The notes under the pieces: generated by a model
Database searches by the model: none
What the model was told of the DNA's origin: nothing
The model's input: only the letters and a program-made list of their open reading frames with translations
Position numbers and translations under genes: made by a program
Shown here: positions 1 to 64,000 of the stretch, in pieces
Numbering within the stretch: position 1 is the stretch's first letter
How the letters are laid out: every line of letters starts with the position of its first letter
Source of the DNA: Entophlyctis helioformis
Taxonomy: Eukaryota; Chytridiomycota; Chytridiomycetes; Chytridiales; Chytriomycetaceae
Reading direction: 5' to 3'
Assembly: GCA_025526915.1 (NCBI GenBank)
Contig: JAHLKH010000060.1
Span: 62,001-126,000 of the forward strand
Length of the DNA stretch: 64,000 bases

Positions 1-1
1 C

Positions 2-3000
2 TACCCTTCAACGCCTGGCTTCTCGCGATCTGGGAACGCGTCTGCATCAGCGCGTCCTGCTCTCCTGCCGCCGTCACCCTTGTCCACACTGCGCATCTTT
101 GACGAGCGCGCCGTCGAGCCTGGTGGCCAATCCTTTGACTCAGAGCATCTCCTGTTCAAGATCATGTGCTTCCTGCCGCAGACAACAACAGGCGGCCAGG
201 CAGCCTTTGTCGTCTTTTCGGCCAAGATGGATGCCATGGGCCAGCTCAACGACTTTGATCCCATCTCGGTCACCAGCAGCGACAGCGACGGACACGAGTT
301 TCTGGTCGACTTTGTCATTGCGCGCGGCAGCCTGGACGACGAGCAGAGCAGCACCGCAATGGACCAGGACGCCAACGCCGCAACTGCCTACGAAAATGAC
401 GGAGACGATGGAGATGACGACGACGATGACGAGGACAGCGACGATGGCGAGTATGCCGCTGCTCAGCGTCGTCGTCGCAGCAGTGCCTCTCGCCGCAGAT
501 CGAGTGTCAAGCGGCACGTGCAGGACGGCGACGAGGAGGGAGGCGATGCGTCGTGGTGGACGCTCTGGACGCTCTGGGACCGCTCCACATCAACCATCAT
601 TCGGTACACGCAGCTCATCCTGCCCACCGACGACGCCAATGCGTCTGGCAAGCAGACGCAGCAGCCGGCTCCGATCATGGGTCTGGCAACTGGAAAGCGC
701 TGGATCTCTGTCATGACGCCGCGGCCAGAGCCTGCCGAGCTGCCTGGACTCTACGACTTTGACGAGTTCCTATCGCCAGCAGCCAGCTACTCGGAGCTGT
801 TCCTGGAGCACATCTTTGAGCCCGGCCGATTCTCGCTCTCGACCATTGCCGCTGCCATCAAGTGCCTCGAGGGCAAGGACCCGCATGTCGTCCGTGCCCA
901 CAGCAGCGATCTGTCGACGCTCACCTATGCAGCGCTCTACCAGTGCGTCGTGTCCACCGTCGGAGCGTCCATCACTCCTCAGGACCAAGACGACCAGAAC
1001 CAAGACACGCATTTCGCCAACTATGACGCTGCTCTGCTCGGCGCGTACCGCCAATTCCTTGGTCTGCTTGTGCAGCTGCACCAGTCCGAGAGCGCGCCAG
1101 CTGGCATCTGCTACAACCCGCTGACCAAGACCATCCTGACGGTCCAGCGCGGTCCCAGCATGGGCTTTTTGCGTGTAAGCGATGCGTTTGAGATTGCTGC
1201 CTGGGGCAGCTCGCAGATCCTGGGTGCACCCGACGGGGCTCCCTCGCTGCTGTTTGCGTCCGACCTGCTCTTTGTCGGCCAGCTGTCGTCGATCAAGAAC
1301 AAGGCGCTGCGGACCGACCTCTTCAACTTCCTGTCCCTCATCGGCCAGGTGACGGCCGACGTGATGGGCCCTGCCTTGGTGCTGTCGATCGAGTCGGAGA
1401 TTCTCACCACACGCAACTCGACGGACACGGCGGTCGAGGACTATGCGGCCTCGGTCTATGCGCGACTCCTTGACGAGATGGATCCAGGCGTGCTGGGCGA
1501 CCAGCTGGTCCATGCCGAGCTGCTCACCCGCCGCATCGGCAATTTCCAGCAGGTCGTCGCTGCGTTCCTCGGCGAACTGCAGCTCTCCAACTGGCCCTCG
1601 CTGTCGTCGGCTCCTCAGCCATCACAGCACGGACGCATCAGCAACGCGACCGTGTTCACCAACGACATTATTGCATCAGTGGCGACCCAGATGGTCAGTG
1701 TGCGGTTTGAGCTTGCGCGGCAGGCGCTGCTGGCTCTCCTGGTTCTCAAGAACCTTGATCTGGGCAGCTCGGGCCAGTACAACGTCTCGAGCGATCTGCT
1801 GCGCGACTACCTGGACGTGTTTGCAGCCTATGCGCGGCTCAAGTGGCTGTCGCGCCAGCAAGTGACGCTTGCGTGGACCATGAAGCAGGCCAAGCCAGCA
1901 TCAAGCGAGCCGCTCTATGGCCGGATGTCGTCTCTGTCGCTTGATACGGTTCCGCTGACTGCAAGCCGCGGCAAGGAGCACACTCCACTCTTCCTGCATC
2001 TGCTGCAGCATCACTATATCTTGGATCTCGATGTGGACATTGCTGCCGACGGGTCTGCTGCAGGCGAGACGCTGTTCCCCATGCTGCTCACCGAGGCTGC
2101 CGGTGCCTTCCTTGTTCGTCTCGGTCTGTTTGCTTCGCCCTCGGGATCCGACAGAGACCTGTCAGCGCCAACGGCGACGTGGTCGCGCGCTCTTGTCCTC
2201 CTCTCCAAGAAGCTGCTTGCCTATGGCCATGTGGGTCTGGTGGACGAGCTCTGCGAAAGCATGCTGCGCCGAACACCTGCTGTCGAGTACATCAAGGGCC
2301 GTGTGTGCTGGAGATGCTCGAGTGGGACAAGGCTGCCAACGCGTTTGCGCGTGCGGCAGGCGGAGGCAAGTGGAGCGTCGCGATCCGGTGTTGGGCTGCC
2401 GTTCTTGTGGGTGTGATGGCTGACATTCCGCCGTGACAGATGCGAGTACGACGGACCTTGGACTTGTGCTTCCACCCGAGACGCTGCTGGCTGGCTCGGC
2501 CGAGTACTACCGCCACATCATGGATCTGTTCTTTGAGCACAATGTGCTTGACATGACGGTGCGATTCGCACGGCTTGCCATGGGCCAGATCCCGCAAGAC
2601 AAGGTACAGCGATATTGGAGAGTTTGTGTCTGGCAGTCTGGCTGACACGACGGTGTTGTGCGATGCAATGCAATGTGGCTTGCATCTCAAGTGGACACAG
2701 CGCCTCGCAGAAGTCCGCTCGCTCAACAAGATCATCTTCTCGTGCTGCGTGGATCTGGCAGACTTTGACGGTGCATACGACGCGATCTTGGCCAACCCAG
2801 ACCCCAACTCGGCAGCGCGACTGTCTGCGCACGTTTGTCGGCGCACTGTGCGACCAGAACGATCTGCACCTGCTCTGCTCCAAGTTCACGTTTGGCAGTC
2901 TGAGCGACGAGGTGGAGCGCACGCTCGAGTTCAAGGCACGCACAGGCGTTCTGTCGCTGATGTCCAACGCACCAAACTACCACCGCATCTGCTACACATA

Positions 3001-4450
3001 CTACATCTATCGCGGCGACTATCGCAGTGGTGAGCTGCCTCGACATGCGTCTCTTGCCAGCCACTGGTTTTGTCCGTCACTGACACACCTCACACGTGGC
3101 CGAATCAGCCTCGCTATCCATGTATGCGCTTGCGTGCAAGCTGGCCACCCAGCCATTGCCGCCCATCCAGAAACGTGCCGAGCGCGCTCAGATTGTGCTT
3201 CAGATTGCAGCCGAGCAAGCCCCAAAGCCTGCTTGCCGCGCTCAACGGCCTGTCGCTGCTGGACGCCGAGCACGCGTGGATCGCGGTTCCAGAGTCGATC
3301 GCCAGTGCGCTTGGACAGCAGCAGCGAGGCGTGGACGCGGTGATCCCGGCCGCCGAGGACGAGGACTCGGCCATGTACCAGGCCGACGACAGTGACGGCG
3401 ACGACCTTGACAGCGTGCCTCGCGCTGGCGCAGGATCGGGCCACTCTGTGCGCATTGTCGAAGTCGACGACATCCGCAAGGCGTACCATCTCGCCCTCGC
3501 CAAGCTGCAGCTGCACGAGCGGTTCCCCGACATTGTGCAGAGCGCCGCCCTGCTCGAGGCGGGCGATGCGCTGTCCATGTACTGCCAGGCGGGTCTGTTT
3601 GACGCGGCCCTGTCGTTTGTAGCCGTGCTCGGCCTGGATCCGGCGCGCGTGTTCACGGCCGCAGTCGATCGGCTCGCTCTGCCTTCGCTGTCGCTGGCCG
3701 GTCTGGCTGCCAAGGCGGACGCCTTTGGAGGGTCTGCCGCCGACGATCTGGACGACGACGAGGCAGTTGCATATCTGACAGCAGGCGGCGACAACACGGT
3801 GCCGTCGGGCTCTGGCGGCTCTGGAGTGCCAGCGTCGGCATCGGCGTCGGGCAAGTGGATTCGGCTCAAGCCGCTGCTGGACCGCTACGATGGACGCCAC
3901 ACGGGCTTCCAGCACCACCTTGCCGTTGTGGACGCCATCCTGTCACAGAACCGGCTCGAGTCGCTGCCCCGCTGGCTGACTCTGCCGTTCGAGACGTACC
4001 ACTCGGACGAGCTCGTGCGGCTGTACCTCCGACACGATCGCATCCTGGATGCCGCCAAGCTCGCCGACCAGTACATTCGCGAGGTGAGTGTCGTGTCTGT
4101 GTGTCTGTCCGCCTTCACGTGCTGAACTGACTCCCGCCGATTGGCTTCCCGTTGATGCCACCGATCCCTTGATCTCATTCGTCGATTGGCACACGGCCAC
4201 GTCATCACTACCACCACAGAGCACCAATGCTTTGCCGGTGCAAATTCGTGCCTCCACTGGCGGTCGCTGGGTCTCCGTGTCAACCATTGAACACGTGCTG
4301 CGTGCCCTGGACCTCGCCGCTTCCCAATCGATCGGAGTCTCTGGCGGCGTCGGCCGCAAGCCGTTTGACGATTGGTCGCACAGGCTCCAGCGCAGTTTCG
4401 GCGTGTTTGGTTCGCAGGTCCAAGCCGAATCGCGTGAAATTTTGCAATGA
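2..4450 (+). CDS. NUP160: Nup160/Nup120-like nuclear pore scaffold nucleoporin (5' partial)
   Basis: Structural nucleoporin of the Y-complex (Nup107-160), which builds the nuclear pore outer rings. The reading frame is open through the left edge, so the start codon and part of the N-terminal propeller are missing. Visible: an acidic Asp/Glu stretch near 400-450, a WTLWDRST motif typical of Nup160 propeller strands, then a helical region with EYYRHIMDLFFEHNVLDM, DFDGAYDAILANPDPNS and DELVRLYLRHDRILDAAKL, all matching the Nup160 helical C-terminus. Small introns lie near 2411-2439, 2602-2690 and 3032-3110, and a clear one at 4084-4219 (gtgagt...cacag). The last exon (4220-4450) ends at TGA. The frame changes without a plausible intron near 2303, 2820 and 3235; conserved family sequence continues across each, so I take these as single-base errors. 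Identification is by remembered family motifs. Confidence 0.85.
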
Positions 4451-4637
4451 AGCAACTTCTCACCGACCGCGTTCCTTGTGACTATTGGTCGGATTAGGAT
4501 GGTGGCTCTCTCTTTCATTCTGTTAGCCACAGGATCAACTTGGAAGCCGATTGCGGCCTTTGCTTGAGGAGCACGTCCAGCCGAACAATGCTATGAGTGC
4601 ATGTGCTTGACCGCTAGTCTAAAAGAGTCTTAAACGG

Positions 4638-6345
4638 ATGCAGAAGTCGCTTGACATGTCTAGCCAGCTGCGTGTACCGTTGAATCAGATGAGCTGCCCT
4701 ACGGACGCATCGAACTGTGCGGCGATCGATTGCCTGCTTGGCGATACCAGTGCGTTGGCATTCCCACCTGCATGCGACGAAGGCGGCAACACCACCTCGA
4801 ACGGCGACAGTTTCGCCAGCATGATGGGCACCTATACCTTACCTGCAACGATGCCGACGATCCAGACCATTCCTGCATCGCAGTTCTACGGCATCGACCC
4901 CAGCCAGCCATCCGCTCCATCGCTCCCATACCCCTTGTCCATGGCTGGTTTACCCCCAGTACACCTCTGGCCATTGTGCACCGTCCGCACCGGCGACTTC
5001 TCCGCTTGGCTCAATGGCAGCTGGCGTACAAGGTCAAGTGTCGTTATCCGCAGGCCACTCGGTCTCCAACGCCTTCCAAGACCTCTTCGCACTCGCTACG
5101 ACGCCAACCACGCCCATGACTGCGACACCGGCCGCGATGAGCATGGATGCGATGCTCGCCAAGGTGGTCGTCGAGATCACCATGCTGCGCCAGCTGATCG
5201 CCTCGAACACGGCCGCTTCACCCGCAGCAGTTGCTTGGCCGTCGACCCCGTCTGCGCCATTCCTGTGCCCGAACGCCTACCTGCCACCGCTCGCGATCCC
5301 ACACACACCCGTCTCGCCCACCAGAGTCGCGTCATCGCCCGAACAGCTATCCTATCCGACGACGCCAGTCCCTCTTGCACCCACCGCAGTGTCCGCATCG
5401 CTGTTTGTGCCATGGTCCCCTCCTGCCTCGACGACTCCCGACCCGTTTGCACCGCACACGCCTCAGCCCCCCCCCCCCCCCCTGGTTGGCGAGCAGCACG
5501 ACCTCGCGACGATGCCGGTCATCGCTTTGCCCGATGCTGGCACTGACGGCGATGCATTCCATGGCATGTCGGCGGGCGACAACAGCGTGTTTGGTCTGGC
5601 CTGTTCAAGCCAAACCATCGCCGCAGCGGTTGCTTGTAGCACCAACACGGTCCAGGCAGCCGCCACTGCTACTGCCGCCACCAAGCGATCACTGCCCAGC
5701 CGACACGAGCAGGCCAAGCGACAGAAACTCGAGTGCAATGTCGGTCAGCACACGCATGCCCTGAGCAGCATCGACGGCTTTGGCTTCCAGAACTCGCCAG
5801 CGGATTTCGGCGCATTTGATCTGCAGCACGAGCTGCTCTTTGGTGACGACATGTCCTGGGCAAGCATTCCAATGCACGCGCACAGTATCAGTAACAGTAG
5901 CAATAGCAGTAGCAGCGGCTCGACAGATAGAGGCAGCATCCATGCCAGCGACATGGACAGAGTGGACGGCATCCCCAGCATCCCCAGCAGCAGCAAAAGC
6001 GCGAGCAGTGAGCCAGGACCCAAGCCCAAGTACACGCGACGACCGCGGTCGTCGGACGGCATGGGTTCGACGGTGAGCCGCCCGCGCAACGCCTTCATCA
6101 TCTACCGCAGCCAAGTGACGGAGCAGATCCGCGCGGCGCATCCCGAGTGGTCGTTTGGCGAGGTGTCCAAGGCGATTGCGGCAGCGTGGCGCAGCGAGCC
6201 GCGCGCCGTGGTCGCCGAGTTCCAGGCGCGGGCCGAAGAGGAGAAGCGGCAGCACGCGGCACGGTTCCCGCACTTTCGCTTTGTGCGCCGGCGTCCGCAC
6301 GAGATTGCGCGGCGGGCCAAGCCCTCCAAGGCGGCCTCGTCGTGA
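4638..6345 (+). CDS. HMG-box (MATA_HMG-type) putative transcription factor
   Basis: Probable sequence-specific DNA-binding protein. The HMG box is at the C-terminus (about 6070-6320) and begins RPRNAFIIYRSQVTEQIR, the signature of the fungal MATA/SOX-like HMG class, followed by a conserved W (AAAWRSEP) and a basic tail (RFVRRRPHEIARR). The N-terminal 350 residues are low complexity, rich in Pro, Ser, Thr and Ala. Translation starts at ATG 4638 (MQKSLDMSSQ). The frame has to change between about 4950 and 4990, where both frames look partly coding; I see no convincing intron, so an indel or a missed small intron are equally possible. A run of 16 C falls inside the gene at 5467-5482. HMG proteins of this class include fungal mating-type regulators, but nothing in the flanks establishes a mating locus. 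Confidence 0.8.
5467..5482 (+). repeat. Poly-C tract inside the HMG-box gene
   Basis: Sixteen consecutive C bases encode a short proline run. The tract is a hotspot for replication slippage and for sequencing errors; downstream the same frame continues unbroken to the HMG box. Confidence 0.9.
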
Positions 6346-6497
6346 ACACGTTGGCGTGAGCGTATTGGTGTGAACACGCCACACTGAATGAAATTTGGTT
6401 GCCAAAAATTGCTGTGCATTTTGGGTTGTGCAAGTTTTCCGCGAGTTTCAGTCGAGAGCCAGCAGACGAGCAACGAGCAGCAGACGAGCGACCCCCA

Positions 6498-9400
6498 ATG
6501 CTGATGAACAGGCTCATGCCAGGCGGGCCAGACGCATACGACGGCCACAACCACAACCACAACCACGACCGCGACCACAACGAACGCAGCCGCAGCCCCG
6601 ATGGCCGTGCACCGCAGGCCGCTGCGTCTGCCGGTGCATTCCCTGCAATCCACCCGGGCATCGGCAGCACAAGCAGCAGCAGCATCGACATCGACAGCAT
6701 CGGCAGCGCTGCCCATGGCAACAATGGCGGCTTTGCTGTGCCGCTGGCCAGCGTTGCGCAGGCGGGGCAGGCGGGGCAGGCAGGACACGCAGGACACGCC
6801 GGACACGGCAGCAACCCGTGGGCAGCCGCAGCATCGTCGTCGCTGGTGCTGCCGTCGCCGTCGTCGTCGCTGTTTGAACGCTCCATCGCAGCGCTCGCCT
6901 CGACGTTTCGGGGCTCGCTCGATGCCGACGACCTGATGCTGCTGGACATGGCGCCGTTTGATGGCGACGCCTCGGATGCGCTGGCGGCTGCCTCGGACGC
7001 CGGCTCGGCCGCGACCGCTGCGGGCAGTGCTGCGGGCAGTGCCGCCGGCGGCCTGGCGCTCGACGCACGCAGCTACGCACACACACACCCACACGCCTAT
7101 GCACACGCCGCATACGGCACCGGCATGTTCACGCAGCAGCCGCTGTATGCCAGCCAGCAGCGGTCTCTGCCGATCGGCCACCACCTCAGCAACCACCACC
7201 AACATCATCATCAGCAGCAGCACCAGCATCCCCTTGCAGCGTCGTTCACGCCAAGCCACCCGGCTGACTTTCTGTCGGCGTCTGGATCTGGCTCGCCCGC
7301 CGCTTCCTCCGACGGCCACGACGATTCGGCCGCTGCATCTGCGTCACGGCCACAATCGGACCGCACGAAGCAGCAGCCGCCGCTGCAGCAGTCGCCGCTG
7401 CCAGATCCTGCCCATCGGCGCGGTGGCCCCGAGTCAGCGTCACCTGACCTGCCACTCAAGACCGCTGCCAGGCCACCGCTCATTTCCGTGTCGGCGCCAG
7501 GCACTGCCCGCAGCCAGCCCGCCCGCCCACCACCGATCCGTACGTTGCCCTGTTGCTGCCGATTCATGCTCCGTGTGTTTGTTTGCTCGTGCTGACGAGC
7601 CCATCTCACCACACCATCCACACCACAACAAACAATCGCGCACACGCACACCACAACAAACAAACAGAGTCGGCCCTGCATTTCCTGCCCAGATCCTCAT
7701 CCGTCTTTGCAACCCTTACCGAGCAGCCTGCCTTCTCCCCGACAACACAGCGCTTCTTCAAGTTTGCAAAGGACCAGATCGACGCCAACATCCCGCTCGC
7801 CCAGAATGACGACTACCAGACCAGCACCAGCAACAGCAACAACAGTCAGCAGCAGCCATCGCTGGCCTCGTCGTCTGCCGTCATTGCTGCTTCAGCCTCA
7901 TCTGTGGGCATGCCCGTTGCTGCCGCTGGCCACGAAAGGGCAGGCTTCTCCGACAGCGCGCTGCTTGCCTCTTCAACGCAGGCCGGCGACGCGCTGTCCA
8001 TGTACAGACAGCCTGCCCAAGACCCTCTGCTGGACTCGGCTGCATCAGGCTCGATCGACAACCCGGCCCTGCAGTACATTGTCGGCTCCTTTCTGGACAC
8101 CATCGACAGCACCGCTCCTGCGCTGAGTTTCCTCGATTTGATACCATCTGGCACCGCCTCGTCGTCAGGCTCCATGCAGCAACGGCTGCAGTTGGGCGTC
8201 TCCTCAAGCAGCCTGCTCAACAGCAACGCGTCGGTGTCGTCGGCGGCTGGCTCCACCGCGTCGCTCATGCGTCAAACGGCCGATCTGTCGCTGAGGTCGG
8301 CGTCCAGCTCGTACTCTCCAAACGCACAGGCGGAGCCTCTGGAGTACCACGAGAACATGCTCATGCTGGGCATGGACGAGCCTGTCGAGTCGCCCATTGG
8401 CTCGACCCTCTCGGACATTGTCTCTCAGCGTCGGGCATCCACTGCACCGTCGGCAGCGTCAGCGTCAGCGTCCAGAGAGATGAGCATGATGTCGTCGTAC
8501 TCGGATGCACGGGAGCCTGGTGCACAGTCCTCGATGGATGCCAACGACTATCTACACATGCAGCAACAGCAGCAACACCAATCAGACCCATACCGTGCCA
8601 TGCCCCCACCGCAACAATCGCTGGCGACTCCGTCGTCATCATCCCATACGCCGCAGCCACACTCTCAGCCGCAACTGCATACTCTGAGCACTGCCGGCCC
8701 TGCTGGCATGGACGGATTGCTCAAGCCGCATCGCCGCCTGTCACTGTCGCTCTCCAATCTACCAACACCCGACTCTAGTCCTCACGGCCTTCCTGTTGCG
8801 CTTGATCCTATAACTGGCGCTCCCGTCATCAGGAGCACACTGTCGGACCAGCACCACGCCATGGCCCATGCCTATGCACACCAACATCAGCAACAGCAGC
8901 ATCAGCAACAGCAGCAGCAGCATGGCTACCCTGCACACTCACATTTGCACACGCTGACGACCGCGTCAGGCACATCCGCTGGCAACGTCGGCAAGCCTCC
9001 CAGACAACCAAGACAGCCTGGCCACTCCATGCTGGGCAATAGAATGCAGCATTCGTTTAGCACGGATGGTGCAAGCAACAACAGCGACAACGACGGCGAC
9101 GATCCCTCTGGGCCGTCTGGGAACCTGTTGCTGGAGCAGCACGCGCTTGCTCAGGCCGGGAACGCACACTCGACGGCTCTGCACTCCACTCGCCTTCCCA
9201 TGAGCGCTAATCTGCCCATGCCGTCGCCCATGACCTACGGCGCGGCAGCGCTGTCCATGAGCGCGCCGCCGGCACAGCCCATTCTTGCGTACGATCCGCC
9301 TGCCCCGCACGACTCTATGCCGCAGTTGACGCACCCGACCAGTGTCACAGCACCGGACATGGACATGGGCAACAGGGCAAGGCATATGGCTGAGCAAACC

Positions 9401-9787
9401 ACGGACGGATCGATCCTGGCCTTCAACTGCAGCTACACGGGCTGCACCGAGCAGTTTGGCACGTTTGCGGCGCTGCAGCTGCACCTGGCCGCCCATCCGG
9501 CCGCTGCACCCAAGCCCAAGCCGTTCCGGTGCGACATGTGTCCGCAGACGTTCTCGCGCAGCCACGATCTCAAGCGCCACTACTATGTGCACTCGCAGAG
9601 CAAGCCGCATGCGTGCCGTCGCTGTGGCAAGGGCTTCTCCCGACGCGACGCGGTGCGGCGACACGAGCGGTCGGTGGCCGAGGGCAAGAAGGTGCAATGC
9701 GTGCCTGTCGACCCCAACGCCCCGATGATGACGCTTGCCGAGCTTGACGCAGAAGACGAGGCGGAGGAGGCGGCTCTTGCCTCTTAG
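6498..9787 (+). CDS. C2H2 zinc-finger transcription factor, large disordered N-terminus
   Basis: Putative nuclear transcription factor. Two exons joined by an intron at 7540-7667 (phase 1, gtacgt...acag) give about 1,053 residues. The first in-frame ATG is 6498 (MLMNRLMPG). About 900 residues are low complexity (His-Asn, Ser, Ala, Gln-rich; GQAGQAGHAGHAGH near 6775; Gln/His runs near 7200 and 8890). The C-terminus (about 9420-9690) has one divergent finger (CSYTGC...H...H) and two classical ones: FRCDMCPQTFSRSHDLKRH and HACRRCGKGFSRRDAVRRH. The pair with SRSHDLKRH and SRRDAVRRH recognition helices resembles the Crz1/Azf1-like fungal class, but that is a resemblance only. A short conserved-looking block after the intron (FSPTTQRFFKFAKDQID) may be an interaction motif. 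Both frames agree through the splice, so the model is firm. Confidence 0.85.
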
Positions 9788-9850
9788 ACTGGTGTTCTTT
9801 CGACGACAATACAGTTTTTGTTGGACCACATCTTGCCTCTCAAATTCCAT

Positions 9851-11907
9851 GCGATGAGGAGCAACGCCACGGGTTCAAGCGCTGTGGCGGGAGCCGCGGC
9901 AGGCAGTGGCGGCGCAAGCAGTCAGCTGCACAGAGGCGTGGCCAGCCAGCAGCAGCAGTATCTACAGGACCAGGAGGTCTACCAGAGCATCGCCGCAGCG
10001 TTCCCGCACGACGACCAGTTTGTCGAGGTTGTGCAGGACTTTCTGGCCATCTTCTCGGACGACGAGCTCGCCGCCGAGCCGTATCTGCAGCCGTACGTCA
10101 CCGAGCAGCTGGCCCGCTGGGGCCGGTGGATGCTGCGCGGCCGAGCACCTGCGCTGTGCTTCGAGGCCGCCTGCGTCGGGGCGCTCAAGTTTCTCGAGAA
10201 GCGCGGGCTGGTGCCCAACGAGCGCACGGCCAAGGCAGATGCTGCGCTGGCGAGGGCTCTTGCCGGCATTGTCATTGACGCCGTCGAGCCGCTGGCTGCC
10301 GAGCAGGGCGGCGCCGTGCGCCAAAAGGCCGTGGGCATTGTCGCCGACGAGTTTCTGTCCAGGGCCGCTGCGCCTCGCATCGCTGGTGTAAGTCGTCTGG
10401 CTGTGCCGGGTGCTGCTCGGCGTTGCGTGGCTCGCTCTAACCCGCCGATCGTGCCTGGACGAACCGATGGACGGACCGATGGACGGATCGATGCCTGGAC
10501 GGATCGCAGCCCGCCAAGCGCCGCATCAAGAAGCGTCGCAGCCAGTTCAGAAACAGCATGCACGGCCGAAAGGATCCGCTGTCGCCGCCCGCCACCTCGC
10601 CCACGCCAACGCCTACGCCCGACGCGGATCGCCTTCCGCGGTCGCCGAGCTCATCATCCAGCCGCGCTCGCACGCCGCCTTCTGCCTCGCATCCAGGCCA
10701 GCAGCAGCAGCAACAGTATCAGCAGCCACTTGTTCCGCCGCCCCAATCTGCCGTCCTATCGTCCGCGTCTCCGTCTGCTGCACTCTCACAAGCCAAGCCA
10801 GGCATCCCGCCGTTCCAGCAGCAATCTCCCGCCCTGCGACGGCGTGACACTGAAAACTCTGGCAGCCCGTCCATGACGGCGAGCCCTGGACCTGGGCAAA
10901 GCCCCGGCGTTGGTGGCGGGGCGGGCCAGGGGCAAGGGCAGGGACAGGGGCAGTCGTCAGCACCTGGATCGCCAGCCACGCGTCAGACCTCAAGGACGCG
11001 TCGAGTCATTGTGGAGGGACGTCCTGGAGGAGCGTCGCCGGCAGGTGATCCGTACGCTGGATACGCAGGCTCTCCAGGTCAGGCAAAGAGCGGCATCCAA
11101 CAACAGCAACAGCAGCAACAGCAAGGCTACTCTGATGCACGGTATGCATCCAACAACATCAGCGCGAATGTTGGCAACCTTCCTGGCCACATCCCCACGT
11201 CTGCGCAGCGGCAGGGGTCGCTTCCAATGAGCTTGCGCAATCGTCCTGCTGGCGCGCCTGCTGGCCCGCAGTATGGCATGCAGCAAGGCGATGATCGCAG
11301 CCAAGAGCGCTGGGACGGGCGGCGGACCTACGACGATGGTCATCGTGGCAACTATGGCACAGACGCGTCCATGTCCATATCAGCGCCGATGATGCCGCCC
11401 GGATCGACCTCGTCCGTCATGTCTATCCTGTCCACCGACGCAGCCAAGCGATCCCTGCAGCGTAACGCCAGCCTGGATGCGGCAGCCATGCCGTTTCCGA
11501 TGGACAAGCGGCGGCCCAGCGAGCAGGCCAGACGACGGCCGAGTATCGAGACCCTTGGCGGCGACCGCGAACGGACCGTCGACCGGTCGTTCTCGAGCAT
11601 GCGCAAGCCGTCGTTGCCGGGCGATCTGGACAGCCATCGCTATGGTGGCGGCGCGAGCAGCAGCGGGAGCAACACGGGAATGTACAAACGCAAGGGCAGC
11701 CTGGACATGATGGGGCAGCCTGGATCGGTCGGCGCGCCAGGCAGCATGGGCAGCGTCGGCGGCAGTGGGCCGGGCGATGGGCAGCGCGGTGCACCGCCGC
11801 CGGACGACAAGGGCCGAGCAGGGCTGTCTGATCTGCTCGAGAGCGTGCTCAACGACTGCGAAGACTACATGGGCACGCTGAGCAAGCCGTCGCCGCAGAA
11901 GAAGTGA
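9851..11907 (+). CDS. Unrecognised protein: helical N-terminal domain plus long disordered tail
   Basis: I do not recognise this protein. Two exons (9851-10387 and 10510-11907, intron phase 0, gtaagt...gcag) encode 644 residues. After an Ala/Gly/Gln leader, residues about 40-190 look globular and helical (VYQSIAAAFPHDDQFVEVVQ, LARWGRWMLRGRAP, RALAGIVIDAVEPL), followed by a basic patch exactly at the exon junction (PAKRRIKKRRSQFR), which may be a nuclear localisation signal. The remaining 430 residues are Ser/Pro/Gln/Gly/Arg-rich with several basophilic kinase-like sites (RRPS, RNAS, KRKGS). The C-terminus is a short predicted helix (LSDLLESVLNDCEDYM). It begins 64 bp after the zinc-finger gene's stop and ends 83 bp before PDS5, all on the same strand. 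Confidence 0.75.
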
Positions 11908-11989
11908 GGCGGCCCTGGTGCCGTCCCAAGCGCCGTCCCGTCACTCCAAATGAACAACTGCACTTGCCCTTCATCCCATCAGCGCGTCA

Positions 11990-14900
11990 ATGACGACCAA
12001 GAAGCCGGCAGCAAAGGCGGCAAAGGCGGCAAAGGCGGCACAGACAACAGCGCAGAAGGCGGCGCAGAAGGCGGCGGCCGTGAAGGAGGCTGCACACGGG
12101 CCGTCCGTCTCGCCCGCCTCGCCCGCCTCGTCCGACGCTGTGCCAGCAACCCGCCAGACACCCGCTCGCACATCCACAGGCGACTCGCACGCCGCTGCCC
12201 CTGCGGTCCGGCTGCAGTTCAACGAGCGGCTCGTCTCCACCAACCCGGCCAAGCCCATCGCCGTCTCGGAGCTTGTGCGCCGTCTGCAGGTGCGCTGCCT
12301 CGCCTGCATCGCCTACTTCGCCTGCATCGCCCTGCTTCTCCAGGCCATCTGTCTCACCTGCCCGCCTGTCTCTCGCTCGGACTGTGCTGCGACCTGCCTC
12401 ATCTCGTGTCCGATTCGGACGCTGTACATGCGATGTCTGCACATGCACATGCCATGCCGCTGTCCCAGGATCTGCATGGCGAGCTCAAGCACTTGGAGAA
12501 CCCGGGCGCAGACACGCCGCCAGAGTCTCTCGCAGCCGTCTGCAAGGAGCTCGTCTCCAAGTCGCTGCTGCACCACAAGGACAAGGGCGTGCGCATTCTG
12601 ACTGCCTGCTGTCTCGCCGAGCTTCTGAGACTGAATGCCCCGCATGTGCCCTTTGATGTCCCAAGCTTCCGCGTAAGCCCCTGCAGCCCTGCCCACTGTG
12701 CATGCCATGCGTATGCCGTCTGCTCGTCGTGATCGGCCCGCCATGCTGATCCCCCCTGATGCTGCTGCTGCTGCTGCTTGCAGGCCGTCTTTGAGCTCTT
12801 CTTCCAGTTGATCCCTGGCGTCACCGACTCCAAGCACGCCTACTTTGCGCTGTCGTATGAGCTGCTCGAGTGTCTCAATGCGGCAAAGTCATTCACGCTC
12901 GTCTCCAAGCTCAATGCAGACGAGCTCGTCGTTGCCTTTTTCGACAACATCTTCAAGGCTGTCCGGTGAGCCAACGTCTCATCTTGGCTTGAACGCGTCC
13001 TGCCGTCCAAACGCGCGAGCTCACCAATGTCATGCTCGCCATCTCTGCAGACAGGACATGTCGCAAAGCGTCATTGTGTGTCTCCTTGATCTGCTGCAGC
13101 AAGTCATTGAGGACTCTCAGTACCTTCACCACGACATTATCGACATTCTCCTGGCGCAACTGAGCCCGTCTCAAAAGGTATGCTTGCATCCCCACATGAG
13201 ATTGCTGATCTCTTGGCAATTCTTATGCGCGTGGCTGATCTTGTGGTCGCTTCCTCGTCCATGCAGGCGGCTTCTCCGACCGCCCACCAGATCGCCTGCG
13301 AGCTCTGCCAGGCATCCGCAGACAAACTGCAGCGCTATGTGTGCCAGTACTTTAGCGATATTCTGGTGGCTGCCGGAAAGAACGTGACCGACGACACCAA
13401 CCCAGAGCAGTTCCGCGCCGCACACAGGCTGATCATTGATATATACCGCGCTGCTCCAGACATTCTGCTCAACGTCATCCCGCAGCTTGAGGAAGAGCTC
13501 AAGGTGGACGCCTTGCCGATGCGCATGCTTGCGCTCACCTCCCTGGGAGAGATGCTGGTGCAGTCTGGCGGCACTCTGATTGCCATCTATCCAAGTGTCT
13601 GGAAGTCGTGGTGTGACAGGTACGACCAGCCGCAGTCAATACGCGTTGTGTGAGGGAGAGGATTCGACACTGATCCATCCATGCATGCCAACAGACGCAA
13701 CGACAAGAATGTGACTATTCGCGTCGAATGGATCAAGTACTGCGCATGGGTCGTCTCCAAACACCAGCAGGTCTTTGTAGAGGTCAAGGGTACGCGTTCG
13801 ATGTTCTGTCGTGCCAGCTCCACTGGCTGTGCATGAACGCGCGTGGCTGCCCCCCATACTAACCAGTGCGTCTGCCATCTGCAGCCGATCTGCAGCAGAA
13901 GCTTATGGATCCTGACGAGCGAGTGCGCGTCGAGGCCATCAAGGCCATTGGCACCATTGGAAGCGAGTATCCACACTTGCTTGACATGGACACCCTCAAG
14001 GCATTGACCATGCGGTGCCGCGACAAGAAGGTGCCTGCTCTTTGCACCCTGCCAGCGTCTCTTGGCATGGGCTGACTCTTGTGCTGTCTCTTTGGCCTGC
14101 AGTCGTCTGTCCGCTCTGACGCCATTGAGGTGGTCGCGGGTCTCTACAACCATCTCCACAGCCTCTCACAGTACGTGGCCGTCATCTGTTGTGCTTGCAG
14201 CTTTGCAAAACTGACAGCCCCCTCGCTGTTGGCGACAACAGGCAGCTTTCCACGGATGCGCCGGGCGAGCATGGTCTTGAGTCGTATGCCTGGCTTGCCG
14301 GAGACTTGCTGGAGCTTCTGTACTTGAGCGATCCTGAAACGACGTAGGTTCATGGCCACTCACCAGATCACGGCTTGATGCTGTTGATTGTCTAACCTCT
14401 GTGTGTATCCCACCGTGCACAGGATTCTGGTTGAGAAAGCAGTCTGCATCCACCTCTTGCCGCAGCTACCCAACGACAAGGAGCGCGTCCAGCGCATCAT
14501 CACTCTGCTGCACTACCTGAACGAGAAGCAGCACAAGGCCTTTTTGAGTATCCTGAGTCGCAGAGCCAACAGCATTTACGAGATGGGCATTTTCATCCAG
14601 CAGTGCGAGCGGTACAATGCAAGTTGCCATGGTTTGCTGTACTCGCCTGTGCATCAGCCACGCCGGCTGACAACTGTGCGCGCTCTCTCAACAGGGAGGC
14701 ATCATGGACGCAGATGCAGAGAGCATTGAAAAGGGGCTGAACACGCTTGTGGCCCACATGAGTGGTACGTCGATTCCCCATGATTTGTTGCTCGTTTAGC
14801 CATGCCCACATCACCCGAGACGTTCTATGCGGTAGTATGCTCATCCCTGTGTCCCTCTCACAGGCTCGTTTCCAGATCCCAAGAAGGCGCAAACGCTGTT

Positions 14901-17900
14901 GCACAAGTTTGCGTCAGTGAACGACCGCCGTGTCTACCAACTGATCCGGGCCATTATGAATCCGCAGAGCGACTTTAAGCGTATCGTGCGCGATCAGAAA
15001 GAGCTGCAAAAGCGTCTTGAGCAGCACGGCGGCTCACTGGCCGAGACATTTGCAGTGCTGCAGCGACGCGTGTCGCTCGCACTCGTAGGACGCACCACGA
15101 TCGAGACTCTGATGCAGATGCTGCACGACGCTCGTCGTGGATTGCAAGAGGACTGGTTTGCTGTCATGGAAAACACGGCCAAGCAGCTGATGCGCGTAAG
15201 TTGCAGTGTTCACTGTGCCGACACATCTTGAAGCACAGCATGAACTGACTCGCATGTGAATAGGATGTTGCAACACACTTCCCAGCCGTGTATCAGACAC
15301 AGATCCAGTCGTTTGTGGAAATCATCGTGCCTGGCCAGGAGGGTGCTGCCGGTGCGTGTTTCTATCCACAGTCCCTGTTGCCGTTCCGCCACAGTTGCTG
15401 ACAGGCCTACCTGCCGTGACTTTTGATAGTGGGCGACGCTTTGGAGGCCTTGGCACGTTATCTCAAGACGTTCCCGCAAGATGCGCCCAAGGACGCAGCT
15501 GTTGTTGCAAAGCTGCAAGAGCTGGCACTGTCTGGATCGCCCGAGCAAGCAAAGCACGCCATGATTGCCCTTGCGCAAGGCAAGCACACCGAGGCATGCA
15601 CGCAAACAGTCCAGGTACCATCGCATCGTTGCCAAGCATGCCAGAATGGACAGTGTACGCATGGATATGCTGACATGATTGCATTCGATGCGACAGACGA
15701 TCGTCTCCAACCTGTCGCTCGACAATGACAAGCTTGTGGCGCACTTGCTCGTCCTGAATGCAGCTGCCCGCTACGCGTACCAGACTGCATACCGCCCCAG
15801 TGTCATGCCCATCATGAACTTTATCATCAAACAGGTGCTGCTGGCCAATCGCAGCGAGCCCAGCGATGATGCGCTGGACTGGATCGAGTACAGCGACCTC
15901 GACAAGGACGGTAAAGTCAAGGTACGGGGCTGTGTGACTGTGACTCGTTTCGCCATCAACAGATGCGGCTAACTCGCAAGATCTTGCACAGATCCTTTGC
16001 CTTAAACTCGCCGTCAAGCCGCTGCTGAGCATGGCCGATGGCGAGGAGGATTCATCGAAAATGGACCTGGCAAAGCCTGCGCTCAAGCTGCTCCGTTCCG
16101 TCCTGGACAATGCTGGCGAAATTGCAAGCAGCGGTCCGTCCACAAGGTAGATACTCGACAGAGCGTGGCTCCTGCTCTGCTGCAATGGTGTCTTGCTGAC
16201 AATCTGGCCTGCATGTGCCACCAGTCCTGCATTCAAGTCTCATCTTCGGCTGACGGCTGGCATCTGCATGCTCAAGCTATCGCGCAGGAAGCAGCTGCGA
16301 CCACTCTTGGACGCCATTGACACGAAACGCACGGCTCTCCTCGTGCAAGATCCGGTCTTTTATGTCCGCAACGCGTTTGCCACAAAGCTGTGCGCATTCA
16401 TCCAGAGTGCCCAGGTGCCGTCAGACTATGTGATTATGCTCATGCTCATGGCACACGAGCCAGACGTCCTCCTCAAGAGCCAAATCAAGTCGTTTGTTTG
16501 TCGCAGAGCCAAGCAGATGCGCGCAGGTACATGTGGTTTGGCTGCCGACATCTTTCGCTCTCATCTGACACTTGCTTGATGGTCGTTGTCTCTGGCCACA
16601 GTCGATGACATCTCCAACTCACCGCTTCTGGAGAATACGTTCGGAGGGCTCTTGCATCTGGTTTCGCATCATCCCGACTTTTCCGCTGCCCAAGACGACC
16701 TTGAGAGTGCTGAAGGGTGCGTTGGATGTGGCACTTGAAACGGCGCGTTGCATGACCGTCTGCGCGAAGCTGATGCGGTACATGTCGACAGGTATCTCCA
16801 GTTCTTCCTCGACTCGGTGTCGACCGCAGAGAACGTCGCTCTCCTGTACAGCATTGCCGCCAAACTCAAAACCGTCAGCGACAAGCATGCGCTCGACTCT
16901 GATGTTCGTGGTGTTGCCTGGTTGCTGCCCATGAACGGACCTCTGCTGACGATAGCCCAAACAGAAACTGTACGTTATCAGCGAGGTGGCGCAAGTCATG
17001 ATCCACGACAGAGCCTCGTCCAACTCATGGACGCTGCAGTCCTGGCCAGGCCGCGTGCCACTGTCCAGCAAGCTCTTTGATCACCTGCCTTTGTCGGATG
17101 CGTCTGCGGTATGTAGTCATCCCGGCTGTTCAATGCTGGCGGATTCCAGCTGGCTGACGAGTGCCGCTCGTCAACAGAACATCAAGCGAGCGTATCTCGA
17201 CCAAGACTTTATCAAGGGACGCTCTCAGAGGTCACGGGTAGGTGGTCATGCTGACTGGTTGTCGTTGTTCCCTTGGTGATGTCGCTGCCCAGTCTCACCA
17301 TTGCATGGATAGACTCCTGTGAAGCGATCTGCAGCTCATGACACCTCGTTCCGCTCGAGCGCTGCTCCTTCGCCAGTATCAACACCGTCGCGTCGCACAG
17401 ACTCTGCGACAAAGCGCAAAAAGTCCATGCTGACAGGTGGCAGCAGCGACGAGGAGCAGAGCAACAGCGATGACGATGCGTCAGCCAGTCCGGTCGCAAA
17501 GCGAAAGGCGCTGGCTGGCGGTGCCGGTGGCGCACGACAGACACCGCGACAGAGGCGTCTGTCCAAAGAAACCGAGCTGGTTGCCGGTCAAGCAGCCACG
17601 TCTGGAAGTGGGGCTCGTGGTGATGATGCTGTGACGCCATTGCGCAGGTGAGGTGGCTATGGCCAGCGTCTTGCGATTGTGTAAACTGGAAAGCTAACAT
17701 GTGTGGTTGACTGGCAGATCATCACGCGCTGTTGCGCCAGCAAAGCCTGTGGTTGATGGCGATGATGACGACGACGACGATGACGACAGCAATGACGATG
17801 CAGACGATCACATGGACGCGGTGGATGATGGCGTGGAGACTCTGACCGCCAAGCAGCCAAAGCAATCGGCACGCCAGGGAAAGGCAAAGCAGGCTGGCCC

Positions 17901-18084
17901 ATCTCGCGCCAAGGGCAAGACGCGTGTTGATGAAATGGCCGATGGATCGACTGAGCAAGAGGATCAGCAAATGCACACTGATCCAGTGGAGGAAGCAATC
18001 GAGGAGGTGGAGGAAGAAGAGGCCGCGGCTGGCAAACGGCCTCGCCGTGCTGCTCCTCGTCGTGGCGCAGCAGCCAAAAAGTAG
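11990..18084 (+). CDS. PDS5: PDS5 cohesin-associated factor
   Basis: HEAT-repeat regulator that binds cohesin on chromosomes and controls sister-chromatid cohesion. It has about twenty introns; the first exons are 11990-12289, 12469-12672, 12784-12965, 13051-13177, 13267-13619, 13695-13789 and 13885-14030, all with consistent phases. Family signatures in order: SLLHHKDKGVRILTACCLAE, YELLECLNAAKSF, an HEAT region ending SRRANSIYEMGIFIQQCERY, KFASVNDRRVYQLIRAIM, YLQFFLDSVSTAENVALLY and KLYVISEVAQVMIHDRAS. The N-terminus is a Lys/Ala repeat (KAAKAAKAAQ). The tail (from about 17310) is disordered, with a nine-Asp run and basic C-terminal KRPRRAAPRRGAAAKK, as in other PDS5 tails. One intron (14619-14694) is GC-AG: NGG is reconstructed exactly only with a gcaagt donor. 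Stop at 18084, tail to tail with centrin. Confidence 0.93.
14619..14694 (+). other. GC-AG intron in PDS5
   Basis: The donor reads AAT|gcaagt and the acceptor aacag|GGA. Joining at these points is phase 0 and restores the conserved Asn-Gly-Gly of PDS5 proteins. No GT donor nearby keeps the frame. Confidence 0.75.
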
Positions 18085-18184
18085 TCGACGACAAGATGCG
18101 ACGAAGCTGGGATTGATTGAAAGGGATCTGTTCATTTGAGCGCTGTCTGCACTCTTTCCAAGTTCAGCAAGGGCCGACGGCAGC

Positions 18185-19138
<954 letters not shown>

Positions 19139-19391
19139 TCAGCAGCAAACACCATGTATCGGCCCACCAGCCAGCCGACCAGCCAGCCGACCTGCCAGCC
19201 AGCCACCTAAGCAACGACCAGCCTGCACCATGTTGGGCTCGAGTTCGGACGAACCATCATGTTGTGATCTTGGTCGCGTTGGCGTGTTTGGTGAACGTAA
19301 ACGAAGAAGCGGCCCGGTTCTCACACCATCGCATTCAACCATCACTTTTAAAAATATGCCTTCAGTTTGGAATGAGGTGGGGGCGAGCATC

Positions 19392-20999
19392 TCAAGGGGT
19401 GCGAGCCATGGCATTGACGGAAATGCCGCGCAGCTCGTCAGAAGGATCGCGCTCCATCAACTCGCGGAAAGCCTGCTTGATGGGCTTGCCTTGGTAGAGA
19501 ACAGCGTACACCTGGTCAGTGATGGGCGAATCGACGTCAAGGCGACGGGCGAGCTCGTAAGCAGCCTTGGTGGTGGCAACACCCTCTGCCACAGATCCGA
19601 GAGAAGTGACAATCTCCTCGAGGGTCTCGCCCTGGCCAAGGCGGTAGCCGACAGTAAAGTTGCGCGACTTTTCAGACGTGCACGTGAGAAGCAGGTCGCC
19701 AACGCCGCTCTGTCGGTCGTGTGCCATGCAAAGTGTGGATTAGCATTACAGACAAGACATGCTCAATGGTCGGCGATAGGGTCCATGCTTACAAGGCCGG
19801 CAAAAGTGAGCGGGTTAGCGCCAAGAGCGATGCCAAAGCGAGTAATCTCTGCAAGGCCGCGAGTAATGAGCGCTGCCCGCGAGTTCATCTGGAATCCGAC
19901 GCCAGAGCAGGCACCAGACGCAAGGGCAATGACGTTCTTGAGTGCACCAGCAACTTCAACGCCCACCGTGTCGTGGATCTCGTAGACGCGGAAGTGAGGG
20001 GCATGAAAGAGCCGCTGAGTGCGCTTGGATCGAAGAGTCGACTTGCTTGCCACCGACACGCACGACTGCACATCAAGCGGCGCATTTTACCAGAGCAATG
20101 ATTGCATCCGACAGCTGGTCAGCAAGCGGGATGGCGGTGCAGCAGGAAGGTGTGTAGGACGGCACAAACGACAACCAAGGCGGCTTACAGGCTGGCGTTT
20201 GACGATTTCGGCAGCAAAGCTTGGACCAGAAAGGAATGCGGCGCGCTCGCCAATGTCGCTACCGCAGACTTCAATGGCAATGTCGTTGGGAAGCTTGCCT
20301 GTCGACACTTCGATGCCCTTGTTGACAAACACAACCAGGTGGCGCAGCGAGAGGTTGCCACGAATCTGCTGGAGGATGGATCTGTGCCGTCGGGTGCAAA
20401 AGGTCAGCGGCCAGCCAGCACTGGCACATGTAGCAGCGTGCGATCGATGAACGAACCGCATGTGTTGAGTGGGGATGGACATCAGAATGACAGTGGCGGC
20501 CTCGAGCGTCTCTGCCGAAAGGGATGTTGTTGCTTTGAGAGTGGGGCTCAGCTCGACCTGGCGGGCTCGCTTGGTGAGTCTCGGCAACAGGCCAGCGGGC
20601 AGTGGTGCGCCTGCTTACATTGGGCATGTACTTGTGGTTCTTGTGATCGTGGTTGATGCCGTCGACGAGACGCTGGTCTCTGGCCCAGATGGTGACGTCG
20701 TGCCCAAGGTCTTTGTTGAGACGAGACGGCATGCCGCATCCCGCCACGCCATGCGGAGGCGTTCATGTGACGTTTGTCCATCCATCGTCAGCCAGACGCC
20801 TGGGCCGGTGCAAACGGCAGGCTTGCGCTGTGCCGCACAGGCGGGCAGCGCAGACAGACAGACCTGAGAGGTGGTCTGCGAGGCAGGTTCCAAAGTTTCC
20901 AGCGCCAACAACGAGCACGCGCTCAGGCGAGCCGTCTGAGCCGTCCGAGGTCTCTCTCAGCGCAACTGGGCTGTCCTCACGTGACAGGATGGCACCCAT
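19392..20999 (-). CDS. NAD-dependent glycerol-3-phosphate dehydrogenase, GpsA type
   Basis: Reduces dihydroxyacetone phosphate to sn-glycerol 3-phosphate with NAD(P)H, feeding lipid synthesis and redox balance. Six minus-strand exons (20864-20999, 20619-20710, 20457-20557, 20189-20381, 19793-20065, 19392-19709) join in phase to 370 residues, the usual length. Motifs in order: Rossmann loop [85 protein letters not shown] with the catalytic-region Lys, and [18 protein letters not shown]. The GPSFA and GDLLLTC forms are those of bacterial, plastid and trypanosomatid GpsA enzymes; classical fungal Gpd1 has different sequence there. The C-terminus (NAMARTP) is not a PTS1 signal. A truncated Fanzor copy lies about 70 bp upstream of the start codon. 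Confidence 0.9.
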
Positions 21000-21065
21000 T
21001 GTCAGATTGTTTAATGGACGACAAGAAATGATAAAGTCGATCCTGGTCGACAGGCTGATCGACTG

Positions 21066-21890
21066 GCGTGTGCGTCAAGTAGAGCGGCCGTTGTCCAAAG
21101 AGCAGATGCCACAGTGCGACCATCCCGATGTTGGTGGCTCCAAGCACATCGCGGTGGTAGACAGTCTTGCATGGTATGCACTCGTAGCGTCGCAGGTTGG
21201 TGCGGTTCTTGTCTGGGATCCGCTGCTTGCACTGCGGGCACATCTGGCTGGTCAGGTTCTCATTGCAGCGGTAGATCTGTGTGTGTGTGTGTGTGCATGA
21301 TCGTGTGTCAGTTGGTGCACAGATGGATGGATGGATGGACAGCATGGCATCAGACGCACATAGGCATATCCAGACGACCGCAGATGCCTGATGAGAAACT
21401 TCTCAAACACAGCGTGCCGGCCACCTTGGCCTGTAAAGTCGATGCCAAATGCCCACACAACGGGAATGTTGTCCTTTGCTGACTTTGTTCGGTCGACAGG
21501 GAGGCCCTGAGACGCACGAGATGCGCGATATCTAGTGGTCGATCCTGCCAGCTTCATGATGCCCTCAAGAGCGTTTCCGCGATCAGACGTGCGGCTGCTG
21601 CGCATGGTGAACCGCTTGTCCTTGACCTTCTGTGGAATGCCATGCCATGCCATGCCATCCAGTGCAATCAGCAGGCAATCAAGCAGCATGGCGGCCGTGT
21701 CAATGGGCATACAGAACCAGAGAAACCGTACCCGTGCATTCAGGAATGGCGTGCAGTACGCATGGCAGCGCAGATCCCAAAAGGCTCTCTCGCCAGGCTT
21801 GACGTTTGGATCGGCATGCTTTGCTGTCTTGAATGCAATGGCCTCGTGGACGTTCGCAGCCTTGGCAAGTCGATTGTTGAGCCTGGCACA
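21066..21890 (-). pseudogene. 5'-truncated Fanzor (TnpB-like nuclease) copy
   Basis: Carries the C-terminal half of a Fanzor. Minus-strand order: exon with EAIAFKTAKHADPNVKPGER and FWDLRCHAYCTPFLNA, an intron, exon with KVKDKRFTMRSSRTSDRG and IPVVWAFGIDFTGQGGRH, an intron ending in a CA repeat, then NENLTSQMCPQCK, RRYECIPCKTVYHRDVLGATN (split: zinc ribbon CPQC/CIPC and RuvC-III HRD). The NEN-TS glutamate is where many eukaryotic Fanzors keep the RuvC-II acid. It is nearly identical, introns included, to the plus-strand copy at 38.08-38.87 kb. Homology begins within the intron just before an exon start (around 21890) and ends near 21066, so RuvC-I and the whole N-terminus are absent. A further open frame runs on upstream to an ATG at 22215 but resembles nothing I know. 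Confidence 0.8.
21278..21296. repeat. (GT)n microsatellite in Fanzor copy intron
   Basis: Read on the minus strand it is a CA run ending directly in the cag splice acceptor before the zinc-ribbon exon. The plus-strand Fanzor has the same arrangement. Confidence 0.8.
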
Positions 21891-22661
21891 GGAGCTTCTG
21901 TGATGCAGATGTGCACATCCACGGCTTGCAGGCTGTCGACACTGCCCGACGGTTTGTATCTTGAGCGAGGCAGCGTGGGCAGTTGGGCATGCCGACCAGC
22001 AACAGCGATGCGTTGCACTTGGGCTGGACACTGTTGCTCAGGACTGGTGGGAGTCTGCAGCCGCTCGTCTCCATGGCCATCTCGGACTGTCCGGCCATCG
22101 TGATCTTGGAAGTCGCGAGCGTGGCGATCTCGGCGGTCGTGGCAGGGCCGCCTCGGTTGTCGGAAGAGGGAGCCGTGCTTCCGACAAGGCTTGCATGAAT
22201 CGTGCTGGCCATCATGTGTCACGCCAGCACACACCGCCCGCAGCACGCAGCACGCAGCACGCACCGTGACGCCACCAGCGGGGGCAAACGCGTCCAGCAC
22301 ACGGTCGGAGTTTGTGTGGTTGGACGGATTGCGTCAAAGCCAGAACTCGCCGAGCGCTGTCCTGGCGTCCAACCTCCGCCTCAGATTCACTGGGTCAGAG
22401 CAGATCCCCCGCCGCATCTGGCAAGGTGGCGGCAAGGCGAGCGGAGCCAGCGAGAACGGCCCAACAGTGTGCTGGGAAACACGCATGAATCGCGCACGAA
22501 CATGGAGCGAACAGGCTGCTGGAGGCACACAGACACGCCAGATCTCCGCCCGGCCGTCTTTCCCTCGTCCCCGACATCCTCTTGCACACAGCAACACACA
22601 ACAACGCACATCAACACACACAGCAGCCTACACAACAGTGCAAGCACCATCCATCCAAGCA
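21891..22661. other. Intergenic stretch upstream of the repeat-bearing gene
   Basis: Roughly 770 bp between the truncated Fanzor and the plus-strand gene at 22662. A minus-strand open frame covers 21883-22215 (includes LVGMPNCPRCLAQD) with no recognisable family. A short tandem of about four GCAGCAC-like units lies at 22237-22263. Nothing else could be supported. Confidence 0.5.
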
Positions 22662-24823
22662 ATGGCCCGTGCCGTCTCGCTCCTCTCGCGTCTTGTCCTC
22701 ACGACCGTGGTGGTGACCGTCGCCATGCTTTCGCACTCGTCCGGCAGTCATGCTGTGTACGGGGCCAGAGCTGGCGGCGTCGTTTCCCCGCCGCCGTTCC
22801 AGGACATCAAGGACGTCTTGTTGAGCATCGTGAACGTGGTCGTCCACTTGGCCGTCCTCGTCGGTTTGCTTATGCCTGCCCTCGTCAATGCCTTCTTCGC
22901 CGTCCTCCCCCTTCTTTCGGTGAGTTGTGGTTGTCGTCGTCTGCATGTGTGTGCATGTTTCGTTGGGCATGCCTGCTGCTTGCCGTCTGCTGCCTGCCGT
23001 CTGCCGTCTGCCTCCGCCCTCGCTGAGCATACCGGCGTGGCTCACGGGGCGGCGAACTGGGTGGCTGAGCGTGTGGCTTGCACGTCTGTCGGAGTTTCGC
23101 GAGCGCGTCCAGCCTTGCCCGTTCTTGTTCGCGTGTTCATGCGAGCTGCTCTGGCTGACACCTCCGCCTGCACTTCCCGTCTTGCTCCAGTACGCCGCCA
23201 CTCTCTACCTGGGGTTCCGTCTGGCCCTGCTCGTTGTGAGCGGAGTCTTCGTTGCCGTCCGTGGAGTCTTCGTGGTCGTGAGCGGTGGCTGCCGTGCTGC
23301 GTGGGGCCTGTGCGCCAGTGAGAATCCCGAAGGAGCTTCCTCGGGTCATTCCACTCGCAGCATCAGACCCACGCCTCACGTTGCAGCCACCGCCGACTGC
23401 GAATGCTACACGGTCGATGGTTGTTATTGCATTGCTTGCCTTGACGCCGTCCTTGCGTCGCTCGCCATCCGGCTCCGCAACATCGACGCCGAGGCGCTTC
23501 TCGGAGAATCCATCGTAGCAGCCAAGGCTGCAGCTCGCGAGCTTGCCATGCTCTCTGCTCCTGTGGCTGCTCCTGTGGCTGCCGCGTCGATCACGCTTTC
23601 CGAGAATGACACGACCGCTGAGACCGATCCTGTTCCTCGCTGCGTCCATCGCGCTTCCCGAGGATGCCAAGACCGATGACACCGATCTTCTGCTGTTCGC
23701 TGCGTCCATCGCGCTCCCGAGGATGCCACGACCGATGAACCGATCTTCTGGTCCTCGCTGCGTCCATCGCGCTCCCGAGGATGCCAGGTCCGATGACACC
23801 GACCTCCTGCTGCTCGCTGCATCCATCGCGCTCCCCGAGGATGCCACGACCGATGACACCGACGTCCTGTTCCTCGCTGCGTCCATCGCGCTCCCCGAGG
23901 ATGCCACGACCGATGACACCGATCTTCTGCTGCTCGCTGCGTCCATCCCGCCCACTGAGGATATCCCTAGTGTTCAAGCCATGCGTGAATCCGAGCCGGT
24001 TCTCTCTGACAAGCTGGAGTCGCGTGCTTCGCGTGAGGCAAAGAAGATTACAAGGCTCATGAAGCAATACCAGATCGACCACCTGGAGACGCCTGCCGTG
24101 CGCTTCGAATTCTTCAACAGCGCCAAGCATCGTTATTCTCTTCTGTTCAAGTCTCGTGGTGCACGTCCAAGAGCCGAATCCAAGCTTGCCGCGACTGCTC
24201 CTTTGGCTGTCCCTATGACTGCGACGGCGGCTACTGCGTCGATCACGCTTTCCGAGAATGACACGGCCGACGAGATCCAGACCGCAGAGACCGATCTCCT
24301 GCCCCTTGCCACGTCCATTGTGCTCACCGAGGATATCCCTAGTGTTGTGTCGATTCTGCCTTCTGACGCCATCCTGACTGATGACAAGCTTAATGCTGCT
24401 GTTCCCGACACCACTGCCATCCTTGTTTCACCGCCTGTCGTCCATGACCACTTGACTTTCACTGCTGAATCACCAGCCACGTCCACTGACCTTGCACCTG
24501 CTCCTCAAGACGCGGCCGTTTCCGCAGCTCATGACCCGATCACCCACTCTCAGAGTGTCGTAGAACGGGCCAAGAGCGCCGAAAAGGCCGTTGTTGCAAG
24601 AGCACGCGAGTTTGGCGAACGCACTGGCGACCAGCTGGCAATCACCCAGATCATTGCCTACTCGCCAACTCGACTCGAATTCGATGTTCGGTGGCTGGTG
24701 AAGATCGGTACCTCGGACCGCAACCAAGTGCACGTCTCATTCTTTGAACCGTCGGTCGCAAAGCGTCTCATCCGTCAAGCAGTGAAGACGGAGATGTCTG
24801 ACAGGCCCTCGAGAGTATCGTGA
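22662..24823 (+). CDS. Unrecognised membrane or secreted protein with 20-residue tandem repeats
   Basis: I do not recognise the family. ATG 22662 opens with a hydrophobic segment (LVLTTVVVTVAML) that could be a signal peptide or anchor, followed by a second (IVNVVVHLAVLVGLLMPALV). The first exon ends at 22919 (gtgagt); the next coding stretch most plausibly starts at 23191, with two more hydrophobic stretches (LALLVVSGVFVAVRGVFVVV). From 23641 to about 23960 it carries a 60-bp tandem repeat encoding AASIALPEDATTDDTDLLLL. The last 200 residues are Ser/Thr/Ala/Asp-rich, ending with a compact segment (TRLEFDVRWLVKIGTSDRNQ). Frame shifts occur inside the repeats. Shifting once near 24800 gives a more basic ending (VKKNIRRGGKNKKR, stop 24885-24887), so the true C-terminus is uncertain. 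Confidence 0.6.
23641..23960 (+). repeat. 60-bp tandem repeat array (about 5.3 units)
   Basis: Units start at 23641, 23701, 23759, 23818, 23878 and 23938 and begin TGCGTCCATCGCGCTCC. Spacings are 60, 58, 59, 60 and 60 bp. The short units have lost bases in a CCCC run or in GATGACACC, shifting the frame; full-length units encode AASIALPEDA-TTDDTDLLLL. Confidence 0.9.
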
Positions 24824-24887
24824 AGACGCCATACGACCGACTGTCAAGAAGAACATCCGTCGCGGCGGCAAGAACAAGAAGCGCTGA

Positions 24888-25389
24888 ACTGTCCTGTCCT
24901 GATAACTTTCTTCTGTCTGTTGATGTTTTTCTTGAAACACTTCTACCTCAATATACCTTCTTTGTGTCGACTCAACCTTGGTGCATTCTCATGATGATCG
25001 CCTGACATGGAAGGCGAGGATGCAGTTGTCATTCTGCCTATCATTCCAATGCCATCCGCCAGCAACAAGAAGTTCGGCCAGCATGTCATACCACGATCAA
25101 AGAGTCTGCAGCCTGCATGGTCGACCAGTGGGCGATGCTCATCTGCAAGCATCCACCGACAAGTGTGCGACTGTTGAGGTCGACATTGACGATCCTTGGC
25201 TCTGAGGCGACGCTGGAGTGGCTGGATGGCAGGCGGATCGCGTCTTGTGCGCGGCTGGCAGCATGCAATGCCGCGATGCTCTTGAGGTGCGGCAGTCTGT
25301 GCACTCGTAGCGTCGCAGGTTCGTGCGGTTCTTGTCTGGGATCCGCTCCTTGCAGGTTCTCGCCAGAGTGGTGGATCCGTGTGTGACTC
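24888..25389. other. Intergenic region containing only a Fanzor relic
   Basis: About 500 bp between the repeat-bearing gene and the Sel1-like gene. Apart from the short minus-strand Fanzor fragment at 25292-25366 I see no gene or RNA. Confidence 0.6.
25292..25366 (-). pseudogene. Fanzor zinc-ribbon relic
   Basis: The minus strand reads GAGAACCTG, then jumps to CGGATCCCAGACAAGAACCG and CGACGCTACGAGTGCA, the same order as the zinc-ribbon exon of the two larger Fanzor copies. The segment with the first CxxC pair is deleted, and sequence after the third Cys diverges, so no working domain is possible. Confidence 0.65.
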
Positions 25390-27550
25390 ATGCCCCTCCT
25401 TTCTCAATATCCAACAACGATGGCCACACGTCTCGGCCTGCGTGGACGGGCCGCCTGGTGGGCATCACATGGACAGCATCCACCGACGGCTCAGCGAGTC
25501 AATGCAGCACAGCAGCAGCCGCCGCCGCCGTCTTCGTCGTCGCCACCTTCGTCGTCTGCGTCTGCACCCTCGGCATCGCACTCTCCGTTTCATGGACGGC
25601 AGCCGCCTGGCAGCCACAGCAGCAGCGCCAACAACAGCCATGCCAACAACAACCATACTGGCAGCAGCCATGCTCGCTCGTCGTCGTCGTCGTCGTCGTC
25701 CTCTTCATCGTCGTCGTCGTACGGCTCTGCATTCTCTGCATTCTCTGCGTTCCTCAATGCCCCTGTTGGGTCTCAGGCACAGGTGGTTGCCCAGCTGATT
25801 GCTGCCACTGGCGGCACCCTCTCGGCGCATTGCTTTGCGGCCGACGATCACCGGCTGCCGTCCGATGACTCACTGGTACCGTGGGCTGATCTCGTCGATG
25901 GCCTGCTGGCCCCGATGCCGCAGCAGTCTGCGCCGGCCGCACCAGCAGCAGTCCCCAGCACACCATCTGCGCCATCCGCTTTTGCAGCAGCAGTTGCACG
26001 ACAGCACGGGCATGTGCAGGGAGCCAGCCAGGGGTTTGGCCTCTCCGTGCAACGCCAGGCATTTCCGTCGCATGTGTGGAAGCTTCCGCACCAGCTGCAC
26101 CAGCTGCACCAGCTGCACACGGTCGCAGTAGTCAGCATCACGGGGATCGAGTCCATGCCCGCTCAGCTGCTCTCTTGCCGCCAGACCCTCTTATTGGCAC
26201 CTGCTGTCGAGCCACAAGTGCAAGCCGCCAACGCCAACGCCAACGCCAACGCCAACGCCGTCCAGCATCGAGTTGCAGTCCTCCCAGCCGACGCGCCACA
26301 CCAATCGCGTCTGGCCTGCACTCCAGGCCAATACATGCACGCTGCAGCCGCCTCCTGGGCCAAGTCGGTCACAGACGCAGATGCAAAGGAAGCCAATCTG
26401 CGAGGCCTTCTCGCTTTGCAAAAGTCTGGATTGGCAGGCGTCGTGGGCTCCAGAAAGCACGATCGGGCCTCAGCAGCAGCAGCAACAACAACAACATCCA
26501 AAGCGAACGCCTTGAGCGCAGAAAGAGACGCCGAGGCGTGGTTTGTGGCTGGTGCAGCACTTGGCGATGCCCAGTCGGCATACAATGGCGCAGCTCTGCT
26601 CGACTCGCCGCCTTCTACATTGCGACCGTCCGCACCAGCATCGCCGCGCGCCACCACCCATCCGACCGCACACAGCCAGAGCTTGGAGACGCGTCCAGAG
26701 TTTGGCTCGCGCTCAAGCCGCGCCATTGTTCTGTACCGACAAGCAGCCAACCAGGGCCATGCGCGCGCACAATACAACCTGGCGCTTCTTCTCCTCCGTC
26801 GCTACAAAGCTCTGGCGGCATCGCCTTCGTTGTCTGAAGCGGACCAGAGCGAATGCAATGCCTTGCTGACCGAAGCCGTGGGCTGGATCCAAAGAGCAGA
26901 ACAGCAAGGGATCGTTGAAGCTGGGCGGCTATCGCGGCTTTTCAAGACCCTTGATGGCAACTCGGCGATGCAGCAGGATGATACCCGTGCGCCGATCAGG
27001 CCACCGGCCGACGCAACACACGGCAGCTTGGATGCACATCCAACCGAATCTCTGGTTCGTTTTTGCCACCAGCTAAACGCAGTGCAGCAGCAGCAACAGC
27101 AGCAGCAACAGCAGCAATCCGGCACCTCAACGCTAGGTGCATCAGGCATGCCGCGGGCTGATTTGCTTTCAGCGTGTGAGGCTGCGGCTCAGGCGGGCTC
27201 GTTTGTGGCTGCCTTTGATGCTGGCGTGCTGCGCGAGCAAGCAGGCGACTACATCGCGGCATGTCGGTGGTACAAGCAGGCAGCCCGGTCGTCAAACGCA
27301 TCCCTCCGCGTTGGTAAGCGGCTGTGCCCTGATCCTTGCCCAAGTGATCGTCCGTTGATGGCTCACACATGCACCACGGCGCTGTACTACAGATGCGCTC
27401 TTTAATCTTGGCAATGTTCACGCACAACAACTTGGCGACCATGATGCAGCACGTGAGTGTCTCGAAGCGGCTGCCGACCTTGGAGATGCAGATGCAGCGC
27501 GCTACTTGGACATGCTAGGGCTGCTGGTCAAGGTTCATCTGGAGCGTTGA
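25390..27550 (+). CDS. Sel1-like (TPR-type) repeat protein
   Basis: Likely adaptor or scaffold of the Sel1-like repeat class. Two exons (25390-27313, 27393-27550; phase 1 intron, gtaagc...acag) give 693 residues. ATG 25420 (MATRLGLRGRAAWW) is an alternative start whose basic, hydrophobic sequence could act as a mitochondrial presequence; this is inference. After a Ser/Gln/His-rich region (poly-Ser near 25680, QLHQLHQLHQLH near 26100, Ala-Asn repeat near 26230), Sel1-like units appear: AIVLYRQAANQGHARAQYNL (26725), SAEQ-like units near 26880, DYIAACRWYKQAARSSNASL (27250) and, across the intron, DALFNLGNVHAQQLGDHDAA. A Gln run of eleven lies near 27085. The repeats fit the alpha/alpha hairpin pattern (G-A-x-x-x-L) but are degenerate. 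Confidence 0.75.
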
Positions 27551-27672
27551 CAAACAGCTGTTGGTTTGCAAGCCGTGCATGCCAAACGCATAGTGTTAGT
27601 GGTCTCGGTCTCGTCCATCCAAACTCTTGTCAATACAGCAAAACCATCCCTCAATCCCATGCACCACAGCAC

Positions 27673-28691
27673 TCACCGTTTGGTAGTAACATCGTCCTTG
27701 AGGATTTGAGCAAAGGTATTATCGCGCAGCGGTTCTGGCAGACATTGTCGCAGTGCTTCACGAGCACGAGGGTTGTCAGAGAGACGCAGATAGCAGCGGA
27801 TGACGTGCTTGAGCAGGCGGATGGACTGCTGTTCGACGAGCTGAGCAACCATGTTGGCCAGGACGGTTGCCACGGCATAGAATCTCTCATAGGTCTGGCA
27901 GATATAGTTCAGGCCCATATCGTCCAGCAGGATCTTTTGCACAATAAAGATTGCAACCTAGATTGGGCAGCGATCAGCGGCCGATAGCGAGGCTGGCTGG
28001 CCAGCCAAAGAGACCACAAGGACAAGTGCAGGCGGCAGTTACCGTCTTGGACAGCTCGCTGCCAGTCTCCATGATGCGCAGACAGAGAGGGATAATCTCG
28101 GTCGAGAGCAAAAAGTTGATGACCTCGGAGTTGTCATTCTGTTGCAATAGAAGGGTCACGAGCACAGCATCGGCAGGCATGGGTCAGAGACATGGCCGTT
28201 GTTGCCGAGTGCGCGTTTGCGGGGCATTCCAATCGGCAGCGATTGCATACCTTGACAAGCGCTCCAATGACGCCAAGACTCGTCAGACGAAGATACTCGA
28301 ACGGACGCGACTTGTTGGTTGTGTTCAGAAACGGATACAGGAACAAGGGAATATGTGCTGAGGCAGATTGCGAGGCGGCGAGGTGCCGGGCGAGAGTCAG
28401 GTCAGATCCCGTGCGGTCTTCAGGCCGCTTTACACGACTTACCACTGAGGAATAGGGTACGTGTTTCGTTGTGGCTCGCGACGCACTGCAACAGGGCAAG
28501 TGCGTTGCATACACGGTTGGATGCGTGGGCCGTCAGCGACGGAGGAGTAAGCATGGGGTAAACGGATATGATCTCTTGCAGCAGAGCAACAATGACGCCT
28601 AGGGCGAGACGAGCGTGCAGGCCATGTCAGTAAGCAGGCCATCAGGCAGTCGGCCCGCGCCATCAGCTTGGACAGATGCGCCAAGGAACCG

Positions 28692-28722
<31 letters not shown>

Positions 28723-29143
28723 CATACGAATGCCACAGAAACAGAGCCAAGTGCTCATACGACTCTCGCTTCTTGCTGAGCTCCAAGAGTGCCTGCTCAC
28801 GAGAGATGGGATTCGTCAGCTCCAGGATGAGCTGGTAGACCTTTTCCTCCTCGCTGCGGCCGGACTGCTGCTGCTGCTGCTGCTGGAGCACATGAGAAGC
28901 CTGCGCCGACAGCGTATTGTCTCCGCCTCCCGCACCAAGACCCCCGGCACCACCAGCGGCAACGCCAGCCATGAGCGCAGCTGTGGACGGCGCAGCCATT
29001 GGGTTCATGCCCCCGTGGGCGTGGCCGTGGAGCTGGCTGGCAAGTGTCTGGCGGTACATGTACTGCTGCAGGTGGTTGGACGTTGGCCCTACTCCCATGC
29101 CGGCCGCCTGCGTGGGCTGTTGCTGTTGCTGCTGTTCAGCCAT
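27673..29143 (-). CDS. CNOT9: CNOT9 / Rcd1 / Caf40, CCR4-NOT complex subunit
   Basis: Armadillo-like subunit of the CCR4-NOT deadenylase complex, acting in mRNA decay and translational repression. Five minus-strand exons (28723-29143, 28443-28598, 28251-28357, 28043-28138, 27673-27957) join in phase to 354 residues. Conserved blocks: [99 protein letters not shown] and [20 protein letters not shown]. It ends KDDVTTKR at a TGA; animal and yeast orthologues carry a few further residues, and the bases at the stop (CGGTGAGT) could be a splice donor, though I found no convincing last exon. The start [10 protein letters not shown] (29143) opens a Gln/Gly/Ala-rich N-terminal extension, as in yeast Caf40. 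Confidence 0.95.
28694..28722. repeat. (CA)n microsatellite at a CNOT9 splice donor
   Basis: About fourteen CA units. On the minus coding strand it is a GT run that begins exactly at the intron 1 donor, so the gtgtgt donor lies within the microsatellite. Confidence 0.85.
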
Positions 29144-29280
29144 CCAAGCGAAGCTGCTCGAGACCTTGGGAAGCCAAAGAGTGCCCGGCGCATCATGCCG
29201 TTGCCCGTGAGAGTCAGTAGCCTGCATCGGTGGCCAGAGAGCGACACGCATCTGCAAGCACGCTACCTACAAGTGCGCGG

Positions 29281-29306
29281 CCCGTTGGGTCGATCGGGAG
29301 GACCCC
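29281..29306 (+). repeat. Left inverted repeat
   Basis: Begins CCCGTTGGGTCGATCGGGAG. Its reverse complement recurs at 39089-39115 with one mismatch in the first 21 bases; similarity weakens inward. Confidence 0.7.
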
Positions 29307-29347
29307 AGTCGATAAATTGATGTGGAAAGTGGCCGGATGGAAGTCGG

Positions 29348-29367
29348 ATCACGTGATGTGGCACGTG
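29348..29367. promoter_or_regulatory. Paired CACGTG boxes
   Basis: Two CACGTG hexamers at 29350-29355 and 29362-29367, each followed by ATGTG, 12 bp apart; the first lies in the 10-bp palindrome ATCACGTGAT. CACGTG is the usual core for bHLH factors such as Cbf1 or Pho4. They stand 53-70 bp upstream of the DPBB start codon; the function is inferred. Confidence 0.4.
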
Positions 29368-29419
29368 ATGTGATGCATTTTTGAATACATTTGGTGTTTC
29401 AGAATTCTCCACAACCACA

Positions 29420-30175
29420 ATGCCCGTGTCCGTTGTCCTCGCAGCGCTTCCATGGGTGGCCGTCCTCGCTGCACTCCCCGGTGTTGCTGCGCAAAGCCAC
29501 ACAGGCAAGCTCACTTTCTATGATGTCGGCCTTGGTGCATGCGGCCGTACCAACACCAATGCAGAGGCTGTTGTTGCCGTGGTGAGTCTTGCGTGTTTGT
29601 GGCGCCGGTGCACAGTTGCGAGTTGGCAACTCACACCTTGGCAGTCCGCCCAGCTGTACGACCAGTACAGAGGCGCTGCATGCGGCCGCACCATCTGCAT
29701 CAACGGAGACGTCATCCGTGCCCGCATTGTTGACCGCTGTGAAGGCTGCGCATATGGCGATATCGGTATGAGAACCGGGCCCTTGCTTCTGTGGTTGACG
29801 CTTGGACTGACTTGCACGCCGTGTGCCACGTTAGACGCCTCGCCAACGCTCTTCCAGCGCATCGCTCCGCTTGACGTTGGGCGGCTTGATGTGGCATGGC
29901 GCTTCTGCGACAGCGCGAGTGCACCAGCACCTCCGGCACCTCCAGCGCCTCCCCGCCAGCCTCAGCCGTCTCCGCAACCGCCTGCACCTCCCCGCCAGCC
30001 TCAGCCGTCTCCCCAGCCCCCTACACCTCCCCGCCAGCCATCATTGTCTGCTGCGCCATCGCATGTGGCCACAACGATGGCCACGGTGACCATCACAACC
30101 TCGGCCAGATCGTCCCCCACTCCCCACGCCCATGTGCCCGTCGAGCAGCGTAGAGCATGCATGGTTCGCCCTTGA
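29420..30175 (+). CDS. Secreted DPBB (barwin/expansin-like) protein with Pro-rich tail
   Basis: Small secreted protein with a double-psi beta-barrel, a fold found in barwin, expansins and RlpA-like proteins that contact cell-wall polymers. Starts at ATG 29420 with a signal peptide (VVLAALPWVAVLAALPGVAA, cleavage after about residue 24). Two introns, 29582-29644 (63 nt) and 29766-29834 (69 nt), keep the frame open, but removing them restores the domain. DPBB motifs: GKLTFYDVGLGACG, CGRTICINGDVIRARIVDRC, CEGCAYGDI followed by DASPTLFQRIAPLDVG and LDVAWRFC. The His-Ala/Asp pair of active expansins is not evident. The C-terminal third repeats PPAPPRQPQPSPQ, like a wall-anchoring linker. About 207 residues. 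It lies just inside the left inverted repeat, so it may be cargo or an ordinary neighbour. Confidence 0.8.
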   Translation: MPVSVVLAALPWVAVLAALPGVAAQSHTGKLTFYDVGLGACGRTNTNAEAVVAVVSLACLWRRCTVASWQLTPWQSAQLYDQYRGAACGRTICINGDVIRARIVDRCEGCAYGDIGMRTGPLLLWLTLGLTCTPCATLDASPTLFQRIAPLDVGRLDVAWRFCDSASAPAPPAPPAPPRQPQPSPQPPAPPRQPQPSPQPPTPPRQPSLSAAPSHVATTMATVTITTSARSSPTPHAHVPVEQRRACMVRP

Positions 30176-30247
30176 TGATTCCCTTTAATACTGCCATTCA
30201 ACTGTTATCCGCCATAGAGCTTGGCCCGGTTCTCATACCATTACCCC

Positions 30248-30390
30248 TGGTGGAATCGCTGTGATTGGTCAATCCTGGTGGAATCGCTCTGATTGGTCGA
30301 TCCTGGTGGAATCGCTGTGATTGGTCAACTCTTGGTGGAATCGCTGTGATTGGCCGATCCTGGTGGAATCGCTGTGATTGGTCAATCTAG
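30248..30390. promoter_or_regulatory. Five tandem 28-bp repeats, each with an inverted CCAAT box
   Basis: Units start at 30248, 30276, 30304, 30333 and 30361 with consensus TGGTGGAATCGCTGTGATTG followed by GTCAATCC. Each contains ATTGG, the reverse complement of CCAAT (NF-Y/Hap core). The spacing of 28-29 bp keeps the boxes at about 2.7 helical turns. The array ends 30 bp before an ATG (30421), the position of a core promoter. Confidence 0.65.
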
Positions 30391-30420
30391 AGAGCCCTTG
30401 CTCGGTGCAGACACTGAGCG

Positions 30421-31586
30421 ATGCGAGCACAGCAACAACGCGCCATGCCAGATCCAGACGCTGCTGCACTTGCCGCCCAACTGCACACAAGCAACAACGA
30501 GCCAAACGACAACGACGGCAACGCAGGCGTCAGCACGGATATGGGACAACACTCGCTTGCTGGACGAGTCCTTCAGGGGAGACTGTGAGGCTCACTGCTC
30601 ATGGTGGCATGCAGCAGGCCATGCAGCAGGCCATGCAGCAGAGCAGCGTGGTCGTGGCCGTCTGAGAGGCGTGCCCAACAAGGCGGGCGGACAGAAGGCA
30701 GGCCACAGACAGGCAAGCGGGTGCGTTGACTCGCTGTCTGTCCAGGCATGCTCCATTTCCACTTGACGACGACGGCACAGCAGTCTGATGGCCGTGTCTG
30801 TGTGGGCTTGGCACTGAATGTGTGCATGTCTGATGGCTCCAAACAGCAAGGGACGTTGGCAAGACGGCCGTGAACAGGGCGATCTGGTTGTTGTTCAAGA
30901 GGACAGCGAGAGCAGTGGCATTGCAGGGCCGAGCTGCCTGGTGCTTTCCGACTGCGACATGGGATGCAGCAGCAGCAGATGAGCAGCCACTGAGATGTGC
31001 TCAATGGATCGATCCTTGGAGTTGGCTGCAGGAACTGCTTGCTGGATAGCTGGATTGGCATGCCGACTTGGATGCCAAACAAGGCAGTGGCAGCACACTC
31101 GATGAGCAGCACACTCGACGACACTGATCCAGATGAGGTTGGTGAGGAGGACGCGAGTTCTGGCAGGCGTGTCTGGCCACATTGCACTTGGTGTGATGGC
31201 ATCTTGGATGCGATCCACTGAGCAGCACATGGAGTGGCCAGACAGACAGACCAAGCACTCTCGATCCATTCAACAACCACAACGATGATGATGGCGATGG
31301 TCCTGACGATCCCAGTCTTGCATGCACTGTGCTTGTTGACAAGGACAATCCAGAGCAGAGGGGCGTTGCAGGCAGTGCGCCAACGGCCAACCTGTCCATG
31401 GACCAGCTGGCCAGTCAGGCAACACCAACTGCATCGCACTGGGCCACAATGCAGATGCATATCAGGACGCTTGTTGGATGCAATGGGACATTGACTGAGA
31501 AGACGACACTCGGAGAGAGGCTCGCTGCAATGCAGCTCATGACACGCAGAGTGATGCTGCACGGTGCATATCAAGCTGCGCACTGA
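30421..31586 (+). CDS. Putative acidic protein of the accessory block (exon model uncertain)
   Basis: I do not recognise this gene. ATG 30421 opens a coding-like exon (MRAQQQRAMPDPDAAALAAQ) ending near 30584 at a gtgagg donor. A second likely exon starts at 30847 after aacag and joins in phase (GRWQDGREQGDLVVVQEDSE). Further coding-like stretches are DDTDPDEVGEEDASSG near 31110-31160 and DPSLACTVLVDKDNPEQRG through LTEKTTLGERLAAMQLM (31290-31540), closing at TGA 31584-31586. The acidic, Asp/Glu-rich character is consistent between pieces, but splice sites between the last two are not settled. Its promoter position directly behind the CCAAT array suggests it is expressed. A 336-codon open frame on the opposite strand looks less coding to me. 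Confidence 0.4.
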
Positions 31587-31825
31587 GTGGCATCACATCA
31601 ATGACTGTGCCAGCAACACACGACCGCATCTTGAACGCCTGGCTGTTGGCTGTGCTCGCTGCTCCCTCTATGGCTGTTGGACAGTGGGCGGCGAGTGCCA
31701 GACTGCCCGCTCTCTATCCACTCGCTCTCTGTCTGTGTCAGCAATGAAAGTTCAACTCCGCCAGACGCTCCGATTCTTTTCTCGTAAACACAGATACAGA
31801 CACCCCACGCACCAGCAGCACCAGC

Positions 31826-34800
31826 ATGACTTTGGTAGGCCTGCTGAGAGCCTTCAAGGTACGCCGTGCCGTCTGCGACCACACCGGCAAGACTTTTGGC
31901 CATGCTGTGCAGCGTGTGCTCCACAGCATGCTGCCACAACAGCCGCCTCTGCAACAGGCCAACAGCAGACTGCAACAGCTGCAACAACAACAGCCGCAAC
32001 CACCCAGTTCATCAGCGGGATGCTGCACGTCGACTTCCTTAGCATCTTTCACCCAGCATTGGTCGCAACAGCCGCCATCAGCCAGCCAGGCTCCAAGGCC
32101 GGCTGGAAAGCCATCATCCAGCCGGCCTTTGAGCAGTTCATGGCGTCGCTTGGCAGCGGCCACACCATCCGCTTCCATGTGGATGGCCAGCTTGGCGACC
32201 TGGGCCTCAAGCTGGTCCACAACAGCCGCACCAACAACATGCTGCATGCAGCAGCCAAGGTCTTGCGGCATGCATTCCAGCGTCAGGAAGGTCGCCACTC
32301 TGGTTCACTTTCAAAGTAAGATCGCCGCTGTGTACTGTGTGGTTGCCTTACTGACCATTGTCTGCTGTTGGCCATCAAGGACAGAGAAGCACGCCCTCCA
32401 CCGCTTCTTCTGCCTTACAATCGCCGATAAGAAGGCGATCTATGAGGCTCTCTCAGAGCTGGCTGGATCCAAGGAGGCGTGCACAGTCTGCCCATGTGAC
32501 TATGAGGCAGACGTGTGCATTGCCTGCCGTGTTCGCGAGTCCAGGTTAGATCGCCTTGCATTCTTCTGCTGTAGTTGATGGCTCACAGTCTGCATTCTGT
32601 GACAGTGACCAGCCAATCATTGTCATTGCCAATGACTCTGATCTGGTGGCACATTGTGCTGGGCACTGTGCGGTCATTTTGACGCACTTGGAGCATGGGC
32701 AGCTTGTGCAGATGCGATCCTACAATCATGGTGGGCTTGCCACCATGGCATCTGTCTTGGGTGTGCACGACTTTGCTGGAGCATGCCAGCTGGTCGCTGC
32801 ACTGTCCAGGACAGATTATTTTGGCCGCCCTGGCCATGGTGAGTTGCCGCGCCTGTATTGTAGTATCTGCCATCACTCACATGCCATTCTTTGTCTACAT
32901 GCGCGATTCTGCTTGCATTCCCTGCCAGGAATCGCCGCCGCGGTCAAGTTTGTCAATGCGCGGTTTGATGCCAAGGCCAAACAGCTCAACATCAAGGCGG
33001 CTGACCTCTGCGCGATCCTCGAGACTCCTAATGAGGCCAAGGCGTTCATGGACGGCGTCAGGGACGCGTACATCGAGGAGCTGGTCAAGAATGGTGATGA
33101 GAGCCTTGTCCAGGCATTCAAGAACGCATTTGAAGTCTTTGTCAACCGGAATGAGGTTGGGGCCTCTGCTGGTGCAATCACAGCGCCGATCGTCGCGAGG
33201 TATGTTTATTCTTGAAGGATGTCATGGACATGATGGCATTGACGCGTTTGAATGCCTTGCACAGATCTGAGCCTCAAGCCAACCACACCAACCACATGGA
33301 TGTCAACACGACTCCATCTGTTGGAATGAAGTATGAATGCATGGAATCTGTGGCGTTTCTGGCAAAACTGACACTGAGTTTCTGTTTCTGATGCTGCGAT
33401 CTTGTTATTGTGCAGGTGCTTGATGGATGGATGTTGTTTGAGCCATACTGCGCAGCAGCAGCAGCAGCAGGCTGAGAACGGCGTCCAGCTTGTCCACCTG
33501 ACACGTGGCAGGGTCGAGCAGCTTGTCAGCAGCACTGTTGGCAGCAGGCGGTTGGATGCTGCCTTCAGTGAGGTGAAGGGTTGCCATGTGGCACTCGACA
33601 CCATCATCAGGTGCACAGTCAACCGCCTTGCGAGCAGCTACGATGCTGTCACGCGTCGCGACATCCTGGCGGCCATCTGCAAAGCAGCAAGTGCCCAGCT
33701 GCTGCAGATTGCCAGCGAGCAGTTTCTTGGCGCAGATGGCATTTTTAAGCTCCTCCCAGCAGATGAGCCAATCTATCGCGCATTGGTATGTTTGCATGGC
33801 TTGAATGCATGCTGTTGCTATCACACCACGTGCATTTGCTGATTTTGAATGCGGCTGACTTGATCCATTGCTTCTGGACAGAACGCAGCAATGAGAATGC
33901 AGACGCAGCTGACAAGATTGCCAATCCGCCATGCGCATCCCACCGGCATACATCCACTCCCAGTAGGTGTTGATTGCATTGAAATGATTCAACAGCATCC
34001 ACTCACAGATCCATTTGTGTTGAATGCATAGTACTGGACACAGAGACGCAGAAAGTCGAGTACCACGGCAGGATGACCACGCGAGTTGCACCGCGATCCA
34101 TTGTCGCTGCTATCCACGACAAGGCTCAGCCTGGCTGTATTTCCTGGAGCACCCCATAGGTCCACATCCAGAAAACGCCAAACCGCCGACACTCATCAAT
34201 CAGCGCCAAAAGGCCGTCGCCCTGCTGCAGTCCATCATTGAGCAAAGTGCAGTGCGTCTCGACTTCCACTGACTGCATGTGCATGGAATGATTTGGCGCG
34301 ATTGCTCACCATCCCACTCCACAGGTTGGCCCTCCTCCACCGCCGCCCAAGCCACCACGGTTGTCCAACAACATTTTCGCAGCACTGGCATGCTCCAAGA
34401 CCTTTCCTGTTGGCGATCTTGCCGACACTGAGACGACGGTGAGTTTGGTGCACCATTGGCGATTGTGGCTGTGTTTGGTGCACTTGGAATGGCCGCCTGA
34501 TGCTGCATCCAACCGTCACAGGCGCCATTCCAATTCACGGCAGCCAAGCGGGCTGCACACACAAAGGAGCGTGCCAAGAAAAAAGAGAAGGCCACACTAC
34601 AGGAGATCATCAGAGAGAACAAGAAGAAGTCAGGCCTGCATGCTCGCAAGGCTGGAACTGTTGGCAAGAAGAAGGCGTACGCGACATATGGCATGTCATG
34701 TGCCTTGAATGTGCTTGCTGACACGTGTGTCATGCCACAGATGGGTTGCTGGCAGTCGAGTGGCAACTCGTCAGAAGCTTGCAAAGCTCGGCCGCATGAT

Positions 34801-35571
34801 TGCGATGCCAGTCATGACACTTGCCGCGGCCACCCATCCCAAAGGACAGCCAAGACCTAAAGGCAATGCACACAGCCGCCCTGAGCAGATTGTCAAAATG
34901 GCGGTATGGGGTTTGATCGGCATGCTGCTCTGTTTGCTTGGCTTTGTGGATGCTGACTTGTGTGGTATGCAGGAGATGCAGTCATGCGATCTCGCAAACA
35001 CCAAGTTTTTTGGGCCCCAAACCAAGACACCACTCGCCGAGCAGACACCCAGTTCAATCAGCCACGACACCACCCTCACAGTCTACTATTTCACGGCCGG
35101 CTTGTGGCGTGCTGCCCTTGCCTTGATCGGCGCCATGGTCGCGGATCTGGTCAAGCTGAATGCAGACGCGCCTCTGCCTCTGGAGTACTGTGTCCTGGAG
35201 GCAAGCCAAGGCAAGCTGACGCAGTATTACTATGTCAACCCGAGGACTTTGATGAGGACGAGAGCGCGACGCTCTTGTCAGGTGGATGCATTCACAAGCA
35301 GGGCATCATTGTTTGGCACATGTACGGCACCGGCCCGCACAGCAGCGACACAAAGATCCCTCGCTATGGCAGCTTGGTGACTCTCGAGAGTGACACGGCT
35401 CTCAAGATCTGCGCCTTTGATACTGCCAAGATTGCCAAGCAACCCAACATGCATGGCGACCTCGACGATCAGGACGAGCAGAACGAGCACGACGAGCAGG
35501 ACGAGCAGGACGAGCACGACGAGCACGAGCTGCCTGTGCAGCCTGACGACCATGCATCAGGACGAGCATGA
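31826..35571 (+). CDS. XPG/FEN1-superfamily (PIN-like) nuclease of the accessory block
   Basis: Predicted structure-specific nuclease. Exons 31826-31858, 32008-32315, 32380-32544, about 32605-32838 and 32931-33200 join in phase and follow the XPG order: MTLVGLLRAFK (N-terminal start), GMLHVDFLSIFHPALV, HTIRFHVDGQ (metal-binding Asp), CDYEADVCIA (XPG-I acidic pair), PIIVIANDSDLVAHC (second acidic cluster), then LSRTDYFGRPGHGIAAAVKF, matching the GxDY and helix-hairpin-helix GxG of FEN1, Exo1 and GEN1. Downstream exons (33266-35571) add an unassigned region (RGRVEQLVSSTVGSRRLD), a Lys-rich helix (ERAKKKEKATLQEIIRENKK) and an acidic Asp/Glu/Gln/His tail near 35460-35560, ending at TGA 35571. One-base frame changes occur near 34130, 35030 and 35240. 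It overlaps the Fanzor frame by 20 bp, so a single fusion is possible. Confidence 0.6.
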
Positions 35572-38500
35572 TGTGCACAATCAGCCGACAGCAGCCAGCA
35601 GCACCGGCGCTTCATCTTCAGCCGTCCAACCGCCACCACCACCACCACCAGCAGCAGCAGTTCCATCAGCAAATGAGCTGCTTACGGCCCTCACCAGCAG
35701 TATATCAGGTGGAGGCGGTGCTGTGGACATGCTGCTGCGCCATCTTGGCTATGTCCTGGCGGACAGCATGATGGTGCAGCCGCAAGCAACCAAGCATGCC
35801 ATCCACTCCTGGATCGTAACAGTCATGCAAATGACGATCCATCGCACCTGGACGCGGAGGGTGCTGCAAACCAACGCAGCCAAGCTGCAGGATGACACGG
35901 TACGGATGGACATGATGCAGACGTGCACGATGCTGATGGACATGTCACTGATTGATGCAATGCAGCAGGCGGCCACAGAGCACAGCGACGCGTTCCAGAA
36001 AGACGCGCGGCAAGCAGCCATGATGGACATGGCACAGATGGACACGATGCGAGCAGCCATGATGGATGCCGACATGATGGACGCGACGCAGCAGACGGTG
36101 ACAATCCAGGCCGACGCGATCCTGTCAGCCGTGGTGCAGGCAGATGCAGAGCTGTCGGCCTTGATGCACACAAGTGCGCAGACGGCAGACGCTGTGCACG
36201 CGGGCACTATGGAGGCTGTCTTGCCCTACAGGCTTGATGGCAGCCTTTGCGCGGATGCAAGGATGACATTTACAGCAATCTGGCCAGGGATGTGTGTGGC
36301 ATGCTCGCGCGGCACTACATCTCTAGCCAGTCTGAGCTGGCCGTCACTGCAGCCCTCAAGCTGATGCCCAGTGCATCCATTGAGGACGTGAGAGTGTGGA
36401 TTGCGGCACTTTTCAAGACCGCCAAGGCTGCCAAGGCCGCCAAGGCTGCTGCTGCCAAGGCTGCCAAGGACGCTACACCACCGGCGATCGAGGACGCCAC
36501 ACCGCTGGCCACTTTGGACACTGCTCCTCCCACCTCAAGTCTCAAGCGGGGCCGGTCCACCTCTTCGTCAGCCAACAAGGGCGGCAGGCCCAAGAAGCGA
36601 CGGGGCAGGAAGGCAGCCACCACCAAGGACGCGGCATCCAGCTCTTCCTCGGCCACTGAGGACAGCGGTATTGATACAGTCCCGCAAGAGCTGCACGAGC
36701 TCAAGACGCTGGTGCCTGATGTGTCTCGGTCAGAGATCGTGATCTTTTACGAGCTGTCCAAGCTTGCTGGCACGACAAACAAGCTGTGCCCGCAAGCAGC
36801 CAGCCGCGATCCCTTCATCCTCATCACCGAGACAACGCTCTTTTGGGCGGTGATGGGGAGTAGTGATGATCGCATCCGTGGCGAGCAAAGTGCTGCTTTG
36901 GCATACTTGCGACTGCAGCTCCTTGCTGTACTCAGTAGGTCGCACTTGTTTATGCCATGTCTACATGATATGATGCTGACACTCCACTTTTATCCAAGAC
37001 TACCAAAAAGCCAGCTTGGGCCTCGCATCACCAACACGACGATCAAGAAGGCGTTCAGCAATAGCAAGGAGCTCTGTATCCTCAACATACTCCTTCCCGG
37101 CCTCCGCCCCAAGAAAGGCCGCTATCAGACGCCAGACGAGGCCGACAAGGAGGTGTTTGAGCAGGTCCAAGCAAATGACGCAGTCATTGCTGATGCGATG
37201 CAACTGGCTGATCACGAGGGTCTGGTTGGCAAGGAGCGCCAGGAGTTTATAGACGCCGTGATCGATGGTCTTCCTCCTGCAAGTCCAAGCAAACCGACCG
37301 CGGTGGGCAGCTTCCGGACGGACGGATACAGCATCTTTCAGCTGGCGCTGGACTATCGCACAGACCGTCCAGAGTCGCCTCGCAGTATGTGGCGTGCTTG
37401 AATGCTTTGGTGCACACATTGGTTCTGACTGCCGCCTTGATCTGCATGCTCCAACATGGCATCTTTAGGCGAGCAGCCAGCCTTGCTGATGGCATGCCTG
37501 ATGATGATGATGATGATGATGAGGCTGATGACGATGATGGCATGATGGGCATGATGGGCATGATGGGCATGATCACTTGGATGGCGAATGTGAGTTGCTG
37601 TGCCAATCCAGACGACACTTGTTGTCCACACCGACTGACATGCCATCCACAGCTGCCGATCCAGCCGACCCATCAGCCACCAAGCCAAAGCGACCAATCC
37701 TGTAAGTCCACTTGCATGCCAACCTCGGCATTGGTGCACATGCATTGCACATTCCTCACTCATGCCATGGCATGACAGGGCAAGCTCAGCTTCTACGCCT
37801 CGCAGCGACTGCCAACATTGTCAAAGCCAACAAGTTGTTCACCAACAAGGGCTACCGGTTTGTGCGTATTGTCGGCATTGATTGGGGCGAGCGGTACATG
37901 TATGGCGCGTCCAGCATGCTGGTCGATCTGGCAACCTTTCACCTATACCCTCGAGTCCAACTACGTGCTCTCCTCTGGCATGGCACGAGCGAGCACAGCC
38001 TTCAGCGGTGGTATGCATGCAATGACTCTGCCACGGCACTCTTGACCAGATCAACTCACAGTGCCTGCCTCTTGTGCCAGGCTCAACAATCGATATGCCA
38101 AGGCTGCGGACGTCCACGAGGCCATTGCATTCAAGACAGCAAAGCATGCCGATCCAACGTCAAGCTGGCGAGAGAGCCTTTTGGGATCTGCGCTGCCATG
38201 CGTACTGCACGCCATTCCTGAATGCACGGGTACGTTTCTCTGTTCTGAATGCCCATTGGCATGACCGCCATACTGCTTGATCGCCTGCTGATTGCACTGG
38301 ATGGCATGGCATGCATGGCATTCCACAGAAGGTCAAGGCCAAGCGGTTCACCAAGCGCAGCACAGCACGTCTGATCGCGGAAACGCTCTTGAGGCATCAT
38401 GAAGCTGGCAGGATCGACCACTGGCAAGCGCGCATCAGCTGCATCTCAAGGCTGCTGTGACGAGCCAACAGAGAAGGACATTCCCGTTGTCTGGGCATTT

Positions 38501-38930
38501 GGCATCGACTTTACAGGCCAAGGTGGCCGGCATGCTGTGTTTGAGAAGTTTCTCATCAGGCATCTGCGGTCTCTGGATATGCTATGTGCGTCTGATGCCA
38601 CTGTCCATCCCATCCATCTGTGCACCAACTGACACACACCACACACACACACACACAGATCTACCGCTGCAACGAGAACCTGACCAGCCAGATGTGCCCG
38701 CAGTGCAAGCAGCGGATCCCATACGAGAACCGCACAACCTGCGACGCTACGAGTGCATACCATGCACGACCGTCTACCACCGAGACGTGCTTGAGCCACC
38801 AACATTGGATGGTCGCACTGTGGCATCTGCTCTATGGACAACGGCCGCTCTACTTGACGCACACGCACCTGACAGCAATCCAGCCACACAGAGTACCTTG
38901 CAGACATCAAGGCAACTCATCATGACATCC
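35552..38930 (+). CDS. Fanzor, eukaryotic TnpB-like predicted RNA-guided nuclease
   Basis: Fanzors are eukaryotic homologues of IS200/IS605 TnpB; characterised members cut DNA guided by an RNA from their own 3' region. The frame begins at ATG 35552 (MHQDEHDVHNQ) with Pro and Met-rich low complexity to 36230. An exon from about 36244 (DDIYSNLARDVCGMLARHYI) includes a nuclear-signal-like KKRRGRK. Then come AVGSFRTDGYSIFQLALDY (37300), a poly-Asp stretch (37500), RuvC-I IVGIDWGERYMYGASSM (37870), the segment shared with the truncated copy (38081-38229, 38331-38590), NENLTSQMCPQCK with a RuvC-II-type Glu (38672), and RRYECIPC plus HRDVL (RuvC-III) near 38745-38790. Relative to the minus-strand copy it lacks single bases in several homopolymers, shifting frame inside RuvC-III; these look like sequence errors. 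The final stop is therefore uncertain. Confidence 0.7.
37500..37572 (+). repeat. GAT trinucleotide run and GGCATGATG tandem repeat
   Basis: A run of seven GAT triplets (poly-Asp), then four copies of a 9-bp ATGGGCATG-type unit encoding Met-Met-Gly. It lies between the TDG motif exon and RuvC-I and may be exonic or intronic. Confidence 0.7.
38632..38657. repeat. (CA)n tract at Fanzor splice acceptor
   Basis: CA repeat ending directly in cag before the zinc-ribbon exon, at the same position as in the minus-strand Fanzor copy. Confidence 0.8.
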
Positions 38931-39303
38931 AGTGGCGTGCACAACATCACATCATGCTGCTCGCGACACCGCCTGATCAGCCTGTCGTCCAGCAGCCTCC
39001 GTCACCCGATCTGCTTCCCTTCAAGTCGCATGTGGCCTCATGGGATCAGATCATGCTGCCATGTCTGCCAACAACAACACTTTGAATCGGGGCACCTCCC
39101 GATCGACCTAACGGGTCACTTCATAGAAGGTGAGACCCTCGTTGGATGTGCCTCGCCCGCCTGTCGTCGCATGCTCGTTGCTGACTCGAACCTTCCATCG
39201 TGTGATGTGGGCTTGCATCCGTCGCCTCTTGGGTCGAATTTAACTCCAAAATCCTTGGTAATTGTATGAATATCGGGCCCACACGACGTCCAAAAGCCGT
39301 CGA
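38931..39303. other. 3' flank of Fanzor, candidate guide-RNA region, and right end of block
   Basis: No convincing gene. In characterised Fanzor and TnpB loci the guide RNA is encoded from the end of the nuclease gene to the element boundary; by analogy 38931-39115 is where it would lie. From 39116 to 39303 is the CUE gene promoter. I identified no specific RNA structure. Confidence 0.3.
39089..39115 (+). repeat. Right inverted repeat
   Basis: Ends CTCCCGATCGACCTAACGGG, the reverse complement of the left repeat at 29281-29306 apart from one substitution in the outer 21 bases. Confidence 0.7.
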
Positions 39304-40351
39304 ATGGACCCCAACGTGCTGATTCTCAGCGGCATCTTCCCCGACGCAGACGACTCGCTCATCGAGTCGGTGCTGGACGCCCACGACGGCGACCTCTACC
39401 AGGTGCGTGGCTTGCCGTGCCAACGTGCGTCTTACAGGCGCCCCTCCGTCCTTCCTTTAACATCCGCGACAGTCCCAGGCGTATCTGGCCAGGCACTTTG
39501 AAGCCAACGAGACGGCCGCCGGCGCACTACGCCCACGGGAGCTGTCGTTCACTGCTGCGACGATGGCGCGTCTGCGCAGCTGAACGCCCTGTCTGCCCAA
39601 TACCCGTCCATGGACGCCTCGGTGCTGCAGTCGGTTCTGGACGCGCATGACGGCAACATGGACGACACCCACGCGTATCTGGCCTCCAAGGGCCATGTCA
39701 TGCACTTTCGCAAATGGTCCGAGGAGACCAAGGGGCTGTCGAGGGGTCTGCCGAGGGGTCGGCTGGCCTGCGAGCGACGGCAGACGATGACGCCAGAGGA
39801 TCTCAACAACCCCTTCAGTGACAGAGCAGCCATCACGCAGCAGATCGTGCGCATCCGTCGCACCTCCTCCGTATGCTGCTGCTGTCAGCCCCTTGCATGC
39901 CACAGAAGCTGCGACTTTTGCGAGCACAGCCAGCATCGCCTCCCGTCCACCTGCATATTCTGCTGCTGCGTCACGCTCGTCCATGCACTCTCGGCCTTCC
40001 ATCCACTCTTTGTCAGGCTCGGCCAGACATAGTGCTGCATCGTCTGTTCCACGCCGCTGCCACCGCGACGATCACAGGCATCCGATCTTTCCCTTCAGCC
40101 CTCCAGTGCCGACGTGCGGGCTTTGGACGCAAGTGCGTGAGCTCATCGGCTGCTGCCTTGGCACTCAACACGCCTCAAGACGCAGACAGCAGCGATCCGT
40201 GGGCTTTGCGGCCCTCGCAGGCCTCGCCATCACAAACTGGCCAGTGCCGCCGCAGCACTATCCGCTGCAGACAATGCAGACTGCCCCGCGACAACAGCAA
40301 AGTGCACACGATCCGCCTCCGATCTCTGGCTGGGATAACGGCGGCTGGTAG
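39304..40351 (+). CDS. Protein with two CUE ubiquitin-binding domains and PPxY motifs
   Basis: Probable ubiquitin-pathway adaptor. Exon 1 (39304-39402, MDPNVLILSGIFPDADD) and exon 2 (from 39473, phase 0, gtgcgt...acag) together form a first CUE domain: IFPDADDSLIESVLDAHDGD then SQAYLARHF. A second follows: QYPSMDASVLQSVLDAHDGN then THAYLASK. Both keep the FP/YP and the di-leucine-like L of ubiquitin-binding CUE domains. Further on are NNPFSD (an NPF endocytic-type motif), PPPY and PPAY (WW-domain ligands, as used to recruit Nedd4/Rsp5 ligases), Ser/Ala-rich sequence and a C-terminal ISGWDNGGW. Frame changes at about 39560 and 39860 have no intron and are probably indels. Its start lies 189 bp outside the candidate element's right end. 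Confidence 0.7.
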
Positions 40352-40595
40352 TCTGTCCAATACAGTCATGCATTCATTTGCACCTCTCCGTTTCAGTAAC
40401 TGCCCACCATCATCCACGTCATGCGAGTCTCAAGGGCAGCGGCCGGCCGATGCGTGCTGCTTCCAGACACGCGCGACATGGACGCGTCGGCCTCTCCCCC
40501 GCAACAACAATAACAAAACCAGGCGGACAGACACAAAGACGTTGGCCAGATAGACGCAGCACATTGACATACACAGCCAAAAACGCAGTAGCAGC

Positions 40596-43500
40596 ATGTC
40601 GTCAGAGGCTGCCTCACAGTCGTCCTCTGGCAACCAGGGGCTGGCTCTGCCGCAGCTCCAACAGCAACAGCTGGCTCCTGGCGCGCAGCTGTCGCTCTTG
40701 GACAGTAGCAGCAACAACAGCAGCAACTTGAGCGCTCGCCGCGTGTCTTCCGGCGGCTCTCGCAGGGGCAACAGCGGCCACCTCAGCCCGGACAGACCCT
40801 CGAGCGGAAGGGCTCCATCCCGGTTCCCCGCTCCCGCTCCAAGTCGGGCTCCGTCATCCGCGCCGACCCAACAGACAGCCTCGTCAGCGACCTGCAGTCG
40901 CGTCTTTACACGGTCGCCGGACGCAAGCAAGGCCCGCACTTTGAGCTTGGAAGCAAGCGCAAGTCTGCCGTCGATGGCGGCCCAGGTGGCGATGCCGCAC
41001 TTGTGCCACCGGCCGCAGTCGGCGCCGTGTCGACTGGCTCGGTCGCCCAAGTCCCTGGCTCAACCGGCTCGCTCGCGGCCATGGGCCAGCCTTCCCCATC
41101 GTCTCTGGCCCAGCAACAACAGCAGAAACCGCCCCAGCGTCTGGCTCCCATTCGCGGCGGATCTGGCGCGTCCGTCAACACGGTTCCTCTCGTGCCACAA
41201 CAGGCAAGCCTTGCTCGCCCTCTCGCCTCTCGCTCTCTCGCCGAATGCCTGCACTCGTCCTGCCACCGCCCGGCTTGAACTAACCCTGCCACGCATGCCA
41301 CGCATGCCACGACCCACCCACCGTGCTCTTGCTCGACAAGCAGTACATCCCAGACACCATCTTCTCCTCCTTCCAGTATGCCAAAAAGGACAAGGCGCCG
41401 CTGCGTCCAGTCATCCTCAAGGCCAAGCGTCCTGTCGTCAATCCGGCTCGTCCAAAGACGCCTGCCTTGCACGACCAGCTCGCCTCAACCTCGCCAAACT
41501 CGATGCGCGATCCGTCTCGCAACCGCCACCTTGCCGGTCATGCGCCAACGACGACCTGTTTGACCAGAGCATCGATGAGCATGGCAACATCCTCGTCGGA
41601 TTCGCTCCACCAATCATCCCACCGATTCAGGGTGACCGCGAGCAGAAACGCATCCGCATACAGGACACGTCCATTGACGAGAACGAGGACATGCAGGTCG
41701 ACAACGTTGACGAGCATGAAGATGGCGACGGCGATGCAGTCGATGAGCAGGGCCACATGCACGTCCGTAGTACTGCCCGCGCTACTAATCTGAGTGCCGG
41801 CACCATGAGCAGCACAAACAGCGGCGGCACTGTCGATAAGAAGGTGTCGATCAACCAGGGAATAGCGCGCAAACCCAGCCAGGTTGTCCCTGACGTCCAT
41901 ATGGACGACATCAACAGCCTGCTGGACGTGTCGGCCAACGCGGGCAAAGACGGAATCGCGCCAAGCGCCGCAGCCCCAGCCGGATTCGCAGCTGTTCTGC
42001 CCAAGAGCGACCCACGCAGCCCCTTTAAGTTCCTGTCGTTCATCAAGTCCCACCCGGCGACACACGAGTTTGTGTACATGGTCCCGATCAAGACATCGCT
42101 CAAACGCGGCCAGCCGACATTCAACCCATACAATCTCCAGATTGTCGAGTTTTCGCAGGTCAACACCAAGTCCGCCGACGGCTACTACACCATGTCGTCC
42201 GAGGGCGTGACGCACTTCAACAACCTTGGCCATGGCGAGTTTACGCCACTGCACCAATGGGTGCGCGAGCACCATCTCTTCCACTCGTTGCTCAAGATCC
42301 CTTCTTTGCGCGGTACCGCCTGTGGAAGTGCTTCACGCTGTGGAAGAAGACGGTGCTGCACACCAAGATCATGCACGCCAAGAAACAGCTCGGCAAGAAC
42401 CTGTTTCTGCTGCATCCGGTGCTGCGCTCGGCACTTCTCGACATCCAGAAACTCAACATGGAGGTGGTGTTCAGCAAACGGCTCGTGGCAGTCGACACCG
42501 ACAAGAACTACGAGCTGGGCGAGTTTGTGCGCGACCAGAAGATGTGGGTCGACCAGATCTCCATTGTGGTGCTGCGGACGTGGGGCGAGCAAGTGCGCGG
42601 CATCGTTGAGCGCGCCAGTCTGCTCTGTCTCAAGGAAAAGGGCTTTGATGTCGAGAACCAGATGATCAATAACGCCGCAAAGGCGGCGAGGCGGCCGGCG
42701 AAGAGAAGCCGCAGGCTGCTGGTCTTGCGTCGCCGCCGCCCGCCGCTGGATCGACACAGGCGCTGCTCGCCATGAATCTCAGCGGTGCTTTGGCGCGCAA
42801 GAGTCTGGAAAACATTGCAAACGGCCCCAAGAAGCTCACGTTCACGGAGCAGGCAGCGCGCCGCACCGAATGCCGCCGTCTGCAGCGGTTTGTCAAGCTG
42901 GTCGACTACACCATCATCTATACGCTGCAGCTGCTCGCCATCCAGAGTGTGCAGGACTTGCTGCGGTTCGCGTTCCACGGGTGCTCTGACGCTGATGTCG
43001 TCATTGACAACTCGGGAACAGGCACCATTATTGTGAGCGAGAACGGATACGTGCAGGCGACAGACGGCGCTGGCGCTGCTGGCGAAAAGTTTGGCGGCGG
43101 CAACCGCGGCGGAGCTGCTGCTGCTGCTGCTGCTGCTGCTGCACTTGCCATTACAGCAGGCGATCAAGACGCGGTGTCCCACACTGTCGCTGCCGGCCAG
43201 AACGCCGTGACAGGCGTGCAGGTCGGCGGCTTGGTTGTCGGCAGCGAGGTGCCGACCAGCCAGCTCTGCGTCTGCGGCTTCGACGGATTCTCTGATATCC
43301 TGAGCCGCATCATCATGGCGACGATCCCGCAGCTGCAGCTCATCGAGATCGTCGAGGAAGAAGGCCCGATGCTGGACGCAAGCTTCAGCGGTGGCTCCAA
43401 GTCCAAGTCAGGTGATCGTCTTGCGCAGCAGGATGGCAGCGCCGGGTCCATCAATATCATCCTCTCGTCGAAGCTGCCCGTCAAGGTCGACGACAAATGG

Positions 43501-46500
43501 AAAGGCGCGGGCGACCGCACCGTGCGCCAGTTTGTGGCGCTGTTCCGCACCGAGCTGCTCGTCCATCAACACGACCAGACCAAAAAGTTTTACTTTGCGC
43601 CGTCGCTGCAGGACTACCTTGGCGCCATTGACACGATCCTCAAGATTTACATGACGACCGTCGAGCGGTTCCCGACACTGACCAACTCGATTGCGTTTCT
43701 GGACCCGGCGAACCTCGCGGGCGGCGCTTACTCGGCCGTCCGCGGACTGGAGGATTCCGAGTTTGGCGAGGGTCCGCAGATCGGGTCGATTATCATGGAC
43801 GGCGGATACTTCCGCGAGTTGTGTGGCCGCATCCGCGGTGTGCTCGTGGCATGTTCACCAATGCCGCCAACTGGGTCAACACGCTCGAGGACGTGCGCGC
43901 CATGTGGATCGAGAATGAGCGGTTCCATGGCCTCGAAGCGCTCCGTGCGTCGGCCGGCGAGACGGCGTACCTGCTTGCAACCACATCCGCCGAGAGCGTC
44001 GAGGGTGGCGTGGCGGCTATTGCTCAACGCCAAGGCCGAGCGCGACCGTCTGGAAGCTGAGCGCGCTGCTGAAAAGGCCGAGAAGGCCAAGAAAGGCCAC
44101 GGCGACATGGAGGTCGATGGCGAGGAACAAGGGGAGGAGGAGGAGGAGGCAGAGGAGGAAGACGCCGGCCCGCCCAAGGAGCAGACGATTCTCGAGCTTG
44201 GATCAAACGTCGCATCCAAGCCAGACGGCACCAAGTACTCGCCCCTTGTCGAGTTTTTCGAGACGGCGCTAGCCAGTTTGCATACCAGAAGCAGACCATG
44301 ACGGCCATCCCCGTGCGCTCGACGATCAACAACCTGCTCATCGACACCAACAAGCTCAGAGCGTGCTTGTGCCCAGTCCCGAGCGCTGCTTCAACGAAGT
44401 CGCGCGCATCCTGCCAGGTCTGGCTCGCGACAAGAACGAGCTGTTGCTGACCGAGGTGCAGACATGGGTGCGTGTTCTCAACACACAGCCCACAAACGTC
44501 GAGGGCTTCGTCGAGTACCTCGGGTGGCTCGAGAAAGTGCGCGACAGCATGCCCGTCGTCGACCAGCTGGAGGACGAGGTCACCAAACTCTACGGCCTGC
44601 TGGACACGTACAAGATCCAGATCCAGCCGACGGATCTGGCCATGTTCCAGACACTCGGCCCGACGCTGCGCACGCTCAAAGACTCTGTCGACGTAGCCAT
44701 GGATACAAAGGAGGAGTCGATCACGCGGTTCACAATCGACCTGGAGAAGAGCATGTCCGAGCTCATGAGCGAGGTGTCGGATATCCGCAACAGAGCGCAG
44801 GACCCCATGGTGCTCAACTCCATGTCCAAGAGCGATGTTGTCATCAAGTTCCTCGAGGACCTCCGGCAGCAGCTGGAAAAGGTCGAGATCCTCAAGAAGC
44901 GGTATGAGCAGTGGGGCGAGCTGTTCAAGCACGGCGGAAGCTCAAAGCCGGCTGCGGGCGTGGATGCCGCGGCTGCGGCTGTCGCAGGTGATGGAAAGGC
45001 GGCCCCTGCCGGTGCTCCAGCTCCGGCTGCTGGCGCTGCGGCGTTGGCCAAGGGCTCAGAGCTCGAAGAAACCAAGAGCGAGATTGAGCTCAAGCGCACG
45101 CTGTGGACGAGCCTCAACGAGTGGGAGTCTCTGACCGAGTAAGTGCACGCTTGCCGTTGAGTGTCTGCATGTCTGCATGTCTGTCTATCTGTCTATCTGC
45201 GTGTCGGCCTCGCTGGCGATCAGAGATTGACACGGCCATCCGCCCTTGCAATGGATGCAGTGGATGGAAAGCACAGCCCTTTGACTCGCTCGTCACGGAT
45301 GACATCAACACGCGAATCATGTCGTTCCTCAAGATCGTGTACAACCTGGACAAGGGTCTTCCGCCCAACGAAGTCGTTCCCCGTCTCAAGTCCATGGTGG
45401 ACGAGTACCGCGTCATGTACCCGACAATCGTCGATCTGCGCAATCCGGCGCTCAAGCAACGCCACTGGGAGAAGATCCAGGAGCGATCGGCAAGACGCTC
45501 GTCAAGGACGAAACCTTTACGCTCGCTAAACTCATTGAGCTGCGCGTGTTCGAGTTCAAGGACGAGCTGAGCGGCATCTCGAGCCAGGCAGGATCAGAGG
45601 CTGCCCTCGAAGAGATGCTCAGCAAGGTGGTCAAGAACTGGAGCGAGGCCGAGTTTATTGTGACGCCATACCGCGACAACAAGGACGTGTTCATTCTTGG
45701 CACGGTCGAGGACATCCAGACGCTGCTCGAGACTCGCAGGTGACCATTGCCACTATCAAGGGATCGCGGTTCATTGGCCCAATCAAGACCGAGTCGACCG
45801 GTGGGACAAGCAGCTGACGCTCTTCTCCGAGACGCTCGAGGCGTGGCTGACCTGCCAACGCAACTGGCTGTACCTCGAGAGCATCTTCTCAGCGCCAGAC
45901 ATCCAGCGGCAGCTGCCAGACGAAGCGCGCATGTTTTCGCAGGTGGACCGGTCCTGGAAAGACGTCATGCGCAAGGTGTCGCGCAACCCCAACGCCATCA
46001 AGTCTGGCACGATGCCGGGCCTGCTCGAGACAATGCAGCAGAACAACGTGCTGCTCGACCAGATCCAAAAGTGTTTGGAGGACTACCTCGAGTCCAAGCG
46101 TCTGCTTTTCCCGCGGTTCTATTTCCTGTCCAACGACGAGCTGCTGGAGATTCTGTCGCAGACCAAGAACCCGCAGGCCGTGCAGCCGCATCTGGGCAAA
46201 TGCTTCGATGCCATCAAGAGCCTCGAGTTCTCGTCCAACGACCCCAAGAGCATCGACATTGTCGCCATGCTGAGTCCCGAGGGCGAGCGCGTGCCGTTCC
46301 TCAAGACCATCAAAGCGCGTGGCAACGTGGAGGGCTGGCTCGGCAATGTCGAGGAAGCCATGGTGGCCGTGCTGCGCCGGCTGGTCAAGTCTGCGATCGC
46401 CGACTTTGAAGACGCCAAGCGGTCTGAATGGGTGCGCGAGCACGTCGGCCAAGTCGTTGTGACTGGCAATCAGGTCATCTGGTCGCGCGACGTGACAGAC

Positions 46501-49500
46501 TCGCTCAAGTCGAGCGAGCCCGGCAAAGCGCTCGTGGCACTCAAACAGAAATGCATCTCGAATCTGTCCGGCGTAGCCATGCTTGTGCGCGGCGAGCTGA
46601 CGCGCATCCAGCGTGCGATTCTCGGTGCGCTCATCACGATTGATGTGCACAACCGCGACATTGTCGCGGGTCTGATTGCGGCCAAGGTCACGGGTGCAGG
46701 CGACTTCGAGTGGACCAAGCAGCAGCGGTACTATTGGGACGTTGACTCGGACACCTGCCATGTCAAGATGTCCACATCCGTGTTCTCGTACGGATTCGAG
46801 TACCTCGGCTGCAGTCCGCGCCTGGTGATCACGCCGCTCACGGACCGATGTTACCTGACGCTCACGGGTGCGATGCAGCTCAACCTTGGTGGCTCGCCAG
46901 TGGGACCCGCCGGCACAGGCAAAACCGAGACGGTCAAGGACCTTGCCAAAGCAATGGCACGGCAGTGTGTGGTGTTCAACTGCTCCGACGGCATGGACTA
47001 CAAGATGATGGGCAAGATGTTTGCAGGTCTGGCCCAATCCGGCGCATGGTGCTGTTTCGACGAGTTCAACCGCATCGAATCGAAGTGCTGTCCGTGATTG
47101 CACAGCAGCTGCTCACGATCAAGAACGCCAAGGACATGAAGGCAACCAAGTTCATGTTCGAGGGTCGCGAGATCCGGCTCATCGAGACGTGTGCCGCGTT
47201 CATCACCATGAATCCCGGCTATGCCGGCCGCACCGAGCTGCCCGACAACCTCAAGGCGCTCTTCCGTCCCATTGCGATGATGATCCCAGACTACGGCCTC
47301 ATTGCCGAGATCATGCTCTTCTCGGAGGGTTTCGAGAATGCAAAGCCGCTGTCGGGCAAGGTGGTCAACCTGTACAAACTCTGCTCCGAGCAGCTGTCAC
47401 AGCAGGACCACTACGACTTTGGCATGCGTGCCGTCAAGTCGGTGCTGATCATGGCCGGTGCTCTCAAGCGGTCCAACCCGGAGCTCAGCGAGGACGTGGT
47501 GCTGATCCGGTCTCTGCGCGACTCGAACCTGCCCAAGTTCCTCGCAGAGGACATTGGCTGTTCCGCGGTATCCTGTCAGACCTGTTCCCAGGCGTCATTG
47601 TGCCAGACCGCGACTTTGGCACGCTCGTGGGTGCGGTCAAGGACGTCATGCTTGAGCGCAACCTGAGATTGTCGACGGGTTTGTCAGCCGTGTGTGCCAG
47701 CTCTCCGAGACCATGCACATCCGCCACGGTGTGATGCTTGTTGGGCCGACTGGCGGTGGCAAGACAACGTGCTACGAGGTGCTGCAAGAGGCATCTAACC
47801 GTCTGCGCGAGCAAAACTACGGCGACTTCCAGCGCGTCAAGACATGGGTTCTCAATCCAAAGGTGTGTTCATGTTGACCCCCGCTCGTGATTGCGTGTTT
47901 CGCCTGCTGACATTGTCAATGCTTCCTCTTCCTGTCATGTGTGGCAACTGCAAGTGGTGGCCATGACCGAGCTGTACGGCGAGTTCAACCTGGCCACGAT
48001 GGAGTGGAAGGACGGTCTCATTGGATGCATCTTCCGAGCGCAAGTCTCTGAAAACACGCCAGACGAAAAGTGGACCGTCTGCGACGGACCCGTCGATGCG
48101 CTCTGGATCGAGAACATGAACACCGTGCTCGACGACAACAAGCTGCTCACGCTCATCAACGGCGAGCGCATCAAGATGAATCCGACCATGCACATGCTCT
48201 TCGAGGTGGCCGATCTCGCCGTTGCATCGCCAGCAACCGTGTCTCGATGTGGCATGGTGTACATGGACCCCGCGACTCTCGGCTGGCGTGCATATGTGCG
48301 CATGTGGCTGCGCAAGCTGCCCGCCACCGTCAATGACGAAATCAAGGCGCACATCTGGGCCTTGTTTGATGGTCTCGTCGATCCTGGCCTGCGCTATGTG
48401 CGGCGCCACGGCAAGGAGTTTGTAAAGTCTGTCGACCTCAACCTTGTGACGAGTCTGTGCAAGATGCTGCGCACCTATGTCGGCCGCAAAGAGCTCGAGG
48501 GCAAGATCCAGATTGCCGACCTCAAGGCACTCTACTCCAATCTCTTCTTGTTCTGCTACGTGTGGTCGCTTGGCGGCAACCTCGCAGACGGCTACCAGGA
48601 CGGCTTCGACACATTCATGCGCGACATGCTCGAAAACTCTCCCGTTGGCGAGCTGACGATGCCGACGGCCAACACCGTGTTTGGCTACTTTGTCGACCTC
48701 AAGACCCGCAGCTTTGTGCAGTGGGACGACATCGTGCCCAACTTCAAGTACTCGGCAGACGTGCCGTACTTTGAGATGATGGTGCCGACCACCGACACGG
48801 TCAAGTACGCCTACCTCCTCGAGATGCTCCTCAACAACAGCTTCCCGGTGCTGTTCACGGGTAACACGGGTGTGGGCAAGTCGGTGATTGTGCAGGACCT
48901 GCTCAACCGCACCAGCAAGGCGTCCAAGTCTCTCCAGGTAACGCTCAACTTCTCGGCACAGACCAACAGCGCGCAGACGCAGCAGATCATGGAGCTCAAG
49001 CTCGAAAAGAAGAGGAAGAACATCTCGGGTGCGCCGACCGGATTCAACAAGATTGTGCTGTTTGTGGACGACCTCAACATGCCCAAACTCGACACGTATG
49101 GATCGCAGCCGCCCATCGAGCTGCTGCGCCAGTACATTGACTTTGGCGGATTCTACGACCGCGAGAAGCTCACGTGGAAAGTCATCCAGGACATTGACCT
49201 TGTCGCTGCGTGTGCACCTCCAGGCGGCGGCCGCAACAACGTCACGGCTCGCCTGCTGCGGCACTTTAACATGCTCAACATCCCTGCGCCGAGCGAGCAG
49301 TCGCTGTCAAAGATCTTCAAATCCATCGTCGAAGGATTCCTCAAGCCGTTCTCGGCCGAGATCAAGTCGTCCTGCGAAGCCATTGTCAACTCGGCAATTG
49401 AGATCTACCACCGCATGTGCACAGAGCTGCTGCCCACACCGGCCAAATCGCACTACACATTCAACTTGCGCGATCTGTCCAAGGTCATCCAGGGCATTCT

Positions 49501-52500
49501 GCAGATCCGCCCGGGTGTCATCACGACAAAGACCGAGCTCGCACGTCTCTTCTGCCACGAGTCGTCGCGAATCTTCCACGACCGCCTCATCGATGACACG
49601 GACCGGCAGTACTATAACCGGCTGCTCTCGGAGCTGGTTGAAAAGAGCTTCAGCATCCAGATCCCCAAGGAGACGTTCTCGCAGTCGCCCATCATGTTTG
49701 GCGACTTTTCCAAGCGTGGCGTCCCGGCCGAAGACCGTATCTACATCGAGATGGCAGACATGAAAGCCATGACAACCCTGCTGGAAGAGTATCTGGAAGA
49801 GTACAACGTCACGATGAACAAGGACGTGCGGCTCATCTTCTTCATGGACGCCAAACAGCACATCACACGCATTTCGCGCATTATCCGACAGCCGCGCGGC
49901 AATGCACTGCTGATCGGTGTGGGCGGCACGGGCAAACAGTCGCTCACACGGCTGGCGTGCCATATTTCGGACTATCAGTGCATCCAGGTCGAGCTCACGC
50001 GCACGTACGGCGAAGAAGAGTGGCGCGAAGACCTCAAGAAGCTGTACCGGCTCGCGGGTGTGGATGGCAAGAACACCGTCTTCCTGCTGTCGGACACGCA
50101 GATCAAAAAGGAGACGTTCCTCGAGGACATCAACTCGATTCTCAACTCGGGCGAGGTGCCCAACCTGTTCGAGACGGACGAGCGCGAGAAGATTCTGGGC
50201 GACCTGCGGCCCATGGCACGCGAGAAGGGGCTGGGCGAAGATCGCGATTCGGTGTACCAACTGTTCATCAACCGTGTGCGTGACAACCTGCATATCGTCT
50301 TTGGCACGAGCCCTGTGGGCGATACGTTCCGCACACGGTGCCGCATGTTCCCGTCGCTCGTCAACTGCTGCACCATCGACTGGTTCGACGAATGGCCAAA
50401 GGAGGCGCTGCTGTCCGTGTCGCGCCGGTTCTTTGAGTTTGTCGACCTGGGCAACGACGACATGAAGGAGAAGATTGCAAGCATGTGTGTCGAGATCCAC
50501 GCATCCGTCGGCGAAATAGCCAAGCGCTACTACGCCGAGCTGCGTCGCCGCTACTACACAACACCCACGTCGTACCTCGAGCTCATCAATCTGTACATTG
50601 CGATGCTGCAAGAGAAGCGCAAGGAGATCGGCTCGGCACGCGACCGGCTGCGCAACGGTCTGAACAAGCTCGCTGACACCAACGAGCTGGTTGCCAACAT
50701 GCACGTCGAGCTGGAGGCTCTTGGTCCCGAACTCAAGATCCGCGCACAAGACACCGAGGCGCTCATGATCAAAATCGCCAAGGACCAGGAGATGGCCGAC
50801 GGTGTGCGCAAGGTTGTGTCCGAAGAAGAGGCGGTCGTCCGCGAAAAGGCTTTGCAGACGGAGGCCATTGCAGCCGAAGCACAAAAGGATCTCGATGAGG
50901 CCCTTCCCGCGCTCGAGGCCGCCTACAAGGCTCTTGACGGTCTCGAGAAAAAGGACATTGCCGAGTTGAAGGTGTTCTCGAAGCCGCCCGATCTCGTGCT
51001 GATGGTGATGGAGGCCATCTGCATTCTCTTCAAGCTCAAGCCCGACTGGGAGAATTCCAAGAAACTGCTGTCGGACCCGCAGCTCATGAAGAAGATGGCC
51101 GAGTACGACAAGGACAACATTCCCGAGAGTCTGTCCAAGAAGCTCAAAAAGTACATTGAGAGTCCCAACTTTACGCCCGAGGCCGTCGAAAAAGTATCGC
51201 GCGCGTGCAAGAGTATGTGTATGTGGGTCATCGCCATGGACCTGTACTCGCGGGTGTTCAAGGAGGTGCTGCCCAAGCGCAAGCGGCTGGAGGAGGCACA
51301 GCAGACGCTCGAAGTCACGCGTGCAAAGCTGGCCGAGAAGGCGGCGGCGTTGGCAGAGGTCGAGAACCAGCTCGAGAAGCTCAAGGCCAAGTACGAGAAC
51401 TCGGTGTCGTCCAAGAAGCAGCTGGTGGAGAAGATGGAGGAGACGACGCGGCGGCTGGCACGCGCAAGCAAGCTCACGCTTGCGCTGGCTGATGAGCAGA
51501 TCCGATGGACAGACTCTGTGGAGCGGCTCAACGTGCAGATTGACCTGCTGGTGGGCAACATCTTCCTCAGCGCGGCCTGTGTCGCGTACTTTGGTGCCTT
51601 TACATCCACGTTCCGTGCCGAGCTTGTGCACGGATGGATTGTCAGCTGCCAGGCGGCCGAGATCCCCGTGTCGGAAAACTTTAATGTGCTCGAGCATCTG
51701 GCTGATCCGGCCGTGGTGCGCGACTGGAACATCCAGGGTCTGCCGGCCGACGCGCTGTCGATTGAAAACGGCATTCTGGTGACACGCGGTCGCCGATGGC
51801 CGCTGATGATCGATCCGCAGGGACAGGCAAACCGGTGGATCCGGTCCATGGAAGGCGCTGAGCTCAAGACAATCAAGCTGACCGAGCCCAAGTTCCTGCG
51901 GTCGCTGGAAAACGCCGTTCGCACTGGCCAGCCGGTGCTGATGGAAGATGTGGGCGAGCAGCTGGATCCAGCGCTGGAGCCGCTGCTGCTGAAGCAGACG
52001 GTGCGTCAGGGCGGCCGTGTGCTCATCAAGCTCGGCGACTCTCTGGTCGAGTACGATCGCAACTTCAAGCTGTACATCACGACCAAGCTGCCCAACCCGC
52101 ACTACTTGCCCGAGGTGTGCATCAAGGTCACGATCATCAACTTTACCGTCACCAAGATTGGTCTCGAGGGCCAGCTGCTGGCTGATGTGGTCAAGCTCGA
52201 GCGTCCCGAGCTGGAGGAGCAGCGCAACTCGCTGATTGTCAACATTGCCGCCGACAAGAAGCAGCTCAAGGACATTGAGGAGAAGATTCTCAAGCTGCTG
52301 TTCAACTCGCAAGGCAACATTCTCGACGACGAGGAGCTCATTAGCACTCTCAACCAGTCCAAGGTCACGTCGGCCGCCATCAACGAGCGCGTGCTCCAGG
52401 CCGAGCAGACCGAGCAGGACATCAACATGGCGCGTGAAAAGTACCGTCCGGTCGCCATCCGCGGCTCTGTGCTGTACTTTGTCATTGCCGATCTAGCCGA

Positions 52501-55297
52501 GATGGACCCCATGTACCAGTTCTCGCTCAAGTACTTCAAGAACCTGTTCAACAACTGCATTTCCGAGTCTGAGAAGTGCGACGACCTGCACAAACGCATC
52601 GAGCTCCTGTGCAAGAACACCACATACGAGACCTTCACCAACGTGTCGCGCGGACTGTTTGAGGCACACAAGATGATCTTTGCGTTCATGATATGTGTCG
52701 AGACGATGCGCGAGCGCGGCGTCATTGACGAGGTCGAGTGGAGTTTCTTCCTGCGCGGCAGCGGCATCCTGCGGTCCGACCTTCCAGCCCGACCAAACGC
52801 CCGGTGGCTGTCCAACTACATGTGGCAGAACCTGTGCGACCTGGCGTTTACGGTCCCGCAGTTTGGATACACTATTGATCACATCGCCATGTACCCGGCC
52901 GACTGGGAGTCGCTTGTTGAGGCAGACGATCCGTACCTGCTGCCGATCCCTGGCGACATGACTTCGCAGCTCACGGACGTACAGCGCATGCTGCTGGTCA
53001 AGGTGCTGCGTGAAGAGAAGCTGGTGCAGTCGGCGATCGAGTTCATCAAGCGCAATCTTGGCGCAGAGTTTATCGATGTGCCGCCGCTGGATCTTGCCAA
53101 GGCATACAAGGACACGTCCACCGCATCGCCGCTCATCTTCATTCTCTCGACAGGCTCGGATCCTGTCGCTTCGCTGATGAAGTTTGCATCGTCATCCAAG
53201 ATCGCCATGCAGGACAAGCTGTTCATGATATCTCTCGGCCAGGGCCAGGGCCCCATTGCCGAAGAGCTCATCAAGCGCGCCGTCTCGAATGGCGAGTGGG
53301 TGTTCCTCCAAAACTGCCATCTGGCCGCATCGTTCATGAACCGGCTCGAGGCGATCGTCAAGGAGTTTGGCCAGCCCGAGACAGACATCCATCCCAACTT
53401 CCGCCTGTTCCTCTCGTCGATGCCGTCCAAAGTGTTCCCCATCTCCGTGCTCCAGGAAGGCGTCAAGATCACCAACGAGCCGCCCAAAGGTCTGCGTGCC
53501 AATCTCGCGCGCAGCTTTGCTGACATTTCCAAAGACTTGTTTGACGACCATCCGCCACAGGGCGTCAAGTTCCGCAAGCTGCTCTTTGGTGTCTGTTTCT
53601 TCAACGCCGTCATCCACGAGCGCAAAAAGTTTGGCCCGCTCGGCTGGAACATCCTGTACGACTGGTCCAACTCGGATCTGGAAGTGTCCATCACGATCCT
53701 GCGCAACATGCTGCAAGAGTACAAGAGCATCCCGTGGGAGGCTTTGCTGTACCTGACGGGCGAGATTACGTTTGGCGGCCGTGTGACAGACGACTGGGAT
53801 CGCCGCACTCTCAAGTCTGTGCTCGCGCGATTCTACACGCCGCAGATCCTGGACGACTCGTACAAGCTGTCGCCGTCTGGCATCTACTTTGCCCCGCCAG
53901 ATGGCGACATGTTGTCATTCAAGACGTACATTGAGAGTCTGCCGTTTACAGAAGAGCCGTCGGTGTTTGGCATGCACGAAAACGCCAACATCAGCTTCCA
54001 GCTGCAGGAAACACGGCGGCTCATCAAGGCGGTGCTGGATGTCCAGCCGCGCACGACGAGCGGCGGCGGCACCAAGTCAAGCGACGAGATTGTCACGGGC
54101 ATTGCGACGGTCATCCTGGACGACTGGCCGGCACTGCTGGTGATTGAAGTACCGACGAACCGGCCGTCGTCAGGCAAGGGTGGCGGCGATGGCCCGTCCT
54201 CGACGGTTGTTGAGCATTTGTTCAAGCGCGACGAGAATGGCCGCATGCTCAACTCGCTCAGCACCGTGTTGCTGCAGAGGCGGCACGTTTCAACAAGCTC
54301 AACAGTCCTGATCCGCTTTTCGCTCGAGAGTCTGGTCAAGGCTGTCAAGGGCCTGATTGTCATGAGCTCAGAGCTCGAACTCGTGTTCAAGAGTCTGCTC
54401 AACAACGAGGTATGTCTGATCTGGGCAGTGGTGCCTGTGCGGCGTTCCTGTGCTGACGGCTGTGTTGGTGGCAGGTTCCAGCAGCATGGGCCAACCACGC
54501 GTATCCGTCGCTCAAGCCACTTGGTTCATGGGTCAAGGACTTCCAGCGCCGCATGCATATGATTGGCACATGGGCGGAATCTGGCCAGCCCAAGACATTC
54601 TGGCTTCCGGGCTTCTTCTTCCCGCAAGGTATGCAGGCAACAGCGCCATGCATCCCACACATCAACCAACTGACTCCACATGCACGCCTCGATTTGATAG
54701 GGTTCTTGACTGGTGTGCTACAGAACCATGCACGCAAGTTCAACATCCCCATCGACACGCTTGGATTCAACTTCCGCGTCAAGGACTTTGACGTGGACGA
54801 TCCGCGTGTTGCGGCCGAGGCCGAAAGCACCGAAGAAGACGGCGTGTTGATCAGTGGCATGTTCATGGAAGGTGCTCGGTGGGATCGCGAGAAACGGCTG
54901 CTGCAAGACTCGTTCCCAATGGAAATGTTTTCGGTGAGTCGCGGCATCTCAATTGAACAGCCATGCAGTGTGTGTGGAGATGCTGACACTCCTTGAACCT
55001 TGCAGACGATGCCCCTCATCCGGTTTATCCCGACACAAAACAGCGGACCCAAGGAGCGGCAGTATGTGTGTCCCATGTACAAGACATCGGCGCGCGCAGG
55101 CACGCTGTCAACGACTGGCCACTCCACCAACTTTGTTGTCGTTATCTACCTGCCGTCCGACAAGCCAGCCGACTACTGGATCGCCAAGGGAGTCGCGCTT
55201 CTCGTAAGTCCCTCGTTGCATGCAGCCGTCTCTCCATCTGTTCTCAACGCAGGACATGTGCTGACGCTTTGATCAACAGTGCCAACTGAACGAATAG
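40596..55297 (+). CDS. Axonemal dynein heavy chain, single-headed inner-arm type
   Basis: Motor ATPase of the flagellar axoneme. The start [10 protein letters not shown] opens a disordered leader of several hundred residues, then the tail/linker ([36 protein letters not shown]). Motor P-loops: AAA1 [18 protein letters not shown] (46.9 kb), AAA2 [14 protein letters not shown] (47.75 kb), AAA3 [15 protein letters not shown] (48.87 kb), AAA4 [14 protein letters not shown] (49.92 kb). The stalk coiled coils are near 50.6-51.5 kb, and the C-terminal domain ends [25 protein letters not shown] is typical of the DNAH1/3/6/7/12 group. The long exon 47.95-54.4 kb is clean. Small introns include 47862-47949, 54411-54474, and the last at 55204-55279; the intron at 41204-41340 appears to be GC-AG. 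About a dozen frame changes between 40.8 and 47.6 kb interrupt conserved sequence and look like base errors. Confidence 0.92.
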
Positions 55298-55351
55298 GAA
55301 AGAGAGAATGCCAAGAGGTTCAATAGAGCAATGCTGAATAAAGACAAAGAC

Positions 55352-58300
55352 TCAAGCCCATGGTCCAGGTGTCACTGAAATGAGCTTGGGGTCTCGCACA
55401 TACTCGTCGTGGTATTCGGCATCACCGCGTGCGATACGGCTGAATGTCCGATCACCCATGCCAGTCGTCGCCGCTGCCACTGGCCCGTCAAATGCGAACG
55501 GTGCAACGGCACGCAGTCGGAGCGTCGAGTAGTGGTGCGACGCATGGACGGGTCGTTGTGGAAGCATGTCGTCGTCTGTGTTGCGGTCGATCCCCATTGA
55601 AGGCAGCGAGGCCGCGCGGCGTGAGAGGCCGGCGTTGTGTGTCCATGGCCGTGAGGATGCCCGGCGTGCCGATGACGACGGTGCGTCAATAGTGACGGCT
55701 TTGGTATCTTTCTGGCCGTCTGATACTGCTGGCTGGGTCAGCGACAGCCTCAACAGGCTGCCTGATCCCGAGCGCTTACTCAGCGACTCTCGACCGCCAG
55801 CACCAGGATTGGCAGATGCTGATCCAACAAGCCGATCCGATGGCCCCTGAGCAACCGATGGTTTGCCAATGCTGCTGTTACGGGCACTCGATCGCCGGAT
55901 CAACGCTCCCAGATCCGTCTGTTGCTGCTGTGGCGCGGACTGCTGCTTGCTTTGCACACGCGCGAGCATCGTCTTGACATCTTGGCGGACGCGTGCACTC
56001 GAGCCGGTTCGTGGACCAACAGCCGTCAAATGATGGTGCATCGGCAGCAACGGCGGATGGAACGCACCACCGCCTGGTCCACTGCAGCCGACCGGAACAA
56101 TGCTGGCCAGCAACGATGCGGGTATAGGTGTTGAAGTTGCTGCTGTTTGCGCTGCGGCATTGTGGCTGGCGCCAGTCTCGGTGCGGCCGGCGGTGCTGCC
56201 CGCGTAGCCAGAAGAGTGCCCTTTCCGTCGCTTGCTCTTCTTGAGTGGACGAATAATGACCCACATGCCCTTCCTGAGTCGCGGCTCAATTACGGCTAGA
56301 CTGACGCCTGCCTTTGAACTTGCGAGCGTTGTCCCTGCACCATCCGTGCCAGCTATCGCCGACTGCTGAGCAGAGCCAGCAGGCCCAGCTGCACTGGAGG
56401 GCTGCGAAGATATCCCAACAGCAGCGGCGACCGCGGCACCGTACTGGGACGGATTTGATGTGCCGGTTGCCAACGCAGGGCTGCTCTTGAGTTTTGAGAT
56501 ATGGGATGGCACGCGCTGTAATCGCGCCTCGACAGGGACTTGCAGCAGGCTCACGGCCACGTTGCTTGTGTCGCCGAATAGTTTGTTGGGCCAAGCCCCT
56601 GCACCGACGGCGCTCTTCGCTGCTTGGTTGAGCGCATTCAAGAGTCCCATGTCGAGCGGTCTCTCGAGCACGCCGTGGTCACGCGATCGCTCAGCAAGCC
56701 GCTCGAAGATGACTGTGGCCGTTGACGGTTTGGGCTGCGGCTCTTCGACGTGCAGTCGCAGTTGCTGGAAATGCACCGACGTTTGCGGCTCGCTGGGCGG
56801 GTAGTCACCGAGCGGGTCGTATGCTCCAGCGCTGATATCTGGCATGCCAATGTGAGAGACATCGCGACTGGCAGAAGCTGGGTTGGCAGTCTTGGCAGAT
56901 CGGCTTGTAGATGCCGGTGCCGATCCTGATGTCACACCGCTTGCTCCACCAGACTGAACTCCGCCTGAACCCGGGGAAGCAGAAAGAACTGCGTCGATCT
57001 CCACATTGCCGTATGCAAGGCCAGCCGCACTGTGCGCGCCATGCCGAGGATCAAGGCTTATGCTGTTGCTGTTGGTGATGATGGACGTCTGCAGTCTACC
57101 GTTGTTGGTGTTGATGCTTCCTAGCGCCATTGGCTTTGGGCTCGAGTGCTGGGCGGACGCGCTGTGCGTGCGTTGGTGGATATCCTGCTCTGAGAGTGTC
57201 AGGAGCAGTCATGTCCAAGTTCAAGGATGTAGACGCGCGAACCAAGCCACTTGCCTTGCTCACAAAGGTGCCTGCCACAAACTGCACAGACTTGCGCTCA
57301 GCTTGGTGGATCGTCGGCTGTGCTTTGGTATTGGCACGGCCATCGCTGTCGCTGCTGTTACTGCTGGTGTAGTGATGGTTGTCGATGGGCCGGCCAAGCA
57401 GGCTCTGAGGCGGGAGGATTTCCCTTGAAGGATCGGGCACAGACCCAGACAGCTCGTCCGACTGCTCTTGCTGCTGCTGCTGATGCTGCTGGTGCGTTTT
57501 CTGGCGAGCCATGGCCAGCGTGTCTTGGTCGAGCGAGCCACCTGATCAGCAACCGCAGCAGTCTTAGTCGGCTACAGGAGCAGTAATCTCTGCAATCAAC
57601 CAACAGGATCTTACCCAGATGCTCGTACTCGACACTGGGTGGTGGAAGAGCTGTTTGGCCGTCCTTGGTCCAGTCTTCTCGTGACTCTGTCTTTGACCGA
57701 TCACGCCTTGACGCATTCAGGATCTGGCACACGCGGGGATTGAGGTTGTTGACGCCAAAGATGCGGCCGAGGTTGATGATGGCCATGCCTGAGCCACTGG
57801 CAGGCAGGGCCGGCTTGTTTGGCTTGATGCTGCGACTCTCATTGTGCATATCGTTGGCCGACCAAGGCGTACGCGTCGATGCTGCCCGTGCAGATGGGAG
57901 GCGATGGAACGCAGACGATATCCGCAACTTGACTGCTCGCCGTTCAACGGCATCATGCGAGTATTCGACAGTTGATGGATCGGCTGTAGAGGCTGGCTCT
58001 GCAGAACGCCCTCTGGCTGGCATCCGTGCCGCATCTTCTGCAACGGGTCTCGGTTCGTCCGGCTTGCTCTTTGACGGTGGATTCTGCAGACTCTGGGATG
58101 CCCTTGCTGCACACGAGCCGTCTTGATGTGCATCTGTCTGCTGCTTAAGAGGGGCAGCAGACAATGGCTCGCTGGGCTTGGCTTGCACTGGATGCGCTTG
58201 TGGCGGCGGCGGCGGTGGCGGTGGCGGTGTTGCTGTTGAGCCGGTAAGGTGCTGGCGGCGTGGGAAAACCTCGACTGCTTCAAACTGCGAAACCGTTCCA

Positions 58301-60171
58301 TGCTGCTGATGCCTTTGTCTGCTGGCATGCTTTGGACTGCGTGGCGAAGCCTGCTGCAGATCGGCGCCGTGAGTTTGCTGGCAATCGTCCTTGGCAACAC
58401 CACAGTCTTGGTCGCAGTCATCGTCATGATGCCTCCAAATGTTTCTCATGCACGGCGGTGGCGTGTGCACGAGGACAGATCCGTCCAATGTCTCGATCCC
58501 AACGTCCAGACACGCGCCGTGATGCGGATGCGGGTTGTGGATGGCCGATCGCGACCGCTCAATCGCAGCTGCTGCACCAGCGACTTCGTGTGCCACACTG
58601 GCTTTGGATCGGTGCAGAAATGCCGATTGGCTTGTCTTGCGTTGCGACGGCTCTCTTTGAAGTGAAGCAGTGCTCTTGGTCTTGCTGCCAGGGGTTGAAT
58701 CGGCCGGCGCGGTTGCATCCGCCGTTGCCGCCTCGCTTGCCGTCGATGGCACTGCAGGCTTGGCTGCAGCTCCCGAGGATGGTTGGCCGAGATCGCAGGA
58801 CACAGACTTTGCAGCCATTGATCCATGAATGCTGCCAGACTTGCCAAACGACGATGCTTTGCTCAGAAGGCGCTGCTGTGAAGGAGAGCTGAGCTTCTGA
58901 GCAGCAGTCGCCAGAGTCTGCGACTGCACTCGAGACTTTGTGCGGATCTGGGCAAACGACGATGTCTTGGACTGGGAGTGCGATCGCTGATGCGGCTCGC
59001 TTTGCTGCTTGTCGCTCTCGCTCGGCTTGCGGCGTGCAGAGTAAGCCGCTGCATGGTCGGTGGATTGGTCTGCAAACGGATCAACCTGGCCGTCGCCACC
59101 CGCAAAAAACGGGCCGAGATCGTCGGCCCAAGACACCACTTGGCCGGCCTTGGACGGGATGTCGACTCCGGACGTATCCCTGTCGCGAGGGTTGCCGTCG
59201 CCTTGCGCTCCGACTGGGGCGATCGCATGAACACAACATCGTGATCCGCATAGTCGCCATCCATGCCGTTGGCGCTGCCGCTTGATCCGTCAGAACCATC
59301 GTGCTCGTCGGAGTATAGGAGCGTGTGGCGCAACGAGGTAGCTGAATGCGTTGCGGTCAAGGTCGGCCTCTCGTCGCAGTTTGAAGAGCGACTTTGCCAT
59401 GGCCAAGTCTGGTAGCACCGAAGGGAGAGTCTCGTCGCCATCATCCTCGCCTTGGTGATGGCTCTTTACGAGCAGCTGGTCGACGGTTTCCTCGCCGTCT
59501 TGCTGCTGCTCTTCTGCCTGTTCTACAGGCTGCTCGATTGCTTCGACTTGCTGCAGATCTGGTGCGGTCGGCTGCGTGTCAAGCGCCTCCTGCGGCAGCG
59601 GATCGTCGAGAACAGCATCTTCAGCAGGACTTTCGCACTGCACTCTCTGATCAAGGAGCGTTTCGAAGGCTGCAGCCGCTGCTGCTGGTGATGGCGGCGG
59701 AAGCGGCCGTCGTTTCGATCTCCTTGCGCCAAGGTCGCGCTGGTCGATTCCTGAGGCATGCGATTTTGACCGAGCCATGCCCGCGCGTCGGTGGCTTGGC
59801 TGTCGCTGAAACTGGACTCGATGTTCTGGCTGCTCGTGCTGCTCTGCCTCCTCGGCCTGCTGCTGGTCCGGGTGTTCCGCATCTGGCGCAGTCGTAGGCT
59901 CCTCACGCTCCTCGGCCTGAGTGCTGGCCTGCGATTGCCGACTGGTGCTGGCGTGGCTGATCCGGCCATGTTCGGTGCTGCTGGTGCTCGTGCTGCTGTT
60001 CCTGACGCTTGCGCTGTGGTCGCTCGAATCCACATTATTGTGACCACGGTCCACCTTGCTGCCTCGGATCTGGTTTGCGGCCAGGTTGGAGCTGCTTGCG
60101 GTGATCGGCTGTTGGTCGTCGTCGTCGTCGGCAGCAATGCGGTCCTGCGCGCTGTGCAGGTCCAGTTCCAT
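55352..60171 (-). CDS. Unrecognised large disordered protein (about 1,500 residues)
   Basis: I do not recognise this protein. It starts at ATG 60171 (MELDLHSAQDRI) on the minus strand; one intron is clear (57542-57614, gtaaga...gatcag, phase 1) and the stop is at 55352-55354. Most of it is Ser/Ala/Gln/Pro/Asp-rich, with a nine-Pro run near 58210 and many basic Arg-Ser clusters. A few conserved-looking islands stand out: SWADDLGPFFAGG, MAIINLGRIFGVNNLNPRVC, KSVQFVAGTFVSKASGLVRA, LGDYPPSEPQTSVHFQQLRL and RLRKGMWVIIRPLKKSKRRK. Frame changes near 59320, 59180 and 57195 have no splice signals, and the same composition continues across them. It is convergent with the dynein gene (55 bp between stops) and divergent from the next gene. 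Confidence 0.6.
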
Positions 60172-60304
60172 ATCACCCAACGCTCACGGCAATGCTGCAC
60201 AGCGTCTGGTCGTTGCGGTAAGGCGATTCGGTGGCGATGTGTGTTGAGGATATGTGCGCGAACGTGTTTGCACGGTTTTCACAGATATCGGCTTTCGGGA
60301 TCGA
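60172..60304. promoter_or_regulatory. Divergent promoter between two disordered-protein genes
   Basis: Only 133 bp separate the start codons at 60171 (minus) and 60305 (plus), so both genes must share this interval. I could not pick out a TATA box or a clear factor site. Confidence 0.5.
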
Positions 60305-63300
60305 ATGTCTGGGAGCGGCAGCCGCACAAACAGCAACAGCAATGTGCGCAATGGCTCGACGCAGACGCTTGGCCGAAGCAAGTCCAATGGCGTATCCAGC
60401 ATGGGCAACATCACAAAGCAAATGAGCGGATCTCTCTCAGGGTCTCAAGGATCTCGTGGGTCGTATGCCTCTGGGCTGCTCGGATCGCCGCCGCTCTCCA
60501 GATCTGGCGCAGTGACGGCAGGAACCGATGCTGTCGCGGTTGACGACGACGACGAGGACATTGCCACGCCGTGGGCGTCGCCGGAGAAGGACACGCTCAC
60601 TGGCTCAGACTCGAGCGCATACATGCTTCACGGCGGCATCGACACTGGCCCTGTCGATGCCGATCTGCCAATGAGTGCCGGCATGAGCGACGTGGCCAGC
60701 CAGAGCGGCACGGTCATTCTGCGCAGCGGACTGTCACAGGGAAGCGTGTCTCTGCGCGATGTCGACAGCAACAGCTTCGACACGAGCCGTGTCCAAGTCG
60801 GGCAGCAGACATCGTCAACATCTCTGTATCAAGACGGTGGCAGTCGAGAGGACAGCCTCAACATGAGCAGCAGCGTGCGACAACCCCAAAGCACGGCCAC
60901 GAGCGTCGCTCACCAGCAATCTCCAGCGAGCCAGATGCGGCCTGGCGCGCTCTCGCCATTCTCCAGCTCGTTCTCTGCCGATATGGATCGCTTGTCCGAG
61001 TCAACTTTTGTCAACAACAGCAGCCGCATCGCAGCTAGGCATCTTGGCGGCATCGATCGGAAGATAGGCGGCAGCGTGTCCATCGGAGCTATGCCCCCTC
61101 CTGCTGCCCAAGAGTTTCCATCTGGCCGCGTGTCTCAGTCGCAATCCGTCAGCCAGGCAACAGCCACTGACCATGACCCAATGACGATCGTTCTTGGCAC
61201 ACGAGGCAGGATGCTTGTACGCAGCCATTCGCGTATCCAAGTCAAGTTCCTGAGCGAGAGCCCTGCTGTTTGTAGGTGGCTGCCTTCTATAAATGGCGCA
61301 ATGTGCACTTGGCTGACACAAGTGCCGATCTGTGATGTAGCCAAGGGAAAGCGAAAGTCGGCAATCCAGCCACAGGCTCTGGCCGCACAGACTCGATCAC
61401 AAAGCCACGCAACATCACGCTCAGTCGCTGCTGTCGAGCACATCGCTGAAGAGGTCTCTCTTGAGCTGCAGGCGGCACAGGACTACTTGACCCATAACGC
61501 TGGCACGACGGAAGAAGCAACCAAGGAGCTGCTGCTGGGGATTCTTCCAGAAGCCATGCTACACGGCCACGCTAGCCAAGATCCCGGCCACCGACGCGCA
61601 GCAAGTGCGTCACCAATCATGGACGAAACTCATGACGACAATGCGAGCGAGTATGCTGCAACAACGACAACAGACCGACACCACCCACCGGTACATCCGC
61701 ACTTTCCGATGGCAGACCTGGGAGAGGCAAAAATGCTTGTTGATCCAGCCCAGCGCGTCAAGCGACTGCCGAGCATCCAGAACCGCAAAAAGTACATTTG
61801 GTCTCCAGACCATACACAGCGCGAGTTGCTTTCAAGCCCAGACACGTTCAGCACGTCCCGCCTCTTCCGCGTTCCCGACGACGTCCGTTCTCACAAAATC
61901 CACACAGACAATCGCCTTGTCCACAATGGCGATGCAAAGGAGCAAATGTCCATTTATCGAGATGTTGTGTCGCAGCGCACGGTCAGGCGTAACAGAAGCA
62001 AGATGCTCGCAAACAAAATCCAGCTGCTCTCATCCAAGTACCATCATCACAGTTCAGATCAGGCAGGCACGCGCAAGGCTCTGCCTTTATCCAAAAATGC
62101 AAGACCCGAAACACCAGACGGGCCGCCGGGCCCAACGCTACTCGAAGACGTCCCCGAAAAGAAGCAAAAGGAGCTGCTCCTCAATCCATTCATTTTGCAC
62201 GAACAGCAGCTCCGGTCGCGACTGCATGCGCCAGTGACAAAAAAGCTTGTCCGCACGCAGAGCTCGATCCAGCGCGAGATGGACTCGGTGGTCAATGCCA
62301 TGCTTTACTCGCCGCCTTCCAGACGTGTCGACATCTGGCACGGAGACGCATTGGCGCAGCGTCTTGGCTGGTACGGAGCCAAGGACGGCTCGCCATACCG
62401 CGTCACAAAGAGCCGTGCCGCAGCTCGGGTCGCACACTTTTCGATGGTGCACGCATTGCTTGATGCAGAGCCCTTTGTCAACCACGATGTTCCCGGCGTG
62501 AAAGAGCATCTGCAAGATGCCACTCCGCCTGCTGGCGTCGAAGAGCCTGCCCAGCCGCAATCGCAATCCCAGCCATCGCAGGCTTCCAGCGATGCCCTGA
62601 TACCAGCTGGCAGCAGCCAAGGCTTGCCTACTGCTACGCAGCCAAAGCCCAAGGCTCGCGGGAAAAAGAAGCCAATCACATACATGGTGTGTACTTTTGT
62701 AGTCGCTGGCTTGCATTGTTTGTTACAGTGCGAGCTGATACGGTAATGGCATGGGCAATGTGACAGCCGCCCCCGAAACCCAAGCGGCGTGTTTTGAACA
62801 TGGAAGTCTCTCTCGTTCAAGACCTGGCAAAGAAGACAGCTGCAAAGTCAAAGCCGGGTGCACAGTCGCTTAACACCCAACAGCAAGAGCACGCCGGCCG
62901 ATTCAGCACGCTGCACAAGCAGATCAGCAACCAGCAAAGGCTGCTCAAGCAGCAGCAGCAGCAGCAGCAGCCGCTTGACCGAGAGCCAGCCGAGGCGCGA
63001 CAACCGCAAACAGCAGATGCAAACGTGGTGTTTGAGCAGCCGATGCCTGGACAGGCACAGGTGTTTGAGGCAGCACTGTCGCAGACCAAAGGCGAGTTCC
63101 ATCTGACGATGCACCAGATTGAGGCAACAGAGTCGTTCCCCATCCATCCTCGCATCCATGCCAGCAAGCCTCGCCAGCGGATCGTGTCTCGACTGCCTCA
63201 AAACATCGAAAGCGTCAAGAGCCAGCCGCTATACATCATGGGCGACTCGCTCGAGAAGAAGCGAGAGAGCCGCACCAACGATGCGCTTGCTGCAGCGGCC

Positions 63301-64000
63301 GGTGCTGCGGTTCTGGCGCAGAAAAACGACATGCAAAGACAGCAAGAATCGGATGCAACCGAGGCACAAGATGCGGTCGGCTCGCTGTCTTCGTCGATGC
63401 AGTCCATCTCAATGACCGAGCATCAGCCAAACGCGGCGCACCAAGACCACGCCCACGGATCACGGCTTCCATCGCGTCGCCGCGAATCCGTCCTGACGTC
63501 GATCAGCCTGCCGCTTGATCTGATCCCAGGCTGCCCCGACCCCAGCGCTCTTCATGACCAGCAAGCGCACTTGCTGAGCAACGGCCCAATGTCCAAACGC
63601 ACGGCCACATATCGGCACCCCCACAGCGTCTTCCAGTCATTCGAACCGCTGTCATCGACCGAGCACAAAGCAGCAGCGCACGGAAACGGCGGGCACGGAG
63701 TCCTGGAGGCAGTCCTTGCTGTTGATCTGCGAATAGCGCCAGACTCGGCTGCATCTGGTGAGACAATGGGTGGCCACGGACTCATGCCCGACTCCCCACT
63801 GCCAGAGCGATCGAGTGTCCTTGACGACGCGCGCTCGTCTGTCCACGGCCGGCATTCGACACTGGCGCGGCAGAGCGTTGCGTCCACGCGCTCGGATGAC
63901 CATTCGCACCTGCAAGCCGGCCAGTGGTCGTCGGCCATGCCACACAACCTGCCGCCCATTCACAGACGCAAATCGCATGCAGCAGCAGACGCAATGCATC
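60305..64000 (+). CDS. Unrecognised large Ser/Gln-rich protein (3' partial)
   Basis: I do not recognise the family. ATG 60305 (MSGSGSRTNSNSN) begins an unbroken exon to 62686. An 80-nt intron (62687-62766, gtgtgt...gacag, phase 0) joins to a second exon starting PPPKPKRRVLN, open to the right edge, so at least 1,200 residues. The N-terminal 380 residues are disordered (Ser/Gly/Asp). More ordered islands follow: HSRIQVKFLSESPAVCRWLP, QNRKKYIWSPDHTQRELLSS, KKQKELLLNPFILHEQQLRS, RRVDIWHGDALAQRLGWYGA and RVAHFSMVHALLDAEPFVNH. The second exon has a predicted coiled coil with a Gln run (NQQRLLKQQQ, near 62935), GEFHLTMHQIEATESFPIHP, and many Arg-Arg-x-Ser sites. The frame is intact throughout, unlike its neighbours. 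The divergent arrangement with the minus-strand gene hints at co-expression only. Confidence 0.7.

Follow-up and report, generated by a model that had tools for sequence, protein, structure and literature searches.

This work describes a DNA transposon of 9 kb, bounded by terminal inverted repeats and amplified in the genome of Entophlyctis helioformis (Chytridiomycota). One long gene in it is predicted to encode, from one spliced transcript, a single protein with an XPG/FEN-like nuclease at the N terminus and a Fanzor, a eukaryotic cousin of CRISPR's Cas12, at the C terminus. We tentatively propose that the Fanzor part of this one-gene FEN/EXO1-like nuclease-Fanzor protein recuts the site emptied by the element, that the nuclease resects the ends, and that repair recopies the element. 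The window (the whole stretch of DNA analyzed) comprises 64,000 nt (GCA_025526915.1, JAHLKH010000060.1, positions 62,001 to 126,000, forward strand). An initial annotation had set the bounds of the nuclease-Fanzor unit at 31826 and 38930; the real unit is the wider transposon at 30223 to 39279. That the pair makes up the content of a transposon with inverted repeats had been overlooked. The features of the window copy are as follows.

30223 to 39279 (+): whole transposon, 9,057 bp; homology between copies stops near 30225 and 39279-39281, with paired ends at 30223 and 39279
30223 to 30245 (+): left terminal inverted repeat, GGCCCGGTTCTCATACCATTACC, from genome-wide copies
30243 to 30387 (+): subterminal repeats at ~28-bp spacing, adjoining the left end (repeat family D4)
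31826 to 33199 (+): XPG/FEN-like nuclease, exons 1-5 (31826-31858, 32008-32290, 32385-32544, 32606-32838, 32929-33199)
33416 to 34903 (+): linking exons 6-11 (33416-33785, 33882-33962, 34032-34251, 34325-34438, 34522-34676, 34741-34903), from spliced alignment to the model of copy L041
34973 to 36934 (+): exon 12, with acidic linker and junction, from spliced alignment; frame breaks in the window copy
35464 to 35585 (+): Asp/Glu/His/Gln-rich linker of 9-bp units (repeat families D2 and D6), its length varying between copies
36999 to 38892 (+): Fanzor part, exons 13-19 (36999-37393, 37477-37589, 37653-37701, 37779-38007, 38081-38229, 38329-38589, 38659-38892), from alignment to the L041 model
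39115 to 39279 (+): conserved right end, downstream of the L041 stop codon; a guide-RNA scaffold is proposed here on the basis of conservation
39257 to 39279 (+): right terminal inverted repeat, GGTAATTGTATGAATATCGGGCC, imperfectly complementary to the left end

At a tolerance of up to 3 mismatches, the left end occurs in 86 copies genome-wide and the 26-nt right end in 164, compared to 0 for either control. Among the flanks listed, with repeats left out, at least 57 right and 38 left ones are distinct. An 8-bp target-site duplication is exact in 6 of 20 copies and agrees in 5 others at 7 of 8 bases, while only 1 of 380 mismatched flank combinations is equal; the window copy has no matching 8-bp duplication at its ends. 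The family thus has the terminal inverted repeats and the duplication of fixed length by which a cut-and-paste TIR DNA transposon is recognized. Subterminal repeats similar to those of the window copy lie inside the left ends of copies L076 and L077. These two copies, partly read, had been considered among the 14- to 15-kb elements as autonomous relatives and were rejected, as both contain a nested Gypsy-type retrotransposon, called from pol-like frames recognized by eye.

Inverted repeats and duplications of 8 bp are typical of DDE-type transposition, and their presence favors the leading alternative to our proposal: the protein is indeed a fusion, yet the element is non-autonomous and depends on an unrecognized transposase, supplied in trans or concealed within the middle region, with the XPG-like part assisting transposition, as the AcademX nuclease may, rather than acting on Fanzor cuts. 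Internal-deletion copies of ~1 kb retain both ends, making movement in trans possible, and a helicase or a nuclease is also present in Academ lineages (PMC10045372, as excerpted). On the other hand, Pfam recognized no transposase domain in the element. A search for the hAT dimerization domain gave 0 matches, with a silent control, and the KDZ transposase domain gave 4 matches (contigs C334, C271, and C396), mostly broken and compared only with the listed element ends. Moreover, the AcademX duplications are of 3 to 4 bp (PMC10045372, as excerpted) and not 8. We regard this alternative as rather unlikely.

The coupling of nuclease and Fanzor on one strand, first noted at this locus, is borne out genome-wide, where it exceeds chance. 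Among the matches listed, at least 45 of 86 XPG-like loci have a Fanzor 4.5 to 10.5 kb downstream on the same strand, compared to 1 of 86 when the opposite strand is scored and 0 of 86 when the upstream side is; the 86 loci are clusters of 150 listed matches, and the Fanzor side likewise comprises 150 listed matches. This count argues against a pairing confined to a single locus. The pairing recurs at many loci within the genome, but none was found outside E. helioformis in protein searches and viral contigs. Each protein search scored ~8,000 candidates of 0.55 to 1.75 times the query length, a range that excludes shorter Fanzors; a query of 1,266 aa gave no match for its Fanzor region at 0.001, and the 23 pattern matches in viral contigs included no relative.

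The predicted fusion gene has 19 exons and encodes about 1,870 aa. In the window, nuclease exons 1-5 are separated by four GT-AG introns, recovered also by spliced alignment, and form one open frame of 326 aa. Pfam finds no domain in linking exons 6-11. As the initial annotation described, the nuclease-side open frame (34960-35571, +) overlaps the Fanzor-side frame (ATG at 35552) by 20 bp, and this overlap, 35552-35571, sits within the Asp/Glu/His/Gln-rich stretch. The break at 35.55 kb had been likened to a one-base error in a single fusion. A local defect in one fusion fits the other copies: exon 12 of L041 is intact, one 1,981-nt exon crossing the junction, and in the diverged copy L043 a 596-codon frame spans it. 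However, a one-base error is not the sole defect, as the window copy lacks two bases (35549 and 35557) and has breaks elsewhere. L041 and L042 have both bases, but the four close relatives share only that at 35557; in the acidic linker, L039 and L040 show further differences.

In L041, exons 3-19 join in phase into a single frame of 1,765 codons with no in-frame stop, across GT-AG introns of 61 to 215 nt; intron 1 has an altered donor site. Alternatively, the XPG-like nuclease and the Fanzor could be two neighboring genes of one transposon, expressed from separate transcripts or through alternative ends. Database gene models are consistent with this, as they give nuclease-only proteins (one, P0001, ends the nuclease early), and no long annotated fusion protein was found when L041 residues 1-460 served as query (E value of 0.01). 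The uninterrupted L041 frame argues against two proteins, as does the location of the junction inside one open exon in both L041 and L043. In addition, the chain of exons 6-12 in L043, read by eye, matches that of L041 even though the upstream modules of these copies have diverged to dS values of 1.0 to 1.9. We consider two separate proteins distinctly unlikely.

The nuclease portion of the fusion is predicted to have a FEN/EXO1-like fold. Its acidic motifs (HVDG, DYEAD, NDSDL, and TDY...GHG) follow, in the spliced 326-aa window frame, the order in which they were first reported. The nuclease alignment covers 15 of 16 modeled regions (L052 was dropped); in the 9 of these 15 that form the invariant-residue set, D20, D70, E146, D148, D169, D171, and D229 are invariant. 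We take these residues to be equivalent to the active-site residues of FEN1, and the acidic active-site residues stand in the order characteristic of the XPG/FEN/EXO1 superfamily. A first structure model, of P0001, was too poor and matched nothing. A second, with a mean pLDDT of 52, matches the folds of EXO1, T5 FEN, FEN1, and XPG; the structure alignments used 8 of 9 sequences, P0009 being left out since its gene model runs into unrelated sequence. Fold match and invariant residues together support the XPG/FEN-like reading of the initial annotation. The XPG profile search that it called for does return matches, but all of them below the cutoff: XPG_I_2 matches 5 of 9 members, at best with 5.6e-4 and under its 24.2-bit threshold. 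Genome-wide, XPG_I_2 matched only host loci, on contigs C1 and C38, and no element copy, while host XPG_I matches lie at other loci (contigs C1, C43, and C2). With hhalign, the nuclease scored 15.2 against the XPG-I region of the host RAD2, less than the 23.8 reached by the highest-scoring of 30 shuffles, and 27.9 (E value of 0.0095) against the host protein from C38. Kinship to the host XPG genes is thus not established by sequence. Comparison of the nuclease profile with PDB sequences gave nothing, and no PHROGs family was common to more than one member. The nuclease has been under purifying selection, at least until recently, with dN/dS values of 0.22 to 0.47 in 9 comparisons (the pair L050/L051 was left out, as L051 requires a frameshift).

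Fanzor activity of the fusion is predicted from its sequence. The zinc-finger region of L041 matches PF07282 (Cas12f1-like_TNB) at 7.6e-11 and 42.5 bits, above the cutoff of 26.3; NCBIfam TnpB models match the Fanzor part below cutoff, and a single-sequence search against the PDB gave nothing. The Fanzor1 motif is given as D-X(125,275)-[TS][TS]-X-X-C4 zinc finger-X(5,50)-RD (PMC3627910, as excerpted). Five of six models contain it as D-X(184-187)-TS-X2-C4-X5-RD, in some cases with read-through allowed; the exception, L042, has lost it to a frameshift. Read in its own frames, the window copy has the zinc finger with no RD motif after it, and the motif is complete only on read-through.

The right end has a mean column identity of 89% over 13 copies, while the upstream modules of L041 and L043 reach the dS values given above. 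By analogy, this end may yield a guide RNA: Fanzor1 reRNAs include the target-site duplication in their scaffold and extend ~15 nt past it (PMC10711439, as excerpted). Rfam gave no match on the right end, shuffled columns did at least as well as a hairpin drawn by eye, and RNAalifold reported no covarying pair. We therefore claim no guide-RNA structure and, as no pair covaries, only infer an RNA role.

Under the proposed mechanism, the element leaves its site, and the Fanzor part then likely cuts the emptied site using the right-end guide RNA. The fused nuclease likely resects the 5' ends of this cut, and repair then copies the element back. Cas12-type cuts leave 5' overhangs, and the nearest folds are those of 5' nucleases; for these reasons, resection was chosen as the probable job of the nuclease. 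That the Fanzor would cut the element-free site follows a cut-and-copy idea proposed for TnpB and Fanzor (PMC10432273, as excerpted). A bolder possibility is that the fusion constitutes the whole engine of the element, with no DDE transposase, the Fanzor making the cuts and the tethered EXO1/FEN-type nuclease processing the ends. We consider this quite unlikely; if true, nature would here provide the equivalent of an engineered Cas12-exonuclease fusion, and with it a new mode of moving DNA.

All six full-length copies modeled need at least one frameshift relative to the L041 model: 17 in the window copy, 8 in L039, 3 in L040, 1 in L041, 5 in L042, and 12 in L043, part of the last stemming from misalignment. 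The window copy lacks 51 bases present in all four relatives, and its Fanzor exons 13-19 contain many one-base gaps; 21 of the 51 fall at 37.5-39 kb, where there are no extra substitutions relative to L039, and these gaps look like assembly error at least as much as age. These frameshifts, and the absence of a target-site duplication from the window copy, could suggest a dead family of decayed relics whose architecture has no present function, but we judge this highly improbable given the possible assembly error, the selection on the nuclease at least until recently, and the 12 of 16 modeled nuclease regions without a frameshift (two of these with a stop at an exon edge).

The benefit of Fanzor to its carrier elements has been called unknown (PMC10432273 and PMC10711439, as excerpted). 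Under the proposed recopying mechanism, the element would itself name a partner activity for Fanzor, a FEN/EXO1-type 5' nuclease under purifying selection and likely in the same protein. Such a fusion makes the role of Fanzor testable, by asking whether the nuclease acts on Fanzor-made ends and increases recopying at the vacated site. It would also represent an RNA-guided nuclease of natural origin that brings its own end processing.

Among known systems, the 5' nucleases FEN1, EXO1, and XPG have the order of acidic motifs and the core fold in common with the element nuclease, the sequence of which is too distant for curated profiles. The AcademX nuclease is of XPG type. AcademX is, like the E. 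helioformis element, a nuclease-carrying DNA transposon lineage, but its duplications of 3 to 4 bp differ from the 8 bp seen here, placing the element outside AcademX by this measure, and the excerpt of PMC10045372 does not mention Fanzor. In the excerpted literature, known Fanzor1 elements share with the present one the Fanzor1 motif, terminal inverted repeats, and target-site duplications, and in the MuDR-like ROr-4, PBl-3, and MCi-4 elements likewise no transposase is seen. Fanzor1 is described there alone or beside a transposase, with no fused nuclease, whereas here an XPG-like nuclease is predicted to be fused to it. Duplications in known fungal Fanzor families are 9, 11 to 12, or 6 bp or TA, compared to 8 bp here; 8 bp is given for an IS4-type element of Ectocarpus. 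SpuFz1/Spu-1 of Spizellomyces punctatus (PMC10432273, as excerpted) shares the chytrid host, Fanzor1, inverted repeats with no transposase between them, and Fanzor-less copies. Whereas Spu-1 is ~2.1 kb long, encodes a protein of 633 aa in a single frame, and has putative duplications of TA, the E. helioformis element spans 9 kb, with 19 exons, about 1,870 aa, 8-bp duplications, and an XPG-like N terminus.

Judged from the exon chains of two copies elsewhere in the genome, the nuclease and the Fanzor of this element are likely fused in one gene. In L041 (contig C140), the close relative whose gene model supplies the exon numbering, exons 3 to 19 are in phase and give 1,765 codons without a stop, with intervening GT-AG introns of 61 to 215 nt. 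Exon 12, which is open for 1,981 nt, begins before the acidic linker and extends into the Fanzor. L041 is itself imperfect, as one base is missing in exon 2 and the donor of intron 1 is changed. The copy L043 (contig C13) represents a diverged subfamily (protein identity of 33 to 50%, dS of 1.0 to 1.9, and dN of 0.42 to 0.70 over five upstream modules), and an open frame of 596 codons spans the junction there as well. By eye, its exon chain from 6 to 12 is the same as that of L041, with largely matching phases and an approximate exon 7-8 border; the exon-5 donor is GC instead of GT. When aligned with splicing to the L041 model, the window copy needed 17 frameshifts and the close relatives L039, L040, L041, and L042 needed 8, 3, 1, and 5, respectively; the 12 counted in L043 partly reflect misalignment of low-identity stretches.

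The initial annotation had described a nuclease-like frame upstream of a Fanzor, the two frames overlapping as if a single fusion carried a one-base error. Both halves and the overlap were recovered: five window exons separated by four GT-AG introns encode 326 aa of nuclease-like sequence without a stop, an open frame at 34960-35571 overlaps an ATG at 35552 within an acidic, repetitive stretch, and a Fanzor lies downstream, seen best in the relatives rather than in the window copy. The fusion is borne out as likely by the open L041 exon across the junction. Two junction bases found in both L041 and L042 (35549 and 35557) are missing from the window copy. All four close copies carry the one at 35557, and the linker shows further differences in L039 and L040. 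Altogether, 51 bases present in all four relatives are absent from the window, 22 of which fall in two length-variable spots (31959 and 31980). The stretch from 37.5 to 39 kb accounts for 21 of the remaining 29, and 18 adjoin an identical base. Substitutions relative to L039 are not raised where the one-base gaps of the window cluster. Decay would explain this pattern no better than assembly error.

The genome assembly that includes the window (29.6 Mb, 482 contigs) contains at least 242 matches to the nuclease exons (132 of 422 candidates scored) and at least 150 to the Fanzor zinc-finger exon (150 of 405 candidates scored). Grouping the 150 nuclease matches listed yielded 86 loci, and 45 of these have a same-strand Fanzor 4.5 to 10.5 kb downstream among the Fanzor matches listed; 52 have either a Fanzor or a right end at that distance, again among matches listed. 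The rough chance expectation is 1.5, and among the same matches the controls gave 1 of 86 for an opposite-strand Fanzor within this range and 0 of 86 for an upstream one. The pair is conserved within the genome; a pairing unique to one locus, which the initial annotation had held to count against its reading, is not what is seen there.

The two termini form an imperfect inverted repeat: the left end reads GGCCCGGTTCTCATACCATTACC, and the right end, when complemented, reads GGCCCGATATTCATACAATTACC. Homology to the window ends on the right at 39279-39281 in L040, L042, and L043 and at 39279 in L041, and on the left at 30225 in L040. With up to three mismatches, 86 left ends and 164 right ends were found genome-wide, and the reversed-pattern controls gave 0 for each. 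With 100 of the 164 right ends listed, 42 left ends pair with a right end within 25 kb. Of these 42 elements, 28 are 7.2 to 9.8 kb long; among the matches listed, 18 contain both halves, 15 the Fanzor only, 2 the nuclease only, and 7 neither, and a half absent from these matches carries little weight. Two 14-kb copies, L076 (C69) and L077 (C151), each contain a nested Gypsy-type LTR retrotransposon, recognized by eye, and the two lie in opposite orientations. Upstream of the element, the window contains the following features:

20980-22333, minus strand: larger Fanzor fragment, similar to the exons at 37.8-38.9 kb
25089-25403, minus strand: second Fanzor fragment
∼27.7-29.2 kb, minus strand: CNOT9/RCD1-like frames (CCR4-NOT subunit), recognized by eye
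29759-29781, minus strand: resembles the left end (3 mismatches) and lies 0.44 kb ahead of the element

Among 20 copies for which both ends were read, 6 are flanked by exact 8-bp target-site duplications and 5 others match at 7 of 8 bases, compared to 1 equal pair in 380 mismatched left-right combinations. Duplications of 8 bp were also read by eye in L040 and in the short copy L004. The flanks of a copy on C219 have 11 bp in common, flush with the ends, and those of a copy on C5 have 8 bp, shifted by two. A weak insertion-site preference, approximately C/A-A-A-A/G-N-N-N-G/C, has the same register in the left and right flanks (57 right and 38 left distinct flanks). The window copy's own flanks, when compared, gave no matching 8-bp duplication. 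Similarity between L039 and the window continues past the element to 40967, and therefore their right flank is common. A common sequence 3′ of the right end occurs in four contigs (the window element, L005 on C122, L006 on C408, and L007/L039 on C36), so element and flank were copied together or these are alleles.

The published Fanzor motif (PMC3627910) is present in five of six models, in the window copy only after read-through. Beyond the L041 stop, the last ∼150 nt of the element have a mean column identity of 89% (13 copies), and the right end stays conserved even where the nuclease has fallen to about half identity. Such conservation would suit a guide-RNA scaffold, a structure for which covariation within the right end gave no support; of two single-sequence folds, one did not exceed shuffled sequences in stability. 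Between the two subfamilies, whose upstream parts show a dS of 1.0 to 1.9, DNA identity is 87 to 89% in the 3′ Fanzor module with the right end (window 37306-39279 versus L043:6182-8021). DNA identity between the window and L043 is 87% at 37306-38866 and 89% at 39075-39279, versus 66 to 75% in two matched upstream stretches, and thus the 3′ module seems to have been exchanged or homogenized between subfamilies.

In a working model, the emptied donor site would be cut by the Fanzor together with an RNA from the right end, and resection of the 5′ ends by the tethered EXO1/FEN-like nuclease would favor repair from a copy still holding the element; every step beyond the predicted protein is one that we infer. 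The main alternative is a non-autonomous passenger moved in trans, with the nuclease as a transposition helper. A genome search for a hAT domain returned no match, its control being silent too, and KDZ-type transposase remains were matched four times in contigs C334, C271, and C396, three times with stops.

In the literature searched, most subscription papers being outside its reach, no paper treated Fanzor and XPG together. In that literature, the one paper naming both Fanzor and FEN1 concerns gene integration, and nothing of this kind appears on Fanzor fusions, exonucleases, or transposable elements, on chytrid Fanzors, or on Entophlyctis helioformis. Internal-deletion derivatives of ∼1 kb keep both ends and the right-end module (L004 at C109:11836-12880, C436:7860-8911, and C35:164492-165480); the latter two have a common left flank and are therefore copies of one insertion. 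These short copies resemble the Fanzor-less "ghost loci" of Spizellomyces. Fanzors inside TIR transposons (PMC3627910) and a nuclease inside Academ transposons (PMC10045372) are already known; new in the literature searched is the likely fusion of the nuclease with the Fanzor.
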